Positions 1 through 64,000 of a stretch of DNA of 64,000 bases are shown one piece after another (the first letter of the stretch is position 1; every line of letters starts with the position of its first letter). The position numbers and the translations under genes were made by a program. The notes below the pieces were generated by a model. It did no database searches. It saw nothing but the letters and a program-made list of their open reading frames with translations, and was not told the origin of the DNA. The stretch spans positions 1 to 64,000 of the forward strand of contig JANTFX010000007.1 in NCBI GenBank assembly GCA_024763215.1, written 5' to 3'. The stretch comes from Candidatus Krumholzibacteriia bacterium. Lineage in GTDB: Bacteria > Krumholzibacteriota > Krumholzibacteriia > LZORAL124-64-63.

Positions 1-60
1 TGTGGATCGAGAAGAATCTCTCGAGCGGCGGGCATAACCTGTAGACGGGCATCCGCAGCC
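1..60. other. Window edge; possible 3' end of a rightward gene
   Basis: Two rightward frames run in from the window edge and stop early, one with TAA at 35-37 and one with TAG at 42-44. Either could be the last codons of a gene lying to the left and convergent with the cupin gene. The stretch is too short to choose between them or to assign a family. Confidence 0.25.
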
Positions 61-88
61 GCCCCGCCGGCAAACTCTCCGGCGGGGC
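61..88 (-). terminator. Strong GC hairpin downstream of the cupin gene
   Basis: A perfect 10-bp stem (GCCCCGCCGG at 61-70 pairing with 79-88) encloses an 8-base loop and lies 13 bases past the cupin stop codon. It has no U-run on the minus strand, so it is a hairpin terminator or mRNA 3'-end stabiliser rather than a textbook Rho-independent site. It could also serve a convergent rightward gene ending near 40. Confidence 0.5.
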
Positions 89-100
89 CGCCAACCCGGG

Positions 101-430
101 CTAGACGCTCGGGGTCATCTGGGACTGCAGACCCTTGTGTTCGACCACCAGGGCCAGGGCCATGTTGGGGCAGCGGGGCTTGTGCTGGATGCCGGCGGGG
201 ATGAGGATGGACTCCCCCTGGCGCACCGACTGGGTTTCATCACCGATCTCCATCATCAGCTCGCCTTCCAGGATGGTGATGAATTCATCCTTGTCGTGGG
301 CGTGGGCGATGTAATCACCGCTGTAGCGTACGATGAAGGCGTGGTAATCGCCGTCGATCTCGGTGACCACCACCGGACGGAAAACCTCGGTCAACCCACG
401 CGCCATGCGCAGAACGGAATACTTGGGCAC
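101..430 (-). CDS. Small single-domain cupin protein
   Basis: A 109-residue protein with one cupin beta-barrel covering almost its whole length. The first cupin motif is visible as HAHDKDEFITILEGE (residues about 43-57; metal-binding His and Glu), and the second as GIQHKPRCP near residues 81-89. It has no signal peptide, so it should be cytoplasmic. Substrate and reaction cannot be read from sequence; cupins of this size range from sugar isomerase-like enzymes to small-molecule sensors. The GTG start at 430 has AAGGAG nine bases upstream, whereas the upstream TTG abuts the Shine-Dalgarno. It sits 35 bases after cpoB and is probably the last gene of the tol operon. Confidence 0.75.
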   Translation of the reverse strand: MPKYSVLRMARGLTEVFRPVVVTEIDGDYHAFIVRYSGDYIAHAHDKDEFITILEGELMMEIGDETQSVRQGESILIPAGIQHKPRCPNMALALVVEHKGLQSQMTPSV

Positions 431-465
431 GGGAAACAACTCCTTGCAGGTGGCGGGTGTGCCGC

Positions 466-1278
466 CTAGTTCGTGGACTTGAGATCCTCTTTCAGCAACG
501 CGGACTCCGGAGCCTGGGGAAAATCCTGCAGCAGGCGCTGCGCCCTGGCGCCGGCTTCCTCGGTCCTGCCCAGGGCCAGCAGGCAGCGCCTGGATTTGTA
601 CAGGGCCGCCGGGGCACGGGAATCGTCGGGAAACTTCTGCAGCAGCTCATCGAACCGGGCCAGCGCGGCCTCGTAGTTCTGCGCATCCAGTTCCAGGTCG
701 CCCAGTCCGTAAAGGGCCCGGGGCGCCGCCTCGCTGGCACCGTACTTCCCCAGGAATTCCTCGTACCCGGAGCGCGCCAGGTCGTTGTTGCCGCGGTTGC
801 GATCCAGGTCCGCCGCATCCAGGATGGTGCGGCCCTCCTCGGGCAGCGCCGGATCCTGGCTGTTCCCCGCGGCCGGGGGCCGGTATTCCCCCAGGGTAGG
901 AATCCCCGACCGGCTGACCAGCAGATCGACCCGGGCCGAGAGGTTGCGCATGAACTCGGCGTTGTCGTCCAGCTTCTGCAGCAACTGGTCCAGCCGGCCG
1001 TTGACCTGGGTGAGCTTGGCCATGCCCATGGCGCCGGTCTGACCGCCGGCCTCCTTCTGCATCCGCACCAGTTCCCCCAGGGCCTTGACCTCCTGTTGCA
1101 GGTGCATGTTCTGCGCCTCCAGCTTGGAGATCTCGTCACGGTTGGTCTGGATCCCGGTCTCGATGCGGTCGAGCTGGGAGGCGCAACCGCACACCAGCAG
1201 CAGACCGCAGCCCAGCAAAAGCAAGGCGCTCCCGCGCAGCATGGTCAAGGACTGGTTCCTGCCGCTCCCCGAACGCAT
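466..1278 (-). CDS. cpoB: CpoB/YbgF, Tol-Pal accessory TPR lipoprotein
   Basis: Periplasmic partner of the Tol-Pal system; in E. coli CpoB coordinates peptidoglycan synthesis with outer-membrane constriction. The 270-residue protein begins with a hydrophobic signal ending in LLLVCGC (lipobox Cys about 32), so unlike E. coli CpoB it looks lipid-anchored. A polar coiled-coil region rich in Glu and Gln follows (about 35-110), then tetratricopeptide repeats (about 140-265) with motifs such as ARSGYEEFLGKY and ALARFDELLQKFP. The ATG at 1278 overlaps the pal stop by one base (TGATG); an ATG at 1242 is an alternative start giving a shorter signal. The last position in tolQRAB-pal-cpoB matches the usual order. 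Confidence 0.88.
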   Translation of the reverse strand: MRSGSGRNQSLTMLRGSALLLLGCGLLLVCGCASQLDRIETGIQTNRDEISKLEAQNMHLQQEVKALGELVRMQKEAGGQTGAMGMAKLTQVNGRLDQLLQKLDDNAEFMRNLSARVDLLVSRSGIPTLGEYRPPAAGNSQDPALPEEGRTILDAADLDRNRGNNDLARSGYEEFLGKYGASEAAPRALYGLGDLELDAQNYEAALARFDELLQKFPDDSRAPAALYKSRRCLLALGRTEEAGARAQRLLQDFPQAPESALLKEDLKSTN

Positions 1279-1823
1279 CAGGGCGTCTCGAAGTGGGCCC
1301 GGCGGTTCTGCGCCCAGGCCTGCTCGTTGTGCCCCTGGGCGAAGGGCTTGTTCTCGCCGTAGGAAGTGATCAGCATCTTGCCTGCCGGCACACCCAGGCT
1401 GACCAGGTAGTCACGGACGGCGCGGGCGCGTTTTTCACCCAGGGCCAGGTTGTACTCCACGGTCCCCCGCTCGTCGCAATGCCCGGAGATCAGGATCATC
1501 ACGCCCGCGTCCTTGAGGATCCGCGCGTCATCGGCCAGGGTCGCCAGGGCCTGATCGTCCAGGTCGTACTTGTCGAAGGCGAAGAACACGTCATGGACAC
1601 CGTACTCCTGCGGCTCCAGCGCCTTGTAGTCGATGGCGTTGGCGTCGGGCGTCGTCTCGGCCTCGGGAGTCGTCGGGGCGGGGATCACCTCGGCGGGCGT
1701 CGTCTCGACCGGCACAGGCGGTTCGGTATTGACTTCGTGCTTCTTGCTGCACCCGGCGGCGGCCACCAGAACCACGGCCAGCAGGGCCAGTACCCACATT
1801 CCCTTCTGCTGCATTCGCTTCAT
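1278..1823 (-). CDS. pal: Pal, peptidoglycan-associated outer-membrane lipoprotein
   Basis: Outer-membrane lipoprotein that binds peptidoglycan and TolB, tethering the envelope during division. The 181-residue protein has a signal peptide with lipobox AAAGC (Cys25), a Pro/Thr/Glu-rich linker (about 30-65), and a C-terminal OmpA-like domain with the peptidoglycan-binding signature GHCDERGTVEYNLALGEKRA at about 113-132. An OmpA-type C-terminal tail follows. The ATG at 1823 is preferred because AAGGAG lies eight bases upstream; an in-frame GTG at 1832 overlaps that Shine-Dalgarno. It follows tolB by 35 bases, and its stop overlaps the cpoB start. Confidence 0.95.
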   Translation of the reverse strand: MKRMQQKGMWVLALLAVVLVAAAGCSKKHEVNTEPPVPVETTPAEVIPAPTTPEAETTPDANAIDYKALEPQEYGVHDVFFAFDKYDLDDQALATLADDARILKDAGVMILISGHCDERGTVEYNLALGEKRARAVRDYLVSLGVPAGKMLITSYGENKPFAQGHNEQAWAQNRRAHFETP

Positions 1824-1858
1824 CCTGAACACTCCTTGGGATCTCTCCGGTAAACGGC

Positions 1859-3157
1859 CTAGTAGGACCAGGCCGGGGTGATGTCGGGATCGTCTCCGTA
1901 AGTCAACTGACGGAAACTCTCCTCGACCACGTCATAGACGTACAATTTGAAGACGCCGCTGCGGTCCGAGGCGAAAACGAGGTGCCGGGCGTCAGGAGCC
2001 CAGCTCGGGTCCTCGCAGTTGCCCCAGCCCTGATCGGTGATGACCCGCCGGTCCTCGCCGGTGGGCTTGATCAGGACCAGATGGATCAGGTTCCCGATCC
2101 TGGTGGCATAGGCCAGACGGTCACCCCGCGGCGACCAGGCGGCCGAATCGTTGTACTGGCCCTCGAAGGTCAGGCGCCTGCGCCCTGACCCGTCCTTGTC
2201 CATGATATATAACTGTGGGGTTCCCGTCCTGTCACTAGTAAAAACCACATCATGCCCACCCGGGGACCAGGCCGGGCTGACCTCGATGGCGGGCGAAACC
2301 GTCAACCGCTTGACCACCGCTCCAGCCGGATCGATCCGGTAGACCTCGGGGTTGCCCGTCTGCGACAGGGAGATCAGCAGCTCCTGCCCATCCGGGCTCC
2401 AGTCCGCGCCCAGGTTGAGGCCCTTCTGGGCGATGATCAGGCGCACCTTCCCCGTGGCGGTGTCCAGGCTGTACAGACCCTGCTGCCCCCGGTGGTAGCT
2501 GGTAAAGGCGATCTGCCCGTTGTCCGGCGCCCAGTCCGGACACAGGTTCAAGGTGCGGTTCGCCGTCACCCGCAACAACCCCTGGCCGTCGTAGTCCACC
2601 ACGTACAGATCGCGCCGGTCCCCGGTACCGCGGGAGAAGGCGATGCGCGTCAGGCAGATCCCCTCCTGCCCCGTCACCATGGCCAGCACCTCGTTGGCGA
2701 AGTGGTGGGCCGTGATGCGCAGCTGGTCCGGCCCGGGACGGTAACGCTTGCCCAGCAGCAGCTGGCGGCCGGGGTAGGTCAGCAGATCCAGGCTCACCGT
2801 CAACGGCGGCTGTTCCCCGCTGACCTCGGCATCCATCAGGGGCCCTTCGACGCGGCCCTCGATGGTGAACTCGAAGGCGAAGCTGTCGGAGGAGGCCCCG
2901 CTGGTTCCGATCCGGAAGAGCCCGCTCAGTTGCAGGTCGTTGCCCAGCACCGCGGCGACCAGGTCCGAACCGGCGACCGCGTTCTCGCCTCCGGACAGGA
3001 CATCGAACTCGTTCAGCAGGATGTCGGTCTTGCGGTAGGCCGTCCGCGTGGATTCGATGACGACCTCGCTCCCCTGGGCCAGGACAACCCCCGTGGCCAC
3101 CGACACCAGGCAAGCGGCCAGGACATATACCGGCCAGGATGGGAACATTCGTTTCAA
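1859..3157 (-). CDS. tolB: TolB, periplasmic beta-propeller of Tol-Pal
   Basis: Soluble periplasmic protein that shuttles between TolA and Pal. The 432-residue protein has an N-terminal signal peptide ending near VVLAQG, a TolB N-terminal alpha/beta domain (about 30-160), and a six-bladed propeller built from PD40/WD40-like repeats recognisable by SW-PD-x5-F-SDR-G patterns such as SPGGHDVVFTSDRTGTPQLY and APDARHLVFASDRSG. The start is TTG at 3157, with GGAG eight bases upstream, and overlaps the tolA stop by four bases; an internal ATG three codons on is too far from a Shine-Dalgarno. Length matches the family. Confidence 0.93.
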   Translation of the reverse strand: MKRMFPSWPVYVLAACLVSVATGVVLAQGSEVVIESTRTAYRKTDILLNEFDVLSGGENAVAGSDLVAAVLGNDLQLSGLFRIGTSGASSDSFAFEFTIEGRVEGPLMDAEVSGEQPPLTVSLDLLTYPGRQLLLGKRYRPGPDQLRITAHHFANEVLAMVTGQEGICLTRIAFSRGTGDRRDLYVVDYDGQGLLRVTANRTLNLCPDWAPDNGQIAFTSYHRGQQGLYSLDTATGKVRLIIAQKGLNLGADWSPDGQELLISLSQTGNPEVYRIDPAGAVVKRLTVSPAIEVSPAWSPGGHDVVFTSDRTGTPQLYIMDKDGSGRRRLTFEGQYNDSAAWSPRGDRLAYATRIGNLIHLVLIKPTGEDRRVITDQGWGNCEDPSWAPDARHLVFASDRSGVFKLYVYDVVEESFRQLTYGDDPDITPAWSY

Positions 3158-3852
3158 GAGTCCGGCTCCAGGTTGAAGATGAAGGTCACACCCAGACGGG
3201 CGCCGCCGTACCGCGGCGGCAGGGGCGGCAGGTGGGTCCTCTGGACCGCCCCCAGGGCTTCCCTGTCGTAGACTCCGATCCCGCTGGAAGAGACCAGCGA
3301 CACGCCGGAGATGGCCCCGCCGCGGGAAATCTCGAAGTGCACCGTGCAGGAGATGCCGGTCCTGCGGCCGAACCCCGGCTGCGGGGGGTTCCAGTTGGCG
3401 TCGATGAGGCCCTCGACACGGGACAGGTACCAGGCGAAGGGGAAATCGGAATCGGTGGCATCGACACGCGGTCCTGTGACCAGGTTGGCCTGCGGTGGCG
3501 TCTCTGCGGTCGTGGTCTCATCCTGCGGCTCCACGGCAGCTTCAGGCTCGGGTTCGGGCTTGTCCTCGCGCTTGGGTTGCTCCTCCTCCACCGCCTGCGG
3601 TTTTATCTGTTCCGGCTTCGCTGCGGGCAACTCCTTGGGGGGCAGCTTCTGCTGCTCGGTCTCGGGCGGCTGGACCTTGGGCTCCTCGGCGGCCACCTCG
3701 CGCGGCCGGGCCACGGCCTCGGGATGCACCAGATGGAAGGGGATGATCCGGACCGGTTCCATCACCGGCCGCGTCACGTGGTTCCCGTAGACGATCACCA
3801 GGACCAGGACCACCGCATGCACGACCAGCGAATAGGGTAGCCCGCGGGTCAT
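3154..3852 (-). CDS. tolA: TolA/TonB-like energy-transducing protein
   Basis: Inner-membrane protein linking the TolQR motor to TolB and Pal. The 232-residue protein has one N-terminal membrane anchor (about 8-28), a long Pro/Lys/Glu-rich periplasmic linker (about 45-135) typical of TonB/TolA, and a C-terminal TonB-box-family domain (about 145-228) with GVSLVSSSGIGVYDREALGA resembling the TonB C-terminal fold. It is much shorter than E. coli TolA, whose central helical domain is absent, so it could equally be called a TonB paralogue. Position between tolR (4-base gap) and tolB (4-base overlap) argues for the TolA role. Confidence 0.85.
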   Translation of the reverse strand: MTRGLPYSLVVHAVVLVLVIVYGNHVTRPVMEPVRIIPFHLVHPEAVARPREVAAEEPKVQPPETEQQKLPPKELPAAKPEQIKPQAVEEEQPKREDKPEPEPEAAVEPQDETTTAETPPQANLVTGPRVDATDSDFPFAWYLSRVEGLIDANWNPPQPGFGRRTGISCTVHFEISRGGAISGVSLVSSSGIGVYDREALGAVQRTHLPPLPPRYGGARLGVTFIFNLEPDS

Positions 3853-3856
3853 GGCG

Positions 3857-4267
3857 CTACTCCCGGCCGCCCGGAGGGTCGGCCACCAGGGACAGGTTCA
3901 CGAAGCCTTCCCGCTCCAGAGCCGCCATCACCTTGACCACCATCCCGTAGGGGACCTCCTCGGCGCAGCGCAAATAGACCGGGATCGAATCCCGCTGGGA
4001 AGCGTAGGGCGCCATGAGTGCCGCAAGGTCCTTGATCTCCACGGGCTGCTCCAGGAAATAGACCTGCCGGTTGCCCGTCACCGAGATCACCGGGCCCTCC
4101 TTGACCACGACCTCCCGGGTCTCCTCCCGGGGCAGGTTCACCTCCACCCCGCCCTGGATGTAGGGGGCGGTCAGCATGAAGATGATCAGCAGGGTCAGGG
4201 TCACATCCACCAGCGAGGTGATGTTGATGTCGGCCAGGCTGCGGAAGTGCCGTCGGCGCCCGGCCAT
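3857..4267 (-). CDS. tolR: TolR/ExbD proton-channel subunit
   Basis: Part of the TolQ5-TolR2 motor that uses proton-motive force to energise TolA. The 136-residue protein has a short cytoplasmic N-terminus, one membrane helix (about 17-36) carrying the essential membrane Asp (Asp21 in TSLVDVTLTLL), and a periplasmic ExbD/TolR domain with the usual low-similarity beta/alpha core. The ATG at 4267 overlaps the tolQ stop by one base, implying translational coupling. ExbD of a TonB system is the alternative, made less likely by the tolB-pal neighbours. Confidence 0.92.
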   Translation of the reverse strand: MAGRRRHFRSLADINITSLVDVTLTLLIIFMLTAPYIQGGVEVNLPREETREVVVKEGPVISVTGNRQVYFLEQPVEIKDLAALMAPYASQRDSIPVYLRCAEEVPYGMVVKVMAALEREGFVNLSLVADPPGGRE

Positions 4268-5016
4268 CAGATCATCTCCCCGGGATGGGTCCCCGGCCGC
4301 TGGGCCAGGTCGCGTTCACCAGGCAGGGCCGCCCCGCGCCCCCCGCCGGCCGCCTCCTCCAGGATGGTGCGCAGGCGGTCCATCTCGCCGGCCACAAGGT
4401 CGATCTTGCGCACCAGCATGTTGTAGAAGATCACCGCGGGGATGGCCACGGCCAGTCCGGCGATGGTGGTGATCAGGGCTTCGGCGATGCCCGGGGCGAC
4501 CACGGTCAGGTTCGCGCTGTGCAGGCTGGACATGTCCCAGAAGGCCGACATGATCCCCCACACCGTGCCCAGCAGGCCCAGGAATGGAGATATGGTCACG
4601 GCCGTGGAGAGCAGGATCAGGTACCGCTCCAGGTTCTCGGTCTCGAGGAAGGACGCGCGTTCGGCCGCGCGCCGGATGGCCGGGACCTCGGCCAGGTGCT
4701 CGGTCTCGAGCACGAGGCTGGAAAGGGGCAGGTCGGGATGTTGGCGGCTCCAGGCGGCCAGCTCGCCGCCAGGGGTCCCCTGGTCCAGCCACTGCTCGCA
4801 CTGGCGCCAGAAGTCGAGATGCCCGGCCCTGATCCTGCCGAGGGTGCGGGCCTTGTCGATGAACACGGCCCAGGAGAGCACGGACATGACCAGCAGGATC
4901 AGCAGCACGCCCTTGCCGAAGAAGGAGCTGCCCGCCACCAGCCCCATCAACTCGCCTGGTCCGAGGGTGCCCGGCACCGGGTGCAGCGCCGCTACCGTGA
5001 GGATCGCACTGGTCAT
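4267..5016 (-). CDS. tolQ: TolQ/ExbB/MotA-family proton channel
   Basis: Pentameric inner-membrane stator of the Tol-Pal motor. The 249-residue protein has three predicted membrane helices (about 27-47, 145-168 and 180-205) separated by a large cytoplasmic loop. The MotA/TolQ/ExbB signature is visible around SPFLGLLGTVWGIMSAFWDM, followed by PGIAEALITTIAGLAVAIPA. The ATG at 5016 has AAGGAG five bases upstream. The 183 bases separating it from the gene upstream contain no convincing promoter or terminator, so it is probably transcribed from the promoter at 5657-5684. Confidence 0.93.
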   Translation of the reverse strand: MTSAILTVAALHPVPGTLGPGELMGLVAGSSFFGKGVLLILLVMSVLSWAVFIDKARTLGRIRAGHLDFWRQCEQWLDQGTPGGELAAWSRQHPDLPLSSLVLETEHLAEVPAIRRAAERASFLETENLERYLILLSTAVTISPFLGLLGTVWGIMSAFWDMSSLHSANLTVVAPGIAEALITTIAGLAVAIPAVIFYNMLVRKIDLVAGEMDRLRTILEEAAGGGRGAALPGERDLAQRPGTHPGEMI

Positions 5017-5199
5017 GGAATCTCCTTGCAGGGACCAAAGGTGGGGATAGGCAAGCGGCGCGAATCCTGGGCCGCATGGTGGCGACCCTCCCTGGCCGCC
5101 GCTGCGATCGCGGAGCGATCCTCGTCAAGATGCCGCCCGCGGCCGCCGCAGGCAAGAAAGTACGGCGGTCGGGAAAAGTTCCCGCGGGCAGGTCTGAAC

Positions 5200-5583
5200 T
5201 CAGGCACCCCCCTCGAACACCTTCAAGGCGAAGGCTTCCTGGAAGTCATAGCGGTCCAGGAAATCGGCGAGGGTATCGTGGGGTTGTTTCTTCAGCAGGC
5301 CCTCCTCGACGAGGTGGAACACGATCCGGCCGAAGTCGAGGGTGCAGTTGACCCCCCAGTCGTGAAAGACATCCCCGGCCATGACCCCGAAGCGCTCCCC
5401 GCCGAGGTCGCGCAACGAATCCAGCAGCTCCTCGCCCGAGATGTGGCCCGGTTCCTCACGGCTGATCATGGCCCGTTCCAGGGCCTCCAGGACGAAGAGG
5501 TAGGCTTCGGGCCTGAACAGGCCCCGCCTCCTGGCGATCCCGCCGATGGTGCGCACCATTGAAATAGTCTTATCCACGGGCAT
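5200..5583 (-). CDS. Small conserved protein, Minf_1886-like family
   Basis: A 127-residue soluble protein without signal peptide or membrane segment. The sequence RRGLFRPEAYLFVLEALE, followed by ISGEELLDSLRDLGGERFG, VFHDWGVNCTLDFGRIVFHL and an acidic C-terminus, resembles a small family of unknown function that NCBI calls Minf_1886, found in Planctomycetes, Verrucomicrobia and related groups; this is recalled, not searched. I know of no assigned function. The ATG at 5583 is the best start because an upstream in-frame ATG at 5658 would lie inside the -10 box of the promoter at 5657-5684. It heads the tol operon, so an envelope link is possible but unproven. Confidence 0.7.
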   Translation of the reverse strand: MPVDKTISMVRTIGGIARRRGLFRPEAYLFVLEALERAMISREEPGHISGEELLDSLRDLGGERFGVMAGDVFHDWGVNCTLDFGRIVFHLVEEGLLKKQPHDTLADFLDRYDFQEAFALKVFEGGA

Positions 5584-5656
5584 GACCTCGTGCTTGCCGC
5601 AGTGGTTTGATGAACCGGGCTTGGCCGCGCAGGCGGCCGAAAACCCCGCGGTTCTC

Positions 5657-5684
5657 ATTGTACCTGCCTACGTCCGGATGTCAA
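5657..5684 (-). promoter_or_regulatory. Near-consensus sigma70-type promoter for the tol operon
   Basis: On the minus strand TTGACA (5679-5684) is followed after 16 bases by TACAAT (5657-5662), eleven of twelve consensus positions. The TGA inside the -35 box is the bshA stop codon, so the promoter begins in the last codon of bshA. The predicted start near 5650 leaves a leader of about 67 bases before the small gene at 5583. This is the strongest promoter-like match in the window. Confidence 0.75.
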
Positions 5685-6820
5685 CCCGGCAGGTCGGGCA
5701 ACAGGCTCTCGTAGAGTTCCAGATAACGCCGCACCACGCAACCAACCCCGAAGTCGCCGTTGGCGTCCCTGCGGGCCTGCTCGGCCACCTGGGAGCGCAG
5801 TTGGGGGTCGGCGATCAGCTCGGATACGACCTTGACCATGCCCGGGACGTCGTCGGGCCCGCGCAGGAAGCCGTTGTGCCCGTCGACGATGAATTCCGAG
5901 GCCCCGCCCCGGTCCGTGGCCACCGGAACCACGCCGCAGGACATGGCCTCCAGGGCCACCAGGCCGAAGGACTCGTGCCAGGACGGCAGCAACAGGACAT
6001 CGGCCACGGGCATGATCTCCTCGAGCTGGTCGACATGGCCCAGGAACTCCACCCGGTCGTCCAGCCCCCGGGCATGGACCAGCTCCCTGATCCGGGCCAG
6101 CTCGGGCCCCTCCCCGGCCAGCAGCAGCACCACCGGCTGCTCGGGCCGCAACCCCGCCAGCACCTCGATCACCGCCGGTAGGTTCTTGACCTCGCGAAAA
6201 TTCGAGGCGTGCAGCAGCACGCACCTGCCCCCGGCCGTGAACTTGTCCCGTAGGGGGTGTTCGGGCCGGGGCCGGAACGTCCGCCCGTCCACGAAGTTGG
6301 GGATCACCTGGATTTCCTGCCCCACGCCGAAGACCCGGATCGTCTCGTCCTTGAGGAACCGGGAGACGGCCGTCACGGCGTCGCTCTGCTGGATCACGAA
6401 ACGCGTGATGGGGAAGAACGAGGGCTCCTGCCCCACCAGGGTGATGTCGGTCCCGTGCAGGGTGGTGATCACGGGCAAGGGGCGCGGCGACATCATCTGC
6501 CGGGCCAGGTAGGCGCTGGCGGCGTGGGGGATGGCATAGTGGACATGCAGCAGATCGAGGCCGTACCGTTCGGCCACGTCCACCATGGCCGTGGCCAGGC
6601 TCAAGGTGTAAGGCGAATGTTCGAACACGGGATACCGCGGCATCTCCACCTTGTGGTGGATGATGTTGCGGTCGTAGCCGTGCAGCCGGAAGGGAAGCTG
6701 GCTGGAGATGAAGTGGACCTCGCAGCCGCGCCGGGCCAGGTGCAGGCCCAGCTCGGTGGCCACGACGCCGCTGCCCCCCTGGCTGGGGTAGCAGGTGATG
6801 CCCACGGTCGGCATGCGCAT
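5681..6820 (-). CDS. bshA: BshA, N-acetylglucosaminyl L-malate synthase
   Basis: Retaining GT4-family glycosyltransferase that joins UDP-GlcNAc and L-malate in the first step of bacillithiol synthesis. The 379-residue protein shows the BshA-type start GITCYPSQGGSGVVATELG (about 7-25), the characteristic FISSQLPFRL, LHVHYAIPHAASA and TTLHGTDITLVG segments, and the GT4 nucleotide-binding region SWHESFGLVALEAMSCG with the EX7E Glu pair. The longer open frame upstream is antisense to normal composition and rejected. The ATG at 6820 overlaps the bshB stop by one base (TGATG). The presence of bshB and bshC directly upstream makes the assignment firm. Confidence 0.95.
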   Translation of the reverse strand: MRMPTVGITCYPSQGGSGVVATELGLHLARRGCEVHFISSQLPFRLHGYDRNIIHHKVEMPRYPVFEHSPYTLSLATAMVDVAERYGLDLLHVHYAIPHAASAYLARQMMSPRPLPVITTLHGTDITLVGQEPSFFPITRFVIQQSDAVTAVSRFLKDETIRVFGVGQEIQVIPNFVDGRTFRPRPEHPLRDKFTAGGRCVLLHASNFREVKNLPAVIEVLAGLRPEQPVVLLLAGEGPELARIRELVHARGLDDRVEFLGHVDQLEEIMPVADVLLLPSWHESFGLVALEAMSCGVVPVATDRGGASEFIVDGHNGFLRGPDDVPGMVKVVSELIADPQLRSQVAEQARRDANGDFGVGCVVRRYLELYESLLPDLPG

Positions 6821-7590
6821 CACAACCACTTCTCCGGCGGCAGATCGTCCACCACGGGCACCGCCTCGGTCTGCAGGGCCTCGCCGTAGGCCACCCCGGC
6901 GCGCCGTCCCCACACCCTGGCCCGCCTGGTGATGCGTTCCAGGAAGGCCGGGTCGTTGATGGCCGTGTCCCGGCGGTCTTGCCCGCGCTTGAACTGGCTC
7001 GCGTAACATGCCAGGGCCTGGACCTTGCGCTCCCAGGCCGGACCGATATCGAAGATCAGCGAGGGTGCGCCCTGATCCGGGCATACCTGCAGCAGCGTCT
7101 CGATCTCCCAGGCTTCGGCGGCCGCCCCCAGGTCCTGCCCGCCGTCCCAGACGAGGCAGGGCCCCGGGTCGGGGCGCCAGGCGCGCAGGCGGGCCATGAA
7201 GCAGGCGCGCCGCACCAGGGCGGGGGTCTCCACGTGGTCCGGATGCCGGACCGGGTCGGGAGCGGTGACCACCCGCCGCGGGCGCAACCTGCGCAGCACG
7301 GCCGCCACCTGGCCGACCTGGCTGCGGTCCCGGGAGTCGACGAACCCGTCCGGGAACTCCAGCTGCAACCTGCCGGCCAGCCCCAGGACCGTGGAGGCGG
7401 CTGCCGCTTCCCGCCAGCGTTCCTGCACCGTGGCGTTGGAACCCAGCTCACCGCGGGTCAGGTCAAGGCCCCAGACGCTGCGGCCCTTGTCCGCCAGCAG
7501 CGCCACGGTTCCGCCCAGGCCGATCTCCAGGTCGTCGGTATGCGGTGAGATCACCAGCAGATCACAACCGGGGGTGCGTTCATCACTCAT
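6820..7590 (-). CDS. bshB: BshB, zinc-dependent GlcNAc-malate deacetylase
   Basis: LmbE/PIG-L-family hydrolase that removes the acetyl group from GlcNAc-malate to give GlcN-malate, the second bacillithiol step. The 256-residue protein has the metal and catalytic motif SPHTDDLEIG (His17, Asp19, Asp20), where Thr replaces the usual Pro of HPDD, followed by LDLTRGELGSNAT and the distal motif DPVRHPDHVETPALVRRA, which supplies the third zinc ligand. ATG at 7590 is chosen over 7593 because GAGG sits six bases upstream; it overlaps the bshC stop by one base. The residues known to bind zinc are all kept. Confidence 0.93.
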   Translation of the reverse strand: MSDERTPGCDLLVISPHTDDLEIGLGGTVALLADKGRSVWGLDLTRGELGSNATVQERWREAAAASTVLGLAGRLQLEFPDGFVDSRDRSQVGQVAAVLRRLRPRRVVTAPDPVRHPDHVETPALVRRACFMARLRAWRPDPGPCLVWDGGQDLGAAAEAWEIETLLQVCPDQGAPSLIFDIGPAWERKVQALACYASQFKRGQDRRDTAINDPAFLERITRRARVWGRRAGVAYGEALQTEAVPVVDDLPPEKWL

Positions 7591-9110
7591 CATGGACCTC
7601 CGGGTTCCTCGACTTCCCAGGCCAGGCCCCGCCACAGGCCCGCGGCCCCCTGGGTGATATGAAAATCCGCGCCGCTGTCCACGGCGGCCAGCAAGGGATC
7701 CCCCCACAGCAACAGGGCATTGAAGGCGGCCAGGGATCGTTCCTGGGCCACCCCCCGCGGGTGCACCCATGCCGGTGTACCGCCCGGACGGGAGGCCTCC
7801 CGGGCCAGGTTTGCCATCATGGCCACCAGGCCACGGCGCCAGCGCCGGGTGCGGCCGGCCGCCAGGCGCCTGGCCGCGGCCGCGTCCTGCCCCAGCTCTT
7901 CCTGCAGCAGCTCGCTGAGCTGGTCCGTGGCCCTTGCGAGATAGGCATCCGCCCAGATGCGGGCCTGCTGCCGGGGACCCGCAAGGACCGTCCGGGCCAG
8001 ATCCAGGCGGCCGACCGGAACGATGGTCCCCACCATCCGCGGCACCAGCGGGCAACGCGGGATGGCGGCAGCGGCATACACGGGCTCGAGCTGGCGCAGG
8101 TAGGCGTACTCCCCCGGACCGACAACCACGGCGACCGGGGCGAGCAGCCAATCCTGGACCAGGCTGCGCATCAGGACCCCCGGGCGCAGCCGTGCATCGG
8201 CAACGTCCTGGTGCGGGTCCAGCGGCAGGCGGTGCAATCCTTCGCTGCGATACCATGGGGTCCGCAGGCTGCGTTCATCCAGCTGGGCGTGGCCGCCCTC
8301 GGCGGCCAGCTGCCGCCCACGCTGCCGGGCCAAGGCGGCCAGTTCGGCGGTCCGGGGGCGCAGTTTCCTCGTCAACGGGCCGGCGGCGCGGTGCAGCTCG
8401 GGATCATCCCCCGATACGATGATCAGGTCCGTCCCGGCGAAGCAGCGGTACCAGGCCGCGGTGTTCAACCGCCCGAGGGACCAATCCTCGGTCACCGACC
8501 GGTGCAGCAGGGCCTGCAGATCACGGCGCAGGGCATCGGCCTCCACGCCGGACCCGGTGGTTGCGGCTCCGGCGCACACCTGGGGGCAGGGCAAGGTGCC
8601 CACCATGCGCCGGCGCCAACTGGGATCCCGTTTCAGGTCCCGGGCGCCGGCCGCTTGCAAGGTCCCGCCTTCCGGGTTCCAGGCCACCGCGGCCAGGGCT
8701 TCACCCAGATCGGTGTCATCGTCGGCGGACCAGAAGACCGGCACGGTGGGTAGTCCGGCAGCGGTTCTGCGCCGGGCCAGGGCCACCGCCGTGGCGATCT
8801 TGTAGAGGGTGTAGAGAGGTCCCCCCAGAAAACCCGGTTGCTGGCCCGTGACGACCACGTCGGCGGCCCCGGCGGCCAGGCGCCGCACGTTGTCCTGCAG
8901 GCGCCGCAGCTGATCGGCAGGCAGGTCGCCTGATACCTCCGGGCCGGGGCGCCAGCCGGCGCGGGCCAGGCGGCAAGGCCGCGGCCCGGTGGCCGCGATC
9001 GCCCGCTGCAGGGCACCCGTGGCGCCGTCAGGTCCTGCCTGCTCGAGCCAGGACTGGAACAAGGGGGAATACCCCTGCCCCAGCGGACGGACCTCCCGGC
9101 AATCAATCAT
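7590..9110 (-). CDS. bshC: BshC, putative bacillithiol cysteine-adding enzyme
   Basis: Last step of bacillithiol synthesis: addition of cysteine to GlcN-malate, genetically assigned in Bacillus although the in vitro reaction has been hard to show. The 506-residue protein has the family hallmark VVTGQQPGFLGGPLYTLYK (about 86-104), then VPVFWSADDDTDLGEAL (conserved W-x-EDHD-like acidic patch, here ADDDTD), and a C-terminal Arg-rich helical region. Length is slightly below the roughly 540-residue norm. The start overlaps the methyltransferase stop by eight bases, which indicates coupled translation. Confidence 0.92.
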   Translation of the reverse strand: MIDCREVRPLGQGYSPLFQSWLEQAGPDGATGALQRAIAATGPRPCRLARAGWRPGPEVSGDLPADQLRRLQDNVRRLAAGAADVVVTGQQPGFLGGPLYTLYKIATAVALARRRTAAGLPTVPVFWSADDDTDLGEALAAVAWNPEGGTLQAAGARDLKRDPSWRRRMVGTLPCPQVCAGAATTGSGVEADALRRDLQALLHRSVTEDWSLGRLNTAAWYRCFAGTDLIIVSGDDPELHRAAGPLTRKLRPRTAELAALARQRGRQLAAEGGHAQLDERSLRTPWYRSEGLHRLPLDPHQDVADARLRPGVLMRSLVQDWLLAPVAVVVGPGEYAYLRQLEPVYAAAAIPRCPLVPRMVGTIVPVGRLDLARTVLAGPRQQARIWADAYLARATDQLSELLQEELGQDAAAARRLAAGRTRRWRRGLVAMMANLAREASRPGGTPAWVHPRGVAQERSLAAFNALLLWGDPLLAAVDSGADFHITQGAAGLWRGLAWEVEEPGGP

Positions 9111-9925
9111 GGCCCTGACCCTTCACCGCATCCCTCCGGTAGACCAGCAACCAGCGATCCCCTTCACCCAGGGGGTCGCCCCGGTAGCTTCCGGCGGCCG
9201 CGCAGCGGAACAAGCCCCGGCCTTCGGCCATGGCATCCAGCTCGGACTCCTCGAAGAGGGCGACCTGCTCGGTGTAGGAAACGCCCCGGGGACCTATCCC
9301 GAAAGCCTTCGCTTGCTCTTCATGCCCCGGCACAGCCCTCACCACCACATCCTTCAGCACCCGGGAACCATCGCCATCCAGGCGGCGCACCTCATCGAAT
9401 CGGCAAGGCCCCAGGACCCGGGTCCGCTGCTTGCCGGCAGGAAGCGCCGCCAGTTCGCGGCGGACCCTCCGGCAGTCAAGATAGTCCAGAAACCAGTGGC
9501 CGCCGACATCCAGGACCCTGCTAACCTCTTCGACGACAACAAGATTATCCCGAAGATTCCCGAAATACCCGAAGGACGTGAAAAGCGACAGAACCCCGCC
9601 CATGCTGCCATCGGCAAGGGGGATCCTGCGCATATCGCCCCGCAACAACCCCGCCAGCCCGGAGACCCGGTGCGGGAACCGCTTCCGGGCCAAGGCCAGC
9701 AGGGAGGCCGACAGATCCAGGCCGATGACCGGACCGATCCGCCGGGCCAGGGATTCCAGGTGGCGGCCGTCGCCACAGCCCAGGTCCAGCACGGGCAGGC
9801 TGCTGCCCGCAGGCGCCAGGGGCGCCAGGCGAGGCAACAGATCCAGGCACCGACGAGCCTCGGCCTCGTCACGGTGCGCATACAGCAGGGGGTAATGGTC
9901 CCCGAAAGCCGCCTGGTACCAGGGA

Positions 9926-9933
<8 letters not shown>
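9103..9933 (-). CDS. Class I SAM methyltransferase, candidate bacillithiol N-methyltransferase
   Basis: A 276-residue Rossmann-fold methyltransferase with SAM motif I LPVLDLGCGDGRHLE (about 47-60), motif II acidic end GLDLS, and motif IV near LFTSFGYFGN. Its N-terminus PWYQAAFGDHYPLLYAHRDEAEA precedes the SAM domain. It overlaps nadB by eight bases and bshC by eight bases, so it belongs to the bacillithiol operon. In Chlorobaculum tepidum a SAM methyltransferase (NmbA) makes N-methyl-bacillithiol, and that is the most attractive role here, but this is inference from context and general similarity. Start could be ATG at 9933 or the preceding ATG at 9936. Confidence 0.8.
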
Positions 9934-11605
<1,672 letters not shown>

Positions 11606-11776
11606 GGAAACACCTCTTGTTCGGTCCTGCCCGCGAAGCCCCGCCCGGGGCGGAAAAAGATCTGCTAAAGTGCGGGCCCCAACAGCCGAAAAAATAACCA
11701 GGAAACCGAAATTAAGCACAGCCGGGACCGTCTGTCCACAGCGGGCCCGGTGAACCGGTCAACTGGAGGGCTCATC
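11606..11776. other. Divergent intergenic region between nadB and a lipoprotein gene
   Basis: The 171 bases must hold the start signals for nadB (leftward) and the lipoprotein gene (rightward). I see short GC hairpins (GCCCCG-CC-CGGGGC near 11638-11651 and CCGGTGAACCGG near 11748-11759), and a rightward TGCTAAAGT at 11673-11681 resembling an extended -10, but no paired -35. No convincing promoter can be named. Confidence 0.4.
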
Positions 11777-12388
11777 GTGAAAACCCGTCTCGCATTGACA
11801 ATCCTGGCCGTCATCCTGACCCTGACGGCCCTTACCGGATGCAGCACCGACAACAACGAACGCCAGCGTCTGGTCTGCGAGGTGGCGTCGGTCAACAACG
11901 GCGCGCCGCTCATCTCGGCCTACCTGAACAGCGGCAGCGACAAGATCGTCGGCACCGAAGACGATTTCTACCCCATCGATTCCGTGCCGGTCACGTTCCA
12001 GGCCCGGGCGCTGAACTCGCAGATGGTCCTGCCGGAAAACGGGACCTACAGCTGGTTCCACATCACCAGGTACGACCTGACCTGGCACCCAGGCCCCAAC
12101 GCTCCGGCCGAGCTGACGGATTTCGACGTGCAGGGGGGCCTGGTCGATGTGCTCGTGCCCGTGGACGACGTGGCGGTGACCAGCATCCTGGTCGCGGACC
12201 GGGGCATGAAAGAGCAGCCGTGGTTCCGCCAGCTGTTCGACGACCTCGTCGACCCCGACACCCCGCCCTCCAGTTTCAACGCCTTCCTGGAGTTCACCTT
12301 CTACGGGCATGAGACCGGCAGCGAGCACGAGGTCGAGCTCACCGGTGGGTTGAGCGTCAATTTCTACGGTGCGATCTTCGACAACTAG
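11777..12388 (+). CDS. Uncharacterised lipoprotein
   Basis: A 203-residue exported protein of unknown function. The start is GTG at 11777 with GGAGGG six bases upstream. A positively charged n-region, a hydrophobic core and the lipobox LTALTGC put the lipidated Cys near residue 22. The mature part is acidic and beta-rich, with VCEVASVNNGAPLISAYLNSG at its start, and is punctuated by segments such as PVTFQARALNS and DVQGGLVDVLVPVDD. I recognise no catalytic motif. It is one of only two rightward genes, stands between nadB and lpxK and overlaps the lpxK stop by four bases in convergent orientation. Confidence 0.75.
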   Translation: MKTRLALTILAVILTLTALTGCSTDNNERQRLVCEVASVNNGAPLISAYLNSGSDKIVGTEDDFYPIDSVPVTFQARALNSQMVLPENGTYSWFHITRYDLTWHPGPNAPAELTDFDVQGGLVDVLVPVDDVAVTSILVADRGMKEQPWFRQLFDDLVDPDTPPSSFNAFLEFTFYGHETGSEHEVELTGGLSVNFYGAIFDN

Positions 12389-13458
12389 AGCCCCTGCCCC
12401 TCCGCTTGACCGCGCATGCGCTCCCGGACCAGGTCCGGGAGCGCGTTCCTTTGCGACCAGCGCACTTCCTGCTCCAGGACGAAGACCCGCCGCCGCCCGG
12501 GAATCCTGCCTGCCAGCTTGACCCAGTCCTTGGCCGTGGTCACCAGGGAGTCCGCGCCCGCTTCGCCCATGGCCCGGTCGATGGCGCGCAGGGTCCTCGC
12601 CGCATACCGGTCATGGTCCCGGCAGCGCACAGCCAGCACGGGCTCATGCCCGATGACCCCGGCCGCGGCCTCCTCGAACTTTTCGGGATGCGCGATGCCC
12701 GACACCGCCGCCCAACTGCCAGCCTCCCGGGGAGCGGCCGCGCGGCCCTGACCGTCCGCCAGCCGGGAGATCCTGGAAAAGGCGGCCACCAGGGGGCCCT
12801 CTCCACCCCGGTCCGGAAGGGGGCCGGTGCTTTCCAGCAACCAGACATCCGCCCGACGGGCCGCGCCGGGTGGTTCACGCCAGGGTCCCAGAGGGAGCAC
12901 GGGACCCGCCAGGGGGATGCAGACCCCGTGGGGATCGGAGGTCCAGGCGTTGAGGATCAGGACATCGAGATCCCGCCCCAGCCCACCGGTCTGGAAACCG
13001 TCGTCCAGCAGCACGCAGTCCAGGTCGGGAAATCGGGCGGCCAGGTACGCGAAGCCCTCGCCGCGATGAGCCGCCTGGACCACCACCACGTGCGCGCCCG
13101 AACGGCCAGCAAGCAGCCTGGCCTCGTCCCCGCACCCCTGGCAGTCCCCCTCCACCAGGACCGGCGAGCGCAGACCCGAACCGTAGCCGCGGGTCAGGAC
13201 CCCCACCTTCATCCCGCCCGAGGCCAGATCCTGCGCCAGCTTCCCCACCACGGGGGTCTTGCCGCTGCCGCCCAGGGACAGATTCCCCACCGAGACGACG
13301 AAGGGCCGGCCGGGCGCAGGCCGGCGACGCGCGGCCCTGAGCGCAGGCAGGCCTCCGCACAGGCGGCTCCAGGGGTCGGGCTGCGCCATGGGGCGCCGTC
13401 TGCGCCACCAGCGGAGCAGGGAGCGTTCGTACCAGGGGCGCAGATCCAGGATTTTCAT
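12385..13458 (-). CDS. lpxK: LpxK, tetraacyldisaccharide 4'-kinase
   Basis: Phosphorylates the 4' position of the lipid A disaccharide at the inner membrane. The 357-residue protein begins with an amphipathic, Arg/Trp-rich membrane-binding stretch, then a Walker A variant VGNLSLGGSGKTPVV (about 57-71) typical of LpxK, a downstream LLDDGFQ Walker-B-like motif (CVLLDDGFQTGG) and the GIAHPEKF segment. The ATG at 13458 overlaps the DUF374 stop by four bases; the longer open frame to 13542 is rejected. It ends the lpx gene series. Its last codons also encode a hairpin that may terminate the convergent lipoprotein gene. Confidence 0.93.
   Translation of the reverse strand: MKILDLRPWYERSLLRWWRRRRPMAQPDPWSRLCGGLPALRAARRRPAPGRPFVVSVGNLSLGGSGKTPVVGKLAQDLASGGMKVGVLTRGYGSGLRSPVLVEGDCQGCGDEARLLAGRSGAHVVVVQAAHRGEGFAYLAARFPDLDCVLLDDGFQTGGLGRDLDVLILNAWTSDPHGVCIPLAGPVLPLGPWREPPGAARRADVWLLESTGPLPDRGGEGPLVAAFSRISRLADGQGRAAAPREAGSWAAVSGIAHPEKFEEAAAGVIGHEPVLAVRCRDHDRYAARTLRAIDRAMGEAGADSLVTTAKDWVKLAGRIPGRRRVFVLEQEVRWSQRNALPDLVRERMRGQAEGQGL
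12418..12444 (+). terminator. Hairpin inside lpxK, likely terminator of the rightward lipoprotein gene
   Basis: Thirteen-base arms at 12418-12430 and 12432-12444 are perfectly complementary around a single central base. On the plus strand the stem is followed by GTTCCTTTG, a loose T-tract; on the minus strand what follows is not T-rich. It lies 30 bases past the lipoprotein stop and inside the last codons of lpxK, so one DNA stretch codes for protein on one strand and a terminator-like hairpin on the other. Confidence 0.55.
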
Positions 13459-14072
13459 GGCGAGTTCGTATCCCCGGCGAAGAACCGTTCCAGGCCCGAC
13501 TTGATGCCGGCGAGTTGCTCCGTGGTGGCGCGGCGTGGGCACACCAGCTCCGGGCCGGTTTCCATCCGGATGCGGGCAAAGGGGCCTGGTACCAGGGTAC
13601 GGTCCCAGGTCCGCAGGGTCCAGGCCCGATCGGCGGCCGCGCGCAGGGCGATGATGGGGGCGCCGCTCAGGCGCGACAGGTGCAGGATCCCCTCCTGCAC
13701 CCTCCCGAACGGCCCCTTGGGCCCGTCCACCGCCAGCCCGACGCTCAGCCCCGACTCGAGGGCGCGCCGCAGCAGGACCAGGGCCCTGCCGCCGCCGCTG
13801 CCGGTGGACCCGCGGGCGAATTCATAGTCGGAGCTGCCGAGGGTGCGGACGAGGATATCTCCGTCCGGGCTGTTGCTGACCAGCAGGCAGGGGCGCACCG
13901 CGCGCACGAAACGGATGGCCGGCAGGATATCGCGGTGCAGGCAGGCGTAGATGACGGGACCGGACCGAGGCGCCGGCCGTCCGGGTTCCAGCCGCCAGGT
14001 CCGGGAAACCACCCCCCACACCGGGGGGGCCAGGAACAGTTTTGCTCGCTGGAGCATCATATCAAGAGGCAT
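13455..14072 (-). CDS. DUF374-type lysophospholipid/lipid A acyltransferase-like protein
   Basis: A 205-residue protein resembling the DUF374 family often found beside lpxK. The acyltransferase-type motif HRDIL (about residues 46-50 from this start) corresponds to HX4D, and VGLAVDGPKGPFGRVQEGILHLSRLSGAPI is the family's diagnostic central block. It may transfer a secondary acyl chain to lipid A or its precursor, in place of LpxL/LpxM, which are not in the window; this is inference. The start is uncertain: ATG at 14072 overlaps the end of lpxB, with ATG at 14060 and 14057 as alternatives, and none has a strong Shine-Dalgarno. Confidence 0.8.
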   Translation of the reverse strand: MPLDMMLQRAKLFLAPPVWGVVSRTWRLEPGRPAPRSGPVIYACLHRDILPAIRFVRAVRPCLLVSNSPDGDILVRTLGSSDYEFARGSTGSGGGRALVLLRRALESGLSVGLAVDGPKGPFGRVQEGILHLSRLSGAPIIALRAAADRAWTLRTWDRTLVPGPFARIRMETGPELVCPRRATTEQLAGIKSGLERFFAGDTNSP

Positions 14073-15249
14073 CGCCGCCGGCCCGCCCACCGGCCCGGCT
14101 ATCCAAGGTGGCCAGGAGGGCTTCGGCGGTCCGCCGCCACACCCCGGCGGGCCCGCAGGAACGGCGCACCCGCTCACAACCCTTGAAGAACCCGTCCCGA
14201 GCCTCGGGACGGGACAGCCAGCGCAGGAGGCTGCGTGTCAGCAGCAGGGGCGAAGCATCGTCCTGCACGTGTTCGCGGACCATCCCCTCGTCCAGAACCA
14301 GATTGCCCAGGCCGATGTACGGCACCTTCACCAGGCGCCGGGCCAGGAAGTAATCGAACCGGCCGGTCCGGTAAACGACCTCGTGGGGAACCCCCGCCAG
14401 GGCCGCCTCCAGGCTGGCCGTGCCGCTGCAGACCAGGGCCAGATCCAACCTGGGCAGCAACGCGGGCAGGCTGTCCCTGCTCACGTCTACCTCGGAGCCG
14501 AGGGCCTCGGCCACGAGCCGGGCGTCCATCCCCGGAGCCACGCTGGCCACGAAGCGCAATGGGCGGGGATTCAGATGCCCGCGCAAGGCCTGGGCGGTCA
14601 CCTTGAAAACGGGCAGGAGATGCCTCAACTCCTGGCGGCGGCTGCCGGGGATCAAGCCGATGGTCAAAGGAGCGTTGCGATCGTTGAACACGGCTTCCCG
14701 CCGCGCCCAGGAATCCCGGAAAGGGAACTGGCCGCCGTACTGGTCCATGAGAGGGTGCCCCATGGGAAAGACGTCGAAGCCGAGCTCCTGGAAGAATTTT
14801 TCCTCGAAGGGCAGGATGGTGCCCAGGCTATCGATTTTGCGGCGCAGACCGGCGGCGCGCCAGCGGCCCCAGGCCCACAGCTGCGGAGCGACGAGCCAGA
14901 ACACGGGCAGGCCCGCGCCGTGCGCCTTCCCGGCGACCCAGGAATTGAAGCCCGGGAAATCTACAGGGACCACCAGGTCGGGGGTCTCCCGCTTCAGGAA
15001 ACCGCCCACGGCCTTGCGGGCCGCGGCGATGGCTGGCCAGGCACGCAGCACCTCGCCGAAGCCCATGACCCCCAACTGGCCGGCATCATGAATCAGGTCG
15101 GCGCCCCGGTCGGCTACCTGCCGGCCGCCGAGGGCGGAAATGCGGAGGCCTGGATCCAGAGCGCGCAGGGCGGATACAAGATCCGCCCCGTAACGTTCGC
15201 CGCTGGCTTCCCCGCAGGAGAGGAAGATGTGCCGCTGTGCTCTGGCCAT
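14062..15249 (-). CDS. lpxB: LpxB, lipid-A-disaccharide synthase
   Basis: GT19 glycosyltransferase condensing UDP-diacylglucosamine with lipid X. The 395-residue protein starts HIFLSCGEASGERYGADLV, the LpxB N-terminal signature (SAGEASGD in E. coli), then GVMGFGEVL, DLVVPVDFPGFN, VAPQLWAWG, LPFEEKFFQ, LIPGSRRQELRHLLPVF and a C-terminal LVCSGTASLEAALAGVPHEVVYR block. ATG at 15249 or the preceding GTG at 15252 could start it, both within reach of GAGG. It is 32 bases downstream of lpxA, the classical lpxA-lpxB order. Confidence 0.95.
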   Translation of the reverse strand: MARAQRHIFLSCGEASGERYGADLVSALRALDPGLRISALGGRQVADRGADLIHDAGQLGVMGFGEVLRAWPAIAAARKAVGGFLKRETPDLVVPVDFPGFNSWVAGKAHGAGLPVFWLVAPQLWAWGRWRAAGLRRKIDSLGTILPFEEKFFQELGFDVFPMGHPLMDQYGGQFPFRDSWARREAVFNDRNAPLTIGLIPGSRRQELRHLLPVFKVTAQALRGHLNPRPLRFVASVAPGMDARLVAEALGSEVDVSRDSLPALLPRLDLALVCSGTASLEAALAGVPHEVVYRTGRFDYFLARRLVKVPYIGLGNLVLDEGMVREHVQDDASPLLLTRSLLRWLSRPEARDGFFKGCERVRRSCGPAGVWRRTAEALLATLDSRAGGRAGGDAS

Positions 15250-15281
15250 CACTGACTACCTCGGGGGCGGGACGTGTGCCG

Positions 15282-16103
15282 TCACCGCACGATACCCCTC
15301 TCGGAGCGCCTGATGAACGCCATCAATTCCTCTATGCGCCGATCGAGGGTACAGTCGACCGCGATCCTCTCGAGGGCCTGGGTCACGTTCAGGCCGGAAC
15401 GGTACAGAAGACGGTAGGCGCGGCGCAGATTCAGCAGTTCCGCTTCCGTGAAACCGTTCCGCTTCAAGCCGATGCTGTTCAGGCCCGCGACCTCGACGGG
15501 GTTGCCGGCGACCTTGATGTACGGAGGGACATCCTGCGGCAGGCGGCTGCCGCCGCCGACGAAGCTGAAGGCGCCGATCCGGACGAACTGATGGACGGGG
15601 GTCAGCCCGCCGATGGTGGCGTGGCTTTCGACCTCCACGTGCCCGGCCAGGTTCACCGCGTTGGCGATCACCGTGTGGTCATGGAGATGGCAGTTGTGGG
15701 CGATGTGGACGTAGGCCATCAGCAGGTTGTTGCTGCCGATGCGCGTGGAATCCCCATCACCTGTGGCCAGGTGCACGGTGCAGAATTCGCGGAAATCGTT
15801 GTTGTCGCCGATCTCCACGAAGGAGGTCTCACCCCGGTACTTCTTGTCCTGGGGCTCGCAGCCGATGGCCGCGCCGTGGAAGAACCGGTTGTTGCGCCCG
15901 ATGGTCGTCCGGCCCTCGATGAGCACGGAACTACCGACCCAGCAGTCCGGCCCGAGCACCACATCGGGCCCGATAACCGCATGCGGTCCGATGCGCACGT
16001 TGTGGCCCAGCCGCGCCTGGGGGTCGACCACCGCCGTGGGGTGGATTTCCGCATCCCGCACGGGCCGGGGGCCGGTCATCTTTTTCATTTTGATCGGGTC
16101 CAA
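15282..16103 (-). CDS. lpxA: LpxA, UDP-N-acetylglucosamine O-acyltransferase
   Basis: First committed enzyme of lipid A synthesis, transferring a 3-hydroxyacyl chain to UDP-GlcNAc. The 273-residue protein is a left-handed beta-helix of hexapeptide repeats (about 18-195), with the LpxA-specific GCEPQDKKYRGETSFVEIG loop and the catalytic His region LLMAYVHIAHNCHLHDH. A C-terminal helical domain contains NSIGLKRNGF. The start is TTG at 16103: GAGGAGG lies six bases upstream, while the first ATG is 21 bases away from it. It follows the lpxC-fabZ fusion by 23 bases, the usual fabZ-lpxA neighbourhood. Confidence 0.95.
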   Translation of the reverse strand: MDPIKMKKMTGPRPVRDAEIHPTAVVDPQARLGHNVRIGPHAVIGPDVVLGPDCWVGSSVLIEGRTTIGRNNRFFHGAAIGCEPQDKKYRGETSFVEIGDNNDFREFCTVHLATGDGDSTRIGSNNLLMAYVHIAHNCHLHDHTVIANAVNLAGHVEVESHATIGGLTPVHQFVRIGAFSFVGGGSRLPQDVPPYIKVAGNPVEVAGLNSIGLKRNGFTEAELLNLRRAYRLLYRSGLNVTQALERIAVDCTLDRRIEELMAFIRRSERGIVR

Positions 16104-16126
16104 AAGAATCCTCCTCGCAGGGCCGG

Positions 16127-17440
16127 TCAGCTGTCCACGATGGCGGACATGAGATCAGCCTCGGCCACCTTGTCGGACTCCACATACGCAGTGCCGTGCA
16201 TTTTGCACATGGGGCCCCTCAGTTTTGTCATCTCCAACTCGAAACGCAATTGATCACCGGGGGTCACCGGACGCCTGAATCTGGCACCGTCGATCCCGCT
16301 GAAATACACGAGCTTGCCCCGCGGGTCCTCCACGCTGCTCAGCAGCAGCACGCCGCCGGTCTGGGCCATGGCCTCGATGATCAGGACCGCCGGCATGATG
16401 GGATGCCCGGGGAAATGCCCCTGGAAAAACGGCTCGTTGATGGTCACGTTCTTCAGCCCCACGACCCGCCGGCCCGGTTCGAGTTCGGTGATGCGGTCCA
16501 CCAGCAGGAAAGGATAGCGGTGGGGCATGGTCGCGAGGATGGAGCCGATATCCCAGCCCACGGGGTTGCGCGGGGGGTAGATGCGGGGCAGGGACCGTTC
16601 CGACTTGGCCAGCATGCGGGTGAACTCCACGTTGGCGTCGTGCCCGGCAAAACGGGCCTTGACGTGCCCCTGGATGGGCATGCCCAGCAACGCCAGGTCA
16701 CCCAGCAGGTCAAGGATCTTGTGCCGCACGCACTCGTCCGGGAACCGCAGCTGCTGCCCGCCCACAAGCTTCCCGTCCTCGAACACCAGGGCGTTGCCCA
16801 GGCTACCGCCCTTTACCAGGCCCATGTCCTGCAAGGCGGCCACATCCTTCATCAGGGCGAAGGTCCGCGCCGGTGCGATCTCCCGCCGGAAAACCTCGGG
16901 CCGGATCTCGAAGGTCGCTTGTTGAACGCCGATGGCGGCGTCTTCGTAGTCGATATGGAAGGAGATCAGGAAGCTGTCGGCGGGCTCCACGCTGATCTCG
17001 ATCCGGTCTTCGCGCCACATGCGGGGCCGGGTGATGCGGTAGGACAGGGCAGGCAGGCCTTGAGCCTCGATGCCGGCCTTATCGATCAGGTCCACGTACA
17101 CCAGGGCGCTGGCGCAGCCGGAGATGGGCGGTTCGTTCCCCTCGAGCCGGATCAAACAATTGGTCACGCCCATGCCGTGCAGGGCGGCCAGGATATGCTC
17201 CACGGTCGTGATCCGGACCCCGTCCTTCTCCAGGGAGGTGGCCCGGTTCATCCGGGACCGTGGCACCGCGTTCTCCACCAGCGCGGGGATGCGCACCTGG
17301 CCATCCGGCCCGGCGACCTCGAACACGATCCCGGTATTGACCGGGGCCGGAGCAAGCGTCATGACCGCCGGTTCACCGGTATGCAGGCCGGTGCCCTCGA
17401 TGGTCACGCTCTTGCCGATTGTCTTCTGCAACCAGACCAC
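16127..17440 (-). CDS. lpxC/fabZ: LpxC-FabZ fusion: UDP-acyl-GlcNAc deacetylase / 3-hydroxyacyl-ACP dehydratase
   Basis: Bifunctional protein of 437 residues. Residues 1 to about 285 are LpxC, the zinc deacetylase committing lipid A synthesis, with TIEGTGLHTG, the zinc-ligand region TTVEHILAALHGMG (His82), and DECVRHKILDLLGDLALLG followed by GHDANVEF carrying the remaining ligands and catalytic His. Residues about 295-437 are FabZ, with HRYPFLLVDRI, the catalytic His in FFQGHFPGHPIMPAVL, and the Glu of IIEAMAQ. Start is GTG at 17440, coupled to lpxD. The same fusion is known from Bacteroidetes and relatives, and couples control of fatty-acid and lipid A flux. Confidence 0.96.
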   Translation of the reverse strand: MVWLQKTIGKSVTIEGTGLHTGEPAVMTLAPAPVNTGIVFEVAGPDGQVRIPALVENAVPRSRMNRATSLEKDGVRITTVEHILAALHGMGVTNCLIRLEGNEPPISGCASALVYVDLIDKAGIEAQGLPALSYRITRPRMWREDRIEISVEPADSFLISFHIDYEDAAIGVQQATFEIRPEVFRREIAPARTFALMKDVAALQDMGLVKGGSLGNALVFEDGKLVGGQQLRFPDECVRHKILDLLGDLALLGMPIQGHVKARFAGHDANVEFTRMLAKSERSLPRIYPPRNPVGWDIGSILATMPHRYPFLLVDRITELEPGRRVVGLKNVTINEPFFQGHFPGHPIMPAVLIIEAMAQTGGVLLLSSVEDPRGKLVYFSGIDGARFRRPVTPGDQLRFELEMTKLRGPMCKMHGTAYVESDKVAEADLMSAIVDS

Positions 17441-17447
17441 AGCCAGT

Positions 17448-18479
17448 CTACTCCTGCTCCTGTTGCGGCTCCATGCGAGCCTCGATCTTCCGCCAGCGCT
17501 TGATCAGATCCGGCAACTTGCGCACGGCGCTGGTGATCCGGAACGATTCCCTGATGTTCAGGGCCGGATAGCCGAAAACGGTTTCCCCGGCCGGCACATC
17601 CCGCCAGATGCCGGATTTCGCGCCCAGCCGCGCGCCCGCCCCCACTTCCAGATGATCAGCGATGCCGACCTGCCCCCCTGCGACGACGCCCTCGCCCATG
17701 ACCACCGTGCCGGCGATGCCCACCTGCGCGCTCAGGGCGCAATGAGCACCGATTTTCACATTGTGGCCGATCTGGACCAGGTTGTCGACCTTGGTTCCGG
17801 TCCCGATGACCGTCCGGCCGGCCTTGGCCCGATCCACACAGGACCCGGCGCCGATCTCCACATCGTCTTCCAGCACCACGATCCCCACCTGGGGAATCTT
17901 CTCCATACCCTCGGGCCCGGGCAGATAGCCGAACCCGTCGCTACCGATCACGGCACCCGGATGCAGGATGACCCGGTCGCCCAGGCGGCACCCATAACGC
18001 ACCGTGACCCCGGAATAGACCAGGCAATCGGCGCCCAGGGTCACATCCGCCTCCAGCACCACATGGGCCCCCAGCCTTGTTCCCGCGCCGAGCCTGGTTC
18101 CGGCGCCGACGACGCAGAAGGGGCCGATGGCCGCGGCGGCGTCGACCTCGGCATCAGGGGCGATCACCGCCGTGGGATGAATCCCGGGCGGAAAGATCAG
18201 ATCCGCAGGAGGCGCCAGTTCGTCCAGCAGCCCCACGAACGCCCGATGCGGGTCATCGACCCTGATCGCCGGCCGGTCGGGCGCAAACCCCACCGGAACC
18301 AGCAGGGCACCGGCCAGGCTCTTGCTGACGCCGGCTGCCAGGCCGGCACGGGCCACGAAACTGAGGTCGCCGGGTCCGGCGTCCTCCAGCACCCCGAAAC
18401 CGGTGATGATCATGCCGCCGGGGCCCAGCAGTTCTCCCCCCAGCTCCCGGGCAATCTCACCCAAGGTACGCCCCGTCAT
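17448..18479 (-). CDS. lpxD: LpxD, UDP-3-O-acylglucosamine N-acyltransferase
   Basis: Third lipid A enzyme, adding the N-linked hydroxyacyl chain. The 343-residue trimeric left-handed beta-helix protein has the LpxD N-terminal uridine-binding domain ([15 protein letters not shown], then GPGDLSFVA), hexapeptide repeats from about 105 to 300, the catalytic His region [14 protein letters not shown], and a short C-terminal helix. ATG at 18479 has GGAG eight bases upstream; the longer frame to 18608 is mostly the spacer after skp. The lpxD-lpxC pair is separated by seven bases. Confidence 0.95.
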
Positions 18480-18617
18480 GATCACGCTCCATCGGTACCC
18501 GGAAACCGGGTTTAAGCAACCGCCCCCTATCGCAGCGACAGGGGGCATGGTCAGGTTACTTGAATTCCTGTCAAATCTGATGGTCTCGCTGGCCCCTGTC
18601 AACCCCAAAACAGGAGA

Positions 18618-19160
18618 TCACTCGTCTCCCCTGGCCAGGGCGGCCAGCACGTCGTTGGTCAGATCGTAGTCCGGATCGACGTACAGCACCGAGACCGCGG
18701 CCGCATCGATGATCAGGCCGTAGCCCTTTTCCTTGCCGATGCGCTCGACGATGGTCTTGATCTGGTCCAGGATGGGGGAAATCCGGGTGTTGTACTCCTG
18801 CTCTGCCTTCTTGTCGATGCCGTCGTGGAACTGGAAGTACTCGGCCTTCTTCTGCTCGAACTGCTGCATCTTGGTGGCCAGGGCGTCCTCGCCCAGCAGC
18901 ATCTTCTGGCTTTCGATCTCCTCGGCCATGCTCGTCAGTTCCTTTTCCCGCTGGTCGACCTCCTTCTGGAGGTCCTGCAGGAACTTCTGGTACTGCTCCT
19001 GGGCGTCCTTGGCCGCCTCGTATTCATCGGCTATGCGCTGGGTGTCGATCACGGCCAAGGGTTTGTCGGCCTTGGCCAGGGCGTTGCCGGGCGACACGAT
19101 GCCGACCAGCCCCGCCAGCACCAGAAAGATCAGGCCTGAGGCCAGGTTAACGCGACGCAT
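18618..19160 (-). CDS. skp: Skp/OmpH-family periplasmic chaperone
   Basis: Holds unfolded outer-membrane proteins in the periplasm for delivery to BamA. The 180-residue protein has a signal peptide (cleavage near ALAKA), a short head domain strand LAVIDTQRIADEYEAAKDAQ, long charged coiled-coil helices (about 55-130) forming the tentacles, and a closing strand near GYGLIIDAAAVSVLYVDP. ATG at 19160 has GAAGGAG five bases upstream. Order bamA-skp-lpxD is conserved across Gram-negative bacteria. Confidence 0.92.
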   Translation of the reverse strand: MRRVNLASGLIFLVLAGLVGIVSPGNALAKADKPLAVIDTQRIADEYEAAKDAQEQYQKFLQDLQKEVDQREKELTSMAEEIESQKMLLGEDALATKMQQFEQKKAEYFQFHDGIDKKAEQEYNTRISPILDQIKTIVERIGKEKGYGLIIDAAAVSVLYVDPDYDLTNDVLAALARGDE

Positions 19161-19209
19161 ACCATCTCCTTCGCTTGTCGTTTTGGCCGTCGGCCGGGCG
19201 GGCCGTCGG

Positions 19210-21567
19210 CTAGAAGAAATTCCCGACCGTGAAGTGGGGCTCCCAACGGGGTCCGCCCACCCTGTCGAAACCGTAACCGTAATCGAACCCGATGGTCCCC
19301 ATCATGGGCACCTCGACGCGCAGGCCGAAGCCGGCGCCCTTGCGCAGGTTGGCCAGATCCGCCTCGGAGAAGCTGTTCCACACATCCCCCATGTCCAGGA
19401 AGGACAGCAGCTGGATGGCGTTGGTCACAGGATACAGGATCTCCGTGTTGAAGATAGTGAAATACCGGCCGCCGATGAAGCTGGGGTTGCCCCGCGGCAC
19501 GACCTCCAGATCCTTGTACCCGCGCAGGGGGTAACGGCGGTTCCCGCCCAGGCGGTAACGCTCCCAGTCCGGCACGTCGTCCGCCGCGCCCAGCCCGTGG
19601 ATCATCCCGAAAAACCCGCGCAGGTGAAGGACGAACTCGCCCGGCAACTGCTCGTAGATGGAATGGGACAGCAGGTGCTCCTGGAACTCGATCTTCCCCC
19701 CCAGCATCCCGCCGGCGACCTCCAGGCTGTAGCTCGTCTTGGAGCCACGCGTGGGGAAGAAGGGGCTGTCGGTGGAATTGCGGCTGAAGCTCAGCCGGAC
19801 GCTGCTCTTGGTCTGGGGCCAGTCGATCCGGTCCAGGCGCTGCCAGGGCAGATCGCTGGTGCCCAGGGACTGTTCCAGATCGTCCAGGTACTTGATGTAG
19901 CTGGCGCTGAAATCCGACAGCTTGGTCTCCGAAAGCTCGTAGCGCAGGCCCACCCGGCTGTAGCGGGTGCCGGGGATGCGCCGGCCCAGCCGCAGGCTGA
20001 AGCCTCGCACCCGGCTCTCGTAGAAATCGTCGTAGTTGAACTGGTAGCGGTCGAAGACATCGGCGCCGACGAGGGTCGGCGTGCCCATGAACCAGGGCTC
20101 GGTGAAGCTCAAATCCACGTAGCGCTGGCGGCTGCCGAACTGCCACGTCACGCCCAGGTTCTGCCCCTTGCCGCGGAAGTTGGTCTCGGCCACCTGGATG
20201 AAGCCGCTGGCGGAGGTCTGCGCGCTGTACGCCATGCCGAACATGAACTGCCCGGTCTGCTTCTCCTTGACGTTCAGGACCATGTCCACATCGCCGCCCT
20301 CGACCGGCTTGATGTCGGGCTGGATATCCTCGAAGAACCCGGTCTGGAAGACGTCGCGGATGGAGGACTGGATGCGGGAGTTGCTGAACTTGTCCCCGGG
20401 GAAGATCCGCATCTCCCGCAGGATCACGTTGTCGTAGGTCTTGGTGTTGCCGGCGACGCGGATATCGTGGAGCCGGGCGGGCTGGCCCTCGATGAACTTG
20501 AAATCGATGTTGACGACGTGATCGACGATGTCGCGCTGGGGCTCGACGGTGATGTAGATGTAGCCGCGGTCGGCGTAGACCTGCTGCAGGTTGTTCAGGG
20601 TTTCCAGATAGTCGTCTTCCTTGAAGACCTTGCCGCTTTCCAGGTAGATCTGCCGGGAGATCGCCATGTCGTCCAGGACCGTGTTGCCCTCCCAGCGGAT
20701 GTCCCCGGTGAAGTACTGCTGGCCCTCGACGATGTGGATGACGATATCCAGTTCCTCGCGGTTCTCGACCTCGATCTCCTGTTCGGTCCCGTCCGGCAAC
20801 CTCTTCTTGACCACCTTGGAGCGGAAGTTCAGATCGACCCCGGTGATCTCCGCATCCAGGAACCCCTCGTTCCGGCAGCGGGTGATGATGCGGTCCTTGT
20901 CCTCCTCGAACTGCTTGCGCTTGAAGGTGCCGCCGCGCAGGAAGCCGGTGGTGCCCTGCTTCATGGCGTCCCTCAGGGCGCCCTCGCCCACATGGTCGGC
21001 CCCGACGAAGTGGATGGACTTGACCTTGACCTTGTTCCCTTCGTTGATCCGGACCACCAGGTCCTCGAGGAAGTTCTCGTCGATGACCACCGAGTCGGCG
21101 TCCATGGCCACGTTGTAGTAGCCCTTTTCGTAGTAGAGATCCTTCAGCGGCTGCAGGTCCCTGCGGATGACGGCGGGGTTGGCGAACTTGCCCACGCTCA
21201 CCGGGAACGCCTCCCGCAGATCCTTGTCCTTGACGTGCTTGTTGCCGGTGAAAGCGATGCTGCGGATACGCGGAAATTCCTCGAGGTTGATCAGCAGCTT
21301 CACGCCGCCGGGCACGTCCTCGGCGTAAACGTAGATATGGGAGAATTTCTGGGTGTCGAACAGGTTCCGGATGCCCTCGGCAACCAGGTCGCGGGTCATG
21401 GGTTTGCCGATCTCCAGGCCCGACCAGGCCACGACCTGCCGCTGCCCCACGGTGTGGGCGCCGATGACTTCTATGGTCTTGATGACGGCCGGAGCGCCGC
21501 CCTGGGCCCGGGCCATACCGCCCGCCAGGACAAACACCAACAGCAACCAGACTCGCTTGGACAGCAT
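19210..21567 (-). CDS. bamA: BamA, outer-membrane protein assembly factor
   Basis: Omp85-family core of the beta-barrel assembly machine. The 785-residue precursor has a signal peptide, five POTRA domains (about 25-400; blocks such as IKTIEVIGAHTVGQRQVV and LHDIRVAGNTKTYDNVI mark domain starts), and a C-terminal 16-strand barrel with the RLGGNRRYPLRGY loop (the Omp85 VRGF/Y motif) and a terminal aromatic residue. The ATG at 21567 is preferred; a longer frame to 21663 would overlap the promoter at 21617-21646. Followed by skp after 49 bases. Confidence 0.96.
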   Translation of the reverse strand: MLSKRVWLLLVFVLAGGMARAQGGAPAVIKTIEVIGAHTVGQRQVVAWSGLEIGKPMTRDLVAEGIRNLFDTQKFSHIYVYAEDVPGGVKLLINLEEFPRIRSIAFTGNKHVKDKDLREAFPVSVGKFANPAVIRRDLQPLKDLYYEKGYYNVAMDADSVVIDENFLEDLVVRINEGNKVKVKSIHFVGADHVGEGALRDAMKQGTTGFLRGGTFKRKQFEEDKDRIITRCRNEGFLDAEITGVDLNFRSKVVKKRLPDGTEQEIEVENREELDIVIHIVEGQQYFTGDIRWEGNTVLDDMAISRQIYLESGKVFKEDDYLETLNNLQQVYADRGYIYITVEPQRDIVDHVVNIDFKFIEGQPARLHDIRVAGNTKTYDNVILREMRIFPGDKFSNSRIQSSIRDVFQTGFFEDIQPDIKPVEGGDVDMVLNVKEKQTGQFMFGMAYSAQTSASGFIQVAETNFRGKGQNLGVTWQFGSRQRYVDLSFTEPWFMGTPTLVGADVFDRYQFNYDDFYESRVRGFSLRLGRRIPGTRYSRVGLRYELSETKLSDFSASYIKYLDDLEQSLGTSDLPWQRLDRIDWPQTKSSVRLSFSRNSTDSPFFPTRGSKTSYSLEVAGGMLGGKIEFQEHLLSHSIYEQLPGEFVLHLRGFFGMIHGLGAADDVPDWERYRLGGNRRYPLRGYKDLEVVPRGNPSFIGGRYFTIFNTEILYPVTNAIQLLSFLDMGDVWNSFSEADLANLRKGAGFGLRVEVPMMGTIGFDYGYGFDRVGGPRWEPHFTVGNFF

Positions 21568-21616
21568 GCCGGGATATTGCTCCCCGTTAACGATGAAACT
21601 CTCGAACGGTCGTGGA

Positions 21617-21646
21617 AACCTAACACCGCCCGCAGGCGCAGGACAA
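21617..21646 (-). promoter_or_regulatory. Probable bamA-skp-lpx promoter
   Basis: Minus-strand TTGTCC (21641-21646) and TAGGTT (21617-21622) are 18 bases apart. The predicted start near 21610 leaves a 43-base leader to the bamA ATG. The -10 hexamer TAGGTT recurs in two other promoters of this window (60481 and 63922), which adds weight to it. Confidence 0.5.
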
Positions 21647-21826
21647 CGGCATTTCGTTGCCATAAAAGAATCCGGGCCGGGGCCCGGTATCCAGCACGGA
21701 GGAACTCAACCCACCGGAACAGGGAAAGTTCCCGGGGCGGTTCCTTCGGTGCACCAAAATAGCCAAACAGGGGGGGTTTGGGAAGGCATTACTTTCCGGC
21801 CATCTGGAGCGGACATGGTATATGCA

Positions 21827-21856
21827 ACAGGAGACCCGCCGCGGCGGGTCTCCTGT
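21827..21856 (-). terminator. Long hairpin after clpC
   Basis: Fourteen-base arms, 21827-21840 and 21843-21856, are perfectly complementary around a two-base centre, 27 bases past the clpC stop codon. No U-run follows, but stem length and position make termination or 3'-end protection likely, separating clpC from the bamA-lpx unit. Confidence 0.7.
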
Positions 21857-21882
21857 GCCCGGTCCAGGCTGTGCGGCGGGGA

Positions 21883-24351
21883 TCAGGTCGGGGCGCCGAC
21901 CCCGGTCTGAGGTTCGCACAGGAAGGTCAGCTTGCCGTTTTCCATGCCGATGGTCAACCGGCTGTTGCTGGTGACCTGCCCGCGCAAAAGCCGCTCGCTG
22001 AGCGGATCCTCGACATGCTTCTGGATGGCCCGGCGCAGCGGCCGCGCCCCCAGGTTGGGATCGAAGCCCACATCGCACAGGAAATCCTTGCACTCGCGCG
22101 TGAAGTCGAAGCTGATCTCCAGGCTGTGCAGGCGGTCGCTGACGTCCTTGAGCAGGATGTCCACGATCCTGGTGATCTCCTCGCGCCCCAGCGAGTTGAA
22201 GGTGATGATCTCGTCGATGCGGTTGAGGAACTCGGGGCTGAAGGTCTTGCGCAGATCCGCGTCGATGTTGCCCTGAACGCGCTGCTGGTTCTGATCGGCC
22301 TCGTCGGAGCCGAAGCCGACCCCCCGGACCTGGTGCGTGCGCCGGCTGCCCACGTTGCTGGTCATGATCAGCACGGCGTTGCGGAAATCCACCGTGCGGC
22401 CGAAGCTGTCGGTGAGCTGCCCGTCGTCCAGCACCTGCAGCAGGATGTTGAAGACGTCCTGGTGCGCCTTCTCGATCTCGTCCAGCAGAATCACGGAGTA
22501 GGGCTTGCGCCGGACCTTCTCGGTCAGCATGCCCCCCTCGTCGTACCCCACGTAACCCGGAGGCGCCCCCACCAGCCGGCTCACCGAATGCTTTTCCATG
22601 TACTCGGACATGTCCACGCGGATCAGCGAGGACTGGTCGCCGAACAGGAACTCGGTCAAACGGCGGGCCACCTCGGTCTTGCCCACGCCGCTGGGTCCCA
22701 GGAAGATGAACGAGCCGATGGGCCGCCGCGGATCCCGCAGCCCGGCCCGGTTGCGCCGGATGCACTTGGAAACCGCCGCCAGGGCGTCGTCCTGGCCGAT
22801 GATCCACTTGCCGAGTTCCTCCTCCATGCGCAGCAGCTTGTCGGTCTCCTCCTCTTCCACCTCGGACACGGGGATCCCGGTGATGTCGGCGATGACCTTG
22901 CAGATAAGCTGGGGCCCGACCGCGGTCCGGGTCTCGGCCGTTCCGTCGGTGAGGTTCAGCTTCAGACCCTGGAGCTTCTGCTTCAGCTCCTTCTCCTCAT
23001 CCCGGAAGGCGGCGGCCTTCTCGAACTCCTGGGCCTGGATGGCCGTCTCCTTCTCGGTGATGACCTCCTCGATGCGCTGCTCGAGCTCTCTGAGGTCCGG
23101 CGGCACGACGGTCATGCTCAGGCGGGCGCGGCTGCCGGCCTCGTCGATGATGTCGATGGCCTTGTCGGGCAGGGCGCGTCCGGAGATGTAGCGGTTGGAC
23201 AGGTACACCGCGGCCTTGATGGCCTCGTCCTCGTACACGACCTTGTGGTGCTGCTCGTACTTGTCCTTCAGGCCGAACAGGATCTCCACGGTCTCATCCT
23301 CGCTGGGCGGGTTGACCGTCACCGGCTGGAAACGCCGCTCCAGGGCGCCGTCCTTCTCGATATACTTGCGGTACTCGTCCATGGTCGTGGCGCCGACGCA
23401 TTGGATCTCGCCCCGGCTCAGGGCGGGCTTGAGCATGTTGCTGGCGTCGATGGCGCCCTCGGCCCCGCCGGCCCCGACGATGGTGTGCAACTCGTCGATG
23501 AACAGGATCACGTCGGGGTTCTCACGGATCTCGGCCATGATCTGCTTGAGACGCTCCTCGAACTGGCCTCGGTACTTGGTGCCGGCGACCACGCTGGCCA
23601 GATCCAGGGTGAAGATCTCCTTGCCCCGCAACAGGGCGGGCACGTCCCCTTCGACGATGCGGGTGGCGAAACCCTCCACGATGGCGGTCTTGCCCACCCC
23701 GGGCTCACCGATCAGCACGGGGTTGTTCTTCTTGCGGCGGCTGAGGATCTGGATGCAGCGGTCGATCTCGCGGGCGCGGCCGATGGTGGGGTCGAGCTTG
23801 CCTTCGCGGGCCATCTCGGTCATGTTGCGCCCGAACTGCTCCAGGATGGAGCCTTCCTTCTTGGCCGGCTTCTTGCGCCCGCGCGGGCTGAACAGGGCCT
23901 TGCCCTCGCCCCCGCCCCCGCCCAGGGCCTTCATGACCTCACGCTTGACGCCCTCGTGGTCCACGCCCAGCTCGCCCAGGACCCGGGCCGCCACGCCCTC
24001 GCCCTCGCGGATCAGCGCCAGCAGCAGGTGCTCGGTGCCAACGTAGTTGTGGTTGTGCAGCCGCGCTTCGTCGATGGACAGCTCCAGGACCTTCTTCGCC
24101 CGGGGCGTGAACGGAATCTCCCCTATGCTCACCGGCCCCATGGGCGCGGTCACCGAATCCTCCACGGCCTTCTGCAACCGCTCGAAGTCCACGTTCATCC
24201 GGTGCAGGACGTTGGCGGCAACCCCGTCCCCCTCGCGAATGATCCCGAGCAGCAGATGCTCGGTGCCGATGTAATCGTGTTGCAGCCGTCCGGCTTCGTC
24301 ACGGGCCAGGAACAGAACCTTGCGCACACGCTGGGTAAAGCGGTCATTCAT
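21883..24351 (-). CDS. clpC: ClpC, AAA+ unfoldase of the Clp protease
   Basis: Hexameric HSP100 unfoldase that feeds substrates to ClpP. The 822-residue protein has a double Clp N-domain (about 1-145), a first AAA domain with Walker [14 protein letters not shown] and Walker [11 protein letters not shown], a middle coiled-coil with a UVR-like segment ([20 protein letters not shown]), a second AAA domain with GPSGVGKTE and [10 protein letters not shown], and the C-terminal D2-small domain. The middle domain is short, as in ClpC rather than ClpB. ATG at 24351 has GGAGG nine bases upstream. mcsA and mcsB lie just upstream, as in Firmicutes, but no ctsR is present. ClpP is not in the window. Confidence 0.95.
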
Positions 24352-24574
24352 GAACTATCGCCTCCGATGGCAGTTTTCACCGGGGATCCTCCCCGGACAT
24401 CCGAAAAAAGCGGGGAACGCCCCACCTCTCTTGCAAGAAATATACTGGAAACGGGCCTTACACGCTACACAAGCCTGGTCGGCAGGGGTGGCGTACCGGT
24501 GCCACGATCCGCAGGGGATTCGGGACCTGTTTCGGCAGTTTGCAAGGGTTTCTTTAACCCGGATCCTGGAATCC
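24352..24574 (-). other. clpC leader/promoter region
   Basis: A 223-base spacer between mcsB and clpC. On the minus strand it holds TATATT (24437-24442) as a possible -10 without a good -35, a 4-bp hairpin followed by six T (around 24402-24422), and a CCGGGG-AGGAT-CCCCGG hairpin (24384-24400) about 35 bases before the start codon. I find no CIRCE element and no CtsR direct repeat (GGTCAAA-type). clpC may therefore be both co-transcribed with mcsB and separately controlled. Confidence 0.4.
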
Positions 24575-25639
24575 TCAAGCCGCGGCCACGCCCAGCAGAG
24601 CCCGAAACATGCTCGCCCTCGCATGCATCAATTCCTTGCCCTGCAATTGTTTGCCGGATTCCAGCTCCAGATGGCCCGGCTGCTGCCTCAGGAGGGCTGC
24701 ATTCAGTTGGGCCAGGCTCACATCCGGCAGGATCCCCAGGGCGGCCCCCAACCTCAGGTTGGACAGCCGGTCGTAACCTTCCTGCAGGGACATCAGGCGC
24801 GCCTGCCGGCAAACGGCCAGGGAACGGCAGCATAGATCTTCCAGGCCGAGGGGGTCGGAGCGGTAGAGCTGGCGGCGCGCGGACCGTTCATGCAGAACGA
24901 TCTTGCCGACATGGGCGGCAAAATCCTCCGCCACCTCCTGCTCGGTGCGGCCCAGGGTGATGAGATTGGAGATCAGGAACAGGCAGCCCTTGACGGTCTC
25001 GGACCTCTCTCCCAGGCCCCGCACGGTGAACTGGAGCTGGCGCAAGGCATTGACGATCTTCTCGATCTCGCCGGCCATGACCAGCCCCGGCAGGTGCACC
25101 AGGGCCGTCAGCCGCAAACCCGTCCCTACCCGGGTGGGTCGGGCCGTCAGATAGCCGAACTCCTCGCTGAAGGCGAAGGTGAACTTCCCGGCCAGGGACT
25201 CCTCGAGTTCGAGCACCTCGTCCACGGCCCCGACGGGAGCGAACCCGCACCGCCAGGCCTTCAGGCGCAGATGGTCCTCCTCGTTGACCACCAGGGCCAG
25301 GCGCAGTTCCTCGTCCCCGACCAGGCCGCAGCCCAGGTGGCTGTTGGCGGTTTGCACCCGGATCAGGCCCTTCTCCAGGAGGCACTGGCGGACGAGCGGC
25401 CGGACATCCTCGAACTGGATCCGGGGCTGGCCGGCCAGGCGGCCGACGCCCTCCAGGTTCCGGAAAACCTCCCCCAGCACCGTGCGCCGCTCCACATCGG
25501 ACGCCTTGTCCGGGAACGGGAACGACCAGAGGTTGCGCCCCAGGACGGCCCCGGTGGCCAGGACGATGTCCTGGTCCGGCCCCGCCCCGGTCTGCCAGGG
25601 CTGCGGCCTGCTCAACCAGCTTCGGATCCCTTCATCCAC
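24575..25639 (-). CDS. mcsB: McsB homologue with altered kinase signature (possible pseudokinase)
   Basis: Homologue of the protein-arginine kinase McsB, which in Bacillus tags proteins with phospho-arginine for ClpCP. Length (354 residues) and order NEEDH (119-123), RGLGERSE (207-214) and ISNLITLG (223-230) fit the family. Several conserved sites differ: the ATP-binding SSRxRLARN block reads ATGAVLGRN (28-36), and the phosphagen-kinase signature CP[ST]N[IV]GT reads RPTRVGT (167-173), replacing its Cys and Asn by Arg. ISNQ is ISNL, and the RD-type phospho-arginine pocket near the C-terminus is not recognisable. The GTG start at 25639 has GGGAGG six bases upstream and overlaps mcsA by eight bases. 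Confidence 0.85.
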   Translation of the reverse strand: MDEGIRSWLSRPQPWQTGAGPDQDIVLATGAVLGRNLWSFPFPDKASDVERRTVLGEVFRNLEGVGRLAGQPRIQFEDVRPLVRQCLLEKGLIRVQTANSHLGCGLVGDEELRLALVVNEEDHLRLKAWRCGFAPVGAVDEVLELEESLAGKFTFAFSEEFGYLTARPTRVGTGLRLTALVHLPGLVMAGEIEKIVNALRQLQFTVRGLGERSETVKGCLFLISNLITLGRTEQEVAEDFAAHVGKIVLHERSARRQLYRSDPLGLEDLCCRSLAVCRQARLMSLQEGYDRLSNLRLGAALGILPDVSLAQLNAALLRQQPGHLELESGKQLQGKELMHARASMFRALLGVAAA

Positions 25640-26213
25640 GGGGATCCTCCCGGTCCGGGCGCTGCGCGAGGATGCGCAACTGGTCGCGCAAGCGGGCGGC
25701 CTCCTCGAACTCCTCGGCGGCGATGGCCTTCTCCATGGCGACCCGCAGACGCGAGAGTTCCACCAGGCGGTTGCCGCCCCCGTTGCGGTCGCCGGGAGCA
25801 CGGCCGATATGGGTGGCGTGGCGGTGGAAGGCCGTCAGCAGGGGCACGAGCCGGGACCGGAAAGAGGCATAGCACCGGGCGCAGCCGAGCCGGCCGGACT
25901 CGTGGAAATCATGCCAGGTCGCACCGCACTGGGGGCAGGGTTTGACCGGCTCTGCAGGCAGCGGCTGACCGGCCGCCTGCCCGAGGAAACCCAGCATGGA
26001 ATCGAATACCTCCGCCAATTCGTCCTGCTCAGGCAAACCCGGAAGATCAGGCTGGTCCTCCCCGGATCCCGGTTCCCGATTGACGGCATCGAGACGCCGC
26101 CATTGCTCGGCCTCGGCGCACTCGGAGCACAGCCACAGATCCCGCTGCTTCCCGGCGTTCCTCTCCACCAGATGAACGGTGGCCTCCTTAATCCCGCATT
26201 GCTGGCACTTCAT
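25632..26213 (-). CDS. mcsA: McsA, zinc-finger activator of McsB/ClpC
   Basis: Small adaptor that activates McsB in Firmicutes. The 193-residue protein has an N-terminal four-Cys zinc module (MKCQQCG and LCSEC), a second pair CPQCG and CARCY at about 93-116, and a C-terminal UVR-type helical hairpin (AMEKAIAAEEFEEAARLRDQ) also found in ClpC and UvrB. All eight cysteines are present, so metal binding should be intact even though the partner kinase looks altered. Its start overlaps the lolD stop by four bases (ATGA), and its end contains the mcsB Shine-Dalgarno and start. Confidence 0.9.
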   Translation of the reverse strand: MKCQQCGIKEATVHLVERNAGKQRDLWLCSECAEAEQWRRLDAVNREPGSGEDQPDLPGLPEQDELAEVFDSMLGFLGQAAGQPLPAEPVKPCPQCGATWHDFHESGRLGCARCYASFRSRLVPLLTAFHRHATHIGRAPGDRNGGGNRLVELSRLRVAMEKAIAAEEFEEAARLRDQLRILAQRPDREDPRG

Positions 26214-26911
26214 ACCTGATCCGCTTCCGTTGCATCCACCGGCCTCAGTTGCCCCTGTTCCAGATGGAGATGCCTGTCCGCGCGGGCCGCCAGGCCCTGG
26301 TCGTGGGTGACGATGACCAGGCTGGTGCCGTCGGTCTCCTTCAACTCGAACAGGAGATCGCCCAGCTGGCCGCCAATCCGCTGATCAAGGTTGCCGAAAG
26401 GCTCGTCGGCCAGGACGACCTGGGGGCTGTTCATGAAGGCCCGCGCCACGGCCACCCGCTGCTGCTCTCCGCCCGAGAGTTCACCCGGCAGATGATGCCG
26501 CCGGTCGCCGAGCCCCATGCGATCGAGGAACTCCAGGGCCCGCTCGCGGTCCCGGTCCGTGGCCTCGCGCTGGGCCCGCACGGGGATCAGCAGGTTCTCC
26601 AGGGCCGTGAAATCGGGCAGCAGGAAGTGGAACTGGAAAACGAAGCCCACCACCACGGTCCGCCAGCGGGTCAGGGAGGCATGCGAAGCGAAGTCGAGGG
26701 GCTCGCCCTGGCAGACGACCTCGCCTTCGCTGGGGGCATCCAGCCCGCCCAGGATGTTCAGCAGGGTGCTCTTGCCCGAACCGCTGGCCCCGGTGACGGC
26801 CACCGCCTCGCCCTTTTCCACCTGCAGGTCGCAGCCCCGCAGGACCTCGACCAGCCCCCCGTGGCGCGGGAAGCTCTTGGCGAGATTCCTGGCCGTCAAC
26901 AGCGTGGTCAT
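26210..26911 (-). CDS. lolD: LolD, ATPase of the lipoprotein release ABC transporter
   Basis: Powers extraction of outer-membrane lipoproteins from the inner membrane. The 233-residue ABC protein has Walker [12 protein letters not shown] (about 39-49), the MacB/LolD-type [18 protein letters not shown]-loop, the [15 protein letters not shown] signature, [12 protein letters not shown] Walker B, and the switch His in VIVTHD. ATG at 26911 has GGAGG six bases upstream, better than the TTG two codons earlier. It follows lolC after 30 bases; the pair forms the transporter. Confidence 0.93.
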
Positions 26912-26941
26912 GGTCAACCTCCGGGCCGCCGTGGGCCGGGA

Positions 26942-28195
26942 TCAGGTGTAGCGGATGATTTCCATGGGCTTGAGATTGGAAGCCTCCCAGCTGGGCCACA
27001 ATCCCGCGAGCAGGGAAATGGCCATGCCGACAGCCGCGATGAGGAAGAAGTCGCCCCACTGCAGCAGCACCGGCACCTTGTCCACGAAATAGACGTCCCC
27101 GGGCAGGGAAAAACCGAACGTGTGCAAGGCCCAGATACCGGTCAGTCCCAGCGCAGCACCGGCGGCCACCCCGATGGAGCCCAGCCAGAAACCGTTGAGC
27201 AGGAAGATGCCCATGATCCGCCGGCGGGGCGAGCCCATCGCCAGCAGGATCCCGATTTCCCGGCGGCGCTCACCCACCATCATGGTCAGGATGCCGATGA
27301 TGTTGAAGCCGGCGATCAGCACGATCATCCCCAGCAGCAGGATCATGATGATCTTCTCCAGCTTGATCCAGTGGAACAGGTTCTGGTTGAGGGTCATCCA
27401 GGCCGTCGCGTGGTAATGGGCGCCCAGGGCCGCGTCCAGCTTGTCGGCCACCTTGTCCGCGCGCATGGGGTCGGAAACCCCGGCGCCGATGAGCGTCGCC
27501 CCTCCGGTCCGGTAGCCGAAGAAATCCCGGGCGGCCTGCAGACCCATATACACGAAGCGGCTGTCGAACTCGTACATGCCGGTCTCGAAATAACCGCTGA
27601 CCACGAATTTGCGGCTGACGGCCTGGATATCGTCCAGATCCATCTCGCCGTTGACCGAGGTCAGGATGACCGTGTCCCCGATCTGGGTGAAGAGGTTGTT
27701 GGCCAGTTCGCTGCCGATGATCACGCGCGGGGTCCGCTCGTCCCCCGCAGAGGCCAGGCCGGACAGCAGCACCGGATCCGGCTTGATGTGGCTGCCCAGG
27801 GGCTGGACGGTGTCGACCAGCTCCGGCACCACCCCCCAGGCGATGCCCGCCTGGGGGCGCGGCGGCCCCAGGTTGCGGGCCGCGGTCACCAGGATCTCCT
27901 GCCGGATGTAAGGCGCCACGCCCGTGACCCCATCGACCTGGTCGATCCGGTCCATGGTCCCGCCGAGATCCGAGAATCCCTCCGGGGCGCTGGTGATCAC
28001 CGTGATCATGGGCATGTTCTCGATGAAGGAACGCCGCATCTCCTGGTGGAAGCCGTTCATGATGGCCAGGGTGATGTTCAGCACCATCACCCCGATGGCG
28101 ATGCCGATCACGGCGGTCATGCTGCCCCGGCTCAGGAAACGGCTGTGGCGTCTGCTGCGCAGGTAGCGGGCGGCGATGTAGCCGGAAAATCCCAT
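26942..28195 (-). CDS. lolC: LolC/LolE-type permease
   Basis: Membrane subunit of the lipoprotein-releasing complex. The 417-residue protein has the Lol-specific N-terminus YIAARYLRSRRHSRFLS, a first membrane helix (about 25-47), a large periplasmic domain (about 50-270), and three further helices in the FtsX domain, with the signature MVGERRREIGILLAMGSPRRRIMGIFLL split across about 308-335. Only one permease gene is present, suggesting a LolC2D2 or LolF-like arrangement instead of the E. coli LolCDE. The start lies two bases from the lysS stop, so translation is probably coupled. Confidence 0.92.
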   Translation of the reverse strand: MGFSGYIAARYLRSRRHSRFLSRGSMTAVIGIAIGVMVLNITLAIMNGFHQEMRRSFIENMPMITVITSAPEGFSDLGGTMDRIDQVDGVTGVAPYIRQEILVTAARNLGPPRPQAGIAWGVVPELVDTVQPLGSHIKPDPVLLSGLASAGDERTPRVIIGSELANNLFTQIGDTVILTSVNGEMDLDDIQAVSRKFVVSGYFETGMYEFDSRFVYMGLQAARDFFGYRTGGATLIGAGVSDPMRADKVADKLDAALGAHYHATAWMTLNQNLFHWIKLEKIIMILLLGMIVLIAGFNIIGILTMMVGERRREIGILLAMGSPRRRIMGIFLLNGFWLGSIGVAAGAALGLTGIWALHTFGFSLPGDVYFVDKVPVLLQWGDFFLIAAVGMAISLLAGLWPSWEASNLKPMEIIRYT

Positions 28196-28196
28196 G

Positions 28197-29717
28197 TCAG
28201 GCCCCGGATCCGGGCGCGTCCTCGGGCCGCATGTGGGGGAACAGCAGCACGTCCCTGATGTTCACCGTGTCGACCAGCAGCATCACCAGCCGGTCCACTC
28301 CCATGCCCATGCCGCCGGTCGGCGGCATGCCGTGTTCCATGGCCTGCAGGAAATCCTCGTCCAGGCGCTGGGCCTCGTCGTCGCCGGCCTCCAGCAGGGC
28401 CTTCTGGTCCATGAACCGCCGCCTCTGCTCGCGCGGATCGTTCAGCTCGCTGAAGCTGTTGGCCAGTTCGAACCCCGCCACGAAGAGCTCGAACCTCTCG
28501 ACCAGCCCCTCGTGCTCGCGGTGCGCCTTGGCCAGGGGCGAGAGCTCGCGCGGGTGGTCCATGACGAAGGTGGGCTGGATCAGGTCCGGCTCGATCAGCA
28601 TGCTGAACAGTTCGTCCAGGATCTTGTCCCGCCCCATGCCCGGCTTCAGCTCGACGCCTTTGGCCTTGGCCAGCTCCGCCACCTCCGCGGTGGTCATGGC
28701 CATCAGGTCCCGGCCGACCGCCTCGGCCAGGGCGCCCATGAAGGTGATGCGCCGGAACGGCGCGTTGAAATCCAGCTCGTGGTCCCCGTACTTCAGCCTG
28801 CCCTCCTGCCCGAACCTCACGGCCAGGTTCCGCACCAGGCCCTCGGTCAGCTCCATCATGTCGTGGTAGTCCCAGTATGCGGCGTAGCACTCCAGCATGG
28901 TGAACTCGGGGTTGTGGGTGCGGTCCATGCCCTCGTTGCGGAAATCCTTGGCGATCTCGTAGACCCTCTCCAGCCCTCCGACGATCAGCCGCTTGAGGTA
29001 CAGCTCGTCGGCGATGCGCAGGTACAGGGTCATGTCCAGGGCGTTGTGGTGGGTGGTGAACGGCCGCGCCGTCGCCCCGCCGTACAGCGGCTGCAGGACC
29101 GGCGTCTCCACCTCGAGGAAATCCCGCTCGTCAAAGTAGTCGCGTATGGCGCGCAGGATGGCGCTGCGGCGCTTGAACCGCTCGCGGCTCTCCTGGTTCA
29201 TGGCCAGATCCAGGTAACGGCGCCGGCTCTTGTTCTCCAGGCTCAGGTCGTGGTACTTCTCCGGCAAGGGGCGGATGGCCTTGGCCAGGAAGGTGAAATC
29301 GCTCACCTTGATGGTCAGTTCCCCGGTGCGGGTGCGGAACAAGGTGCCCTCGACCCCGATCCAGTCGCCGATGTCGATGAGCTTCTGGATGCGGCGGAAC
29401 CGTTCCTCGCCCAGGTCGTCCTTGCGGAAATAAGCCTGCACCGAACCCCACTCGTCCTGCACCGGGATGAACAGGGTCTTGCCCGTCCCCCGCTTGGCCA
29501 TGATCCGGCCCGGGAAGCACACCACCGCCGCAGCCGCGGCCAGGGCCTCTTCCTGCTCCTTCAGCTCGTCGCTGGTGTGGGTCCGGCGGTAGGCATAGGG
29601 ATACAGGGGAACCTCGCTGCCGAGCTCAGCCATCTTCTCCAGCCGGGCGGCGATCAGCGGATGCACATCGGGAGCGTTGGCGGCCTCTTGCCGGGGGTCC
29701 TGCGGGGGATTGTTCAA
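28197..29717 (-). CDS. lysS: LysS, class II lysyl-tRNA synthetase
   Basis: Charges tRNA-Lys with lysine. The 506-residue protein has an OB-fold anticodon-binding domain (about 55-165; GRIMAKRGTGKTLFIPV), and a class II catalytic core with motif 1 (RSAILRAIRDYFDERDFLEVETPVLQ split over about 180-205), motif 2 (FRNEGMDRTHNPEFTMLE) and motif 3 (GMGMGVDRLVMLL). The TTG at 29717 has GGAG eight bases upstream; the GTG nine bases earlier overlaps that Shine-Dalgarno. It follows prfB by 27 bases, the same prfB-lysS order as in E. coli. Confidence 0.95.
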   Translation of the reverse strand: MNNPPQDPRQEAANAPDVHPLIAARLEKMAELGSEVPLYPYAYRRTHTSDELKEQEEALAAAAAVVCFPGRIMAKRGTGKTLFIPVQDEWGSVQAYFRKDDLGEERFRRIQKLIDIGDWIGVEGTLFRTRTGELTIKVSDFTFLAKAIRPLPEKYHDLSLENKSRRRYLDLAMNQESRERFKRRSAILRAIRDYFDERDFLEVETPVLQPLYGGATARPFTTHHNALDMTLYLRIADELYLKRLIVGGLERVYEIAKDFRNEGMDRTHNPEFTMLECYAAYWDYHDMMELTEGLVRNLAVRFGQEGRLKYGDHELDFNAPFRRITFMGALAEAVGRDLMAMTTAEVAELAKAKGVELKPGMGRDKILDELFSMLIEPDLIQPTFVMDHPRELSPLAKAHREHEGLVERFELFVAGFELANSFSELNDPREQRRRFMDQKALLEAGDDEAQRLDEDFLQAMEHGMPPTGGMGMGVDRLVMLLVDTVNIRDVLLFPHMRPEDAPGSGA

Positions 29718-29744
29718 GATACTCACTCCAGGTTTGGGTCAAGG

Positions 29745-30885
29745 TCAGGAATCGGCCTGCTGCTTGGTCCGGGCGCCCATCCAGCGCAGGTACGCGTCGA
29801 TGAAGCCGTCCAGGTCGCCGTCGAGCACGGAGGTCGCGTTGCCGGTCTCGAAATCGGTGCGGTGGTCCTTCACCTTGGTGTAGGGCTGCAGGACGTAGGA
29901 CCGGATCTGGCTGCCCCAGGCGTTCTCCATCTTCTCGGCCTCGATGGCGTCCCGCTCCTTCTGGCGCTCCAGCAGGAGGCGCTGGTAGAGCTTGGCCCGC
30001 AGCATGGTCATGGCGCTTTCCCGGTTGCGGTGCTGGCTGCGTTCGCTCTGGCAGGACACCACCGTACCGGTGGGTTCGTGCGTGATCCTGACGGCGCTGT
30101 CGGTCTTGTTCACGTGCTGGCCGCCGGCTCCCTGGGCCCGGAAGGTGTCGATCCTCAGGTCGGCCGGGTTGATCTCCACCTCCACGTCGTCGTCCACCAG
30201 CGGGTACACGAAAACCGAAGCGAAGCTCGTGTGCCGCCGGTTCTGGGCGTCGAAGGGCGAGATCCGCACCAGACGATGGACCCCCGACTCGCTCTTGAGA
30301 TAACCATAGGCGAACGGGTGGTCGATCTCCAGGATGGCCGTCTTGATGCCCGCCTCGTCGCCCGGCTGCAGCTCGAGGGTCTTGAACTTCATGCCGTGCC
30401 GTTCGAAATACCGGGTGTACATGCGCATGAGCATCTGGGCCCAGTCGGCGCTTTCGGTGCCTCCCGCCCCGGGATGGATCTCGAGCACCGCACCGCGGCC
30501 GTCGTCGTCATCGCTGAGCAGAAACTGGAAATCCAGTTGTCCCACCGCCGCGTCCAGCGCCGCGAGCCCTTCCCGCACCTCGGCGGCAGACTCGGGGTCG
30601 TCTTCGGCCACGGCCAGTTCCGCCAGGACTTCCAGTTCCTCGGCCATGGCCTCGGCCTTGTCAAGGGGCTCGATCCATTGCTTCAGGGAGCGGACCTGCC
30701 GCACCACCTTGCCAGCGGCCTCCTGGTCGCTCCAGAAATCGGGGGAATTCTGCTGGGCCTCGCAGGCCGCCAGCTTCTGAACCAGACCGGGATAGTCAAA
30801 GACCCTCCTTCAGGGAGGCGATGGTCTGCTGCGCGGCGTGGATCTTTTCCAGGGCTTCCTTCACGGTATGCCTGCTTTCTTTCAT
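29745..30885 (-). CDS. prfB: Peptide chain release factor 2, made by programmed +1 frameshift
   Basis: Terminates translation at UGA and UAA. The product is encoded in two frames: 29 codons from ATG 30885 to a CTT-TGA stop at 30796-30801, then a +1 shift and 350 codons to 29745, for a 379-residue protein. After the shift the sequence continues DYPGLVQKLAACEA, matching the RF2 start. The SPF anticodon-like tripeptide (RISPFDAQNRRHTSF), and the catalytic GGQ (FRAQGAGGQHVNKTDSAVR) are present. The start codon overlaps the coaE stop by four bases. The usual autoregulation by RF2 level is expected. Confidence 0.96.
30795..30810 (-). promoter_or_regulatory. RF2 programmed frameshift site
   Basis: On the minus strand the order is AAGGAGG (30804-30810), a short spacer, then CTT-TGA-C (30795-30801). 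This is the canonical RF2 recoding cassette: an internal Shine-Dalgarno-like sequence three bases upstream of CTT (counted from AAGGAG), the slippery Leu codon and an in-frame UGA followed by C. Slippage into the +1 frame skips the T at 30798 and continues with GAC (Asp). Confidence 0.95.
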
Positions 30886-31502
30886 GGTTCCGGATGGCCG
30901 TTCGCCGGTCCGGTGGGGGCCAGGCGGGTCACGATGTCGTCGGCCGCCTGCGCGAGAATTTCGGCCCCACCGTCGTTGACGAGGACCAGGTCCGCCTGCT
31001 GCCATCCCTTTTCGAGAGACTCCTGGGCGCGGACCCTGGCCCGGGCGGCGGCCTCGTCCAGCCCGTTGCGCCGCCGCAGACGATCCACCAGGACCTCGGG
31101 CGGTGCCGTGACGGCGACGACCAGGTCGGCGGCGAAGGTGGTCGGCAACAGAAAATACACGGCGGCTTCCACCACGGCAAGAGCCACCCCCGCCCCGGCC
31201 GCCAGTTCACCCACGCGGGCATCGAGGCGGGCGGTCAGAAGCGGATGGGTGATCCGGTTCAGCTGCTCCAGGGCCCCGGGGTCCTTGAAGACGATTTCTC
31301 CCAGCCTGCGGCGATCGACGCCGCCGCCGGAGATGACTCCGGACCCGAAGGCGCGGACCAGTTCACGACGCACATCGGGCTCGTCCAGGACGCGGTGCCC
31401 CAGCCGGTCCGCGTCCACGACCACGCCCCCGCGCTCGGCCAGCAGACCCGACAGCAGGGACTTCCCACCGCAGACCGGCCCGGTGAGCACCACCGTCTTC
31501 AT
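30882..31502 (-). CDS. coaE: CoaE, dephospho-CoA kinase
   Basis: Last step of coenzyme A synthesis, phosphorylating the ribose 3' hydroxyl of dephospho-CoA. The 206-residue protein has the P-loop LTGPVCGGKSLLSGLL (about 6-21), the DADRLGHRVLDEP segment, ITHPLLTARLD, and the LID region RLRRRNGLDEAAARARVRAQ with DLVLVNDGG near the end. It overlaps polA (4 bases) on one side and prfB (4 bases) on the other, so the three genes are tightly coupled. Confidence 0.92.
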   Translation of the reverse strand: MKTVVLTGPVCGGKSLLSGLLAERGGVVVDADRLGHRVLDEPDVRRELVRAFGSGVISGGGVDRRRLGEIVFKDPGALEQLNRITHPLLTARLDARVGELAAGAGVALAVVEAAVYFLLPTTFAADLVVAVTAPPEVLVDRLRRRNGLDEAAARARVRAQESLEKGWQQADLVLVNDGGAEILAQAADDIVTRLAPTGPANGHPEP

Positions 31503-34351
31503 CCGTGGGCCTCCGCCCAGTTCCGGCCCTCGTGCATGTCGACCACCAGGGGCACCGAGAGTTCCAGGGCCCCCTCCATCCCTTCGCGGACCAGTTCGCG
31601 CAAGACCGCCAGGTCGGCGGCCGCCGTTTCCAGCACCAGCTCGTCATGGACCTGCAGCAGCATCATGGCCTCCAGTCCGGATGCGGCCAGGGACTCGTGG
31701 AGCCGGAGCATCGCCAGCTTGATCAGATCCGCCGCCGTGCCCTGGATGGGGGTGTTGACGGCGACCCGTTCCTGGAAGGCGCGCACGCGGTTGTTCTGCG
31801 AGGTGATGTCCGGGAGCAACCGCTTGCGACCGAGCAGGGTCTGCACCCAGCCCTGGCTGCGCGCCTGCTCCCTGGTGTCCTCGATGAAGGCCTTGACGCC
31901 TGGATAGGTGGCGAAGTAGCTCTCGATGAACTCCCCCGCCTCGGCGACCTTGACGCCGATCTGCCTGGCCAGGGCGCGTGCGCCCATGCCGTAGATCACC
32001 CCGAAGTTGATGGCCTTGGCCCGGCTGCGCATCTCGGCGGTGACGTCCTGTTCAGCGACGCCCGCGATCAGGGCGGCGGTGCGCCGGTGGATGTCGGCGC
32101 CGTCCAGGAACGCCTGGACCAGGTTGGCATCCTGCGACAGATGCGCCATCAGGCGCAGCTCCACCTGGGAATAGTCCGCCGACAGGAAGACGTGGTCCGG
32201 GGTGCGCGGGATGAAGGCCTGCCGGATGCGGCGGCCCAGCTCGGTGCGGATGGGGATGTTCTGCAGGTTGGGGTCGGAGCTGGACAACCTGCCGGTGGCG
32301 GCCACCGCCTGGTTGTAGGAGGTATGGATCAGCCCCGTGTCCGGGTTGGCCAGCTGGGGCAGGGTCTCCACGTAGGTGTTCTGCAGCTTGGCGACCTGGC
32401 GGTACTCCAGGATCAGGCCCGGCAAAGGATGGTCCTCAGCCAGGGCCTCGAGCACGCCCACGTCGGTGCTCCAGCCGCTGGCGGTCTTCTTGATCGGCTT
32501 CAGCCCCAGCCGTTCGAACAGCACCGCCGACAGCTGCTTGGGGCTCTGGATGTTGAATTCGCCGCCGGCCAGTTCGTGGATGCGCAGGGTCAGATCCTCA
32601 AGGACCCGGGTGAACTCCCGCTTCAGGTCGGCCAGGAACTGGCGGTCGAGCATGATGCCGTGCCGTTCCATGGCCAGCAGCACGTCCAGGACGGGCATCT
32701 CCAGGGTGTAGAACAGATCCTCCATCCCCGCTTCCTTCAGGGCCGGTTCCAGGACCTGGTACAGACGCAGGGTGAAGTCGGCGTCCTCGGCCGCGTACAG
32801 GGCCAGGCGGTCCGGATCGACCCCGAGGATGTCCCGGGTCCTGTCGCCGGCTTCGAAGAGCTCCTTGTAGGGCATCATGCGGTGGCCGAGGTACTCCAGC
32901 ACCAGGTCGTCCAGCCCGTGGCTGCGCCGGCCAGGATCCAGGACGTACGAGGCCAGCATGGTGTCGAAGCGCGGGCCTTTCAGCTCGATGCCGTGGCGCC
33001 CCAGGATCCAGAGGTCGAACTTGAGGTTCTGCCCGACCTTGAGGTTGCCCGTTCCCAGCAGCGGCGTCAGAACCTCCCTGATCTCCGCCAGGCGGTCGTG
33101 GACCTTGCCCACCGGGAACAGGGTGTCGGCCCGGGCCTCGGCCCCGGCCTGCTCACGCCACCGCACGGGGATGTAGGCCGCGGGCGACGGCTCTCCCCCG
33201 GGAAGGGTTCCGGCCAGGCTGATCCCCACCAGGGCGGCGGTGTCCCGACGCAGGCCGTCGGTCTCGGTGTCAACGGCCAGAGGCGCATCCGGATCCAGGG
33301 CGCCGAACCAATCCTTGATGGCGGCGGCATCGTCCAGCAGCAGGTAGCCGCGTTCCCGGCGGCGCTCGGCCCAGCCGGATCCTCCGCCATCCCCGTCACC
33401 CTCTCCGGGACCGGATGCCGTCTCCTGCTGCTGTGCGGTCCCGTCGGGCTCCTGGCTGCCGTCATCGCCGCCTGCGGACCCGACCAGGCGCATGGCCGCG
33501 TTGCGGACCTGCCGCAGCCCGAGCTCGCCCAGCAGGCTCTGGAACTCGGCAGCCTGGGGCAGGACCGTGCGCAGATCCTCCAGGGCGAACGGCAGCTCGA
33601 GATCCCGGCGGATGATGAAGAGGTCGCGCGAAAGGAAAACCTGGTCCCGGTTCTCGCCGAGGATCCGCTTGAGCCGGGGCGTCAGGCTGGATTTCTCCAG
33701 TCTTTCGTAAAGATTCTCCAGGGATCCGAACTGGAGGATCAGCTTCAAGGCGGTCTTGTCCCCGATGCCGGGTGCGCCCGGGATGTTGTCGGCCTGATCC
33801 CCGGCCAGGGCAAACACGTCGATCAGGCCCGTCGGCTCCAGCCCGTACTGGCGGCGCACATCCTCCAGCGTCAGGGGCGTGATCTCCTCGCCCCGGCGGC
33901 CCGGCTTGAGCAACCCCACGTGCTCGTCCACGAGCTGCAGGAAATCCTTGTCCCCCGAATAGAGCCAGACGCCGTGCCCCATGCCGCCGGCCCGGGCGGC
34001 CATGGTGCCCATGACGTCGTCGGCCTCCACGTCCTCCGCTTCGAGGATGGGCAACCCCCACGCCTCCAGCAATTCCCGCAGGCGCGGGAGCTGCTCCTTG
34101 ATCTCCTCGGGCATGGGCTTGCGTTGGGCCTTGTATGCGGGGTAAAGCCGATGCCGGAAGTTCTTGCCCGGCAGATCGAAGACCACGGCGAAGTACCGCG
34201 GGTCGTAATCCTCGATCAGCCGGATCAGGGCGTTGAGGAATCCGAAGGCGATGGAGGTGTACTCCCCCGCGGGGGAGGTCAGCGGCCGCCGGGCGAACGC
34301 GAAATGGGAGCGGTAGACCAGGGCCGAACCGTCGACTAGGATCAGGGACAC
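31499..34351 (-). CDS. polA: DNA polymerase I
   Basis: Replication and repair polymerase with all three activities predicted. The 950-residue protein has a 5' nuclease domain (about 1-290; DGSALVYRSHFAF, AEDVEADDVMGT, GDKDFLQLV), a 3'-5' proofreading domain whose acidic motifs look intact (LAVDTETDG, NLKFDLWIL, YAAEDADFT), and a family A polymerase domain with motif A SADYSQVELR, motif B RAKAINFGVIYGMGA and motif C LLQVHDELVLE. The Phe in motif B means normal discrimination against dideoxynucleotides. A low-complexity Gly/Asp/Glu linker (about 295-330) joins the first two domains. GTG start at 34351 with GAGG seven bases upstream. Confidence 0.96.
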   Translation of the reverse strand: MSLILVDGSALVYRSHFAFARRPLTSPAGEYTSIAFGFLNALIRLIEDYDPRYFAVVFDLPGKNFRHRLYPAYKAQRKPMPEEIKEQLPRLRELLEAWGLPILEAEDVEADDVMGTMAARAGGMGHGVWLYSGDKDFLQLVDEHVGLLKPGRRGEEITPLTLEDVRRQYGLEPTGLIDVFALAGDQADNIPGAPGIGDKTALKLILQFGSLENLYERLEKSSLTPRLKRILGENRDQVFLSRDLFIIRRDLELPFALEDLRTVLPQAAEFQSLLGELGLRQVRNAAMRLVGSAGGDDGSQEPDGTAQQQETASGPGEGDGDGGGSGWAERRRERGYLLLDDAAAIKDWFGALDPDAPLAVDTETDGLRRDTAALVGISLAGTLPGGEPSPAAYIPVRWREQAGAEARADTLFPVGKVHDRLAEIREVLTPLLGTGNLKVGQNLKFDLWILGRHGIELKGPRFDTMLASYVLDPGRRSHGLDDLVLEYLGHRMMPYKELFEAGDRTRDILGVDPDRLALYAAEDADFTLRLYQVLEPALKEAGMEDLFYTLEMPVLDVLLAMERHGIMLDRQFLADLKREFTRVLEDLTLRIHELAGGEFNIQSPKQLSAVLFERLGLKPIKKTASGWSTDVGVLEALAEDHPLPGLILEYRQVAKLQNTYVETLPQLANPDTGLIHTSYNQAVAATGRLSSSDPNLQNIPIRTELGRRIRQAFIPRTPDHVFLSADYSQVELRLMAHLSQDANLVQAFLDGADIHRRTAALIAGVAEQDVTAEMRSRAKAINFGVIYGMGARALARQIGVKVAEAGEFIESYFATYPGVKAFIEDTREQARSQGWVQTLLGRKRLLPDITSQNNRVRAFQERVAVNTPIQGTAADLIKLAMLRLHESLAASGLEAMMLLQVHDELVLETAAADLAVLRELVREGMEGALELSVPLVVDMHEGRNWAEAHG

Positions 34352-34400
34352 GCGAAAACCTCTTTACGGACAGCAACCGGAAACCGGCTCGTGATCGGGA

Positions 34401-35018
34401 TCAGGCGGTGTACAGGCCGTGCCGACTGATATAGCCGGCCACCGCGGCCGGGACCAGCCCTGCGGCATCACCACCGGACAGCAGCCTAGCACGAACCGCG
34501 CGGGAAGACACGGGTTCATGAAAATCGGCCGCGACCTTGACCCGGTCCGGGGCCAGGGTCAGGCCTCCTTCCCGCAGCAGATCGGCAGGATCCGGTTCCG
34601 CCGGGCGCTGTCCGGCCTGCTCACCGCGCGGGAAGACGATCAGTCCGGCCATCTCCAGGATCCGGCCAACCTCGTGCCAGCGGGGCAGCTGGGTCAGGTT
34701 GTCCTGCCCTATGGTCAACCACAACCGGTCACCGGGGTGGGTGGCAGCCAGGTGCTCGAGGGTGTCGCTGGTGTAGGAGGGTCCGCGGCGGTTAAGCTCG
34801 CACTCGTCGATGGCCACGCGCGGCCTGGACCCGAACGCCAGCTTCAGCATGGCCAGGCGCCGCGCGGGTCCGGCCTGGTGTCCGGCCTTGAAGGGAGATA
34901 GAGCCGCCGGCACCACGACGACCTCATCGGCCAGCTTCCGCTGCAGCAGGTAGTCGACCATGCCCACGTGACCCCGGTGCACCGGGTCGAACGAACCACC
35001 GAAAACGGCCAGATTCAT
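34401..35018 (-). CDS. nadD: NadD, nicotinate-nucleotide adenylyltransferase
   Basis: Adenylates nicotinate mononucleotide in NAD synthesis. The 205-residue nucleotidyltransferase has the GGSFDPVHRGHVGMVDYLL signature with the HxGH motif, then VVPAALSPFK, PSYTSDTLEHLA, LWLTIGQDNLTQLPRW, and the C-terminal ISSTxIR-type motif, seen here as EPVSSRAVRARLLSG. The ATG at 35018 overlaps the bamD stop by four bases; the longer frame to 35171 is antisense-like noise. With nadB at 10 kb, two NAD genes lie in the window but in different operons. Confidence 0.93.
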   Translation of the reverse strand: MNLAVFGGSFDPVHRGHVGMVDYLLQRKLADEVVVVPAALSPFKAGHQAGPARRLAMLKLAFGSRPRVAIDECELNRRGPSYTSDTLEHLAATHPGDRLWLTIGQDNLTQLPRWHEVGRILEMAGLIVFPRGEQAGQRPAEPDPADLLREGGLTLAPDRVKVAADFHEPVSSRAVRARLLSGGDAAGLVPAAVAGYISRHGLYTA

Positions 35019-35791
35019 GAGCGGGTGGAATCGGCGGCGGCCCCGGAACGGAGCCTGCCGCGAGCCTTGTCCGCAAGCGGGCTGTCCGGATACCGCTGCA
35101 CCAGCTGCTGAAGGAAACCGCGTCCCTGTTCCTGCTCCCCCAGCCGGAAGGCGACCTGGGCCCTTTCCCACAGGACCTTGTCCAGCAGGGAGCTTTCCTG
35201 CTCTTCAGCCAGGAGGTTGTCCAGGGTCGTGGCCACCGCCTGGTAACGGCCCAGCTGCCTGTACACGTTGATCTCCTTGAGGCGCTTGGCGACGATCAGG
35301 TCGGATATCTCCACCAGGGCCTGCTCGACCTGGGGACGGAAGGAGGTGTCGGGGTATTGCTGCAGAAGATTCTGGAAATGGGTGCGCGCCTGGTAGGCCC
35401 CGGAGATATCCCGTTCCACCCTGCCCACCTGCTTGAGGTACGCCATGCCCTCCTGGTACAGGGCCTCCTCGACGCGGCTGCTGGTGGGGTAGTCCTTGCG
35501 CAGGATCTGGAATTCCACCGCGGCCAGGGGGTATTCCTTCATCTTCATGTAGGTCATGGCCTTGCGGAACTGGGCCTCGGACGCGAGGCTGTCGGTCGGG
35601 TTGCGGCGGACGAAGGACTCGAAGGAACTGACCGCCTCCAGGTTCTTGCCCTTGTCCGCGAAGAAAACCGCGCGTTCGTAGCTTCCCGGGGGGTACGGGT
35701 TACCGGTGCCGCAGCCGGCAAGGACGGCCAGGCCGGCGGCCAGGCCGGCCAGCAGCCACAGCGATACCAGGCGGATCAGACGATGCTTCAT
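35015..35791 (-). CDS. bamD: BamD, outer-membrane assembly lipoprotein
   Basis: Essential lipoprotein partner of BamA. The 258-residue protein has a signal peptide with lipobox LAVLAGC (Cys about 27), followed by tetratricopeptide repeats of the BamD type (AVFFADKGKNLEAVSSFESFVRRNPTDSLA spread over about 41-70, YPLAAVEFQILRKDYPTSS, ARTHFQNLLQQYPDTSF, and a final repeat ending FLQQLVQRYPDSPLADKA). The gene is far from bamA, as is usual. It ends by coupling to nadD (4-base overlap). Confidence 0.92.
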   Translation of the reverse strand: MKHRLIRLVSLWLLAGLAAGLAVLAGCGTGNPYPPGSYERAVFFADKGKNLEAVSSFESFVRRNPTDSLASEAQFRKAMTYMKMKEYPLAAVEFQILRKDYPTSSRVEEALYQEGMAYLKQVGRVERDISGAYQARTHFQNLLQQYPDTSFRPQVEQALVEISDLIVAKRLKEINVYRQLGRYQAVATTLDNLLAEEQESSLLDKVLWERAQVAFRLGEQEQGRGFLQQLVQRYPDSPLADKARGRLRSGAAADSTRS

Positions 35792-35812
35792 GCAGAAGGC
35801 CTCCAGGGGCGC

Positions 35813-36487
35813 TCAATCCGAAGTGTTGGCGAAATAGACCGCGACCAGACCTGCCAGGGTGCCCAGAACCACGATCTCCTCCAGCCGCTCATGCCAGCTG
35901 CCGGCAACCGGCTCGGCGGTGGTGAAATCATACAGCGGCGAGTCGACCTGGGCGAATTCGTCGGCGTCGAACCGATCCTCGACCCGCGACTGCAACTGGT
36001 CGTCGAGCAACACCCGGCCCTCCGGCAAGGTGGTGATGGTGCACAGCACCGTCACCTTCAGTTCCCGCGCGATCCAGCTGCGCCAAAGACCCAGGGTCCT
36101 CCCCACGCGGGGGTAGCCGAGTTCCACGCCCACCACCCGGTACTGCCAGAGGGCGTCGGCGGCCGGCCGGGCCAGCGAATCGGCCCCCGCCAGATATACC
36201 TGGAAGCCCTTGCCGGCCAGGACGGAATGCACGGCGGCCTGGAAAAGTTCCGTCCCCGGTTCCTGATCCAGGGGCTCGAGCAAAACCCGCTGCTGCCCTG
36301 GCCCCAGGACGGCGGCGCACCGGACAGCCAGATCCTCCATCAGGCTCCTGGTCAGCCAGAGATTCGAAGGAACCGAATCGCCGGCGGCTGACGGCAGGTC
36401 GGACGCCCGCACGGGGCAGGGCTCCAGCAGGAACAGGGCCAGCGCCACGCTCACGATCACAGCCGTCGTCAGAACTCGAATTTTCAT
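35813..36487 (-). CDS. Uncharacterised exported protein upstream of bamD
   Basis: A 224-residue protein that I do not recognise. It has an N-terminal signal peptide (MKIRVLTTAVIVSVALALFL, cleavage near VRA-SD), a mixed alpha/beta periplasmic region with QRVLLEPLDQEPGTELFQAA and YRVVGVELGYPRVGR, and a single hydrophobic segment near the C-terminus (EEIVVLGTLAGLVAVYF) followed by only a few residues. The topology would leave most of the chain periplasmic with a C-terminal membrane anchor. It lies 19 bases after rimO and 21 bases before bamD, so it could be an envelope-assembly accessory, but that is inference. ATG at 36487. Confidence 0.7.
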   Translation of the reverse strand: MKIRVLTTAVIVSVALALFLLEPCPVRASDLPSAAGDSVPSNLWLTRSLMEDLAVRCAAVLGPGQQRVLLEPLDQEPGTELFQAAVHSVLAGKGFQVYLAGADSLARPAADALWQYRVVGVELGYPRVGRTLGLWRSWIARELKVTVLCTITTLPEGRVLLDDQLQSRVEDRFDADEFAQVDSPLYDFTTAEPVAGSWHERLEEIVVLGTLAGLVAVYFANTSD

Positions 36488-36506
36488 GGCAAGGAACGAC
36501 CTTTCC

Positions 36507-37985
36507 TCAGGCAAGCGGGGCTGGCCCCTCGTTGGCACCGGAATCCTCTGCAGGGCGGGCCCAGGCATCGGTGGCCGTGACGGCCGTGAACCGCCCCTGA
36601 ACATAGGCCCCGGGCGACAACCCCGCCGCGGGCATCAACACGACACCGTCCACGTCGTAGCCGAAATGATAGCTCCGGCCCACCGCCAGCGCAGCGTCCT
36701 GTCCGGCCGGAAGGTCCGCGGCCGAGCCTTCACCCTCGGCCAGGGAAGCCATCAGGGCCGTCAGCCCTTCGTCCTCGAGGTCTTGTTTCCCGGTCACGAT
36801 CCTGTCGACCAGGACCTCGAAACTGCGGCCCAGGCGCCGTTGCTGACGGCCCAGGGATATCTCCTCCTGCAACCCCTGGATCACGGCCTCCCGGTCCAGG
36901 ATGACCTCGGGCGGCACCCGGTCCGGCAGATCCCAGGAGGCTGTGCCGGGCTCAGGAGAGTAACGGTAGGTGCCCAGGTGGTCAAATTCCACCTCGGCCA
37001 GGAAATCCGCCAGCATGCTGACGTCCTCGTCCTCTTCCCCCGGGAACCCCAGCAGGGCCGTGGACCGCAGGACCAGCTCGGGACGCCGGTCGCGCAATCG
37101 GGCGAAGAAGCCGGCGTCGGTGCGCCCGGCCCCGGGCCGACGCATGGCCTTGAGCAACCGCGGCGACGCGTGCTGCACGGGCAGGTCCAGATACGGCACG
37201 ACCCCGGGCACATCCAGCAGGCGCAGCAGGTCGTCGGACGTCACCACGCCGGAGTAGAGGTAGAACAGGCGGATGCGCCGCAACCCGTCGACGCAGTCCA
37301 GGGCCCGCACCAGATCCAGCAGACGCTCCCCGGTATCCCGGCCGAAATCGCTGGTGTTCTGGGACACCAGCTGCACCTCGGTCACCCCCCGGCCGGCCAG
37401 CCCCCGCACCTCCGCCACGATCTCGGCCACCGGGCGACTCTTCTGCTTGCCCCGGATCAGGGGGATGCGGCAGAACGAACAGGAGAAGTTGCATCCCTCC
37501 CCGATCTTGACGAACGCCACATGGCCGGGCGTCAGCAGGGGCCGATCGACAAGCCCTGTGTAGGGGGCGGCCATGGGCTCGGTGACGATGGGCCCGGCCA
37601 GGGGGAAATCCCCGCCGGGCATGACCCGCTTGGCCGTAGGGGTCAGCCCCAGGCAGGCGGCGACCACCTCGTCGAACACGCCCACCCCGGCCACCACGTC
37701 GACCTCGGGAAATTCCGCCTTGATCTTGTCGCCGTGTTCCTGGGACCAGCAGCCGCACACGGCCAGGGTCCTGTCCCCCTTGGCCCCGGCCAGTTCCCGC
37801 ACGGCATCCAGGCTGTCGCTGCGCGCGGCGGCGATGAAACCGCAGGTGTTCAGCACCCAGATATCCGCCTCATCGGGCTCGGCGGCGGCCCCGACTCCCT
37901 GCGCCGCGAACCGGCCCAGGAGCGCTTCGGAATCCACCAGGTTCTTGTCGCAACCGAGGGTGACGCACCAGACCTTGGGCATCAT
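36507..37985 (-). CDS. rimO: RimO, ribosomal protein S12 methylthiotransferase
   Basis: Radical SAM enzyme that beta-methylthiolates the conserved Asp of ribosomal protein S12. The 492-residue protein has the N-terminal UPF0004 domain with three [4Fe-4S] cysteines (TLGCDKNLVDSE, LNTCGFI, AVCGCWSQ), the radical SAM motif CNFSCSFCRIP (about 165-175), RimO/MiaB-type SQNTSDFG and a C-terminal TRAM domain. The TRAM region contains an extra Ala/Gly-rich segment (about 405-440) and a low-complexity tail not typical of the family. Starts ATGATG overlapping the ftsK stop. Confidence 0.93.
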   Translation of the reverse strand: MMPKVWCVTLGCDKNLVDSEALLGRFAAQGVGAAAEPDEADIWVLNTCGFIAAARSDSLDAVRELAGAKGDRTLAVCGCWSQEHGDKIKAEFPEVDVVAGVGVFDEVVAACLGLTPTAKRVMPGGDFPLAGPIVTEPMAAPYTGLVDRPLLTPGHVAFVKIGEGCNFSCSFCRIPLIRGKQKSRPVAEIVAEVRGLAGRGVTEVQLVSQNTSDFGRDTGERLLDLVRALDCVDGLRRIRLFYLYSGVVTSDDLLRLLDVPGVVPYLDLPVQHASPRLLKAMRRPGAGRTDAGFFARLRDRRPELVLRSTALLGFPGEEDEDVSMLADFLAEVEFDHLGTYRYSPEPGTASWDLPDRVPPEVILDREAVIQGLQEEISLGRQQRRLGRSFEVLVDRIVTGKQDLEDEGLTALMASLAEGEGSAADLPAGQDAALAVGRSYHFGYDVDGVVLMPAAGLSPGAYVQGRFTAVTATDAWARPAEDSGANEGPAPLA

Positions 37986-40408
37986 GCCCGCCCCTCGTCT
38001 TCGAGGTCGAGGTCCTCGGGCTTGATCAGGACATCACGGGCCTTGCTGCCGGTGAACGGCCCCACCACGCCGGCCTCCTCCAGCATGTCCATCAGCCGGC
38101 CGGCCCGCGTGTACCCGATGCGCAGCCGGCGCTGCAGCAGCGAGGTGGATCCGCTCTGGTGCAGCACCACCACCTGCTTGGCCTGTTCGAAGAGTTCATC
38201 CTCGCCGGTGACCATGCCGCCGCCGGCGGGGTTCTCCTGCAGGCTGATGTCCTCGGTCAGGTTGCCGTAATGGCGCCAGTGGGCGGCGATGGCCTCGCAC
38301 TCATCCACGTCGATGAACGAACCGTGGACCCGGATGGGCAGGGCGCGGCCGGGTTGCAGGTAGAGCATGTCCCCGTGCCCCAGCAACTGCTCGGCCCCGT
38401 TCATGTCCAGGATGGTGCGCGAATCATTCTTCTGGATCACCCGGAAGGCGATGCGGCAGGGGATGTTGGCCTTGATCACGCCGGTCAGCACGTCGACGCT
38501 GGGCCGCTGGGTGGCCAGGATCAGGTGGATGCCCACGGCGCGGGCCTTCTGGGCCAGGCGGGTGATGGGCCCCTCCAGGTCGCCGCCCAGCTGCAGCATG
38601 AGGTCGGCCAGCTCATCCACGATGGTCAGGAAGTAGGGCATGGGCTCGGTGACCGGCTGCCCTTCCTTGTCGGTGACCTCGCCCGCGGCGACCTTGGCGT
38701 TGTACTGGTCGATGTTGCGGACCGAGCACCCGGCGAGCTTGCGGTAACGATATTCCATCTGCGCCACCAGCCACTGCATGGCCTTGAGGGATTCCCGCGG
38801 GTCGGTCACCACCGGCAGCAGCAGGTGCGGGATCCCGTTGTAGACGTTCATCTCCAGCATCTTCGGGTCGATGAGCATCAGGCGCAGGCGCGAGGGGTCA
38901 TTGCGCAGCAACAGGTTGCAGATCAGCGCATTGAGGCAGACGGACTTGCCGCTGCCTGTCGAACCGGCCACCAGCAGGTGGGGCAGGGAGGCCAGGTCCA
39001 CGCTCACGGGACGGCCGACCACGTTCTTGCCCAGCACCACCGACAAGGGGGGCGCCTGCCGCTGGTCGGTCTTCTCCAGCACTTCCCGCAGCCGGACCAT
39101 GCGCGGCTTGGGGTTGGGGATCTCGATGCCCACGGCGGCTTTTTCGGGAATCGGCGCCTCCATGCGGATCGAGCGCGCCCGCATGGCCAGGGCCAAATCG
39201 TCGGCCCGCTGCACGATCTGGTTGACCCGGATCCCGGTGCCGGGCTGGAATTCGAAGGTCGTCACCACGGGGCCCGGGCGGACATCCTTGACCTCGCCCT
39301 CGACACCGAAGGAATGCAGGGTGTTTTCCAGGAGATCGGCGGCCGCATCCAGTTCCAGGCTGGTCTGCGGCTTCATGTCCGGGCCAGCCGGGGTCAGCAA
39401 CTCCAGGCCGGGCAGAACGACCTTGCCGCGGGGCCGGCGGCGGGGGGGTTTGCGCACCGGAGCGGCGGCGGGTTCCTCGGGGGCGAAATAGCCGTCCTGC
39501 TCCGCATTCCCGGCTGACCCGGGCAGGACCTCCGGTTCCTCCCCGAAAGGGGCCTCGGGAACGGCCACGGTCGGGGCGGCCCCATCAGCCTGCTCATCCG
39601 CTTCGGAGGCAGGCTCGGCATGCACCTGGCGCGGGGACGACGGCGTCGCTGTGGTGGGAGAAGCGGCCGCCTCCGGCCGCGGTCTGCCTGCACCGGAGAA
39701 CATTCCGCCCAACCGGTGCGCCAGGCGCCCCGGCCAGGAGGCCAGCGCCTTGAGTCCGGCGCCCAAAGCGCGGAAAGGCCACGCCAGCAAGGCCGCGCCC
39801 TTGCCGACCAAGCCGCAGATGCGGTCCCAGAGACCGCCGAGGAAAGGAGGGATCCATCCCAGCCAGCGCTTGCCGACCAGGCTCAAGGTGACCAGCAGGA
39901 TAACGGTCAGGAAGATCCTTCCGCCCCACAGGCCGAACAGCCCGTGGAAACCCCGCGCCAGGTAGAACCCGACCAGGCCGCCGTACCTGGCGGCCTCGGC
40001 TTCCGAGGCCAACGGACCGTGGGGCTGGGCCAGCCATGCGGTCGTGGCCAGCCAGACGGCCACCCCGCGCAACACCGGGAGCTTGAGCTGGCCGGAACGG
40101 CCGCGCAGAACACCGACTGCGACGAAAAGCACCAGCAGCGGCAGGGACCAGGCCCAGATGCCACCCCACACGGCCTGCATGAAGACCGCCAGCAAAGCGC
40201 CCACGGGTCCGCCCGGGTTCCCTTGTCCGAAAAGGGCGAAACTCCGGTCACCGCCGGTGAGGAACCCCCACCACGGAGCCGGCCTGCCCGTCAGGGAAAG
40301 ACCCAGATACACGCCCACGGACAGGAGCAGGATCCCGCTGAGCAGGGAGGATTCGAACCAGCGGCTCCGGTTCCGGCTGCTAGCCTTCTTCGCTTTTCGC
40401 TCTGACAC
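37982..40408 (-). CDS. ftsK: FtsK/SpoIIIE-type DNA translocase
   Basis: Septal DNA pump that moves chromosome termini and activates dimer resolution. The 808-residue protein has four to five N-terminal membrane helices (about 20-185), an Ala/Pro/Glu-rich linker (about 235-330), the FtsK alpha/beta motor with Walker [20 protein letters not shown] and Walker [14 protein letters not shown], and a C-terminal winged-helix gamma domain ([20 protein letters not shown]) for KOPS-like sequence reading. GTG at 40408 has GGAG seven bases upstream, so it starts 29 bases inside the accC 3' end, an unusually deep overlap. Confidence 0.95.
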
Positions 40409-41762
40409 GCAAACTCTCCTGCAACTGGGTCATTTCCTCTTCCAGGAAGCGTGTCGTGGCCTTGCCGGCCAGGAAAACCGGATTGTCCAGCACTTCCAGG
40501 TGGAACGGGGTGCTGGTAGGCAGACCTTCAAATACGCACTCGGTCAGCGCCCGCCGCATCCTTGCGACTGCTTCCTCGCGGTCCTCGCCATAGGCGATGA
40601 TCTTGGCCAACAACGAATCATAGTGGGGCGGCACCAGGTAATCGGAATACACATGCGTGTCCACGCGGATCCCGGGCCCCCCCGGGGCGTGGTAGTAGAA
40701 CACCCGGCCGGGGCAGGGCATGAAATCCCGCTCCGGGTTCTCGGCGTTGATGCGGCATTCTATGGCGTGCCCGCGCACCACCACATCGTCCTGGGTGAAG
40801 TTGAAGGCCTCGCCGGCGGCCACCCGGATCATCCACTTCATCAGATCGTAGCCGGTGACCATCTCGGTGACCGGATGCTCCACCTGGATCCGCGTGTTCA
40901 TCTCCATGAAGTAGAAGGATCCGTCCTCGTCCAGCAGGAATTCCACGGTGCCAGCGCTGGTGTAGTTGACCCGGCGGGCCAGGCGCACCGCAGCCTCGCC
41001 CATGCGGCGGCGCAGATCCGCGTCCACCGCCGGCGAGGGCGCCTCCTCCAGCAACTTCTGGTGGCGGCGCTGGATGGAGCAGTCCCGCTCGCCGAAATAG
41101 ATGACGTTGCCCGCGGCATCTCCCAGCAGCTGCACCTCGACGTGACGGGGGTTGACCAGGTATTTTTCCAGATAGACGGCGTCGTTGCCGAAGGCGGCGC
41201 CGGCTTCGGTGCGGGCGGCGAGGTAGTTGCGCCGCAGTTCGTCCTCGTCCCAGGCCACGCGCATGCCCTTGCCCCCGCCCCCGGCGGTGGCCTTGATGAT
41301 GACGGGATAGCCGAACTTTCCGGCCGCCAGCACCGCGTCCTCGACATCGGCCACCAGGCCGGTCCCCGGCACCACCGGCACCTTGGCCGCCACGGCCATG
41401 GTCCTGGCGGTGGCCTTGTCCCCCATCTGCCGGATGACCTCGGCCGGAGGCCCGATCCACTGGAATCCGCTTTCGGTGCAGATCTCGGCGAACTCGGCGT
41501 TCTCGGCCAGGAATCCGTAGCCGGGGTGGATGGCGTCGGCGCCGGTGATCTCGGCCGCGGCTATGATGTTGGGCACCTTGAGGTAGCTCTCGGCGCTGGA
41601 GGTCTTGCCGACGCACACCGATTCATCGGCATACTTGACGTGCTGCGAACTGACATCCGCGACCGAATGGATGGCCACGCTCTGGACACCCAGTTCGCGG
41701 CAAGCCCGCATGATACGCAGGGCGATCTCGCCCCTGTTGGCGATGAGAATTTTCTTGAACAT
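40380..41762 (-). CDS. accC: AccC, biotin carboxylase of acetyl-CoA carboxylase
   Basis: ATP-dependent carboxylation of biotin on AccB, first step of fatty acid synthesis. The 460-residue protein begins [20 protein letters not shown], then shows [15 protein letters not shown], the ATP-grasp glycine loop [12 protein letters not shown], the catalytic region [20 protein letters not shown], and the [14 protein letters not shown] and [11 protein letters not shown] blocks. The ATG at 41762 is the standard AccC start; a longer open frame upstream includes the intergenic terminator and is rejected. accC is separated from accB by pilT and by two terminator-like hairpins, so it probably has its own promoter. 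Confidence 0.95.
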
Positions 41763-41892
41763 CGACTGCTTTCCGGTGATGGCACCTGGGTGGCCTGGCA
41801 TCGGCTTCCCGACCCTGGATAATCCCCAGGAAGCCGCTATTGATTTTCCGTGAACCAATTGTGGCGGTCGGCCCCGACTAAGGCAAGCGAAA

Positions 41893-41912
41893 ATGGCCCC
41901 TCGCGGGGCCAT
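41893..41912 (-). terminator. Rho-independent terminator after pilT
   Basis: Eight-base arms (41893-41900 and 41905-41912) with a four-base loop, followed on the minus strand by TTTTCGC. It lies 32 bases past the pilT stop and 131 bases before the accC start, so transcription of accC should begin in the 41763-41890 gap, where I could not single out a promoter. Confidence 0.75.
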
Positions 41913-41943
41913 CTTCGGGTACAGGCAGGAAACGTCGGCGTGG

Positions 41944-43086
41944 TCAAATACGCTGGATATCCACCTTTTCCTCCTCCTGGGGCGCTTCCTCGAACCGGTC
42001 CCAGGAATTGTCGGAGGATCCCTGGATCCCCTTGATCCGCAGCAGGAATTCGTGGGGGTTGCTGCTGGCCTTGGTGGCCACATCCAGGCTGACCTTGCCC
42101 TCCTTGTACAGCAGCATGAGGGCCTGGTCGAAGGTCTGCATCTGGTACGAGACGAACCCGTCCTGGATGGCCTGCCGGATCATCACGGTCTTTTCCGGAT
42201 CCCGGATGTAGTCCCGGATGGTGCTGGTGGCGATCAGGACCTCGCAGGCGGCGTGGCGCTGCAACCCACCCACATCGGCGACCAGCCGCTGCGAGATCAC
42301 CGCCTGCAGGGTGCTGGCCAGCAGGTACCTGATCTCCTGGTGCTGGTGGGGCGGGAAGAAGGAGATGATGCGGCTGACGGTCTGGGTGGCGTCGATGGTG
42401 TGCATGGTGCTGAGCACCAGGTGCCCCGTGTCCGCGGCGGTCAGGGCGATCTTCATGGATTCGGAATCCCGGATCTCACCGATGAGGATGACGTCGGGAT
42501 CCTGCCTCAGGACATGCTTCAAGGCGTCGGCGTAACTCGTGGTATCGCAGCCGATTTCCCGCTGACTGACGATTGACCTGCGGTCACGATGAAGGAACTC
42601 GATGGGGTCCTCGATGGTGATCACGTGGCGGGCGCTCTCCCGATTGATGATATCCACCATGGAGGCCAGAGTCGTCGACTTGCCGCTGCCCACGGTGCCG
42701 GTGACCAGGATCAGGCCCCGCTGGCGCATGGACAGTTCCTTGACCACCGGCGGCAACCCCAGCTCATCGGGGGTCATGATCTCCACCGGGACGTGGCGGA
42801 ACACCATGGCGATGGTGCCGCGCTGGACGTAGAAGTTCGCCCGGAATCGCGCCACGCCGGGTACGCCGAAGGCGAAGTCGATCTCCCGGGTCCTCTCGAA
42901 GACCTCCCTCTGGCCCGGTGTGAGGACCTGCTGGGCCACCGCCTCCATATCCTGCACGGCAGGAGCGGGGTACTCCGTCTGGACCAGGGTGCCGTTGATC
43001 CGCAGCACCGGCGGGGTCGCCACCTTCAGGTGCAGGTCGCTGGCGCCGCGTTCGATCATTTCGCTCAAGATGCCTTTGATATCCAT
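41944..43086 (-). CDS. pilT: PilT/PilU-family pilus retraction ATPase
   Basis: Secretion-superfamily ATPase that drives type IV pilus retraction and twitching. The 380-residue protein has a PAS-like N-terminal domain with [19 protein letters not shown], Walker [17 protein letters not shown] (about 128-143), the Asp box [12 protein letters not shown], Walker [15 protein letters not shown] and the His box. The C-terminal AIRNLIRE motif of PilT is not clearly present (MIRQAIQDG instead), so PilU is possible. No other pilus gene is in the window. AGGAG lies nine bases before the ATG. Flanked by terminators, it appears to be a single-gene unit. Confidence 0.92.
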
Positions 43087-43195
43087 GTGGGTCTTCTCCT
43101 GTTGACCGTTCTGACGGTCGGTCCGGGGTTCTCCCCCCGATTTTCGGCAAACGGACCGCGGACTTGAACAGGAATCCCGGTTCCGGGCGCAAAGA

Positions 43196-43219
43196 AGGAC
43201 GGGCCCGCAGGCCCGTCCT
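43196..43219 (-). terminator. Rho-independent terminator after accB
   Basis: Ten-base arms (43196-43205 and 43210-43219) around a four-base loop, followed on the minus strand by TCTTTG. It sits 26 bases past the accB stop and isolates the efp-accB unit from pilT. Confidence 0.72.
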
Positions 43220-43245
43220 AGGCAAGACTGAAGCTGGAAACGCCG

Positions 43246-43734
43246 TCAGGAGGGATCGACCAGGAACATGATGGCCTCGGCCTCTATGGGTTGCCCGTCC
43301 TCCACCAGGATATCCTTGATGACACCGCCGAACTCGGACTCGATCTCGTTCATCACCTTCATGGCCTCGACGATGCACAGGGTCTGGCCCGGACTGACCT
43401 GGTCCCCGATCTTGACGAAGGGCTCCGCATCGGGAGCCGGGGAGCGGTAGAACGTGCCCACGATGGGCGAGCGTATCTCGCGCCACTTGGCCCGCACCGG
43501 GTCGGGTGCGGCCTGGTGCGCGGGCGCTGCCACGGCGGCCGGCGCAGCCACGGGCGCGGGCAAAGGCGCCATGGCCATGGCTCCGGGCACGGCACGCCCC
43601 GATTTCTGGATGCGGATGGTTGTATCCTGGTGGGAAACCTCGAGCTCCTCGATGCCGCTGTCCTCCACCAGCTTGACCAGCTCGCGAACCTGCTGGATAT
43701 CCATCCTGTCGTTGCTCTGCTCCGCATTCGCCAT
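43246..43734 (-). CDS. accB: AccB, biotin carboxyl carrier protein
   Basis: Carries the biotin that shuttles carboxyl groups in acetyl-CoA carboxylase. The 162-residue protein has an N-terminal dimerisation helix (about 10-30), a Pro/Ala-rich flexible linker (about 48-78) and the biotinyl domain with the target motif [10 protein letters not shown] (Lys126). The thumb loop typical of bacterial AccB is visible as [19 protein letters not shown]. The ATG at 43734 lies one base from the efp stop codon (TGACATG), so translation is coupled. Confidence 0.95.
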
Positions 43735-43735
43735 G

Positions 43736-44293
43736 TCAAACCCTCCCCAGGTATTTGCCTGTCCGGGTATCGATCTTGAGGACCTCGCCCTCGTCGATGA
43801 AAAGCGGGACCTGGACCACAAGGCCGGTCTCCATGGTCGCGGGCTTGGATCCGCCCTGGGCGGTATCCCCACGCACGCCGGGATCGGTCTGCTTGACCGC
43901 AAGTTCCACGGTCAGGGGCGGCTCCACCGAAAGCGGCTTGCCCTCCATCAGCAGGACGCTGCACATGTCGCTTTCCTTGATGTACAGGGGGATGTCCCCC
44001 AGGTTGTCCCTGTGCATCTGAAGCTGCTCGTAGTTCTCCATGTTCATGAAGACATAAAAATCCCCGTCGGGATACAGGTACTGGTAGGGCCGTTTTTCGA
44101 GCCTGACCTCTTCCACCTTTTCGCCGGCGCGGAAGGTATGCTCGACCACCTTGCCGTTCTCGATGTTCTTCAGCTTGGTGCGCACGAAAGCCCCGCCCTT
44201 GCCGGGCTTGACATGCTGGAACTCCACGATGCTCCAGATCCCGTCCTTGTGACGCATCGTGAAACCCGTCCTGAAATCGCTGGTATCGGCCAA
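43736..44293 (-). CDS. efp: Elongation factor P
   Basis: Relieves ribosome stalling at polyproline stretches. The 185-residue protein has the three beta-barrel EF-P layout: KOW-like N-domain with the conserved loop [12 protein letters not shown] whose tip Lys32 is the residue modified in many bacteria, a central OB domain, and the C-terminal signature [23 protein letters not shown]. No modification enzyme (epmA, earP) is in the window. The start is TTG at 44293 with GGAG six bases upstream; the product then begins ADTSDFRTG as in other EF-P proteins. The efp-accB-accC neighbourhood is common, interrupted here by pilT. Confidence 0.95.
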
Positions 44294-44358
44294 GTCCCGC
44301 TCCTTTAACGCTGAAGATCGCAACAGGTCCCCCGGGAAACCTGCGAAAAACTGGCCCA

Positions 44359-44387
44359 TTGATAACACGGGCCCGTGGATCTGGCAA
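44359..44387 (-). promoter_or_regulatory. Probable efp-accB promoter with palindromic spacer
   Basis: Minus-strand TTGCCA (44382-44387) and TATCAA (44359-44364) are 17 bases apart. The spacer contains a perfect 12-base palindrome, CACGGGCCCGTG (44366-44377), which may be an operator. The predicted start near 44352 gives a leader of about 60 bases to the TTG start of efp. Confidence 0.5.
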
Positions 44388-44391
44388 TAAA

Positions 44392-44844
44392 TCAGTTGCT
44401 CCCGGACAACAGCCCGGCCATCCCCATCAGCGCCAGCCGATACCCCTCGGGTCCGCAGCCGAAGATCCCCGCCGTGACCACATCCTGAAGCAGGTTGCGC
44501 CGGCGGAAAGGTTCCCGGGCGGCCGGGTTCGTCAGATGCAGCTCCAACACCGGGATCTCGAGGGTCAGCACGGCATCCCTCACGGCCACCGATGTGTGGG
44601 TGTAGGCGGCGGCGTTGAGGATCAGGCCATCGCAGGTTGATCCAGCCTCGTGGATCATCCGGACCAGTTCCCCCTCGCTATCGGTCTGCGCGAACTTCAA
44701 CTTGAGACCAAGATCGTCCGCCCACGCGTGGCACCGGCTTTCCAGATCCTCCCAGGTGACCGTGCCGTACAGTTCGGGCTGCCGCTGACCCAGCCGGCCC
44801 AGGTTGGGTCCCCCCAGGACCGCCACGCACCGCCGGGGCGTCAC
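44392..44844 (-). CDS. aroQ: AroQ, type II 3-dehydroquinate dehydratase
   Basis: Third step of the shikimate pathway. The 150-residue protein matches the dodecameric type II enzyme: GPNLGRLGQRQPELYG (active-site loop with Arg and Tyr), ILNAAAYTHTSVAVRDAV (Asn and His), and ELHLTNPAAREPFRR (catalytic His region and Arg), with the closing GCGPEGYRLAL block. All residues I recall as catalytic are present. It starts with GTG overlapping the stop of the TPR gene by four bases. No other aro gene is in the window. Confidence 0.93.
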   Translation of the reverse strand: MTPRRCVAVLGGPNLGRLGQRQPELYGTVTWEDLESRCHAWADDLGLKLKFAQTDSEGELVRMIHEAGSTCDGLILNAAAYTHTSVAVRDAVLTLEIPVLELHLTNPAAREPFRRRNLLQDVVTAGIFGCGPEGYRLALMGMAGLLSGSN

Positions 44845-45599
44845 TGGTCCGACCCGTCGTGCAGATTCCGAACCCAGGACTGGAACATCCGCTTGTCCTC
44901 AGCCCGCCGTCGGGAAGCCTCCCGCCGGACCTCGGCCAGGATCCGGGGATCCTGCCGCCCCGGGTCACCGGCCCCGGGTAGGGGGCTCCGGGACAGGCCG
45001 CCCTGGATCTCCGCCAATTTATCCCGAACGTCCTGACGCTCCGGATCGGCTGCCTCCATGCGCCGTAAGGCATCCAGCGCCCGGTCACGGTACCCCTGGG
45101 CCAGATAGATATCGACCAGGGTCATGGTCGGCATGGGTTCCTTGCCGGAGGCCTCGATGAACACCTCCGGACGCGGCCGGGAGTCCGCGCCCGCGCGCAC
45201 CTCCTGCAGGAGCTCCGCCCAGACGGCCTCGCCGGGTTCCAGGGCGGCCAGACGCTCATAAAGGCCCACCGCCTCCTCCCAGCGGCCACCCTTCCGCGCC
45301 TGCTCGGCCAGGACGGCCAGGGCGCGTCTGTTGCCGGGGTCCTCGCCCAGCAGGCGCAACAGATGGCTGCGGCCTTCGAGATCCCGGCCCCGCTCCAGCA
45401 GCATCTCCCCCAACAGCAGCAGGGCGCCGTGTGAAGCGCCCCCCCGCTCAAGCCCCTCTTCAAGGGTGGCCAGAGCTTCGTCCCTGCGGTCGGCCTCGAG
45501 CAGCAATTCCGCCAGACGGACGTAGGCATGGCCTGCAGCCGGCTCGCCGGCCAGGCGGCGCCATTTCTGGATTCCGGCCTGCAGTTCGGGAAGCGCCAT
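44841..45599 (-). CDS. Tetratricopeptide-repeat protein
   Basis: A 252-residue soluble protein of helical repeats (about 20-135), with recognisable TPR units such as ADRRDEALATLEEGLERGG and RWEEAVGLYERLAALEPGE, and a separate repeat near 155-190. The C-terminal third is charged and low in complexity and ends MFQSWVRNLHDGSDQ. No signal peptide is seen. TPR proteins are scaffolds, and the partner is unknown. It lies 10 bases after the acyl-CoA dehydrogenase gene and is coupled to aroQ, but I see no functional link with either. Confidence 0.8.
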   Translation of the reverse strand: MALPELQAGIQKWRRLAGEPAAGHAYVRLAELLLEADRRDEALATLEEGLERGGASHGALLLLGEMLLERGRDLEGRSHLLRLLGEDPGNRRALAVLAEQARKGGRWEEAVGLYERLAALEPGEAVWAELLQEVRAGADSRPRPEVFIEASGKEPMPTMTLVDIYLAQGYRDRALDALRRMEAADPERQDVRDKLAEIQGGLSRSPLPGAGDPGRQDPRILAEVRREASRRRAEDKRMFQSWVRNLHDGSDQ

Positions 45600-45609
45600 G
45601 ACCTTTCCC

Positions 45610-47262
<1,653 letters not shown>

Positions 47263-47311
47263 TCGACAGCCTCGCTTTCAACTGCGGCCTCAGGCGCCAG
47301 CAAAGTGGTTT

Positions 47312-48226
47312 TCAGGAAACGTTAAGGGCCCCGGCACCGACCAGGACGCACTGCCCACCGACCTTGATGTCCACGGCACTGCCGCCAGCCACCGAGGTCT
47401 CCGCGATGATGCGGCTGGGGCGGCCCATCTCCAGCCCCTGCTCGCTGATGATCCGCACCTGCCGCTGGATCTTGACCAGGCGATGCTTGATCAGGTAAGC
47501 GGCCAGGGCGCCTGTGGCGGCGCCGCTGGCGGCATCCTCGGGGATGCCGAAATGGGGCGCGAACATGCGGCAATGCACATCGGCATCCGCCATCTCGGTC
47601 TCGCAGGTGAACACGAAGAGATCACCGAAACCGAGGTCCCGCGCTATTTCGTCGGCGTGACGGCGCCGCAGGGATATCCGGGCCATGGCCTCCAGGGAGG
47701 CCAGGGGCACCACATGGATGGGCAGGCCGGTCGAGACGATCTCGCAGGGCAAGCCCGTGATGGCGATGTCTTCCTCGTCGAGCCCCAGGGTCCTGGCCAC
47801 CTTGTCGCGGTGGAAGTACTGCCCCATGAACTCCGGCCGGTCCAGGCTCAGCCGGTAGGTCCTGGCACCATCCTGATCCCGGGTGTCGACCTCGTACAGC
47901 CCCGCTTCGAGCCTCCAGATGAACGGCGCCTCAGCGGCCGCGGCGTCGCGCAGGCCCAGATGATCCAGGGCGAAGGTCGCACCCAGGACCGAATGCCCTC
48001 CGAAGGGAATCTCCACCGAGGGCGTGAAAACCCTCAACCCCGCGCCATCGCCGCCGGGTTCATGCCCGACGCCGCTGATGAACGCCGTTTCACCCGCACC
48101 GAGTTCCTGGGCCACCTTCTGCATGAGGCCGGCGGGGATCCCGTCACCGTGCGGGAACAGGTACAGCCTGCTGCCCCCGAACGGGGTGTCGGTGAACACG
48201 TCGATCAAGAGGTAATCCAGGTTCAT
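47312..48226 (-). CDS. PhzF-family isomerase/epimerase
   Basis: Member of the PhzF/DAP-epimerase fold family, most of whose members have unknown substrates; only a few make phenazines. The 304-residue protein has FTDTPFGGSRLYLF and the catalytic Glu in LGAGETAFI (Glu46), PSVEIPFGGHSVLG, and PEDAASGAATGALAAYL near the C-terminus, all standard for the fold. No phenazine genes accompany it, so an amino-acid-like isomerase is a safer reading. ATG at 48226 starts the protein; the promoter at 48311-48339 probably begins a unit running phzF, acyl-CoA dehydrogenase, TPR and aroQ. Confidence 0.88.
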   Translation of the reverse strand: MNLDYLLIDVFTDTPFGGSRLYLFPHGDGIPAGLMQKVAQELGAGETAFISGVGHEPGGDGAGLRVFTPSVEIPFGGHSVLGATFALDHLGLRDAAAAEAPFIWRLEAGLYEVDTRDQDGARTYRLSLDRPEFMGQYFHRDKVARTLGLDEEDIAITGLPCEIVSTGLPIHVVPLASLEAMARISLRRRHADEIARDLGFGDLFVFTCETEMADADVHCRMFAPHFGIPEDAASGAATGALAAYLIKHRLVKIQRQVRIISEQGLEMGRPSRIIAETSVAGGSAVDIKVGGQCVLVGAGALNVS

Positions 48227-48267
48227 GGCGGTCGGCGAACTCCAGGGTCGGTGCTGCATGCGGCGTC

Positions 48268-48295
48268 CGGCCCGTGCAGGCCTGGGCACGGGCCG
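48268..48295 (-). other. Hairpin between the glycan genes and phzF
   Basis: Ten-base arms (48268-48277 and 48286-48295) around an eight-base loop, without a U-run. It could end transcription from the sugar-transferase gene (79 bases upstream) or act in the leader of phzF, since the candidate promoter lies upstream of it and would transcribe through it. Confidence 0.5.
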
Positions 48296-48310
48296 GGGAA
48301 TCAGGCCGCT

Positions 48311-48339
48311 AATTTATCACATACGGGTGCCCCCTCCAA
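48311..48339 (-). promoter_or_regulatory. Probable phzF promoter (extended -10)
   Basis: Minus-strand TTGGAG (48334-48339) and TAAATT (48311-48316) are 17 bases apart, and the -10 is preceded by TGA, giving an extended -10. The predicted start near 48304 gives a leader of about 78 bases that contains the 48268-48295 hairpin. Confidence 0.45.
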
Positions 48340-48373
48340 GCCCTTATGGCCGAAAACGGCAGGGTGCCCCGCT

Positions 48374-49063
48374 TCAGTAGGCGCCCTTGCGCTCGATCAC
48401 CGCGGGCAAGGTCCGCAGCAGGATCAACACGTCCGTCTTCAGGCTGCGGCTCAGCACATATTCGCGGTCCAGTTCCATCCATTCGGAAAAATCCAGATGG
48501 CTGCGGCCGGACACCTGCCACAAGCAGGTCAGACCCGGTTTGACCAGCAGGCGCAAGGCGTCGCGCGGACTGTACTCCCGCACTTCCACGGGAATCTGCG
48601 GCCGGGGGCCGATGATCGACATATCCCCCCGCAGGACGTTGAACAGCTGGGGGAATTCATCCAGGCTGCTGCGACGCAGGAAACGTCCCACCCCCGTCAC
48701 GCGGGGGTCGTCCTTGATCTTGAAAGCCGCGCCGGTGGCCTCGTTCAGGTGCTGCAGGCGATCCTTCTGCTGCTCGGCATCCACGGCCATGCTGCGGAAC
48801 TTGTAGCAATCGAACAGCCTCCCCCGCAAGCCGACCCGCCGCTGGCGAAAGAAAATCGGCCCCGAAGTTTCCAGCTTGATCAGGGCGACGATGAAGGGGA
48901 ACAACGGCAACAGCATCAGCAGGCCCGAAAGGGAGGCCGCGACGTCCACCAGCCGCTTCAGGAAACGGTAGTGGAACGGATCCTCGACCAGGTAGCCGGA
49001 CGACACGTCGGCGATGAAGGCGTAATAGGATTCCTCGTCCCCGTAGAAATTGTCCTTGGTCAT
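48374..49063 (-). CDS. Bacterial sugar transferase (undecaprenyl-phosphate phosphoglycosyltransferase)
   Basis: Initiating enzyme of surface-glycan synthesis, transferring a sugar-1-phosphate to undecaprenyl phosphate. The 229-residue protein belongs to the monotopic PglC/WcaJ catalytic family: a single membrane-embedded segment (LVDVAASLSGLLMLLPLFPF, about 37-56), GPIFFRQRRVGLRGRLFDCYKFRSM at about 68-92, SSLDEFPQLFNVLRGDMSIIGPRP with the catalytic Asp-Glu pair, and KPGLTCLWQVSGRS. The N-terminal four-helix part of longer WcaJ proteins is absent. ATG at 49063 overlaps the upstream glycosyltransferase stop by four bases. Confidence 0.92.
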   Translation of the reverse strand: MTKDNFYGDEESYYAFIADVSSGYLVEDPFHYRFLKRLVDVAASLSGLLMLLPLFPFIVALIKLETSGPIFFRQRRVGLRGRLFDCYKFRSMAVDAEQQKDRLQHLNEATGAAFKIKDDPRVTGVGRFLRRSSLDEFPQLFNVLRGDMSIIGPRPQIPVEVREYSPRDALRLLVKPGLTCLWQVSGRSHLDFSEWMELDREYVLSRSLKTDVLILLRTLPAVIERKGAY

Positions 49064-50634
49064 CGGGATCCCGCACCCCTCCGCTGCCAGTGATACACCT
49101 TGACCCCCGGCGCCCTGAAAGCCAGCAACAAACTGCCGGAGCCGGAGAGGGTTCTGGGCAGAAAGCCTTCCGGATCGAAGTCCCAGCACCGCGCACATAC
49201 GAACCAGGCCCCGGCCGCATCCGGCAGCTTGGCCGCCATAAACTGACCGGCCGCAGCCATCGAGTCAAGAGCCGGCACGTGGTAGGAGTCGAGGATGGCT
49301 GACGGCCCGTCGTAATAGAAATCGAAAACCCCGGTCACCACGGGCACGACGATGGGTTCGGATGCCGTGCCGCGGTCGGCCAGGAAACGCGCGGCGGCAC
49401 GCACATCCTCCTTGGCGTAACGGGGGTTCCAGTAGGCGTTGCCCAGGGACCAGAGCATCATGCCGGTCACCAGCAACACCCCCGAGATGCGCCACCGGCC
49501 GGGCAACTTCATCGTCCCGGCCGCCAGCAGGACCAGGAGCCAGGGCAGGGCGGCGGACAGGTAGCGTGGATTCCAGGGCTTGATGTTCCGCTGGGCCAGG
49601 AACACCATCACCACGAAAGGCACCGCGACCCACACCACGAGGGCCCACTGCCGCCCGCGCAAACCCACCGTCGCACGCGCCAGGGGGATCGCCAGGGCCA
49701 GCGCCGCAACGGCCAGGACCGGCCATGATCCGCCCAGGACCGCCCGCCCGCTCAGCTGGTGAAGTTCCGCCAGCGAGGGTCCGCAGCTGTAACCGCACAG
49801 GAAACTGAACACGGTGTAGGGCAGCGCCAGCAGGGAGAAGGTGGACTCCCCGCGCAGAGCCTGACCCGTGGCCGCCCCCGGCAGCATCCTGCCCACTTCC
49901 CAGACCCCGGACGCCTGCAGGAACCAGGGCGACATCAGGACCACCCCCAGGCCCAGCCCCAGCAGCCAGGAGCCGGCCCCGGTCCTGGGGCCGCGCAGGA
50001 GCTGGAACACCACGGTCATTCCCAGGGCCAGCCAGAAGAAGGCCCCCGACAGGTTTCCCGCCATGGCCAGGGCCCCGCACAGCCCCAGCAGCAGCGCAGG
50101 CCGGACCCGACCCTTGCCGCGGTCCATGAAGAGCACGCACAGACCGGTGGCCACGACAAAGAGCATCAGCAGGGAGTAGCCCCGGGCCTCCTGACTGTAC
50201 CAGATGTGGAAAGGATCGAGAGCCAGGTACAGGGCTGCCAGCAGCCCCGTCCGGCGATCGAACATCCTGGTGGCGAAAAGCCCCAGAGCCGGAACCGTGA
50301 GCACGCCCGCGACCGCGGCAGGCAGGCGCATCCAGAAGGCGTCCGGCTGCCACCGGACCACAGGCCAAAGGAGAGCCGGATAAAGCGGGCCCTGGATGGC
50401 GTCCCGGATCTGCTGCCAGAAAACCAGGTGTGCATCGGGACGAACCTGCCGCCAGGTCAAGATCTCATCGACCCACAAGGACTGCCCGTCCAGCCTGTAA
50501 ATGCGCAGCAGGGCCGCCAGCAGGGTCACCCCCGCCAGCAGCCACACGAAGCCCGGCACGTCGTCTTGCCCGCCATCCGGCAGCCAGTCCACCGCAGGCA
50601 GCAGGGGGTCCCGGGTCTGGTCAATGCTGTTCAA
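49060..50634 (-). CDS. GT39/ArnT-like membrane glycosyltransferase
   Basis: A 524-residue GT-C fold protein with about ten to twelve membrane helices. The first periplasmic loop has the family's acidic motif in QSLWVDEILTW (Asp-Glu), and the loop FHIWYSQEARGYSLLM is typical of PMT/ArnT relatives that use polyprenyl-phosphate sugars at the periplasmic side. The acceptor is unknown; lipid A or a glycan lipid are likely given the neighbours. The TTG start at 50634 has GAGG six bases upstream and overlaps the DUF3108 gene by 14 bases. Confidence 0.85.
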   Translation of the reverse strand: MNSIDQTRDPLLPAVDWLPDGGQDDVPGFVWLLAGVTLLAALLRIYRLDGQSLWVDEILTWRQVRPDAHLVFWQQIRDAIQGPLYPALLWPVVRWQPDAFWMRLPAAVAGVLTVPALGLFATRMFDRRTGLLAALYLALDPFHIWYSQEARGYSLLMLFVVATGLCVLFMDRGKGRVRPALLLGLCGALAMAGNLSGAFFWLALGMTVVFQLLRGPRTGAGSWLLGLGLGVVLMSPWFLQASGVWEVGRMLPGAATGQALRGESTFSLLALPYTVFSFLCGYSCGPSLAELHQLSGRAVLGGSWPVLAVAALALAIPLARATVGLRGRQWALVVWVAVPFVVMVFLAQRNIKPWNPRYLSAALPWLLVLLAAGTMKLPGRWRISGVLLVTGMMLWSLGNAYWNPRYAKEDVRAAARFLADRGTASEPIVVPVVTGVFDFYYDGPSAILDSYHVPALDSMAAAGQFMAAKLPDAAGAWFVCARCWDFDPEGFLPRTLSGSGSLLLAFRAPGVKVYHWQRRGAGSR

Positions 50635-51445
50635 CGGGCACCTCGAGGTTCAGGCGATTGAGAGGCCGGCCGAGCTGGAATGATTTCAATTCCACATCGA
50701 TGGTCCCGACCGGAACCTTGGTCTTGAGCAGGACCGGCAATCTGTTGACATCATCGGACAGGTAGATGGTGAGTTTACCCTCGTGCTTGAACAGCCCCTC
50801 CCCTTCCAGGGCCGGTTCGACCACCAGGCAGTCGAATTTTCCCGCGGAGGTTTTGACCGTTTCCCTGCCGTGGACCATGATCTTCAGGTCATAGGATTTG
50901 TGCGAGGTATGGGCGGGGACCGAGAATACCTTGCCCGGGGCAAGATCGAGATTGCGCACGTAGTAGAAGGCGGACAGGACGTCCTGCACCTGGTCGGACA
51001 CGGGAAGCTCCTGGCCGTCGGCATAGTGGGCCAGGGCCGCTTCGTGGTCGAACACCACCTCGACCGTCCGCCGGTAATCACCTTCGCGCAGACGCTTGTA
51101 GAAGTAGAGGGAATAGAGCCGGGCGACATCGATGTAGGAGGAAACCCGGTCGCGGACCTTGTATATCGAGGAGAAGAAGCGGTTGCTGTTGGTCCGGCTT
51201 TCGATCCGGTAGCAGCGGCGGCCGTTGAAGGCGATGACGTCCTTGACCTCCAGGGTGGCCTCGCCAGCGCTGATGGGCCCGTAGGTGATGTCGAAGACCA
51301 GCTTCTCCCCGGGCCCGTACACGGTGGCCGCGGCATCCTCGGCAACGGCAGATACCTCGGCGTCCCCGTCCTGGGCCATGCCCCGTACCGGGGCCAGAAG
51401 GGTCAGGAGGACCAAGACGGCAAGCCATGCGTAGGCATATTTCAC
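50621..51445 (-). CDS. DUF3108-domain exported protein
   Basis: A 274-residue exported protein with signal peptide (cleavage near RGMAQDG) and a beta-rich DUF3108 domain over most of its length (GEKLVFDITYGPISAGEATLEV, then YKVRDRVSSYIDVARLYSLYF, and the C-terminal LKTKVPVGTIDVELKSF). Proteins of this family are periplasmic and often lie beside LPS or envelope genes, but their biochemical role is unknown. GTG at 51445 is preceded by AAGGA six bases upstream and overlaps the glycosyltransferase stop by four bases (GTGA). The longer frame upstream is noise. Confidence 0.85.
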   Translation of the reverse strand: MKYAYAWLAVLVLLTLLAPVRGMAQDGDAEVSAVAEDAAATVYGPGEKLVFDITYGPISAGEATLEVKDVIAFNGRRCYRIESRTNSNRFFSSIYKVRDRVSSYIDVARLYSLYFYKRLREGDYRRTVEVVFDHEAALAHYADGQELPVSDQVQDVLSAFYYVRNLDLAPGKVFSVPAHTSHKSYDLKIMVHGRETVKTSAGKFDCLVVEPALEGEGLFKHEGKLTIYLSDDVNRLPVLLKTKVPVGTIDVELKSFQLGRPLNRLNLEVPVEQH

Positions 51446-52677
51446 GGGGATTCCTTCCGCCTGTGGTTGACCAGGACCTCGGTTTCCGGTTCTACCCCGC
51501 CACGGCCCACGTGTTCCGGTGGCTGGGCCACGGACAGTACCTCGGCGAGGGCCGCGGCCACCTCCGACGGCAGGATCGAAGGCAGGCAACTGAACGCCCC
51601 GCAACGGTGCAGGTGGCACGGATGGCAGGGGGGGCGGTGCGACAACACCCGGAAGCGCCGGTCGCACCCGTAGGGGAACCAGATGGCAGGCTCGGTGGCG
51701 CCGAACAGGGCCACCGTGGGGACCCCCAGGCCCACCGCAGCATGCATCACCCCTCCATCCACGCTGATCACCGCTGCAGCCCTCCCCAGGATCCGCAGCA
51801 CCGAGGGCAAAGCCAGGGGCGGCAACACGCCGCCGCGGCCGGGTGGGATCTCCCGGGCCATGGCGCCCCATGGATCCTGCCTGCCGGGAGGCACCAGCAC
51901 CACGATCTTCTCGGTCCTTTCGCGGACCAGACGCGCGACCAGCCGGCACCAGCTGTGTGGCGGCCATTCCTTGACCTGCCAGGTGGCCCCCGGGCACAGG
52001 AGCAGGTACGGGTCCTGCGCCCCGACCCCCACTGCGGACAGGCACGCGCCGGTTGCCCTGTCCGCTTCCGGTCGGTGCAGGCGGGGCAACAAGGGCCTAT
52101 CGAACCGGGCACCGACCATCCATTGCGCGAAAGGAAGCCCGGACTCCAGATGGCGCAGGGGCGCCAGCCGGGACAAATGGTCGCCCAACCCCCCGGGCGC
52201 CACGGCCTGCCATGCCGACGGCGAAACGGCCAGATCCTCCGGCCCCACCGTATGGGTATACAACCGCCTGCGCCAGCTGCGCGTGCCGCCGATCCGGGCC
52301 GGAATCCCGGCCGCCCGCAGCAGCAGGCAGCTACGGGGGTTGAAGAAGAGGTCCACGGCCAGGTCATAGCGGCCGCTCCTCAGGCCCGCCACCGTACCGG
52401 GGAAGGAACGTCCTTCGCGGTCACCCGCGCTCCCTCCCACGCGTGCGGCCGCATCGGCCCCCCGGCGCCTGAGGCCCAGGACGTGCAAACGGTCCAGGTC
52501 GGGATGACCGTCCAGAACCGGGGCATACCGCCCTTCACACAGGAAGCCCACCCGCAGGTGCGGATCGCCCAGCTTCAAGGCCTGCACCACCACCGTGGAC
52601 ATGACCACGTCGCCCAGATACCGCAACCGGGTCACCAGGACCGACCGCAGGGGTTTGCCGTCCAGCGCCCAGGTCAT
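51442..52677 (-). CDS. GT9-family (heptosyltransferase-like) glycosyltransferase
   Basis: LPS-core type glycosyltransferase of GT-B fold. The 411-residue protein begins SVLVTRLRYLGDVVMSTVVVQAL, the GT9 N-terminal pattern (R-x-LGD), and carries the C-terminal nucleotide-sugar block SVDGGVMHAAVGLGVPTVALFG. Near the end a cluster of Cys and His (PPCHPCHLHRC) resembles the Cys-rich segment seen in some heptosyltransferases and may bind metal. It overlaps the gmhB-like stop by four bases. Whether it adds heptose or another sugar cannot be decided. Confidence 0.87.
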   Translation of the reverse strand: MTWALDGKPLRSVLVTRLRYLGDVVMSTVVVQALKLGDPHLRVGFLCEGRYAPVLDGHPDLDRLHVLGLRRRGADAAARVGGSAGDREGRSFPGTVAGLRSGRYDLAVDLFFNPRSCLLLRAAGIPARIGGTRSWRRRLYTHTVGPEDLAVSPSAWQAVAPGGLGDHLSRLAPLRHLESGLPFAQWMVGARFDRPLLPRLHRPEADRATGACLSAVGVGAQDPYLLLCPGATWQVKEWPPHSWCRLVARLVRERTEKIVVLVPPGRQDPWGAMAREIPPGRGGVLPPLALPSVLRILGRAAAVISVDGGVMHAAVGLGVPTVALFGATEPAIWFPYGCDRRFRVLSHRPPCHPCHLHRCGAFSCLPSILPSEVAAALAEVLSVAQPPEHVGRGGVEPETEVLVNHRRKESP

Positions 52678-53276
52678 TCCGTGCTCCCCGATTCAGCCAG
52701 CACCAGGGCTATGGCGGCGGGCAGGTCATCGACCACCTGTACCCGGCTGTCACGGCCCCAGCGCGCGGCGGCCTCCCTGGAGGCTTGCGCCCCGTACCCC
52801 GTCCGGACGAGGATGGCCCTGGTCCCCAGACCCAGGCCCAGTTCCACATCGCTGAGCTTGTCGCCCACGACCCAGGAGCGGTGGTCCAACCCCTCAGCGA
52901 GTCCCGCCTCCTCGATCAGACCCGGGGCGGGTTTGCGGCACGGGCAGCCCTCTCCCGGAGCATGGGGGCAATAGTAGAATGCATCGAAGGCCGCCCCTGC
53001 GGCCGCCAGCAGCTGGTCCAGCCGCTTCATGACGAGTTCCAGATCCGCCGGCGTGAACAGCCCGCGCCCCAGGCCCGACTGGTTGGAGACCCCCACCAGG
53101 AACCAGCCCTCAGCCCTGGCCCGGGCCATGGCCTCGGCCGCGCCGGGCACCAGTTCCACACCCGCGGGATCCCCCAGGTAACCCCGGTCCTTGATCACCA
53201 CGCCGTCCCGGTCCAGCAGCAGCACCTTCCAGGGGGGCTGCGGTCTCCGCTCCCCGACGGCCTTCCAGACGTTCAC
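52674..53276 (-). CDS. gmhB: GmhB-like D,D-heptose 1,7-bisphosphate phosphatase (HAD family)
   Basis: HAD hydrolase that makes heptose-1-phosphate for ADP-heptose. The 200-residue protein has the nucleophile motif LLLDRDGVV (Asp22 and Asp24), the SNQSGLGRG motif II region, the zinc-binding loop CPHAPGEGCPCRKPAPG diagnostic of GmhB/HisB-N, and VVGDKLSDVELG as motif III/IV. GTG at 53276 with GGAGG seven bases upstream is chosen; it overlaps the heptosyltransferase stop by four bases. Position among heptosyltransferases supports the heptose role over histidinol phosphatase. Confidence 0.87.
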   Translation of the reverse strand: MNVWKAVGERRPQPPWKVLLLDRDGVVIKDRGYLGDPAGVELVPGAAEAMARARAEGWFLVGVSNQSGLGRGLFTPADLELVMKRLDQLLAAAGAAFDAFYYCPHAPGEGCPCRKPAPGLIEEAGLAEGLDHRSWVVGDKLSDVELGLGLGTRAILVRTGYGAQASREAAARWGRDSRVQVVDDLPAAIALVLAESGSTE

Positions 53277-54397
53277 GGTACCCCCTCCCCGGCGGGTGCC
53301 CCCTTGGCGGCCAGGACGCTCCGCGCAACGCCCAGCACCCGGTCGGCGGGCAGGGCGTCCAGGCAAAACCGCTCCTGGTTGCAGGTCGGCCGGAAGCAGG
53401 GACTGCAGGCGAACCCCTCGGGCGCCACCACGGCGGTCAGGGCACCCAGAGGCGCCGTCCAGCCAGGATCAGAGGAACCGAAAATCCCCACGGTCGGCGT
53501 GCCAAGGGCCGCCGCCAGATGCATCAGGCCGCTGTCGTTGCCCACGAAAATCCTGGCGCCCGAGAGGATGCCCGCCGCAGTCTGCAAGCTCGTGCGCCCT
53601 ATCAGATCGACCACCCCCGGCCCGCCGGCAAGTTCACGGCGCACCCGAGGGAGCGAACCCGCACCCGATTCCGCCGGCACGGAAAAGGGATCCCCCTGCC
53701 CCAGCAGGACCACCCGCACGCCTTCCTGATCGACCACGGCGCTCACGAATTCCAGAACCCTGGGCAGGGGCCAATCCTTGGCTTGTCCGTAGGTCGTGCC
53801 CACGCCCATGGCCCACACCGGCGGCCCCTGGTCCAGACCCGCGGGCATTTCCGGCACCAGCCCCGGCAACAACGGCGAGGCCTGGGTCACGGTCGGCGGG
53901 CCGGCCTTCCCGCCGAGCTTGCTGACCACCTCATGGCCCAGGGCAAGCAGTTGCCGGCTGTAATGGCCCACGCCGCGCCCCGGGAAATCGAGCCCGGCAT
54001 TGAGGAAGATCCCCCGGCCATCTGTCCTGAACCCCACCCGCACGGGGATCCTGGCCAGCCAGGAGGCCGCCCCGGCGCGGAACGACGGCGGGCCCAGCAC
54101 GATCCCCTGCGCTCCTTGACGGCGCAGGTCCGAGGCCAGCCGCAGCAGGCCGCGGCCGCCGGCATGACGTCCAGTCCTGGCCACCGGCAACAAACCATCG
54201 AGCCGGGGATCGGCTGCGAACAGGGGGGCCCACCTACCCCTGACCGCCAACACCAGGCGGGCCTGAGCGGCCGCGGATCCGAAGGTGGCGCTTCGCAAGA
54301 GGTTCAACAGGGGCATGGACATCACGACGTCGCCCAGCCAGTTGGGAGCCAGAAACACGATCGTGGGCCCCCCGCCGCCCGGCACGCCGGAATTCAT
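53273..54397 (-). CDS. waaF: WaaF-like ADP-heptose:LPS heptosyltransferase
   Basis: GT9 transferase of the inner LPS core. The 374-residue protein starts IVFLAPNWLGDVVMSMPLL, closely matching the WaaF N-terminus (SPNWLGDAVMA in E. coli), and has the C-terminal GARIFVGNDSGLMHLAAALGTPTVGIFGSSDP block that binds ADP-heptose. A CSPCFRPTCNQERFCLDAL segment near 338-356 carries four cysteines. It overlaps both neighbours by four bases. The symbol is by resemblance; WaaC or another GT9 member remains possible. Confidence 0.88.
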   Translation of the reverse strand: MNSGVPGGGGPTIVFLAPNWLGDVVMSMPLLNLLRSATFGSAAAQARLVLAVRGRWAPLFAADPRLDGLLPVARTGRHAGGRGLLRLASDLRRQGAQGIVLGPPSFRAGAASWLARIPVRVGFRTDGRGIFLNAGLDFPGRGVGHYSRQLLALGHEVVSKLGGKAGPPTVTQASPLLPGLVPEMPAGLDQGPPVWAMGVGTTYGQAKDWPLPRVLEFVSAVVDQEGVRVVLLGQGDPFSVPAESGAGSLPRVRRELAGGPGVVDLIGRTSLQTAAGILSGARIFVGNDSGLMHLAAALGTPTVGIFGSSDPGWTAPLGALTAVVAPEGFACSPCFRPTCNQERFCLDALPADRVLGVARSVLAAKGAPAGEGVP

Positions 54398-55548
54398 GAT
54401 TCATCCGGAGCCGGACCGCCTGCCCCTTCCTGAGCTCCGGTGGGAACGGTGGCGCCGCCCAGGGGCTTGGCGGGAGAAGCTGACTTGCCCCCCGTCACGG
54501 TCTCGACCGCTTCCATGAGGGTCGCGATGTCGACCTTCTCCCCCTTGACCAGCGTCAGGACCGCGGCCTTGGCTCGGCCCACCGGCCGCCAACCGGGGCC
54601 GTCCTTCGGGCTGAAAAGCCCGACAGCGGGGATGCCCAGGGCCACGGCCAGGTGGAAGAAATCCGTATTCCCGGCCAGGAACAGGTCGCACTGCGACAGC
54701 AGCAACACCATGTCCAGCAGGGTCTCCCGGGGCAGGCCGACGGGCGTCTGCCCCAGCCGGGCCGTGAAGTCCTTCAGGCGCTGGTTGCCACCGGGCATGC
54801 CCAGCGGCAGGAAGCGGCAGAAGAGTTGCGTGCTGAGTTGCTTGACCAGGAACTCGAGGTTGTCCAGGGCGAAGGCGAAACCGGATTTTCCTGGCCCGGG
54901 ATCGATGCCGACCAGCAACTGGTCCGGGTTGGGCTTGTGGAAGTGGATCTGCTGGGCGATATGACGCACCTTGTCCACGGGCAAGGGCCAGCGCACATCC
55001 TGGGCGTGGGGTTCGAGGCACAGGAACGGGGCCAGCCGCATGATCCGGTCGCCGAAGTAGGTCTCATCCCCGGCATCGCTGCGCAACTCGCAGTTGACCG
55101 CGGGATAGGATTCGGGGTGCGACGGCCCCAGGCGCAACGGGGCGCCCGAGGCCAGGGCCGCCAGTTCCAACCGGGGACGGGGCACGAAGGAGGTCACCAG
55201 GGTCAGGTCGTAATCAGTGGACCCCACCTTTTTCAGCAGTGAAGCGAACGCGGGCCGCCAGGGGCTGAGCTGGCTGTCCTTGTAAAGGGTGCACTGCCTC
55301 ACCAGGCCGCTGGGGATCACGAGCGGACCGTGGGCTTCCGGTGCCAGAAAATCCATCTGCAGGCGCGGATACCGCCGGCGCAGGGCGTTCAGCAGCGGCG
55401 CATGGAACACCAGCTCGCTCAGATCTCCGGGGTCGATGCACAGAACCCGGGCTTCGGCGTCCAGCCCCCCGGGCAGGTTGAACATTGCCGAACGCCCCTT
55501 GCGGTAAAAGGGGCGCATGAGCGAAGTCAGGAGGCGGTGTTCACCCAC
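54394..55548 (-). CDS. GT9-like glycosyltransferase, divergent
   Basis: A 384-residue protein with a GT9-type fold: DPGDLSELVFHAPLLNALRRRYP near the N-terminus, and a C-terminal CDLFLAGNTDFFHLAVALGIPAVGLFSPKDGPGW block like the ADP-sugar site of heptosyltransferases. Here the usual N/G-D-S/T-G-x-H reads GNTDFFH. The C-terminal tail is Gly/Ala/Pro-rich. The GTG at 55548 (AAGGG nine bases upstream) is the probable start, with ATG at 55518 as an alternative. It starts 21 bases past the lon stop and probably follows it on the same transcript. Confidence 0.8.
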   Translation of the reverse strand: MGEHRLLTSLMRPFYRKGRSAMFNLPGGLDAEARVLCIDPGDLSELVFHAPLLNALRRRYPRLQMDFLAPEAHGPLVIPSGLVRQCTLYKDSQLSPWRPAFASLLKKVGSTDYDLTLVTSFVPRPRLELAALASGAPLRLGPSHPESYPAVNCELRSDAGDETYFGDRIMRLAPFLCLEPHAQDVRWPLPVDKVRHIAQQIHFHKPNPDQLLVGIDPGPGKSGFAFALDNLEFLVKQLSTQLFCRFLPLGMPGGNQRLKDFTARLGQTPVGLPRETLLDMVLLLSQCDLFLAGNTDFFHLAVALGIPAVGLFSPKDGPGWRPVGRAKAAVLTLVKGEKVDIATLMEAVETVTGGKSASPAKPLGGATVPTGAQEGAGGPAPDES

Positions 55549-55569
55549 GGCAGGAAACCCTTCCCTTCC

Positions 55570-57963
<2,394 letters not shown>

Positions 57964-58029
57964 GAAAAGCAGCTCCTTCCACAAGGTGTCCGGCGCGGGC
58001 GGGAATGGGGTATCCCCGCACTCCCACCG

Positions 58030-58464
58030 TCAATGATCGATCGAGATCTGCCGCGGGTCCGGTTGCCCGGCTGGTCCTTTTCTGAAGGTAATATACAGGA
58101 AGCCGTTGCGGTAACGGGCAACGGCCGAGACGGGATCCACACCCGGAATCAGGGGCACCCGCCGGGCGAACGGCCCGACGCTGATCTCCATCTCATGGAA
58201 GTGTTTCTTGCCCGGTGGCGAGATGTCCTGGCGCACACCCCTGACGATCAGATGTTCCCGGTCGGCCTGCACGTCGATCTGCGCCGGGTCCAGGCCCGCC
58301 AGTTCGATCTGGACGATGAATTCATCCTCGGTTTCGTAGGCGTCCGTGGGAGGGCGCCAGCACATCTCGGTCTCGCCAGGTAAGATGGCGCCCCGCTGGG
58401 AGTATGAAGTGACGAGGATTTCAAAGATTTCCTCGAGGTCCCCCATCTTGTCCGGTTTGCTCAT
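58030..58464 (-). CDS. Small heat-shock protein Hsp20/alpha-crystallin
   Basis: ATP-independent holdase. The 144-residue protein has a short N-terminal helix, an alpha-crystallin domain (about 38-130) with PPTDAYETEDEFIVQIELAG, REHLIVRGVRQD, and the closing signature SAVARYRNGFLYITFRKGPA, where the usual A-x-x-x-n-G-v-L motif reads RYRNGFLYITF. A short C-terminal tail follows, where the IXI motif reads ISID. It is first in a probable hsp20-lon unit with its own promoter at 58549-58577. Confidence 0.92.
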   Translation of the reverse strand: MSKPDKMGDLEEIFEILVTSYSQRGAILPGETEMCWRPPTDAYETEDEFIVQIELAGLDPAQIDVQADREHLIVRGVRQDISPPGKKHFHEMEISVGPFARRVPLIPGVDPVSAVARYRNGFLYITFRKGPAGQPDPRQISIDH

Positions 58465-58548
58465 GACCCGCCCGTCTCGTTAAGCGCCACCGGCGGTCCG
58501 CCCCATGGCCCGCCCGGATTTTCACGAATAGTAGGCACCGACGGCACA

Positions 58549-58577
58549 ATGCTACCGGGGTCACGAACACACGTCAA
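58549..58577 (-). promoter_or_regulatory. Promoter of hsp20-lon
   Basis: Minus-strand TTGACG (58572-58577) and TAGCAT (58549-58554) are exactly 17 bases apart. Predicted transcription start near 58542 leaves a 78-base GC-rich leader before the hsp20 ATG, with several short GC stems near the start codon. No sigma32-type boxes or CIRCE element are seen. Confidence 0.6.
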
Positions 58578-58586
58578 CCAATCCCC

Positions 58587-59195
58587 TCAAAATCGGCGCA
58601 AAACCCCGACGACCACCCCCTGCACCCTGACGCTCTCCTCGGGGAATTCCAGGACGGGATAAGCGGGATTGGCCGGCTGCAGGCGGATCAGGGAGCCGTC
58701 GCGGTAATACTGCTTGACCGTCACGGAATCGCCCTCGACCAGGGCGATGACCGTCTCCCCGTTACGCGCCACCTCCCGGGCCTCGACGACCACGGTATCC
58801 CCGTCCCGGATCTGTTCGTCGATCATGGAATCGCCCCTGACGCGCAGGGCGTAGGTCCGCCCCTTCCCCAGCCACTGCTCGGGCAGGGCGATCTCCTCCC
58901 TGTCCTCCAGGGCTTCGATGGGATACCCCGCGGCGACCGTGCCCAGTACCGGCACCCTGACCAGCTGGGAGGTCGGGCCCTCCCCGTCCACGACTTCCAG
59001 GTCACGGCTGGCGTTGCGGCGCCCCCGGCGCAGGTAGCCCTTGGCCACCAGCTGGCCGACGTGCTTGTGGACCGTGGCCACGGAGGAAAGTTCGAACCGG
59101 GCCCCGATTTCCTGCAGGGTGGGCGCGTAACCCCGCTGCAGGGTGTACTCGGTGATGAACTGGAGGATCTCCGCCTGCCGGGGTGTCAGCCCCAT
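58587..59195 (-). CDS. lexA: LexA repressor
   Basis: SOS-response repressor that self-cleaves with activated RecA. The 202-residue protein has an N-terminal winged helix (about 1-65; GYAPTLQEIGARFELSSVATVHKH), the scissile Ala89-Gly90 in VLGTVAAGYPI, catalytic Ser123 in RGDSMID and Lys161 in DSVTVKQYY, all intact. ATG at 59195 has AAAGGAG six bases upstream; the longer frame to 59258 is not needed. I did not find a convincing SOS box in front of it, so the operator of this lineage may differ from the E. coli or Bacillus type. Confidence 0.95.
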   Translation of the reverse strand: MGLTPRQAEILQFITEYTLQRGYAPTLQEIGARFELSSVATVHKHVGQLVAKGYLRRGRRNASRDLEVVDGEGPTSQLVRVPVLGTVAAGYPIEALEDREEIALPEQWLGKGRTYALRVRGDSMIDEQIRDGDTVVVEAREVARNGETVIALVEGDSVTVKQYYRDGSLIRLQPANPAYPVLEFPEESVRVQGVVVGVLRRF

Positions 59196-59382
59196 AACAT
59201 TCTCCTTTGCCGTACAAGGTCGCATCCCCGCACCGGCCACCCGGGCAGCCATGAACAAGGACTGCCAGGCGGTGCGGAGGGGCCCCGCTTCGACCCGGGG
59301 CGCCTGCCTCGGGCTGCATCATGGGTCAGGGGGAAGCGAAAGTCCAGCGAAAAAAAGACGAAGGAAAGGAGAAATATCGCCA

Positions 59383-59410
59383 ACCATAGCGGACGCGGAC
59401 GCATCCGCAA
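59383..59410 (-). promoter_or_regulatory. Candidate lexA promoter
   Basis: Minus-strand TTGCGG (59405-59410) and TATGGT (59383-59388) with a 16-base spacer. Both hexamers are weak matches and the leader to lexA would be about 180 bases, so this is tentative. Confidence 0.3.
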
Positions 59411-59424
59411 GGGCAACAGGGATC

Positions 59425-59452
59425 TTGCCTGTCCGGATCGAGGTGCTAGACT
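59425..59452 (+). promoter_or_regulatory. Candidate promoter of the HIT gene
   Basis: Plus-strand TTGCCT (59425-59430) and TAGACT (59447-59452) are 16 bases apart. The predicted start near 59459 gives a leader of about 39 bases before the ATG at 59498, with GGAGG eight bases from the start codon. Confidence 0.5.
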
Positions 59453-59497
59453 GACGCCTCACCAATGGTAGCTGTTGAACACGGGGAGGTAGAGAGC

Positions 59498-59842
59498 ATG
59501 CCCGGCTGCATCTTCTGCGACATAGTCGCGGGCCGGATTCCGGCCACCGAGTTGTACCGTGATGAGGATTTCCTCGCCTTCAGGGACATCGACCCCCAGG
59601 CTCCGGTGCACATCCTGCTGATCCCGTTGCGCCATATCCCCGGTCTGTCGGACCTGACCCCGGACGACGCGGACCTCACGGGCCGCCTGATCCTGACCGC
59701 CACGGGCATCGCCGCCGACCAGGGCCTGGACGACGCCGGCTACCGGTTCGTGGTCAACTGCGGTCGGCAGGGTGGCCAGGCGGTCGACCACCTCCATCTG
59801 CACATCCTCGGGGGCCGCCAGATGCAATGGCCTCCCGGCTGA
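59498..59842 (+). CDS. HIT-family hydrolase (HinT-like)
   Basis: Histidine-triad nucleotide-binding protein, typically a purine nucleoside phosphoramidase. The 114-residue protein begins with CIFCDIVAGRIPATELY, has FRDIDPQAPVHILLIPLRHI, and ends with the triad HLHLHILGGRQMQWPPG, the Hint-type C-terminus. ATG at 59498 is chosen by its Shine-Dalgarno; a frame extending to 59465 adds nothing conserved. It is divergent from lexA and convergent with the H1-like gene. Confidence 0.93.
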   Translation: MPGCIFCDIVAGRIPATELYRDEDFLAFRDIDPQAPVHILLIPLRHIPGLSDLTPDDADLTGRLILTATGIAADQGLDDAGYRFVVNCGRQGGQAVDHLHLHILGGRQMQWPPG

Positions 59843-59867
59843 TCCGCGCGGCCGGCGCCAAGAAAAA

Positions 59868-59889
59868 CGCCCCGGAAACATCCGGGGCG
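59868..59889 (-). terminator. Rho-independent terminator of the H1-like gene
   Basis: Nine-base arms (59868-59876 and 59881-59889) with an AACA loop on the plus strand. On the minus strand the stem is followed by TTTTTCTT, a good U-run. It lies 26 bases past the H1-like stop and 26 bases past the convergent HIT stop, so it may act in both directions, although the U-run is only on the minus side. Confidence 0.85.
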
Positions 59890-59914
59890 CCGGGGCCTGG
59901 AATTGCTGCCCTCG

Positions 59915-60430
59915 TCAACCAGCCTTGTAGACACCCCTTGAGACCCGCTTGACGGCCTTGCTCGTCGAGAGCGTACGCCGCAGGACGTTGTCGAAGTTCT
60001 TGCTCTTGCTCTTGAACATTTTCCCGTCGACGATGGTCGCGAACAGTTCCTTGAAGTTCATGGGGCCACCGTTCTGCTTCAGGACGGCCAGGACCACGTC
60101 CTCCAGCTTGGCCCGCGGGGATCCCTTGCGGCCGGCCGCTTTCTTGCGCGGAGCCTTCTTGGCCGCGGCCTTCCTGCCGGGGGCCTTTTTCGCCGCCGCC
60201 TTCTTCTTCCCGCGCGCCTTCTTCACCGCACCGGACTTCTTCTTGGCCCGGGCAGGCGCGGGAGCACCGCCGGCCAGGAGCTTCGACAGTTCATTCTCCA
60301 CCCTCGCAAGCTCCTTGGCCAGACGTTGCCGTTCCGTCTCCAGGACATCGATGCGCTCCCTGGCGGCCAGCAGACGCTTGAGGTCGCCTGTGCTCAGATC
60401 ATTCAGGATCGAGGAATTCTTCCGGGGCAT
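59915..60430 (-). CDS. Histone H1-like DNA-binding protein with C-terminal winged-helix-like domain
   Basis: A 171-residue basic protein in three parts. Residues 1-52 form a short helix and a predicted coiled coil (RIDVLETERQRLAKELARVE) suited to dimerisation. Residues about 61-108 are a Lys/Ala/Arg tail with KKAP and KKAA repeats, like the histone H1 C-terminus or AlgP. Residues 109-171 (LEDVVLAVLKQNGG, NFKELFATIVDGKMF, SKNFDNVLRRTLST, RVSRGVYKAG) resemble a HARE-HTH or H1-type winged helix. Likely a nucleoid or regulatory protein. ATG at 60430 has AGGAGG five bases upstream. It is monocistronic, with its own promoter, operators and terminator. Confidence 0.82.
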   Translation of the reverse strand: MPRKNSSILNDLSTGDLKRLLAARERIDVLETERQRLAKELARVENELSKLLAGGAPAPARAKKKSGAVKKARGKKKAAAKKAPGRKAAAKKAPRKKAAGRKGSPRAKLEDVVLAVLKQNGGPMNFKELFATIVDGKMFKSKSKNFDNVLRRTLSTSKAVKRVSRGVYKAG

Positions 60431-60456
60431 CACAGCCTCCTGGTTGGGGTATCGCT

Positions 60457-60505
60457 CAATATTGAAAACTACCTGTCTGCAACCTAGTCCAATTTTTCAA
60501 TATTG
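60457..60505. repeat. Inverted pair of CAATATTG operator-like sites
   Basis: The 12-base sequence CAATATTGAAAA at 60457-60468 recurs inverted at 60494-60505. Each core CAATATTG is itself a palindrome, and the two centres are 41 bases apart, about four helical turns. One copy overlaps the -35 and spacer of the promoter at 60481-60509 and the other lies about 10-17 bases into the transcript, an arrangement typical of a repressor operator pair. Confidence 0.7.
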
Positions 60506-60509
60506 TCAA
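60481..60509 (-). promoter_or_regulatory. Promoter of the H1-like gene
   Basis: Minus-strand TTGACA (60504-60509; full -35 consensus) and TAGGTT (60481-60486) are exactly 17 bases apart. The predicted start near 60474 gives a leader of about 44 bases. The local AT-richness is striking in an otherwise GC-rich window. Confidence 0.7.
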
Positions 60510-60518
60510 ACCGCCGTC

Positions 60519-62108
60519 TCAATCCCCGGGGGCCGACCTTGCCGCCGCTTCATATCCGGCCAGATCCACACCGTCATCGAGATTGCGCAGGGCGCGAATG
60601 GCGTTGATCTCGTCGTCGGCGATGGGCTGGGAGTTCTCGGGTTGGAAGGCGAAAACCCCGTTGCCGTCGTTCATGAGACGGTAACCGTCGCAGGAGCTGT
60701 GCCTGTAAAGTCCCAGCACATGGCCGAATTCATGCAGGCACACACCCTCGACGGCGGGTCCTGTCTCCACCGAACCTTCACCGACAAGGCTTGCGTCGAT
60801 ATCCAGACCCATGAGCCGAGGAGTGACCGCACCCAGGGATCCCTGGGGATCCAGCAGCTCGACCTGCCCGTGATTGAAAAGTCCCTGCGCCACGAAATCA
60901 ACAATCACATCCGCAGCCGCTTCCTCGTCCACCCTTGCCAGGAGATCCTCGCCGACCGTGTCGTTCCAGAATTCCAGCGCCTGCAGACATAACGCCCCGA
61001 AATCGACCCCGTCATCCCTGACGAGGTCGGGGATGAATACCCGCACCGGGTACGTGCGCCACTTGTGAAGGATGCCGGGCCCGTCCCTGGAATCGGTTCC
61101 GGTCATGTAGCGCAGGTAGGCGAGGAAATCACCGCCGTTGGCATTGCAACTGGCGTCGGCCCCGTATTGGTAAAGCATGGTGATCGCCAACGGCTCGGTC
61201 TGGTCGGCGGCATGACGGTAGGCGCTGGTGAAGGTGTAATAATCCGGATCGATGGCCACGGCCTTGACCCTTACCGAATCCGCGCTGCTGAACGGCCCCT
61301 GGTCAAAAGATCCATCGGCGCCCGAGGCCTGGGTCATGATGCCGCCGGAACCGGTTTCGAAGTGCAGGATCACGCTGGCCAGGGGCTCCCCGTGATCGTC
61401 CCGGACCCGACCGGACAGGTACCAGGGGTAGGAGATCGTGAAGGTGTGCGAAGCGGGCAGGGGAGACATCACGCCCCTCTCGTCCACGCAGCGAACACCG
61501 ACCCAGACCCGGCTGCCGGGGATCATGCCGTCGTCCTGGGTCAGCTCCTTCACGTAACCGATGCCCCCGTCGGCCGGGACCGTCACCTGCACGTCGGCCG
61601 CATCCCAGTTGCCCACATCCAGATTGCCGGCGAAGCTGCAGCCGATCACGTAGGATGCTATGGGATAAGCACTGCCGGCGACCGCGGTCCAGCTGACGCG
61701 GATGGAACCGACCTGCGAGCCGTTCGCCACCTGAACATTACCCACCGGAGGCGGGGCCTCGCCCCCTCCCCCGGAAACCGTGACCGTCCATTGGTGGGAC
61801 GTGCTGCCGCCGTCGTAAACGAGTTCCACCCTGACTTCATGGTCCCCCGATGCATCGGCCAGATAGCTGAAGGAATCAGCCTGGGAAACCACCTTCCCGT
61901 CCTTCTTCCACTGGGCCGCAAGGCCGGTGGCATTGGCCGAGCTGTAGGAGAAGACGGTGGTCTCGCCCACGTCCATGGTCAGGGACGAGGCTGCGGGCAG
62001 AAAGCTGAACTCCGGCGACCCGTCGGGCCCGGTGCTGGAATTACAGCCGCCCGACATCAAAAGCGCACACGCCACCGGAATCGCAAACAAGGTCGACAAC
62101 CTGAGCAC
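60519..62108 (-). CDS. Lipoprotein metalloprotease of the matrixin/metzincin type
   Basis: A 529-residue surface or periplasmic lipoprotein with signal peptide and lipobox LMSGGC (Cys about 22). Residues about 30-115 and 120-230 look like Ig/fibronectin-type beta domains (VSWTAVAGSAYPIASY), and 230-305 like a carboxypeptidase-regulatory-type beta sandwich (SGRVRDDHGEPLASVILHFE). The C-terminal protease carries the metzincin zinc motif HEFGHVLGLYRH (459-470) followed by a Met-turn RLMND. Its substrate is unknown. GTG at 62108 has AAGGAG five bases upstream. Own promoter at 62153-62181. Confidence 0.88.
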   Translation of the reverse strand: MLRLSTLFAIPVACALLMSGGCNSSTGPDGSPEFSFLPAASSLTMDVGETTVFSYSSANATGLAAQWKKDGKVVSQADSFSYLADASGDHEVRVELVYDGGSTSHQWTVTVSGGGGEAPPPVGNVQVANGSQVGSIRVSWTAVAGSAYPIASYVIGCSFAGNLDVGNWDAADVQVTVPADGGIGYVKELTQDDGMIPGSRVWVGVRCVDERGVMSPLPASHTFTISYPWYLSGRVRDDHGEPLASVILHFETGSGGIMTQASGADGSFDQGPFSSADSVRVKAVAIDPDYYTFTSAYRHAADQTEPLAITMLYQYGADASCNANGGDFLAYLRYMTGTDSRDGPGILHKWRTYPVRVFIPDLVRDDGVDFGALCLQALEFWNDTVGEDLLARVDEEAAADVIVDFVAQGLFNHGQVELLDPQGSLGAVTPRLMGLDIDASLVGEGSVETGPAVEGVCLHEFGHVLGLYRHSSCDGYRLMNDGNGVFAFQPENSQPIADDEINAIRALRNLDDGVDLAGYEAAARSAPGD

Positions 62109-62152
62109 GAAGACTCCTTGAGGTAATGAGGGAGGGAACCCAACGCATGAAA

Positions 62153-62181
62153 AAGATACGAATTATGACAAGCACTCACAA
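62153..62181 (-). promoter_or_regulatory. Candidate promoter of the metalloprotease gene
   Basis: Minus-strand TTGTGA (62176-62181) and TATCTT (62153-62158) with a 17-base spacer, inside a locally AT-rich stretch. The predicted start near 62146 leaves a leader of about 38 bases. Confidence 0.45.
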
Positions 62182-62198
62182 CCGAGGGGCCGCAGGAC

Positions 62199-63872
62199 TC
62201 AGCGCGGACCGCGATATTTACGGTCTTCCGGCGCGATCCACCACTCGGCCAGATTGTTGATGGGAGACAGCAGGTGGGGCCGCACATCCTGCAACCGCAA
62301 GCTCACGCCGACAAGATTGTCCGGATAGAACAGGTAGGCACAGGGGGGGTCCCCGGCCAGGGTTTCCTGCAGCCGGCACCACACGGGCAAGGCGGCCGCC
62401 CTGTCCCGTATCTCCAGGGCCGCCTCCAGCAGGGAATCCACCCTGGCATTGGCATAGTGCCCCTGGTTGAACCTGGCCGAGGCCCGGGAGCTCACGTACT
62501 CCGAAGGATCCCCGAACAGGTTGGCGTTCAACAACCCCAGATAGGCATCGAACCGCCCCTCCTGCAGGCGTTCCAGGCCGGTGGCGAGTTCCAGGCTGCG
62601 CAAGGTCACCTTCGCGCCGACATCCGCGAACGCCCGCTTGAGGATCACCGCCCCGTCTTCCCGCACGGGGTCACCCTGGCGGCTGAGGATCTCGAATTCC
62701 AGCTTCAGGCCGTCCCGCTCCAGGACGCCGTCATGATCAAGGTCGCGCCAGCCCGCGGCAGCCAGCATCCCCCGGGCGCGGGCGGGATCGTAGGGGTCCG
62801 GGGCCAATTCGCCGTCATGATTCCAGACCGCGGGCGGGATCGGGGTCGCCGCAGGCTTGCCGTATCCTCCCAGCAGGGTGGCGATCATCCCCTGCCTGTC
62901 GATGGCCAGCGACAGCGCACGCCGCGTCCGGGCGTCGCGGAAGCGTGGATTGTCCAGGTTCCACTGGAGGTAGTAGAAACCACGCCCACCGATGGCGACG
63001 ATCCTCGCGGCCTGCTTCGCCTCCAACCGCCTGGCATCCGCCGGGGCCAGATGGTAGACCAGATCCACCGCCCCGGTTTCCAGAGCCAGGACCCGGGCGC
63101 TGGCCTCGGGGATGACACGCAGGACGACCCGCGCCAGCAGGGCCGCCGGGCCGGGGTAGGAAGGGTTGGGCACCAGGACCAGGTCGCCGTTGTAGGAACG
63201 CGAGGCCAGCATGAACTCCCCGCTGGAAAGCGGGCTTTCGTTCAGGGGCCATCGGGAGACCGCATTCGGATCGTAGTCCTTCACGATGTGGTAGGGCAGG
63301 ATGTGATGCCAGGTCCGCTGCACGGGATCGGCGACGGGGTAGGTCAGGCGGTAACGAACCGTGGCCGAATCCAGCGCCGCCACGGACGCCACATCCCGGT
63401 AGAACCCCCGCCGCGGACTCGCGATGCGCTCGTCCTGGAACAGCCGCAGGGAATAGGCCACGTCCTGCGCAGTGAGGGGCTGGCCGTCGGACCACCGCCA
63501 GGGGCGTAGATGATAGGTCACCGAAAGGCCGTCGGCGGAAACCTCCCAGCCGGTGGCGATGCGGGGCTGCCAGCTCAGGTCGTCGGCCATCTCGGCCAAG
63601 CCGTCATGCATCTCGGCGTAGATCATCCCCGCCAGCGCGGAGTTGTAGAGCAGGGGATTGAGGATACCGGGATCGGCCGGGATCGCCACCACGGCCGTGC
63701 CCCCCGGCACGGGGCCGGCAGGACGCGGTGTCTGTCCGGCCGGGACCTTCGCGTCCTGATCGCCGGAACATCCGCCGCCCATAACCACCATCAGCAGCAC
63801 CATGAAAACACCGGGGCGGCAAAGGATCCGGCCACGGGGTGTTTTCCGGCCCGAAGGTGAGGTCGCAGGCAA
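62199..63872 (-). CDS. Extracellular solute-binding lipoprotein, family 5 (oligopeptide type)
   Basis: Substrate-binding component of a Dpp/Opp-like ABC importer, or a stand-alone binding lipoprotein, since no permease genes follow. The 557-residue protein has an Arg-rich n-region, hydrophobic core and lipobox VMGGGC, followed by the SBP_bac_5 fold: LNPLLYNSALAGMIYAEMHDGL, TYHLRPWRWSDGQPLTAQDV (the family's W-DG-P-T-A-D-V signature), RRALSLAIDRQGMI, and a C-terminal lobe. The TTG start at 63872 has GGAG six bases upstream, while the first ATG at 63803 would leave only a stub signal. Its promoter lies 50 bases upstream. Confidence 0.9.
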   Translation of the reverse strand: MPATSPSGRKTPRGRILCRPGVFMVLLMVVMGGGCSGDQDAKVPAGQTPRPAGPVPGGTAVVAIPADPGILNPLLYNSALAGMIYAEMHDGLAEMADDLSWQPRIATGWEVSADGLSVTYHLRPWRWSDGQPLTAQDVAYSLRLFQDERIASPRRGFYRDVASVAALDSATVRYRLTYPVADPVQRTWHHILPYHIVKDYDPNAVSRWPLNESPLSSGEFMLASRSYNGDLVLVPNPSYPGPAALLARVVLRVIPEASARVLALETGAVDLVYHLAPADARRLEAKQAARIVAIGGRGFYYLQWNLDNPRFRDARTRRALSLAIDRQGMIATLLGGYGKPAATPIPPAVWNHDGELAPDPYDPARARGMLAAAGWRDLDHDGVLERDGLKLEFEILSRQGDPVREDGAVILKRAFADVGAKVTLRSLELATGLERLQEGRFDAYLGLLNANLFGDPSEYVSSRASARFNQGHYANARVDSLLEAALEIRDRAAALPVWCRLQETLAGDPPCAYLFYPDNLVGVSLRLQDVRPHLLSPINNLAEWWIAPEDRKYRGPR

Positions 63873-63921
63873 AAATCTCTCCCTGGATTGCGGTAAGCTC
63901 GCCAAGCAGGATGACCCGATC

Positions 63922-63950
63922 AACCTACCCAACCGGTCCGGGGTGGTCAA
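63922..63950 (-). promoter_or_regulatory. Promoter of the solute-binding lipoprotein gene
   Basis: Minus-strand TTGACC (63945-63950) and TAGGTT (63922-63927) are 17 bases apart. The -10 is identical to that of the H1-like and bamA promoters. The predicted start near 63915 leaves a leader of about 43 bases before the TTG start codon. Confidence 0.6.
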
Positions 63951-64000
63951 CCCTCCAGGAGATGCCGCCCGGGTACGCAAGCGGCCCCGGGAATCCCGGG

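Follow-up and report, generated by a model that had tools for sequence, protein, structure and literature searches.

A putative McsB pseudokinase retained beside McsA and ClpC in Candidatus Krumholzibacteriota

The mcsA-mcsB-clpC locus

The window, the whole stretch of 64,000 nucleotides of Candidatus Krumholzibacteriia DNA analysed here, carries a gene for a homologue of the protein-arginine kinase McsB (Table 1) within a conserved cluster of the order lysS-lolE-lolD-mcsA-mcsB-clpC-bamA, in which mcsB and clpC are spaced by 223 nt. The encoded protein is a true McsB homologue, matching the Pfam family ATP-gua_Ptrans with an E value of 8e-40 and giving McsB as its best matches in the PDB (E 7e-58). 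Its scores nevertheless fall far under the cut-offs of the NCBI 'protein arginine kinase' equivalogs (254.9 versus 385 bits and 247 versus 500 bits). An AlphaFold2 model has a mean pLDDT of 90.8 and a pTM of 0.89, with residues 211–214 of the lid loop as the only poor-confidence inner stretch, and in Foldseek it superimposes on B. subtilis McsB (6tv6) with a TM score of 0.94 at 1.7 Å. In homology and fold, and with mcsA and clpC adjoining, the gene is that of a McsB. An earlier note, made from the sequence alone, had described an altered mcsB that preserves length, fold, gene order and overlap next to intact mcsA and clpC, and this description is borne out by the 354-residue protein, the high-confidence model, the conserved cluster, the 8-nt overlap, the eight zinc-finger cysteines of McsA and the two GTEH motifs of ClpC.

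Table 1. Positions in the window of the genes and sequence features discussed in the text.
Feature	Position	Strand	Basis or remark
mcsB, putative pseudokinase gene, 354 codons (354 aa), GTG start	24575..25639	minus	read from 25639 to 24575; Pfam, NCBIfam and PDB searches, AlphaFold2, Foldseek
mcsA, both zinc fingers (8 Cys) intact	25632..26213	minus	3' end overlapped by mcsB (8 nt)
clpC, intact, both N-domain GTEH (pArg-pocket) motifs	21883..24351	minus	
lolD and lolE/C, upstream neighbours of mcsA	26210..28195	minus	conserved gene cluster
Degenerate ATP-phosphate block ATGAVLGRN, residues 28–36	25532..25558	minus	R29G and R31V; lost in all four species of the genus
Degenerate phosphagen-kinase signature RPTRVGT, residues 167–173	25121..25141	minus	C167R and N170R
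Lid loop RGLGERSET, catalytic Glu212 replaced by Arg	24995..25021	minus	alignment; lowest inner model confidence (211–214)
pArg-receptor pair R337/D338 replaced by Leu-Met	24626..24631	minus	alignment; function of the pair from PMC8370763
Retained loop A156–A166, McsA zinc-finger contact in S. aureus McsB	25142..25174	minus	conservation; role from PMC12467219
Promoter-like element TAGCG-N17-GTATATT, upstream of clpC	24439..24467	minus	genome search and family comparison

Loss of catalytic residues in the window McsB

The window protein was compared with the McsB proteins of B. subtilis and G. stearothermophilus, and residue roles were assigned from papers on McsB and through the arginine-kinase equivalents Arg124/126/229/280/309, Glu225/314 and Cys271. 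Residues are numbered as in B. subtilis McsB, which coincides with the window protein from residue 121 on; before that, R29 and R31 correspond to Gly30 and Val32 of the window protein. The replacements are R29G, R31V, C167R, N170R, E212R, R337L and D338M, and E121, D122, H123, R125, R176 and R207 are still present, so that only four of the eight catalytic residues (R29, R31, E121, R125, C167, R176, R207 and E212) are found. The pair R337/D338, which forms the phospho-arginine (pArg) receptor of McsB (PMC8370763), is absent as well. Both degenerate motifs given in the earlier note, RPTRVGT and ATGAVLGRN, are thus present at the residues it named, and its claim that kinase residues have been lost holds for the whole lineage, although it had missed the losses of E212 and R337/D338. 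The change of ISNQ to ISNL, to which it also pointed, does occur but carries no diagnostic weight: at position 226, 80% of intact relatives have Ser, and Leu is found in intact-kinase proteins too.

The same erosion is found in three congeneric species from separate assemblies, all of which lack R29, R31 and E212; the congeners are missing between three and seven of the eight key residues. Position 167 is hypervariable among the four species (Arg, Cys, Tyr or His), R170 is common to all of them, and position 212 is Arg in three, including the window, and Pro in one, with equal loop length. Pairwise phmmer comparison masks the loss of E212 by a one-residue gap, whereas the alignment within the genus is ungapped.

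Distribution of the losses across the phylum

The sample comprised 80 genomes of Candidatus Krumholzibacteriota, in 69 of which the eight key residues were scored. Families f2 and f4–f8 have all eight almost without exception, most of the few misses falling at contig ends or in runs of N. The window's own family of uncultured Gram-negative bacteria, f1, includes two intact genera (g4 and g12) and a clade of 25 genomes in which Ser is the commonest state at position 167 and within which E212, E121 and the arginines have been lost repeatedly. The substitution C167S occurs naturally in 18 of the 23 sequences of this eroded clade; genus g2 and part of g9 keep all key residues but C167, and the genus of the window is among the most eroded. 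On a tree built from ClpC, LysS, LolE and LolD, with McsB excluded, parsimony gives 4–6 changes per site (six for E212, four for C167 and six for E121), counts that come from a quick tree with some open forks. The ancestor was an ordinary protein-arginine kinase activated by McsA, of the kind that most of the other families still have, and the pattern in f1 is one of a single C167S substitution followed by repeated loss of catalytic glutamates and arginines.

Family f3 eroded separately from f1 on the same tree. In this second, independent McsB erosion (L077, L078, L080 and L081), the specificity position of the YwlE-type arginine phosphatase (see below) is Ile in three of the four loci, and the fourth keeps Thr there together with C167, E121 and E212.

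For comparison beyond the phylum, a scan of single proteins in named genomes gave no matches, but an alignment scan fetched 80 McsB loci, four from Candidatus Krumholzibacteriota and 76 from elsewhere. Each of the 76 loci outside the phylum has all eight key residues, in a scan that was keyed on conserved motifs (of the HLPGLV and NEEDHL types) and hence biased toward intact proteins.

Selection on McsB

The earlier note had suggested a comparison of dN/dS at the altered sites, along with an alignment to Bacillus and Geobacillus McsB and a structural model; dN/dS ratios were calculated here by the NG86 method. The ratio for mcsB is 0.23–0.53 in the window genus, 0.14–0.20 in g2 and 0.08–0.15 in g8, constraint being looser in the window genus than in the other two; in g13 dS was often saturated. 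Since the ratio in the window genus is ∼2–4 times that of clpC (0.08–0.20), and since mcsAB has been lost in sister branches, the relaxation is real. The McsB/LysS divergence ratio is likewise ∼3 in the eroded genera versus 1.3–1.5 in most intact comparisons. Constraint on McsB is relaxed but clearly present: because dN/dS lies well below 1 and the open reading frame is intact in more than 20 species, the gene is not a free-running pseudogene. To this extent the earlier note was right that mcsB is not a decaying pseudogene, but slow decay is a rival explanation that stands. Two marks of a pseudoenzyme, loss of catalytic residues from an active ancestor and an intact reading frame under purifying selection, are found here.

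Conservation was also followed column by column, using the 71 columns with a conservation of 95% or more among intact relatives and 16 sequences that lack a catalytic Glu. In these 16 eroded sequences 43 of the 71 columns are still at least 85% conserved, and C167, E212, E120, T169, N170 and R337 are among the 13 that have been lost. Residues A156, G162 and T165 of the loop that touches the zinc finger of McsA in S. aureus McsB (PMC12467219) are kept in all 16, and conservation of the dimer domain is the same in eroded and intact proteins (0.67 versus 0.67). A Fisher test of catalytic against other conserved columns, applied to each sequence, is weak for the window (p 0.09); only in some of its relatives is it strong.

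Partner proteins and the region upstream of clpC

Both zinc fingers of McsA are kept in the eroded genomes, with a few entries shortened by start choice or contig ends. In f1 the genes mcsA and mcsB share the same fate: g5, g6, g10 and g14 have neither, and lolD then adjoins clpC, a joint loss on at least two branches (g5, and g6/g10/g14). At the loci L222 (G045), L223 (G047) and L225–L229 (G069–G072 and G056) mcsAB is absent from an otherwise conserved lysS-lolE-lolD-clpC-bamA cluster. The gap in front of clpC, after mcsB or lolD, is 128–264 nt in f1 versus −4 to 56 nt elsewhere, and the gap of 17 f1 genomes, including G045, which has lost mcsAB, contains the element TAGCG-N17-GTATATT with identical spacing. 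This element occurs once in the whole window genome and is found in the window's family only, and we infer that it is probably the promoter of clpC.

The window genome encodes ClpP, and nearly all ClpC proteins retain both GTEH motifs. Conservation of these pockets was rejected as a test for the use of phospho-arginine: they are uninformative because almost every genome that lacks McsB has the same motifs too and because the pArg pockets also stabilise the resting state of ClpC (PMC12583610). The adaptor ClpS, considered as a replacement for McsB, was rejected since none was detected in the 38 genomes of f1.

No orthologue of the YwlE-type arginine phosphatase was found in the window genome; the search gave none in G000, G057 and G059. 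At the position where Thr directs YwlE to pArg and Ile to pTyr (PMC8001253), Thr is replaced by Ile or Ser in several genera with eroded McsB (L264–L266, L278, L280, L282, L283, L304 and L306), and a few intact-kinase genomes elsewhere have Ser or Val. Thr is found in 11 of the 12 genomes in which E121, C167 and E212 are intact versus 7 of the 26 others, an association that is not significant as a test of co-evolution because there are only three phylogenetically independent pairs. A link between the change in YwlE and the loss of kinase residues is suggestive only.

Discussion

We propose, with a probability of about 0.58, that the window gene encodes a maintained, lineage-specific McsB pseudokinase and that McsA and McsB together serve ClpC as adaptor or regulator with no phosphorylation involved. 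The eroded McsB proteins very probably lack kinase activity, judging from their residues. A role as adaptor, which the earlier note had suggested between McsA and ClpC, or as regulator is put at somewhat better than even odds, given that McsA and the loop that contacts it have been retained and that in B. subtilis the C167S protein has an activity independent of the kinase function. Starting from a normal McsA-activated protein-arginine kinase, the signature Cys would have changed to Ser once in the window's family, with repeated loss of catalytic glutamates and phosphate-binding arginines thereafter, while the fold, the dimer domain, the McsA-contact loop and the gene order were kept. The McsA–McsB complex would now control proteolysis by ClpC (or ClpX) without transferring phosphoryl groups, and clpC would have gained its own promoter. 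Selection still maintains McsB, the partner that activates it and its place in the gene cluster despite the stepwise loss of catalytic residues, so that McsB probably works without kinase chemistry, and the simplest account is that selection here preserves the kinase-independent part of McsB. Such a part has been described in B. subtilis, where MgsR has a half-life of 12.3 min in the presence of the kinase-inactive C167S protein versus 17.7 min in the mcsB deletion, an effect ascribed by the authors to a kinase-independent adaptor function (PMC7235348). The main ClpC-adaptor role of McsB in B. subtilis, however, requires its kinase activity (PMC5506225).

The main rival to the maintained pseudokinase is slow decay toward gene loss, in which phosphorylation was abandoned after clpC acquired its own promoter and McsB is eroding under relaxed selection as a relic, functionless beyond perhaps a harmless complex. 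This explanation is live because mcsAB has been deleted in sister lineages, cleanly in g5 and in g6/g10/g14, and it would also account for the raised McsB/LysS ratio of the eroded genera, for dN/dS values of up to 0.53 and for the McsA detected in g3, which is short and has an in-frame stop. We nevertheless consider it rather unlikely, given that g2 and g8 have intact reading frames under strong purifying selection despite deep divergence, that the McsA-contact loop, the dimer domain and the zinc fingers of McsA are fully kept, and that more than 20 species retain McsB along with McsA.

An active but altered kinase, in which E121, R125, R176, R207 and the new R170 support weak phosphorylation of arginine or of another residue, is distinctly less probable again. 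Three of the five phosphate-binding arginines and one catalytic Glu are left in the window protein, the four congeners conserve R170, and g2 and part of g9 lack C167 only; judging by the titles of papers by Gattis (2004), cited in PMC12467219, and Pruett (2003), cited in PMC11075012, the Cys and the Glu pair of arginine kinase are reportedly not absolutely required, the substituted enzymes being said to stay partly active. Set against this are the loss of R29, R31 and E212 together throughout the window genus, the Arg at position 212, which should repel the guanidinium group, and the failure to find a YwlE-type phosphatase in the window genome. The earlier note had also allowed for a different chemistry, but this idea gained no positive support, because position 167 has turned hypervariable instead of converging on a new catalytic residue. 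Finally, an artefact is hardly credible even in draft, probably metagenome-assembled genomes with an E212 region prone to gapping in pairwise alignment: the losses are not sequencing errors, a possibility the earlier note had raised, because R29, R31 and E212 are also missing from three sister species, and frame error or misassembly was rejected since independent assemblies share the losses, no frameshift is present and graded losses run across the family.

The putative pseudokinase may be set beside several known systems. The McsB proteins of Bacillus, Geobacillus and Staphylococcus (6tv6, 6fh1, 8gqd and 8wtb) have the length, two-domain fold and mcsA-mcsB-clpC order of the window protein and share its McsA-contact loop and dimer domain; unlike them, the window protein lacks C167, E212, R29, R31 and R337/D338, scores below the equivalog level and comes from a genome in which no YwlE-type orthologue was found. 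The B. subtilis C167S protein has likewise lost the signature Cys and retained the rest of the protein, but it is a laboratory allele, whereas the substitution in f1 is natural, fixed in the clade and followed by further catalytic losses, the window itself having Arg. Bacterial Ser/Thr pseudokinases (ActPs1, ActPs2, DYD and DLHK) are also conserved kinase-like proteins without catalytic residues, although their fold is unrelated to that of McsB and arginine kinases are set aside in the review that describes them (PMC12599244). Chlamydia, likewise Gram-negative, resembles the window in combining a McsAB operon with ClpC, but in the literature searched its McsB is treated as a functional or putative kinase and is not called catalytically degenerate.

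No prior report of a natural McsB pseudokinase was found in the open-access literature searched. We know of no earlier pseudokinase with the protein-arginine-kinase fold, so that this one, if confirmed, would be the first. The published evidence for a role of McsB other than phosphorylation consists, in the literature searched, of the B. subtilis C167S allele. The eroded clade, in which C167S is fixed, the chemistry has probably been dismantled and the complex kept, supplies natural proteins that have gone to different lengths in this loss, and a kinase-independent role is therefore directly testable in it. More tentatively, and short of even odds, the whole family may have made its McsA–McsB–ClpC system phosphorylation-free. 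In this wider proposal McsB would be a scaffold held by McsA or a reader with a basic pocket (E212R and N170R in the window) that controls ClpCP, the phosphatase would have been lost or changed at its pArg-specificity residue, clpC would be expressed from its own promoter, and a second family would have undergone a similar, independent loss.

A minor observation concerns McsA at locus L076 (G040), which adjoins a strongly eroded McsB. The match contains an internal stop, and its longest frame includes only the second zinc finger; this is possibly decay in progress.
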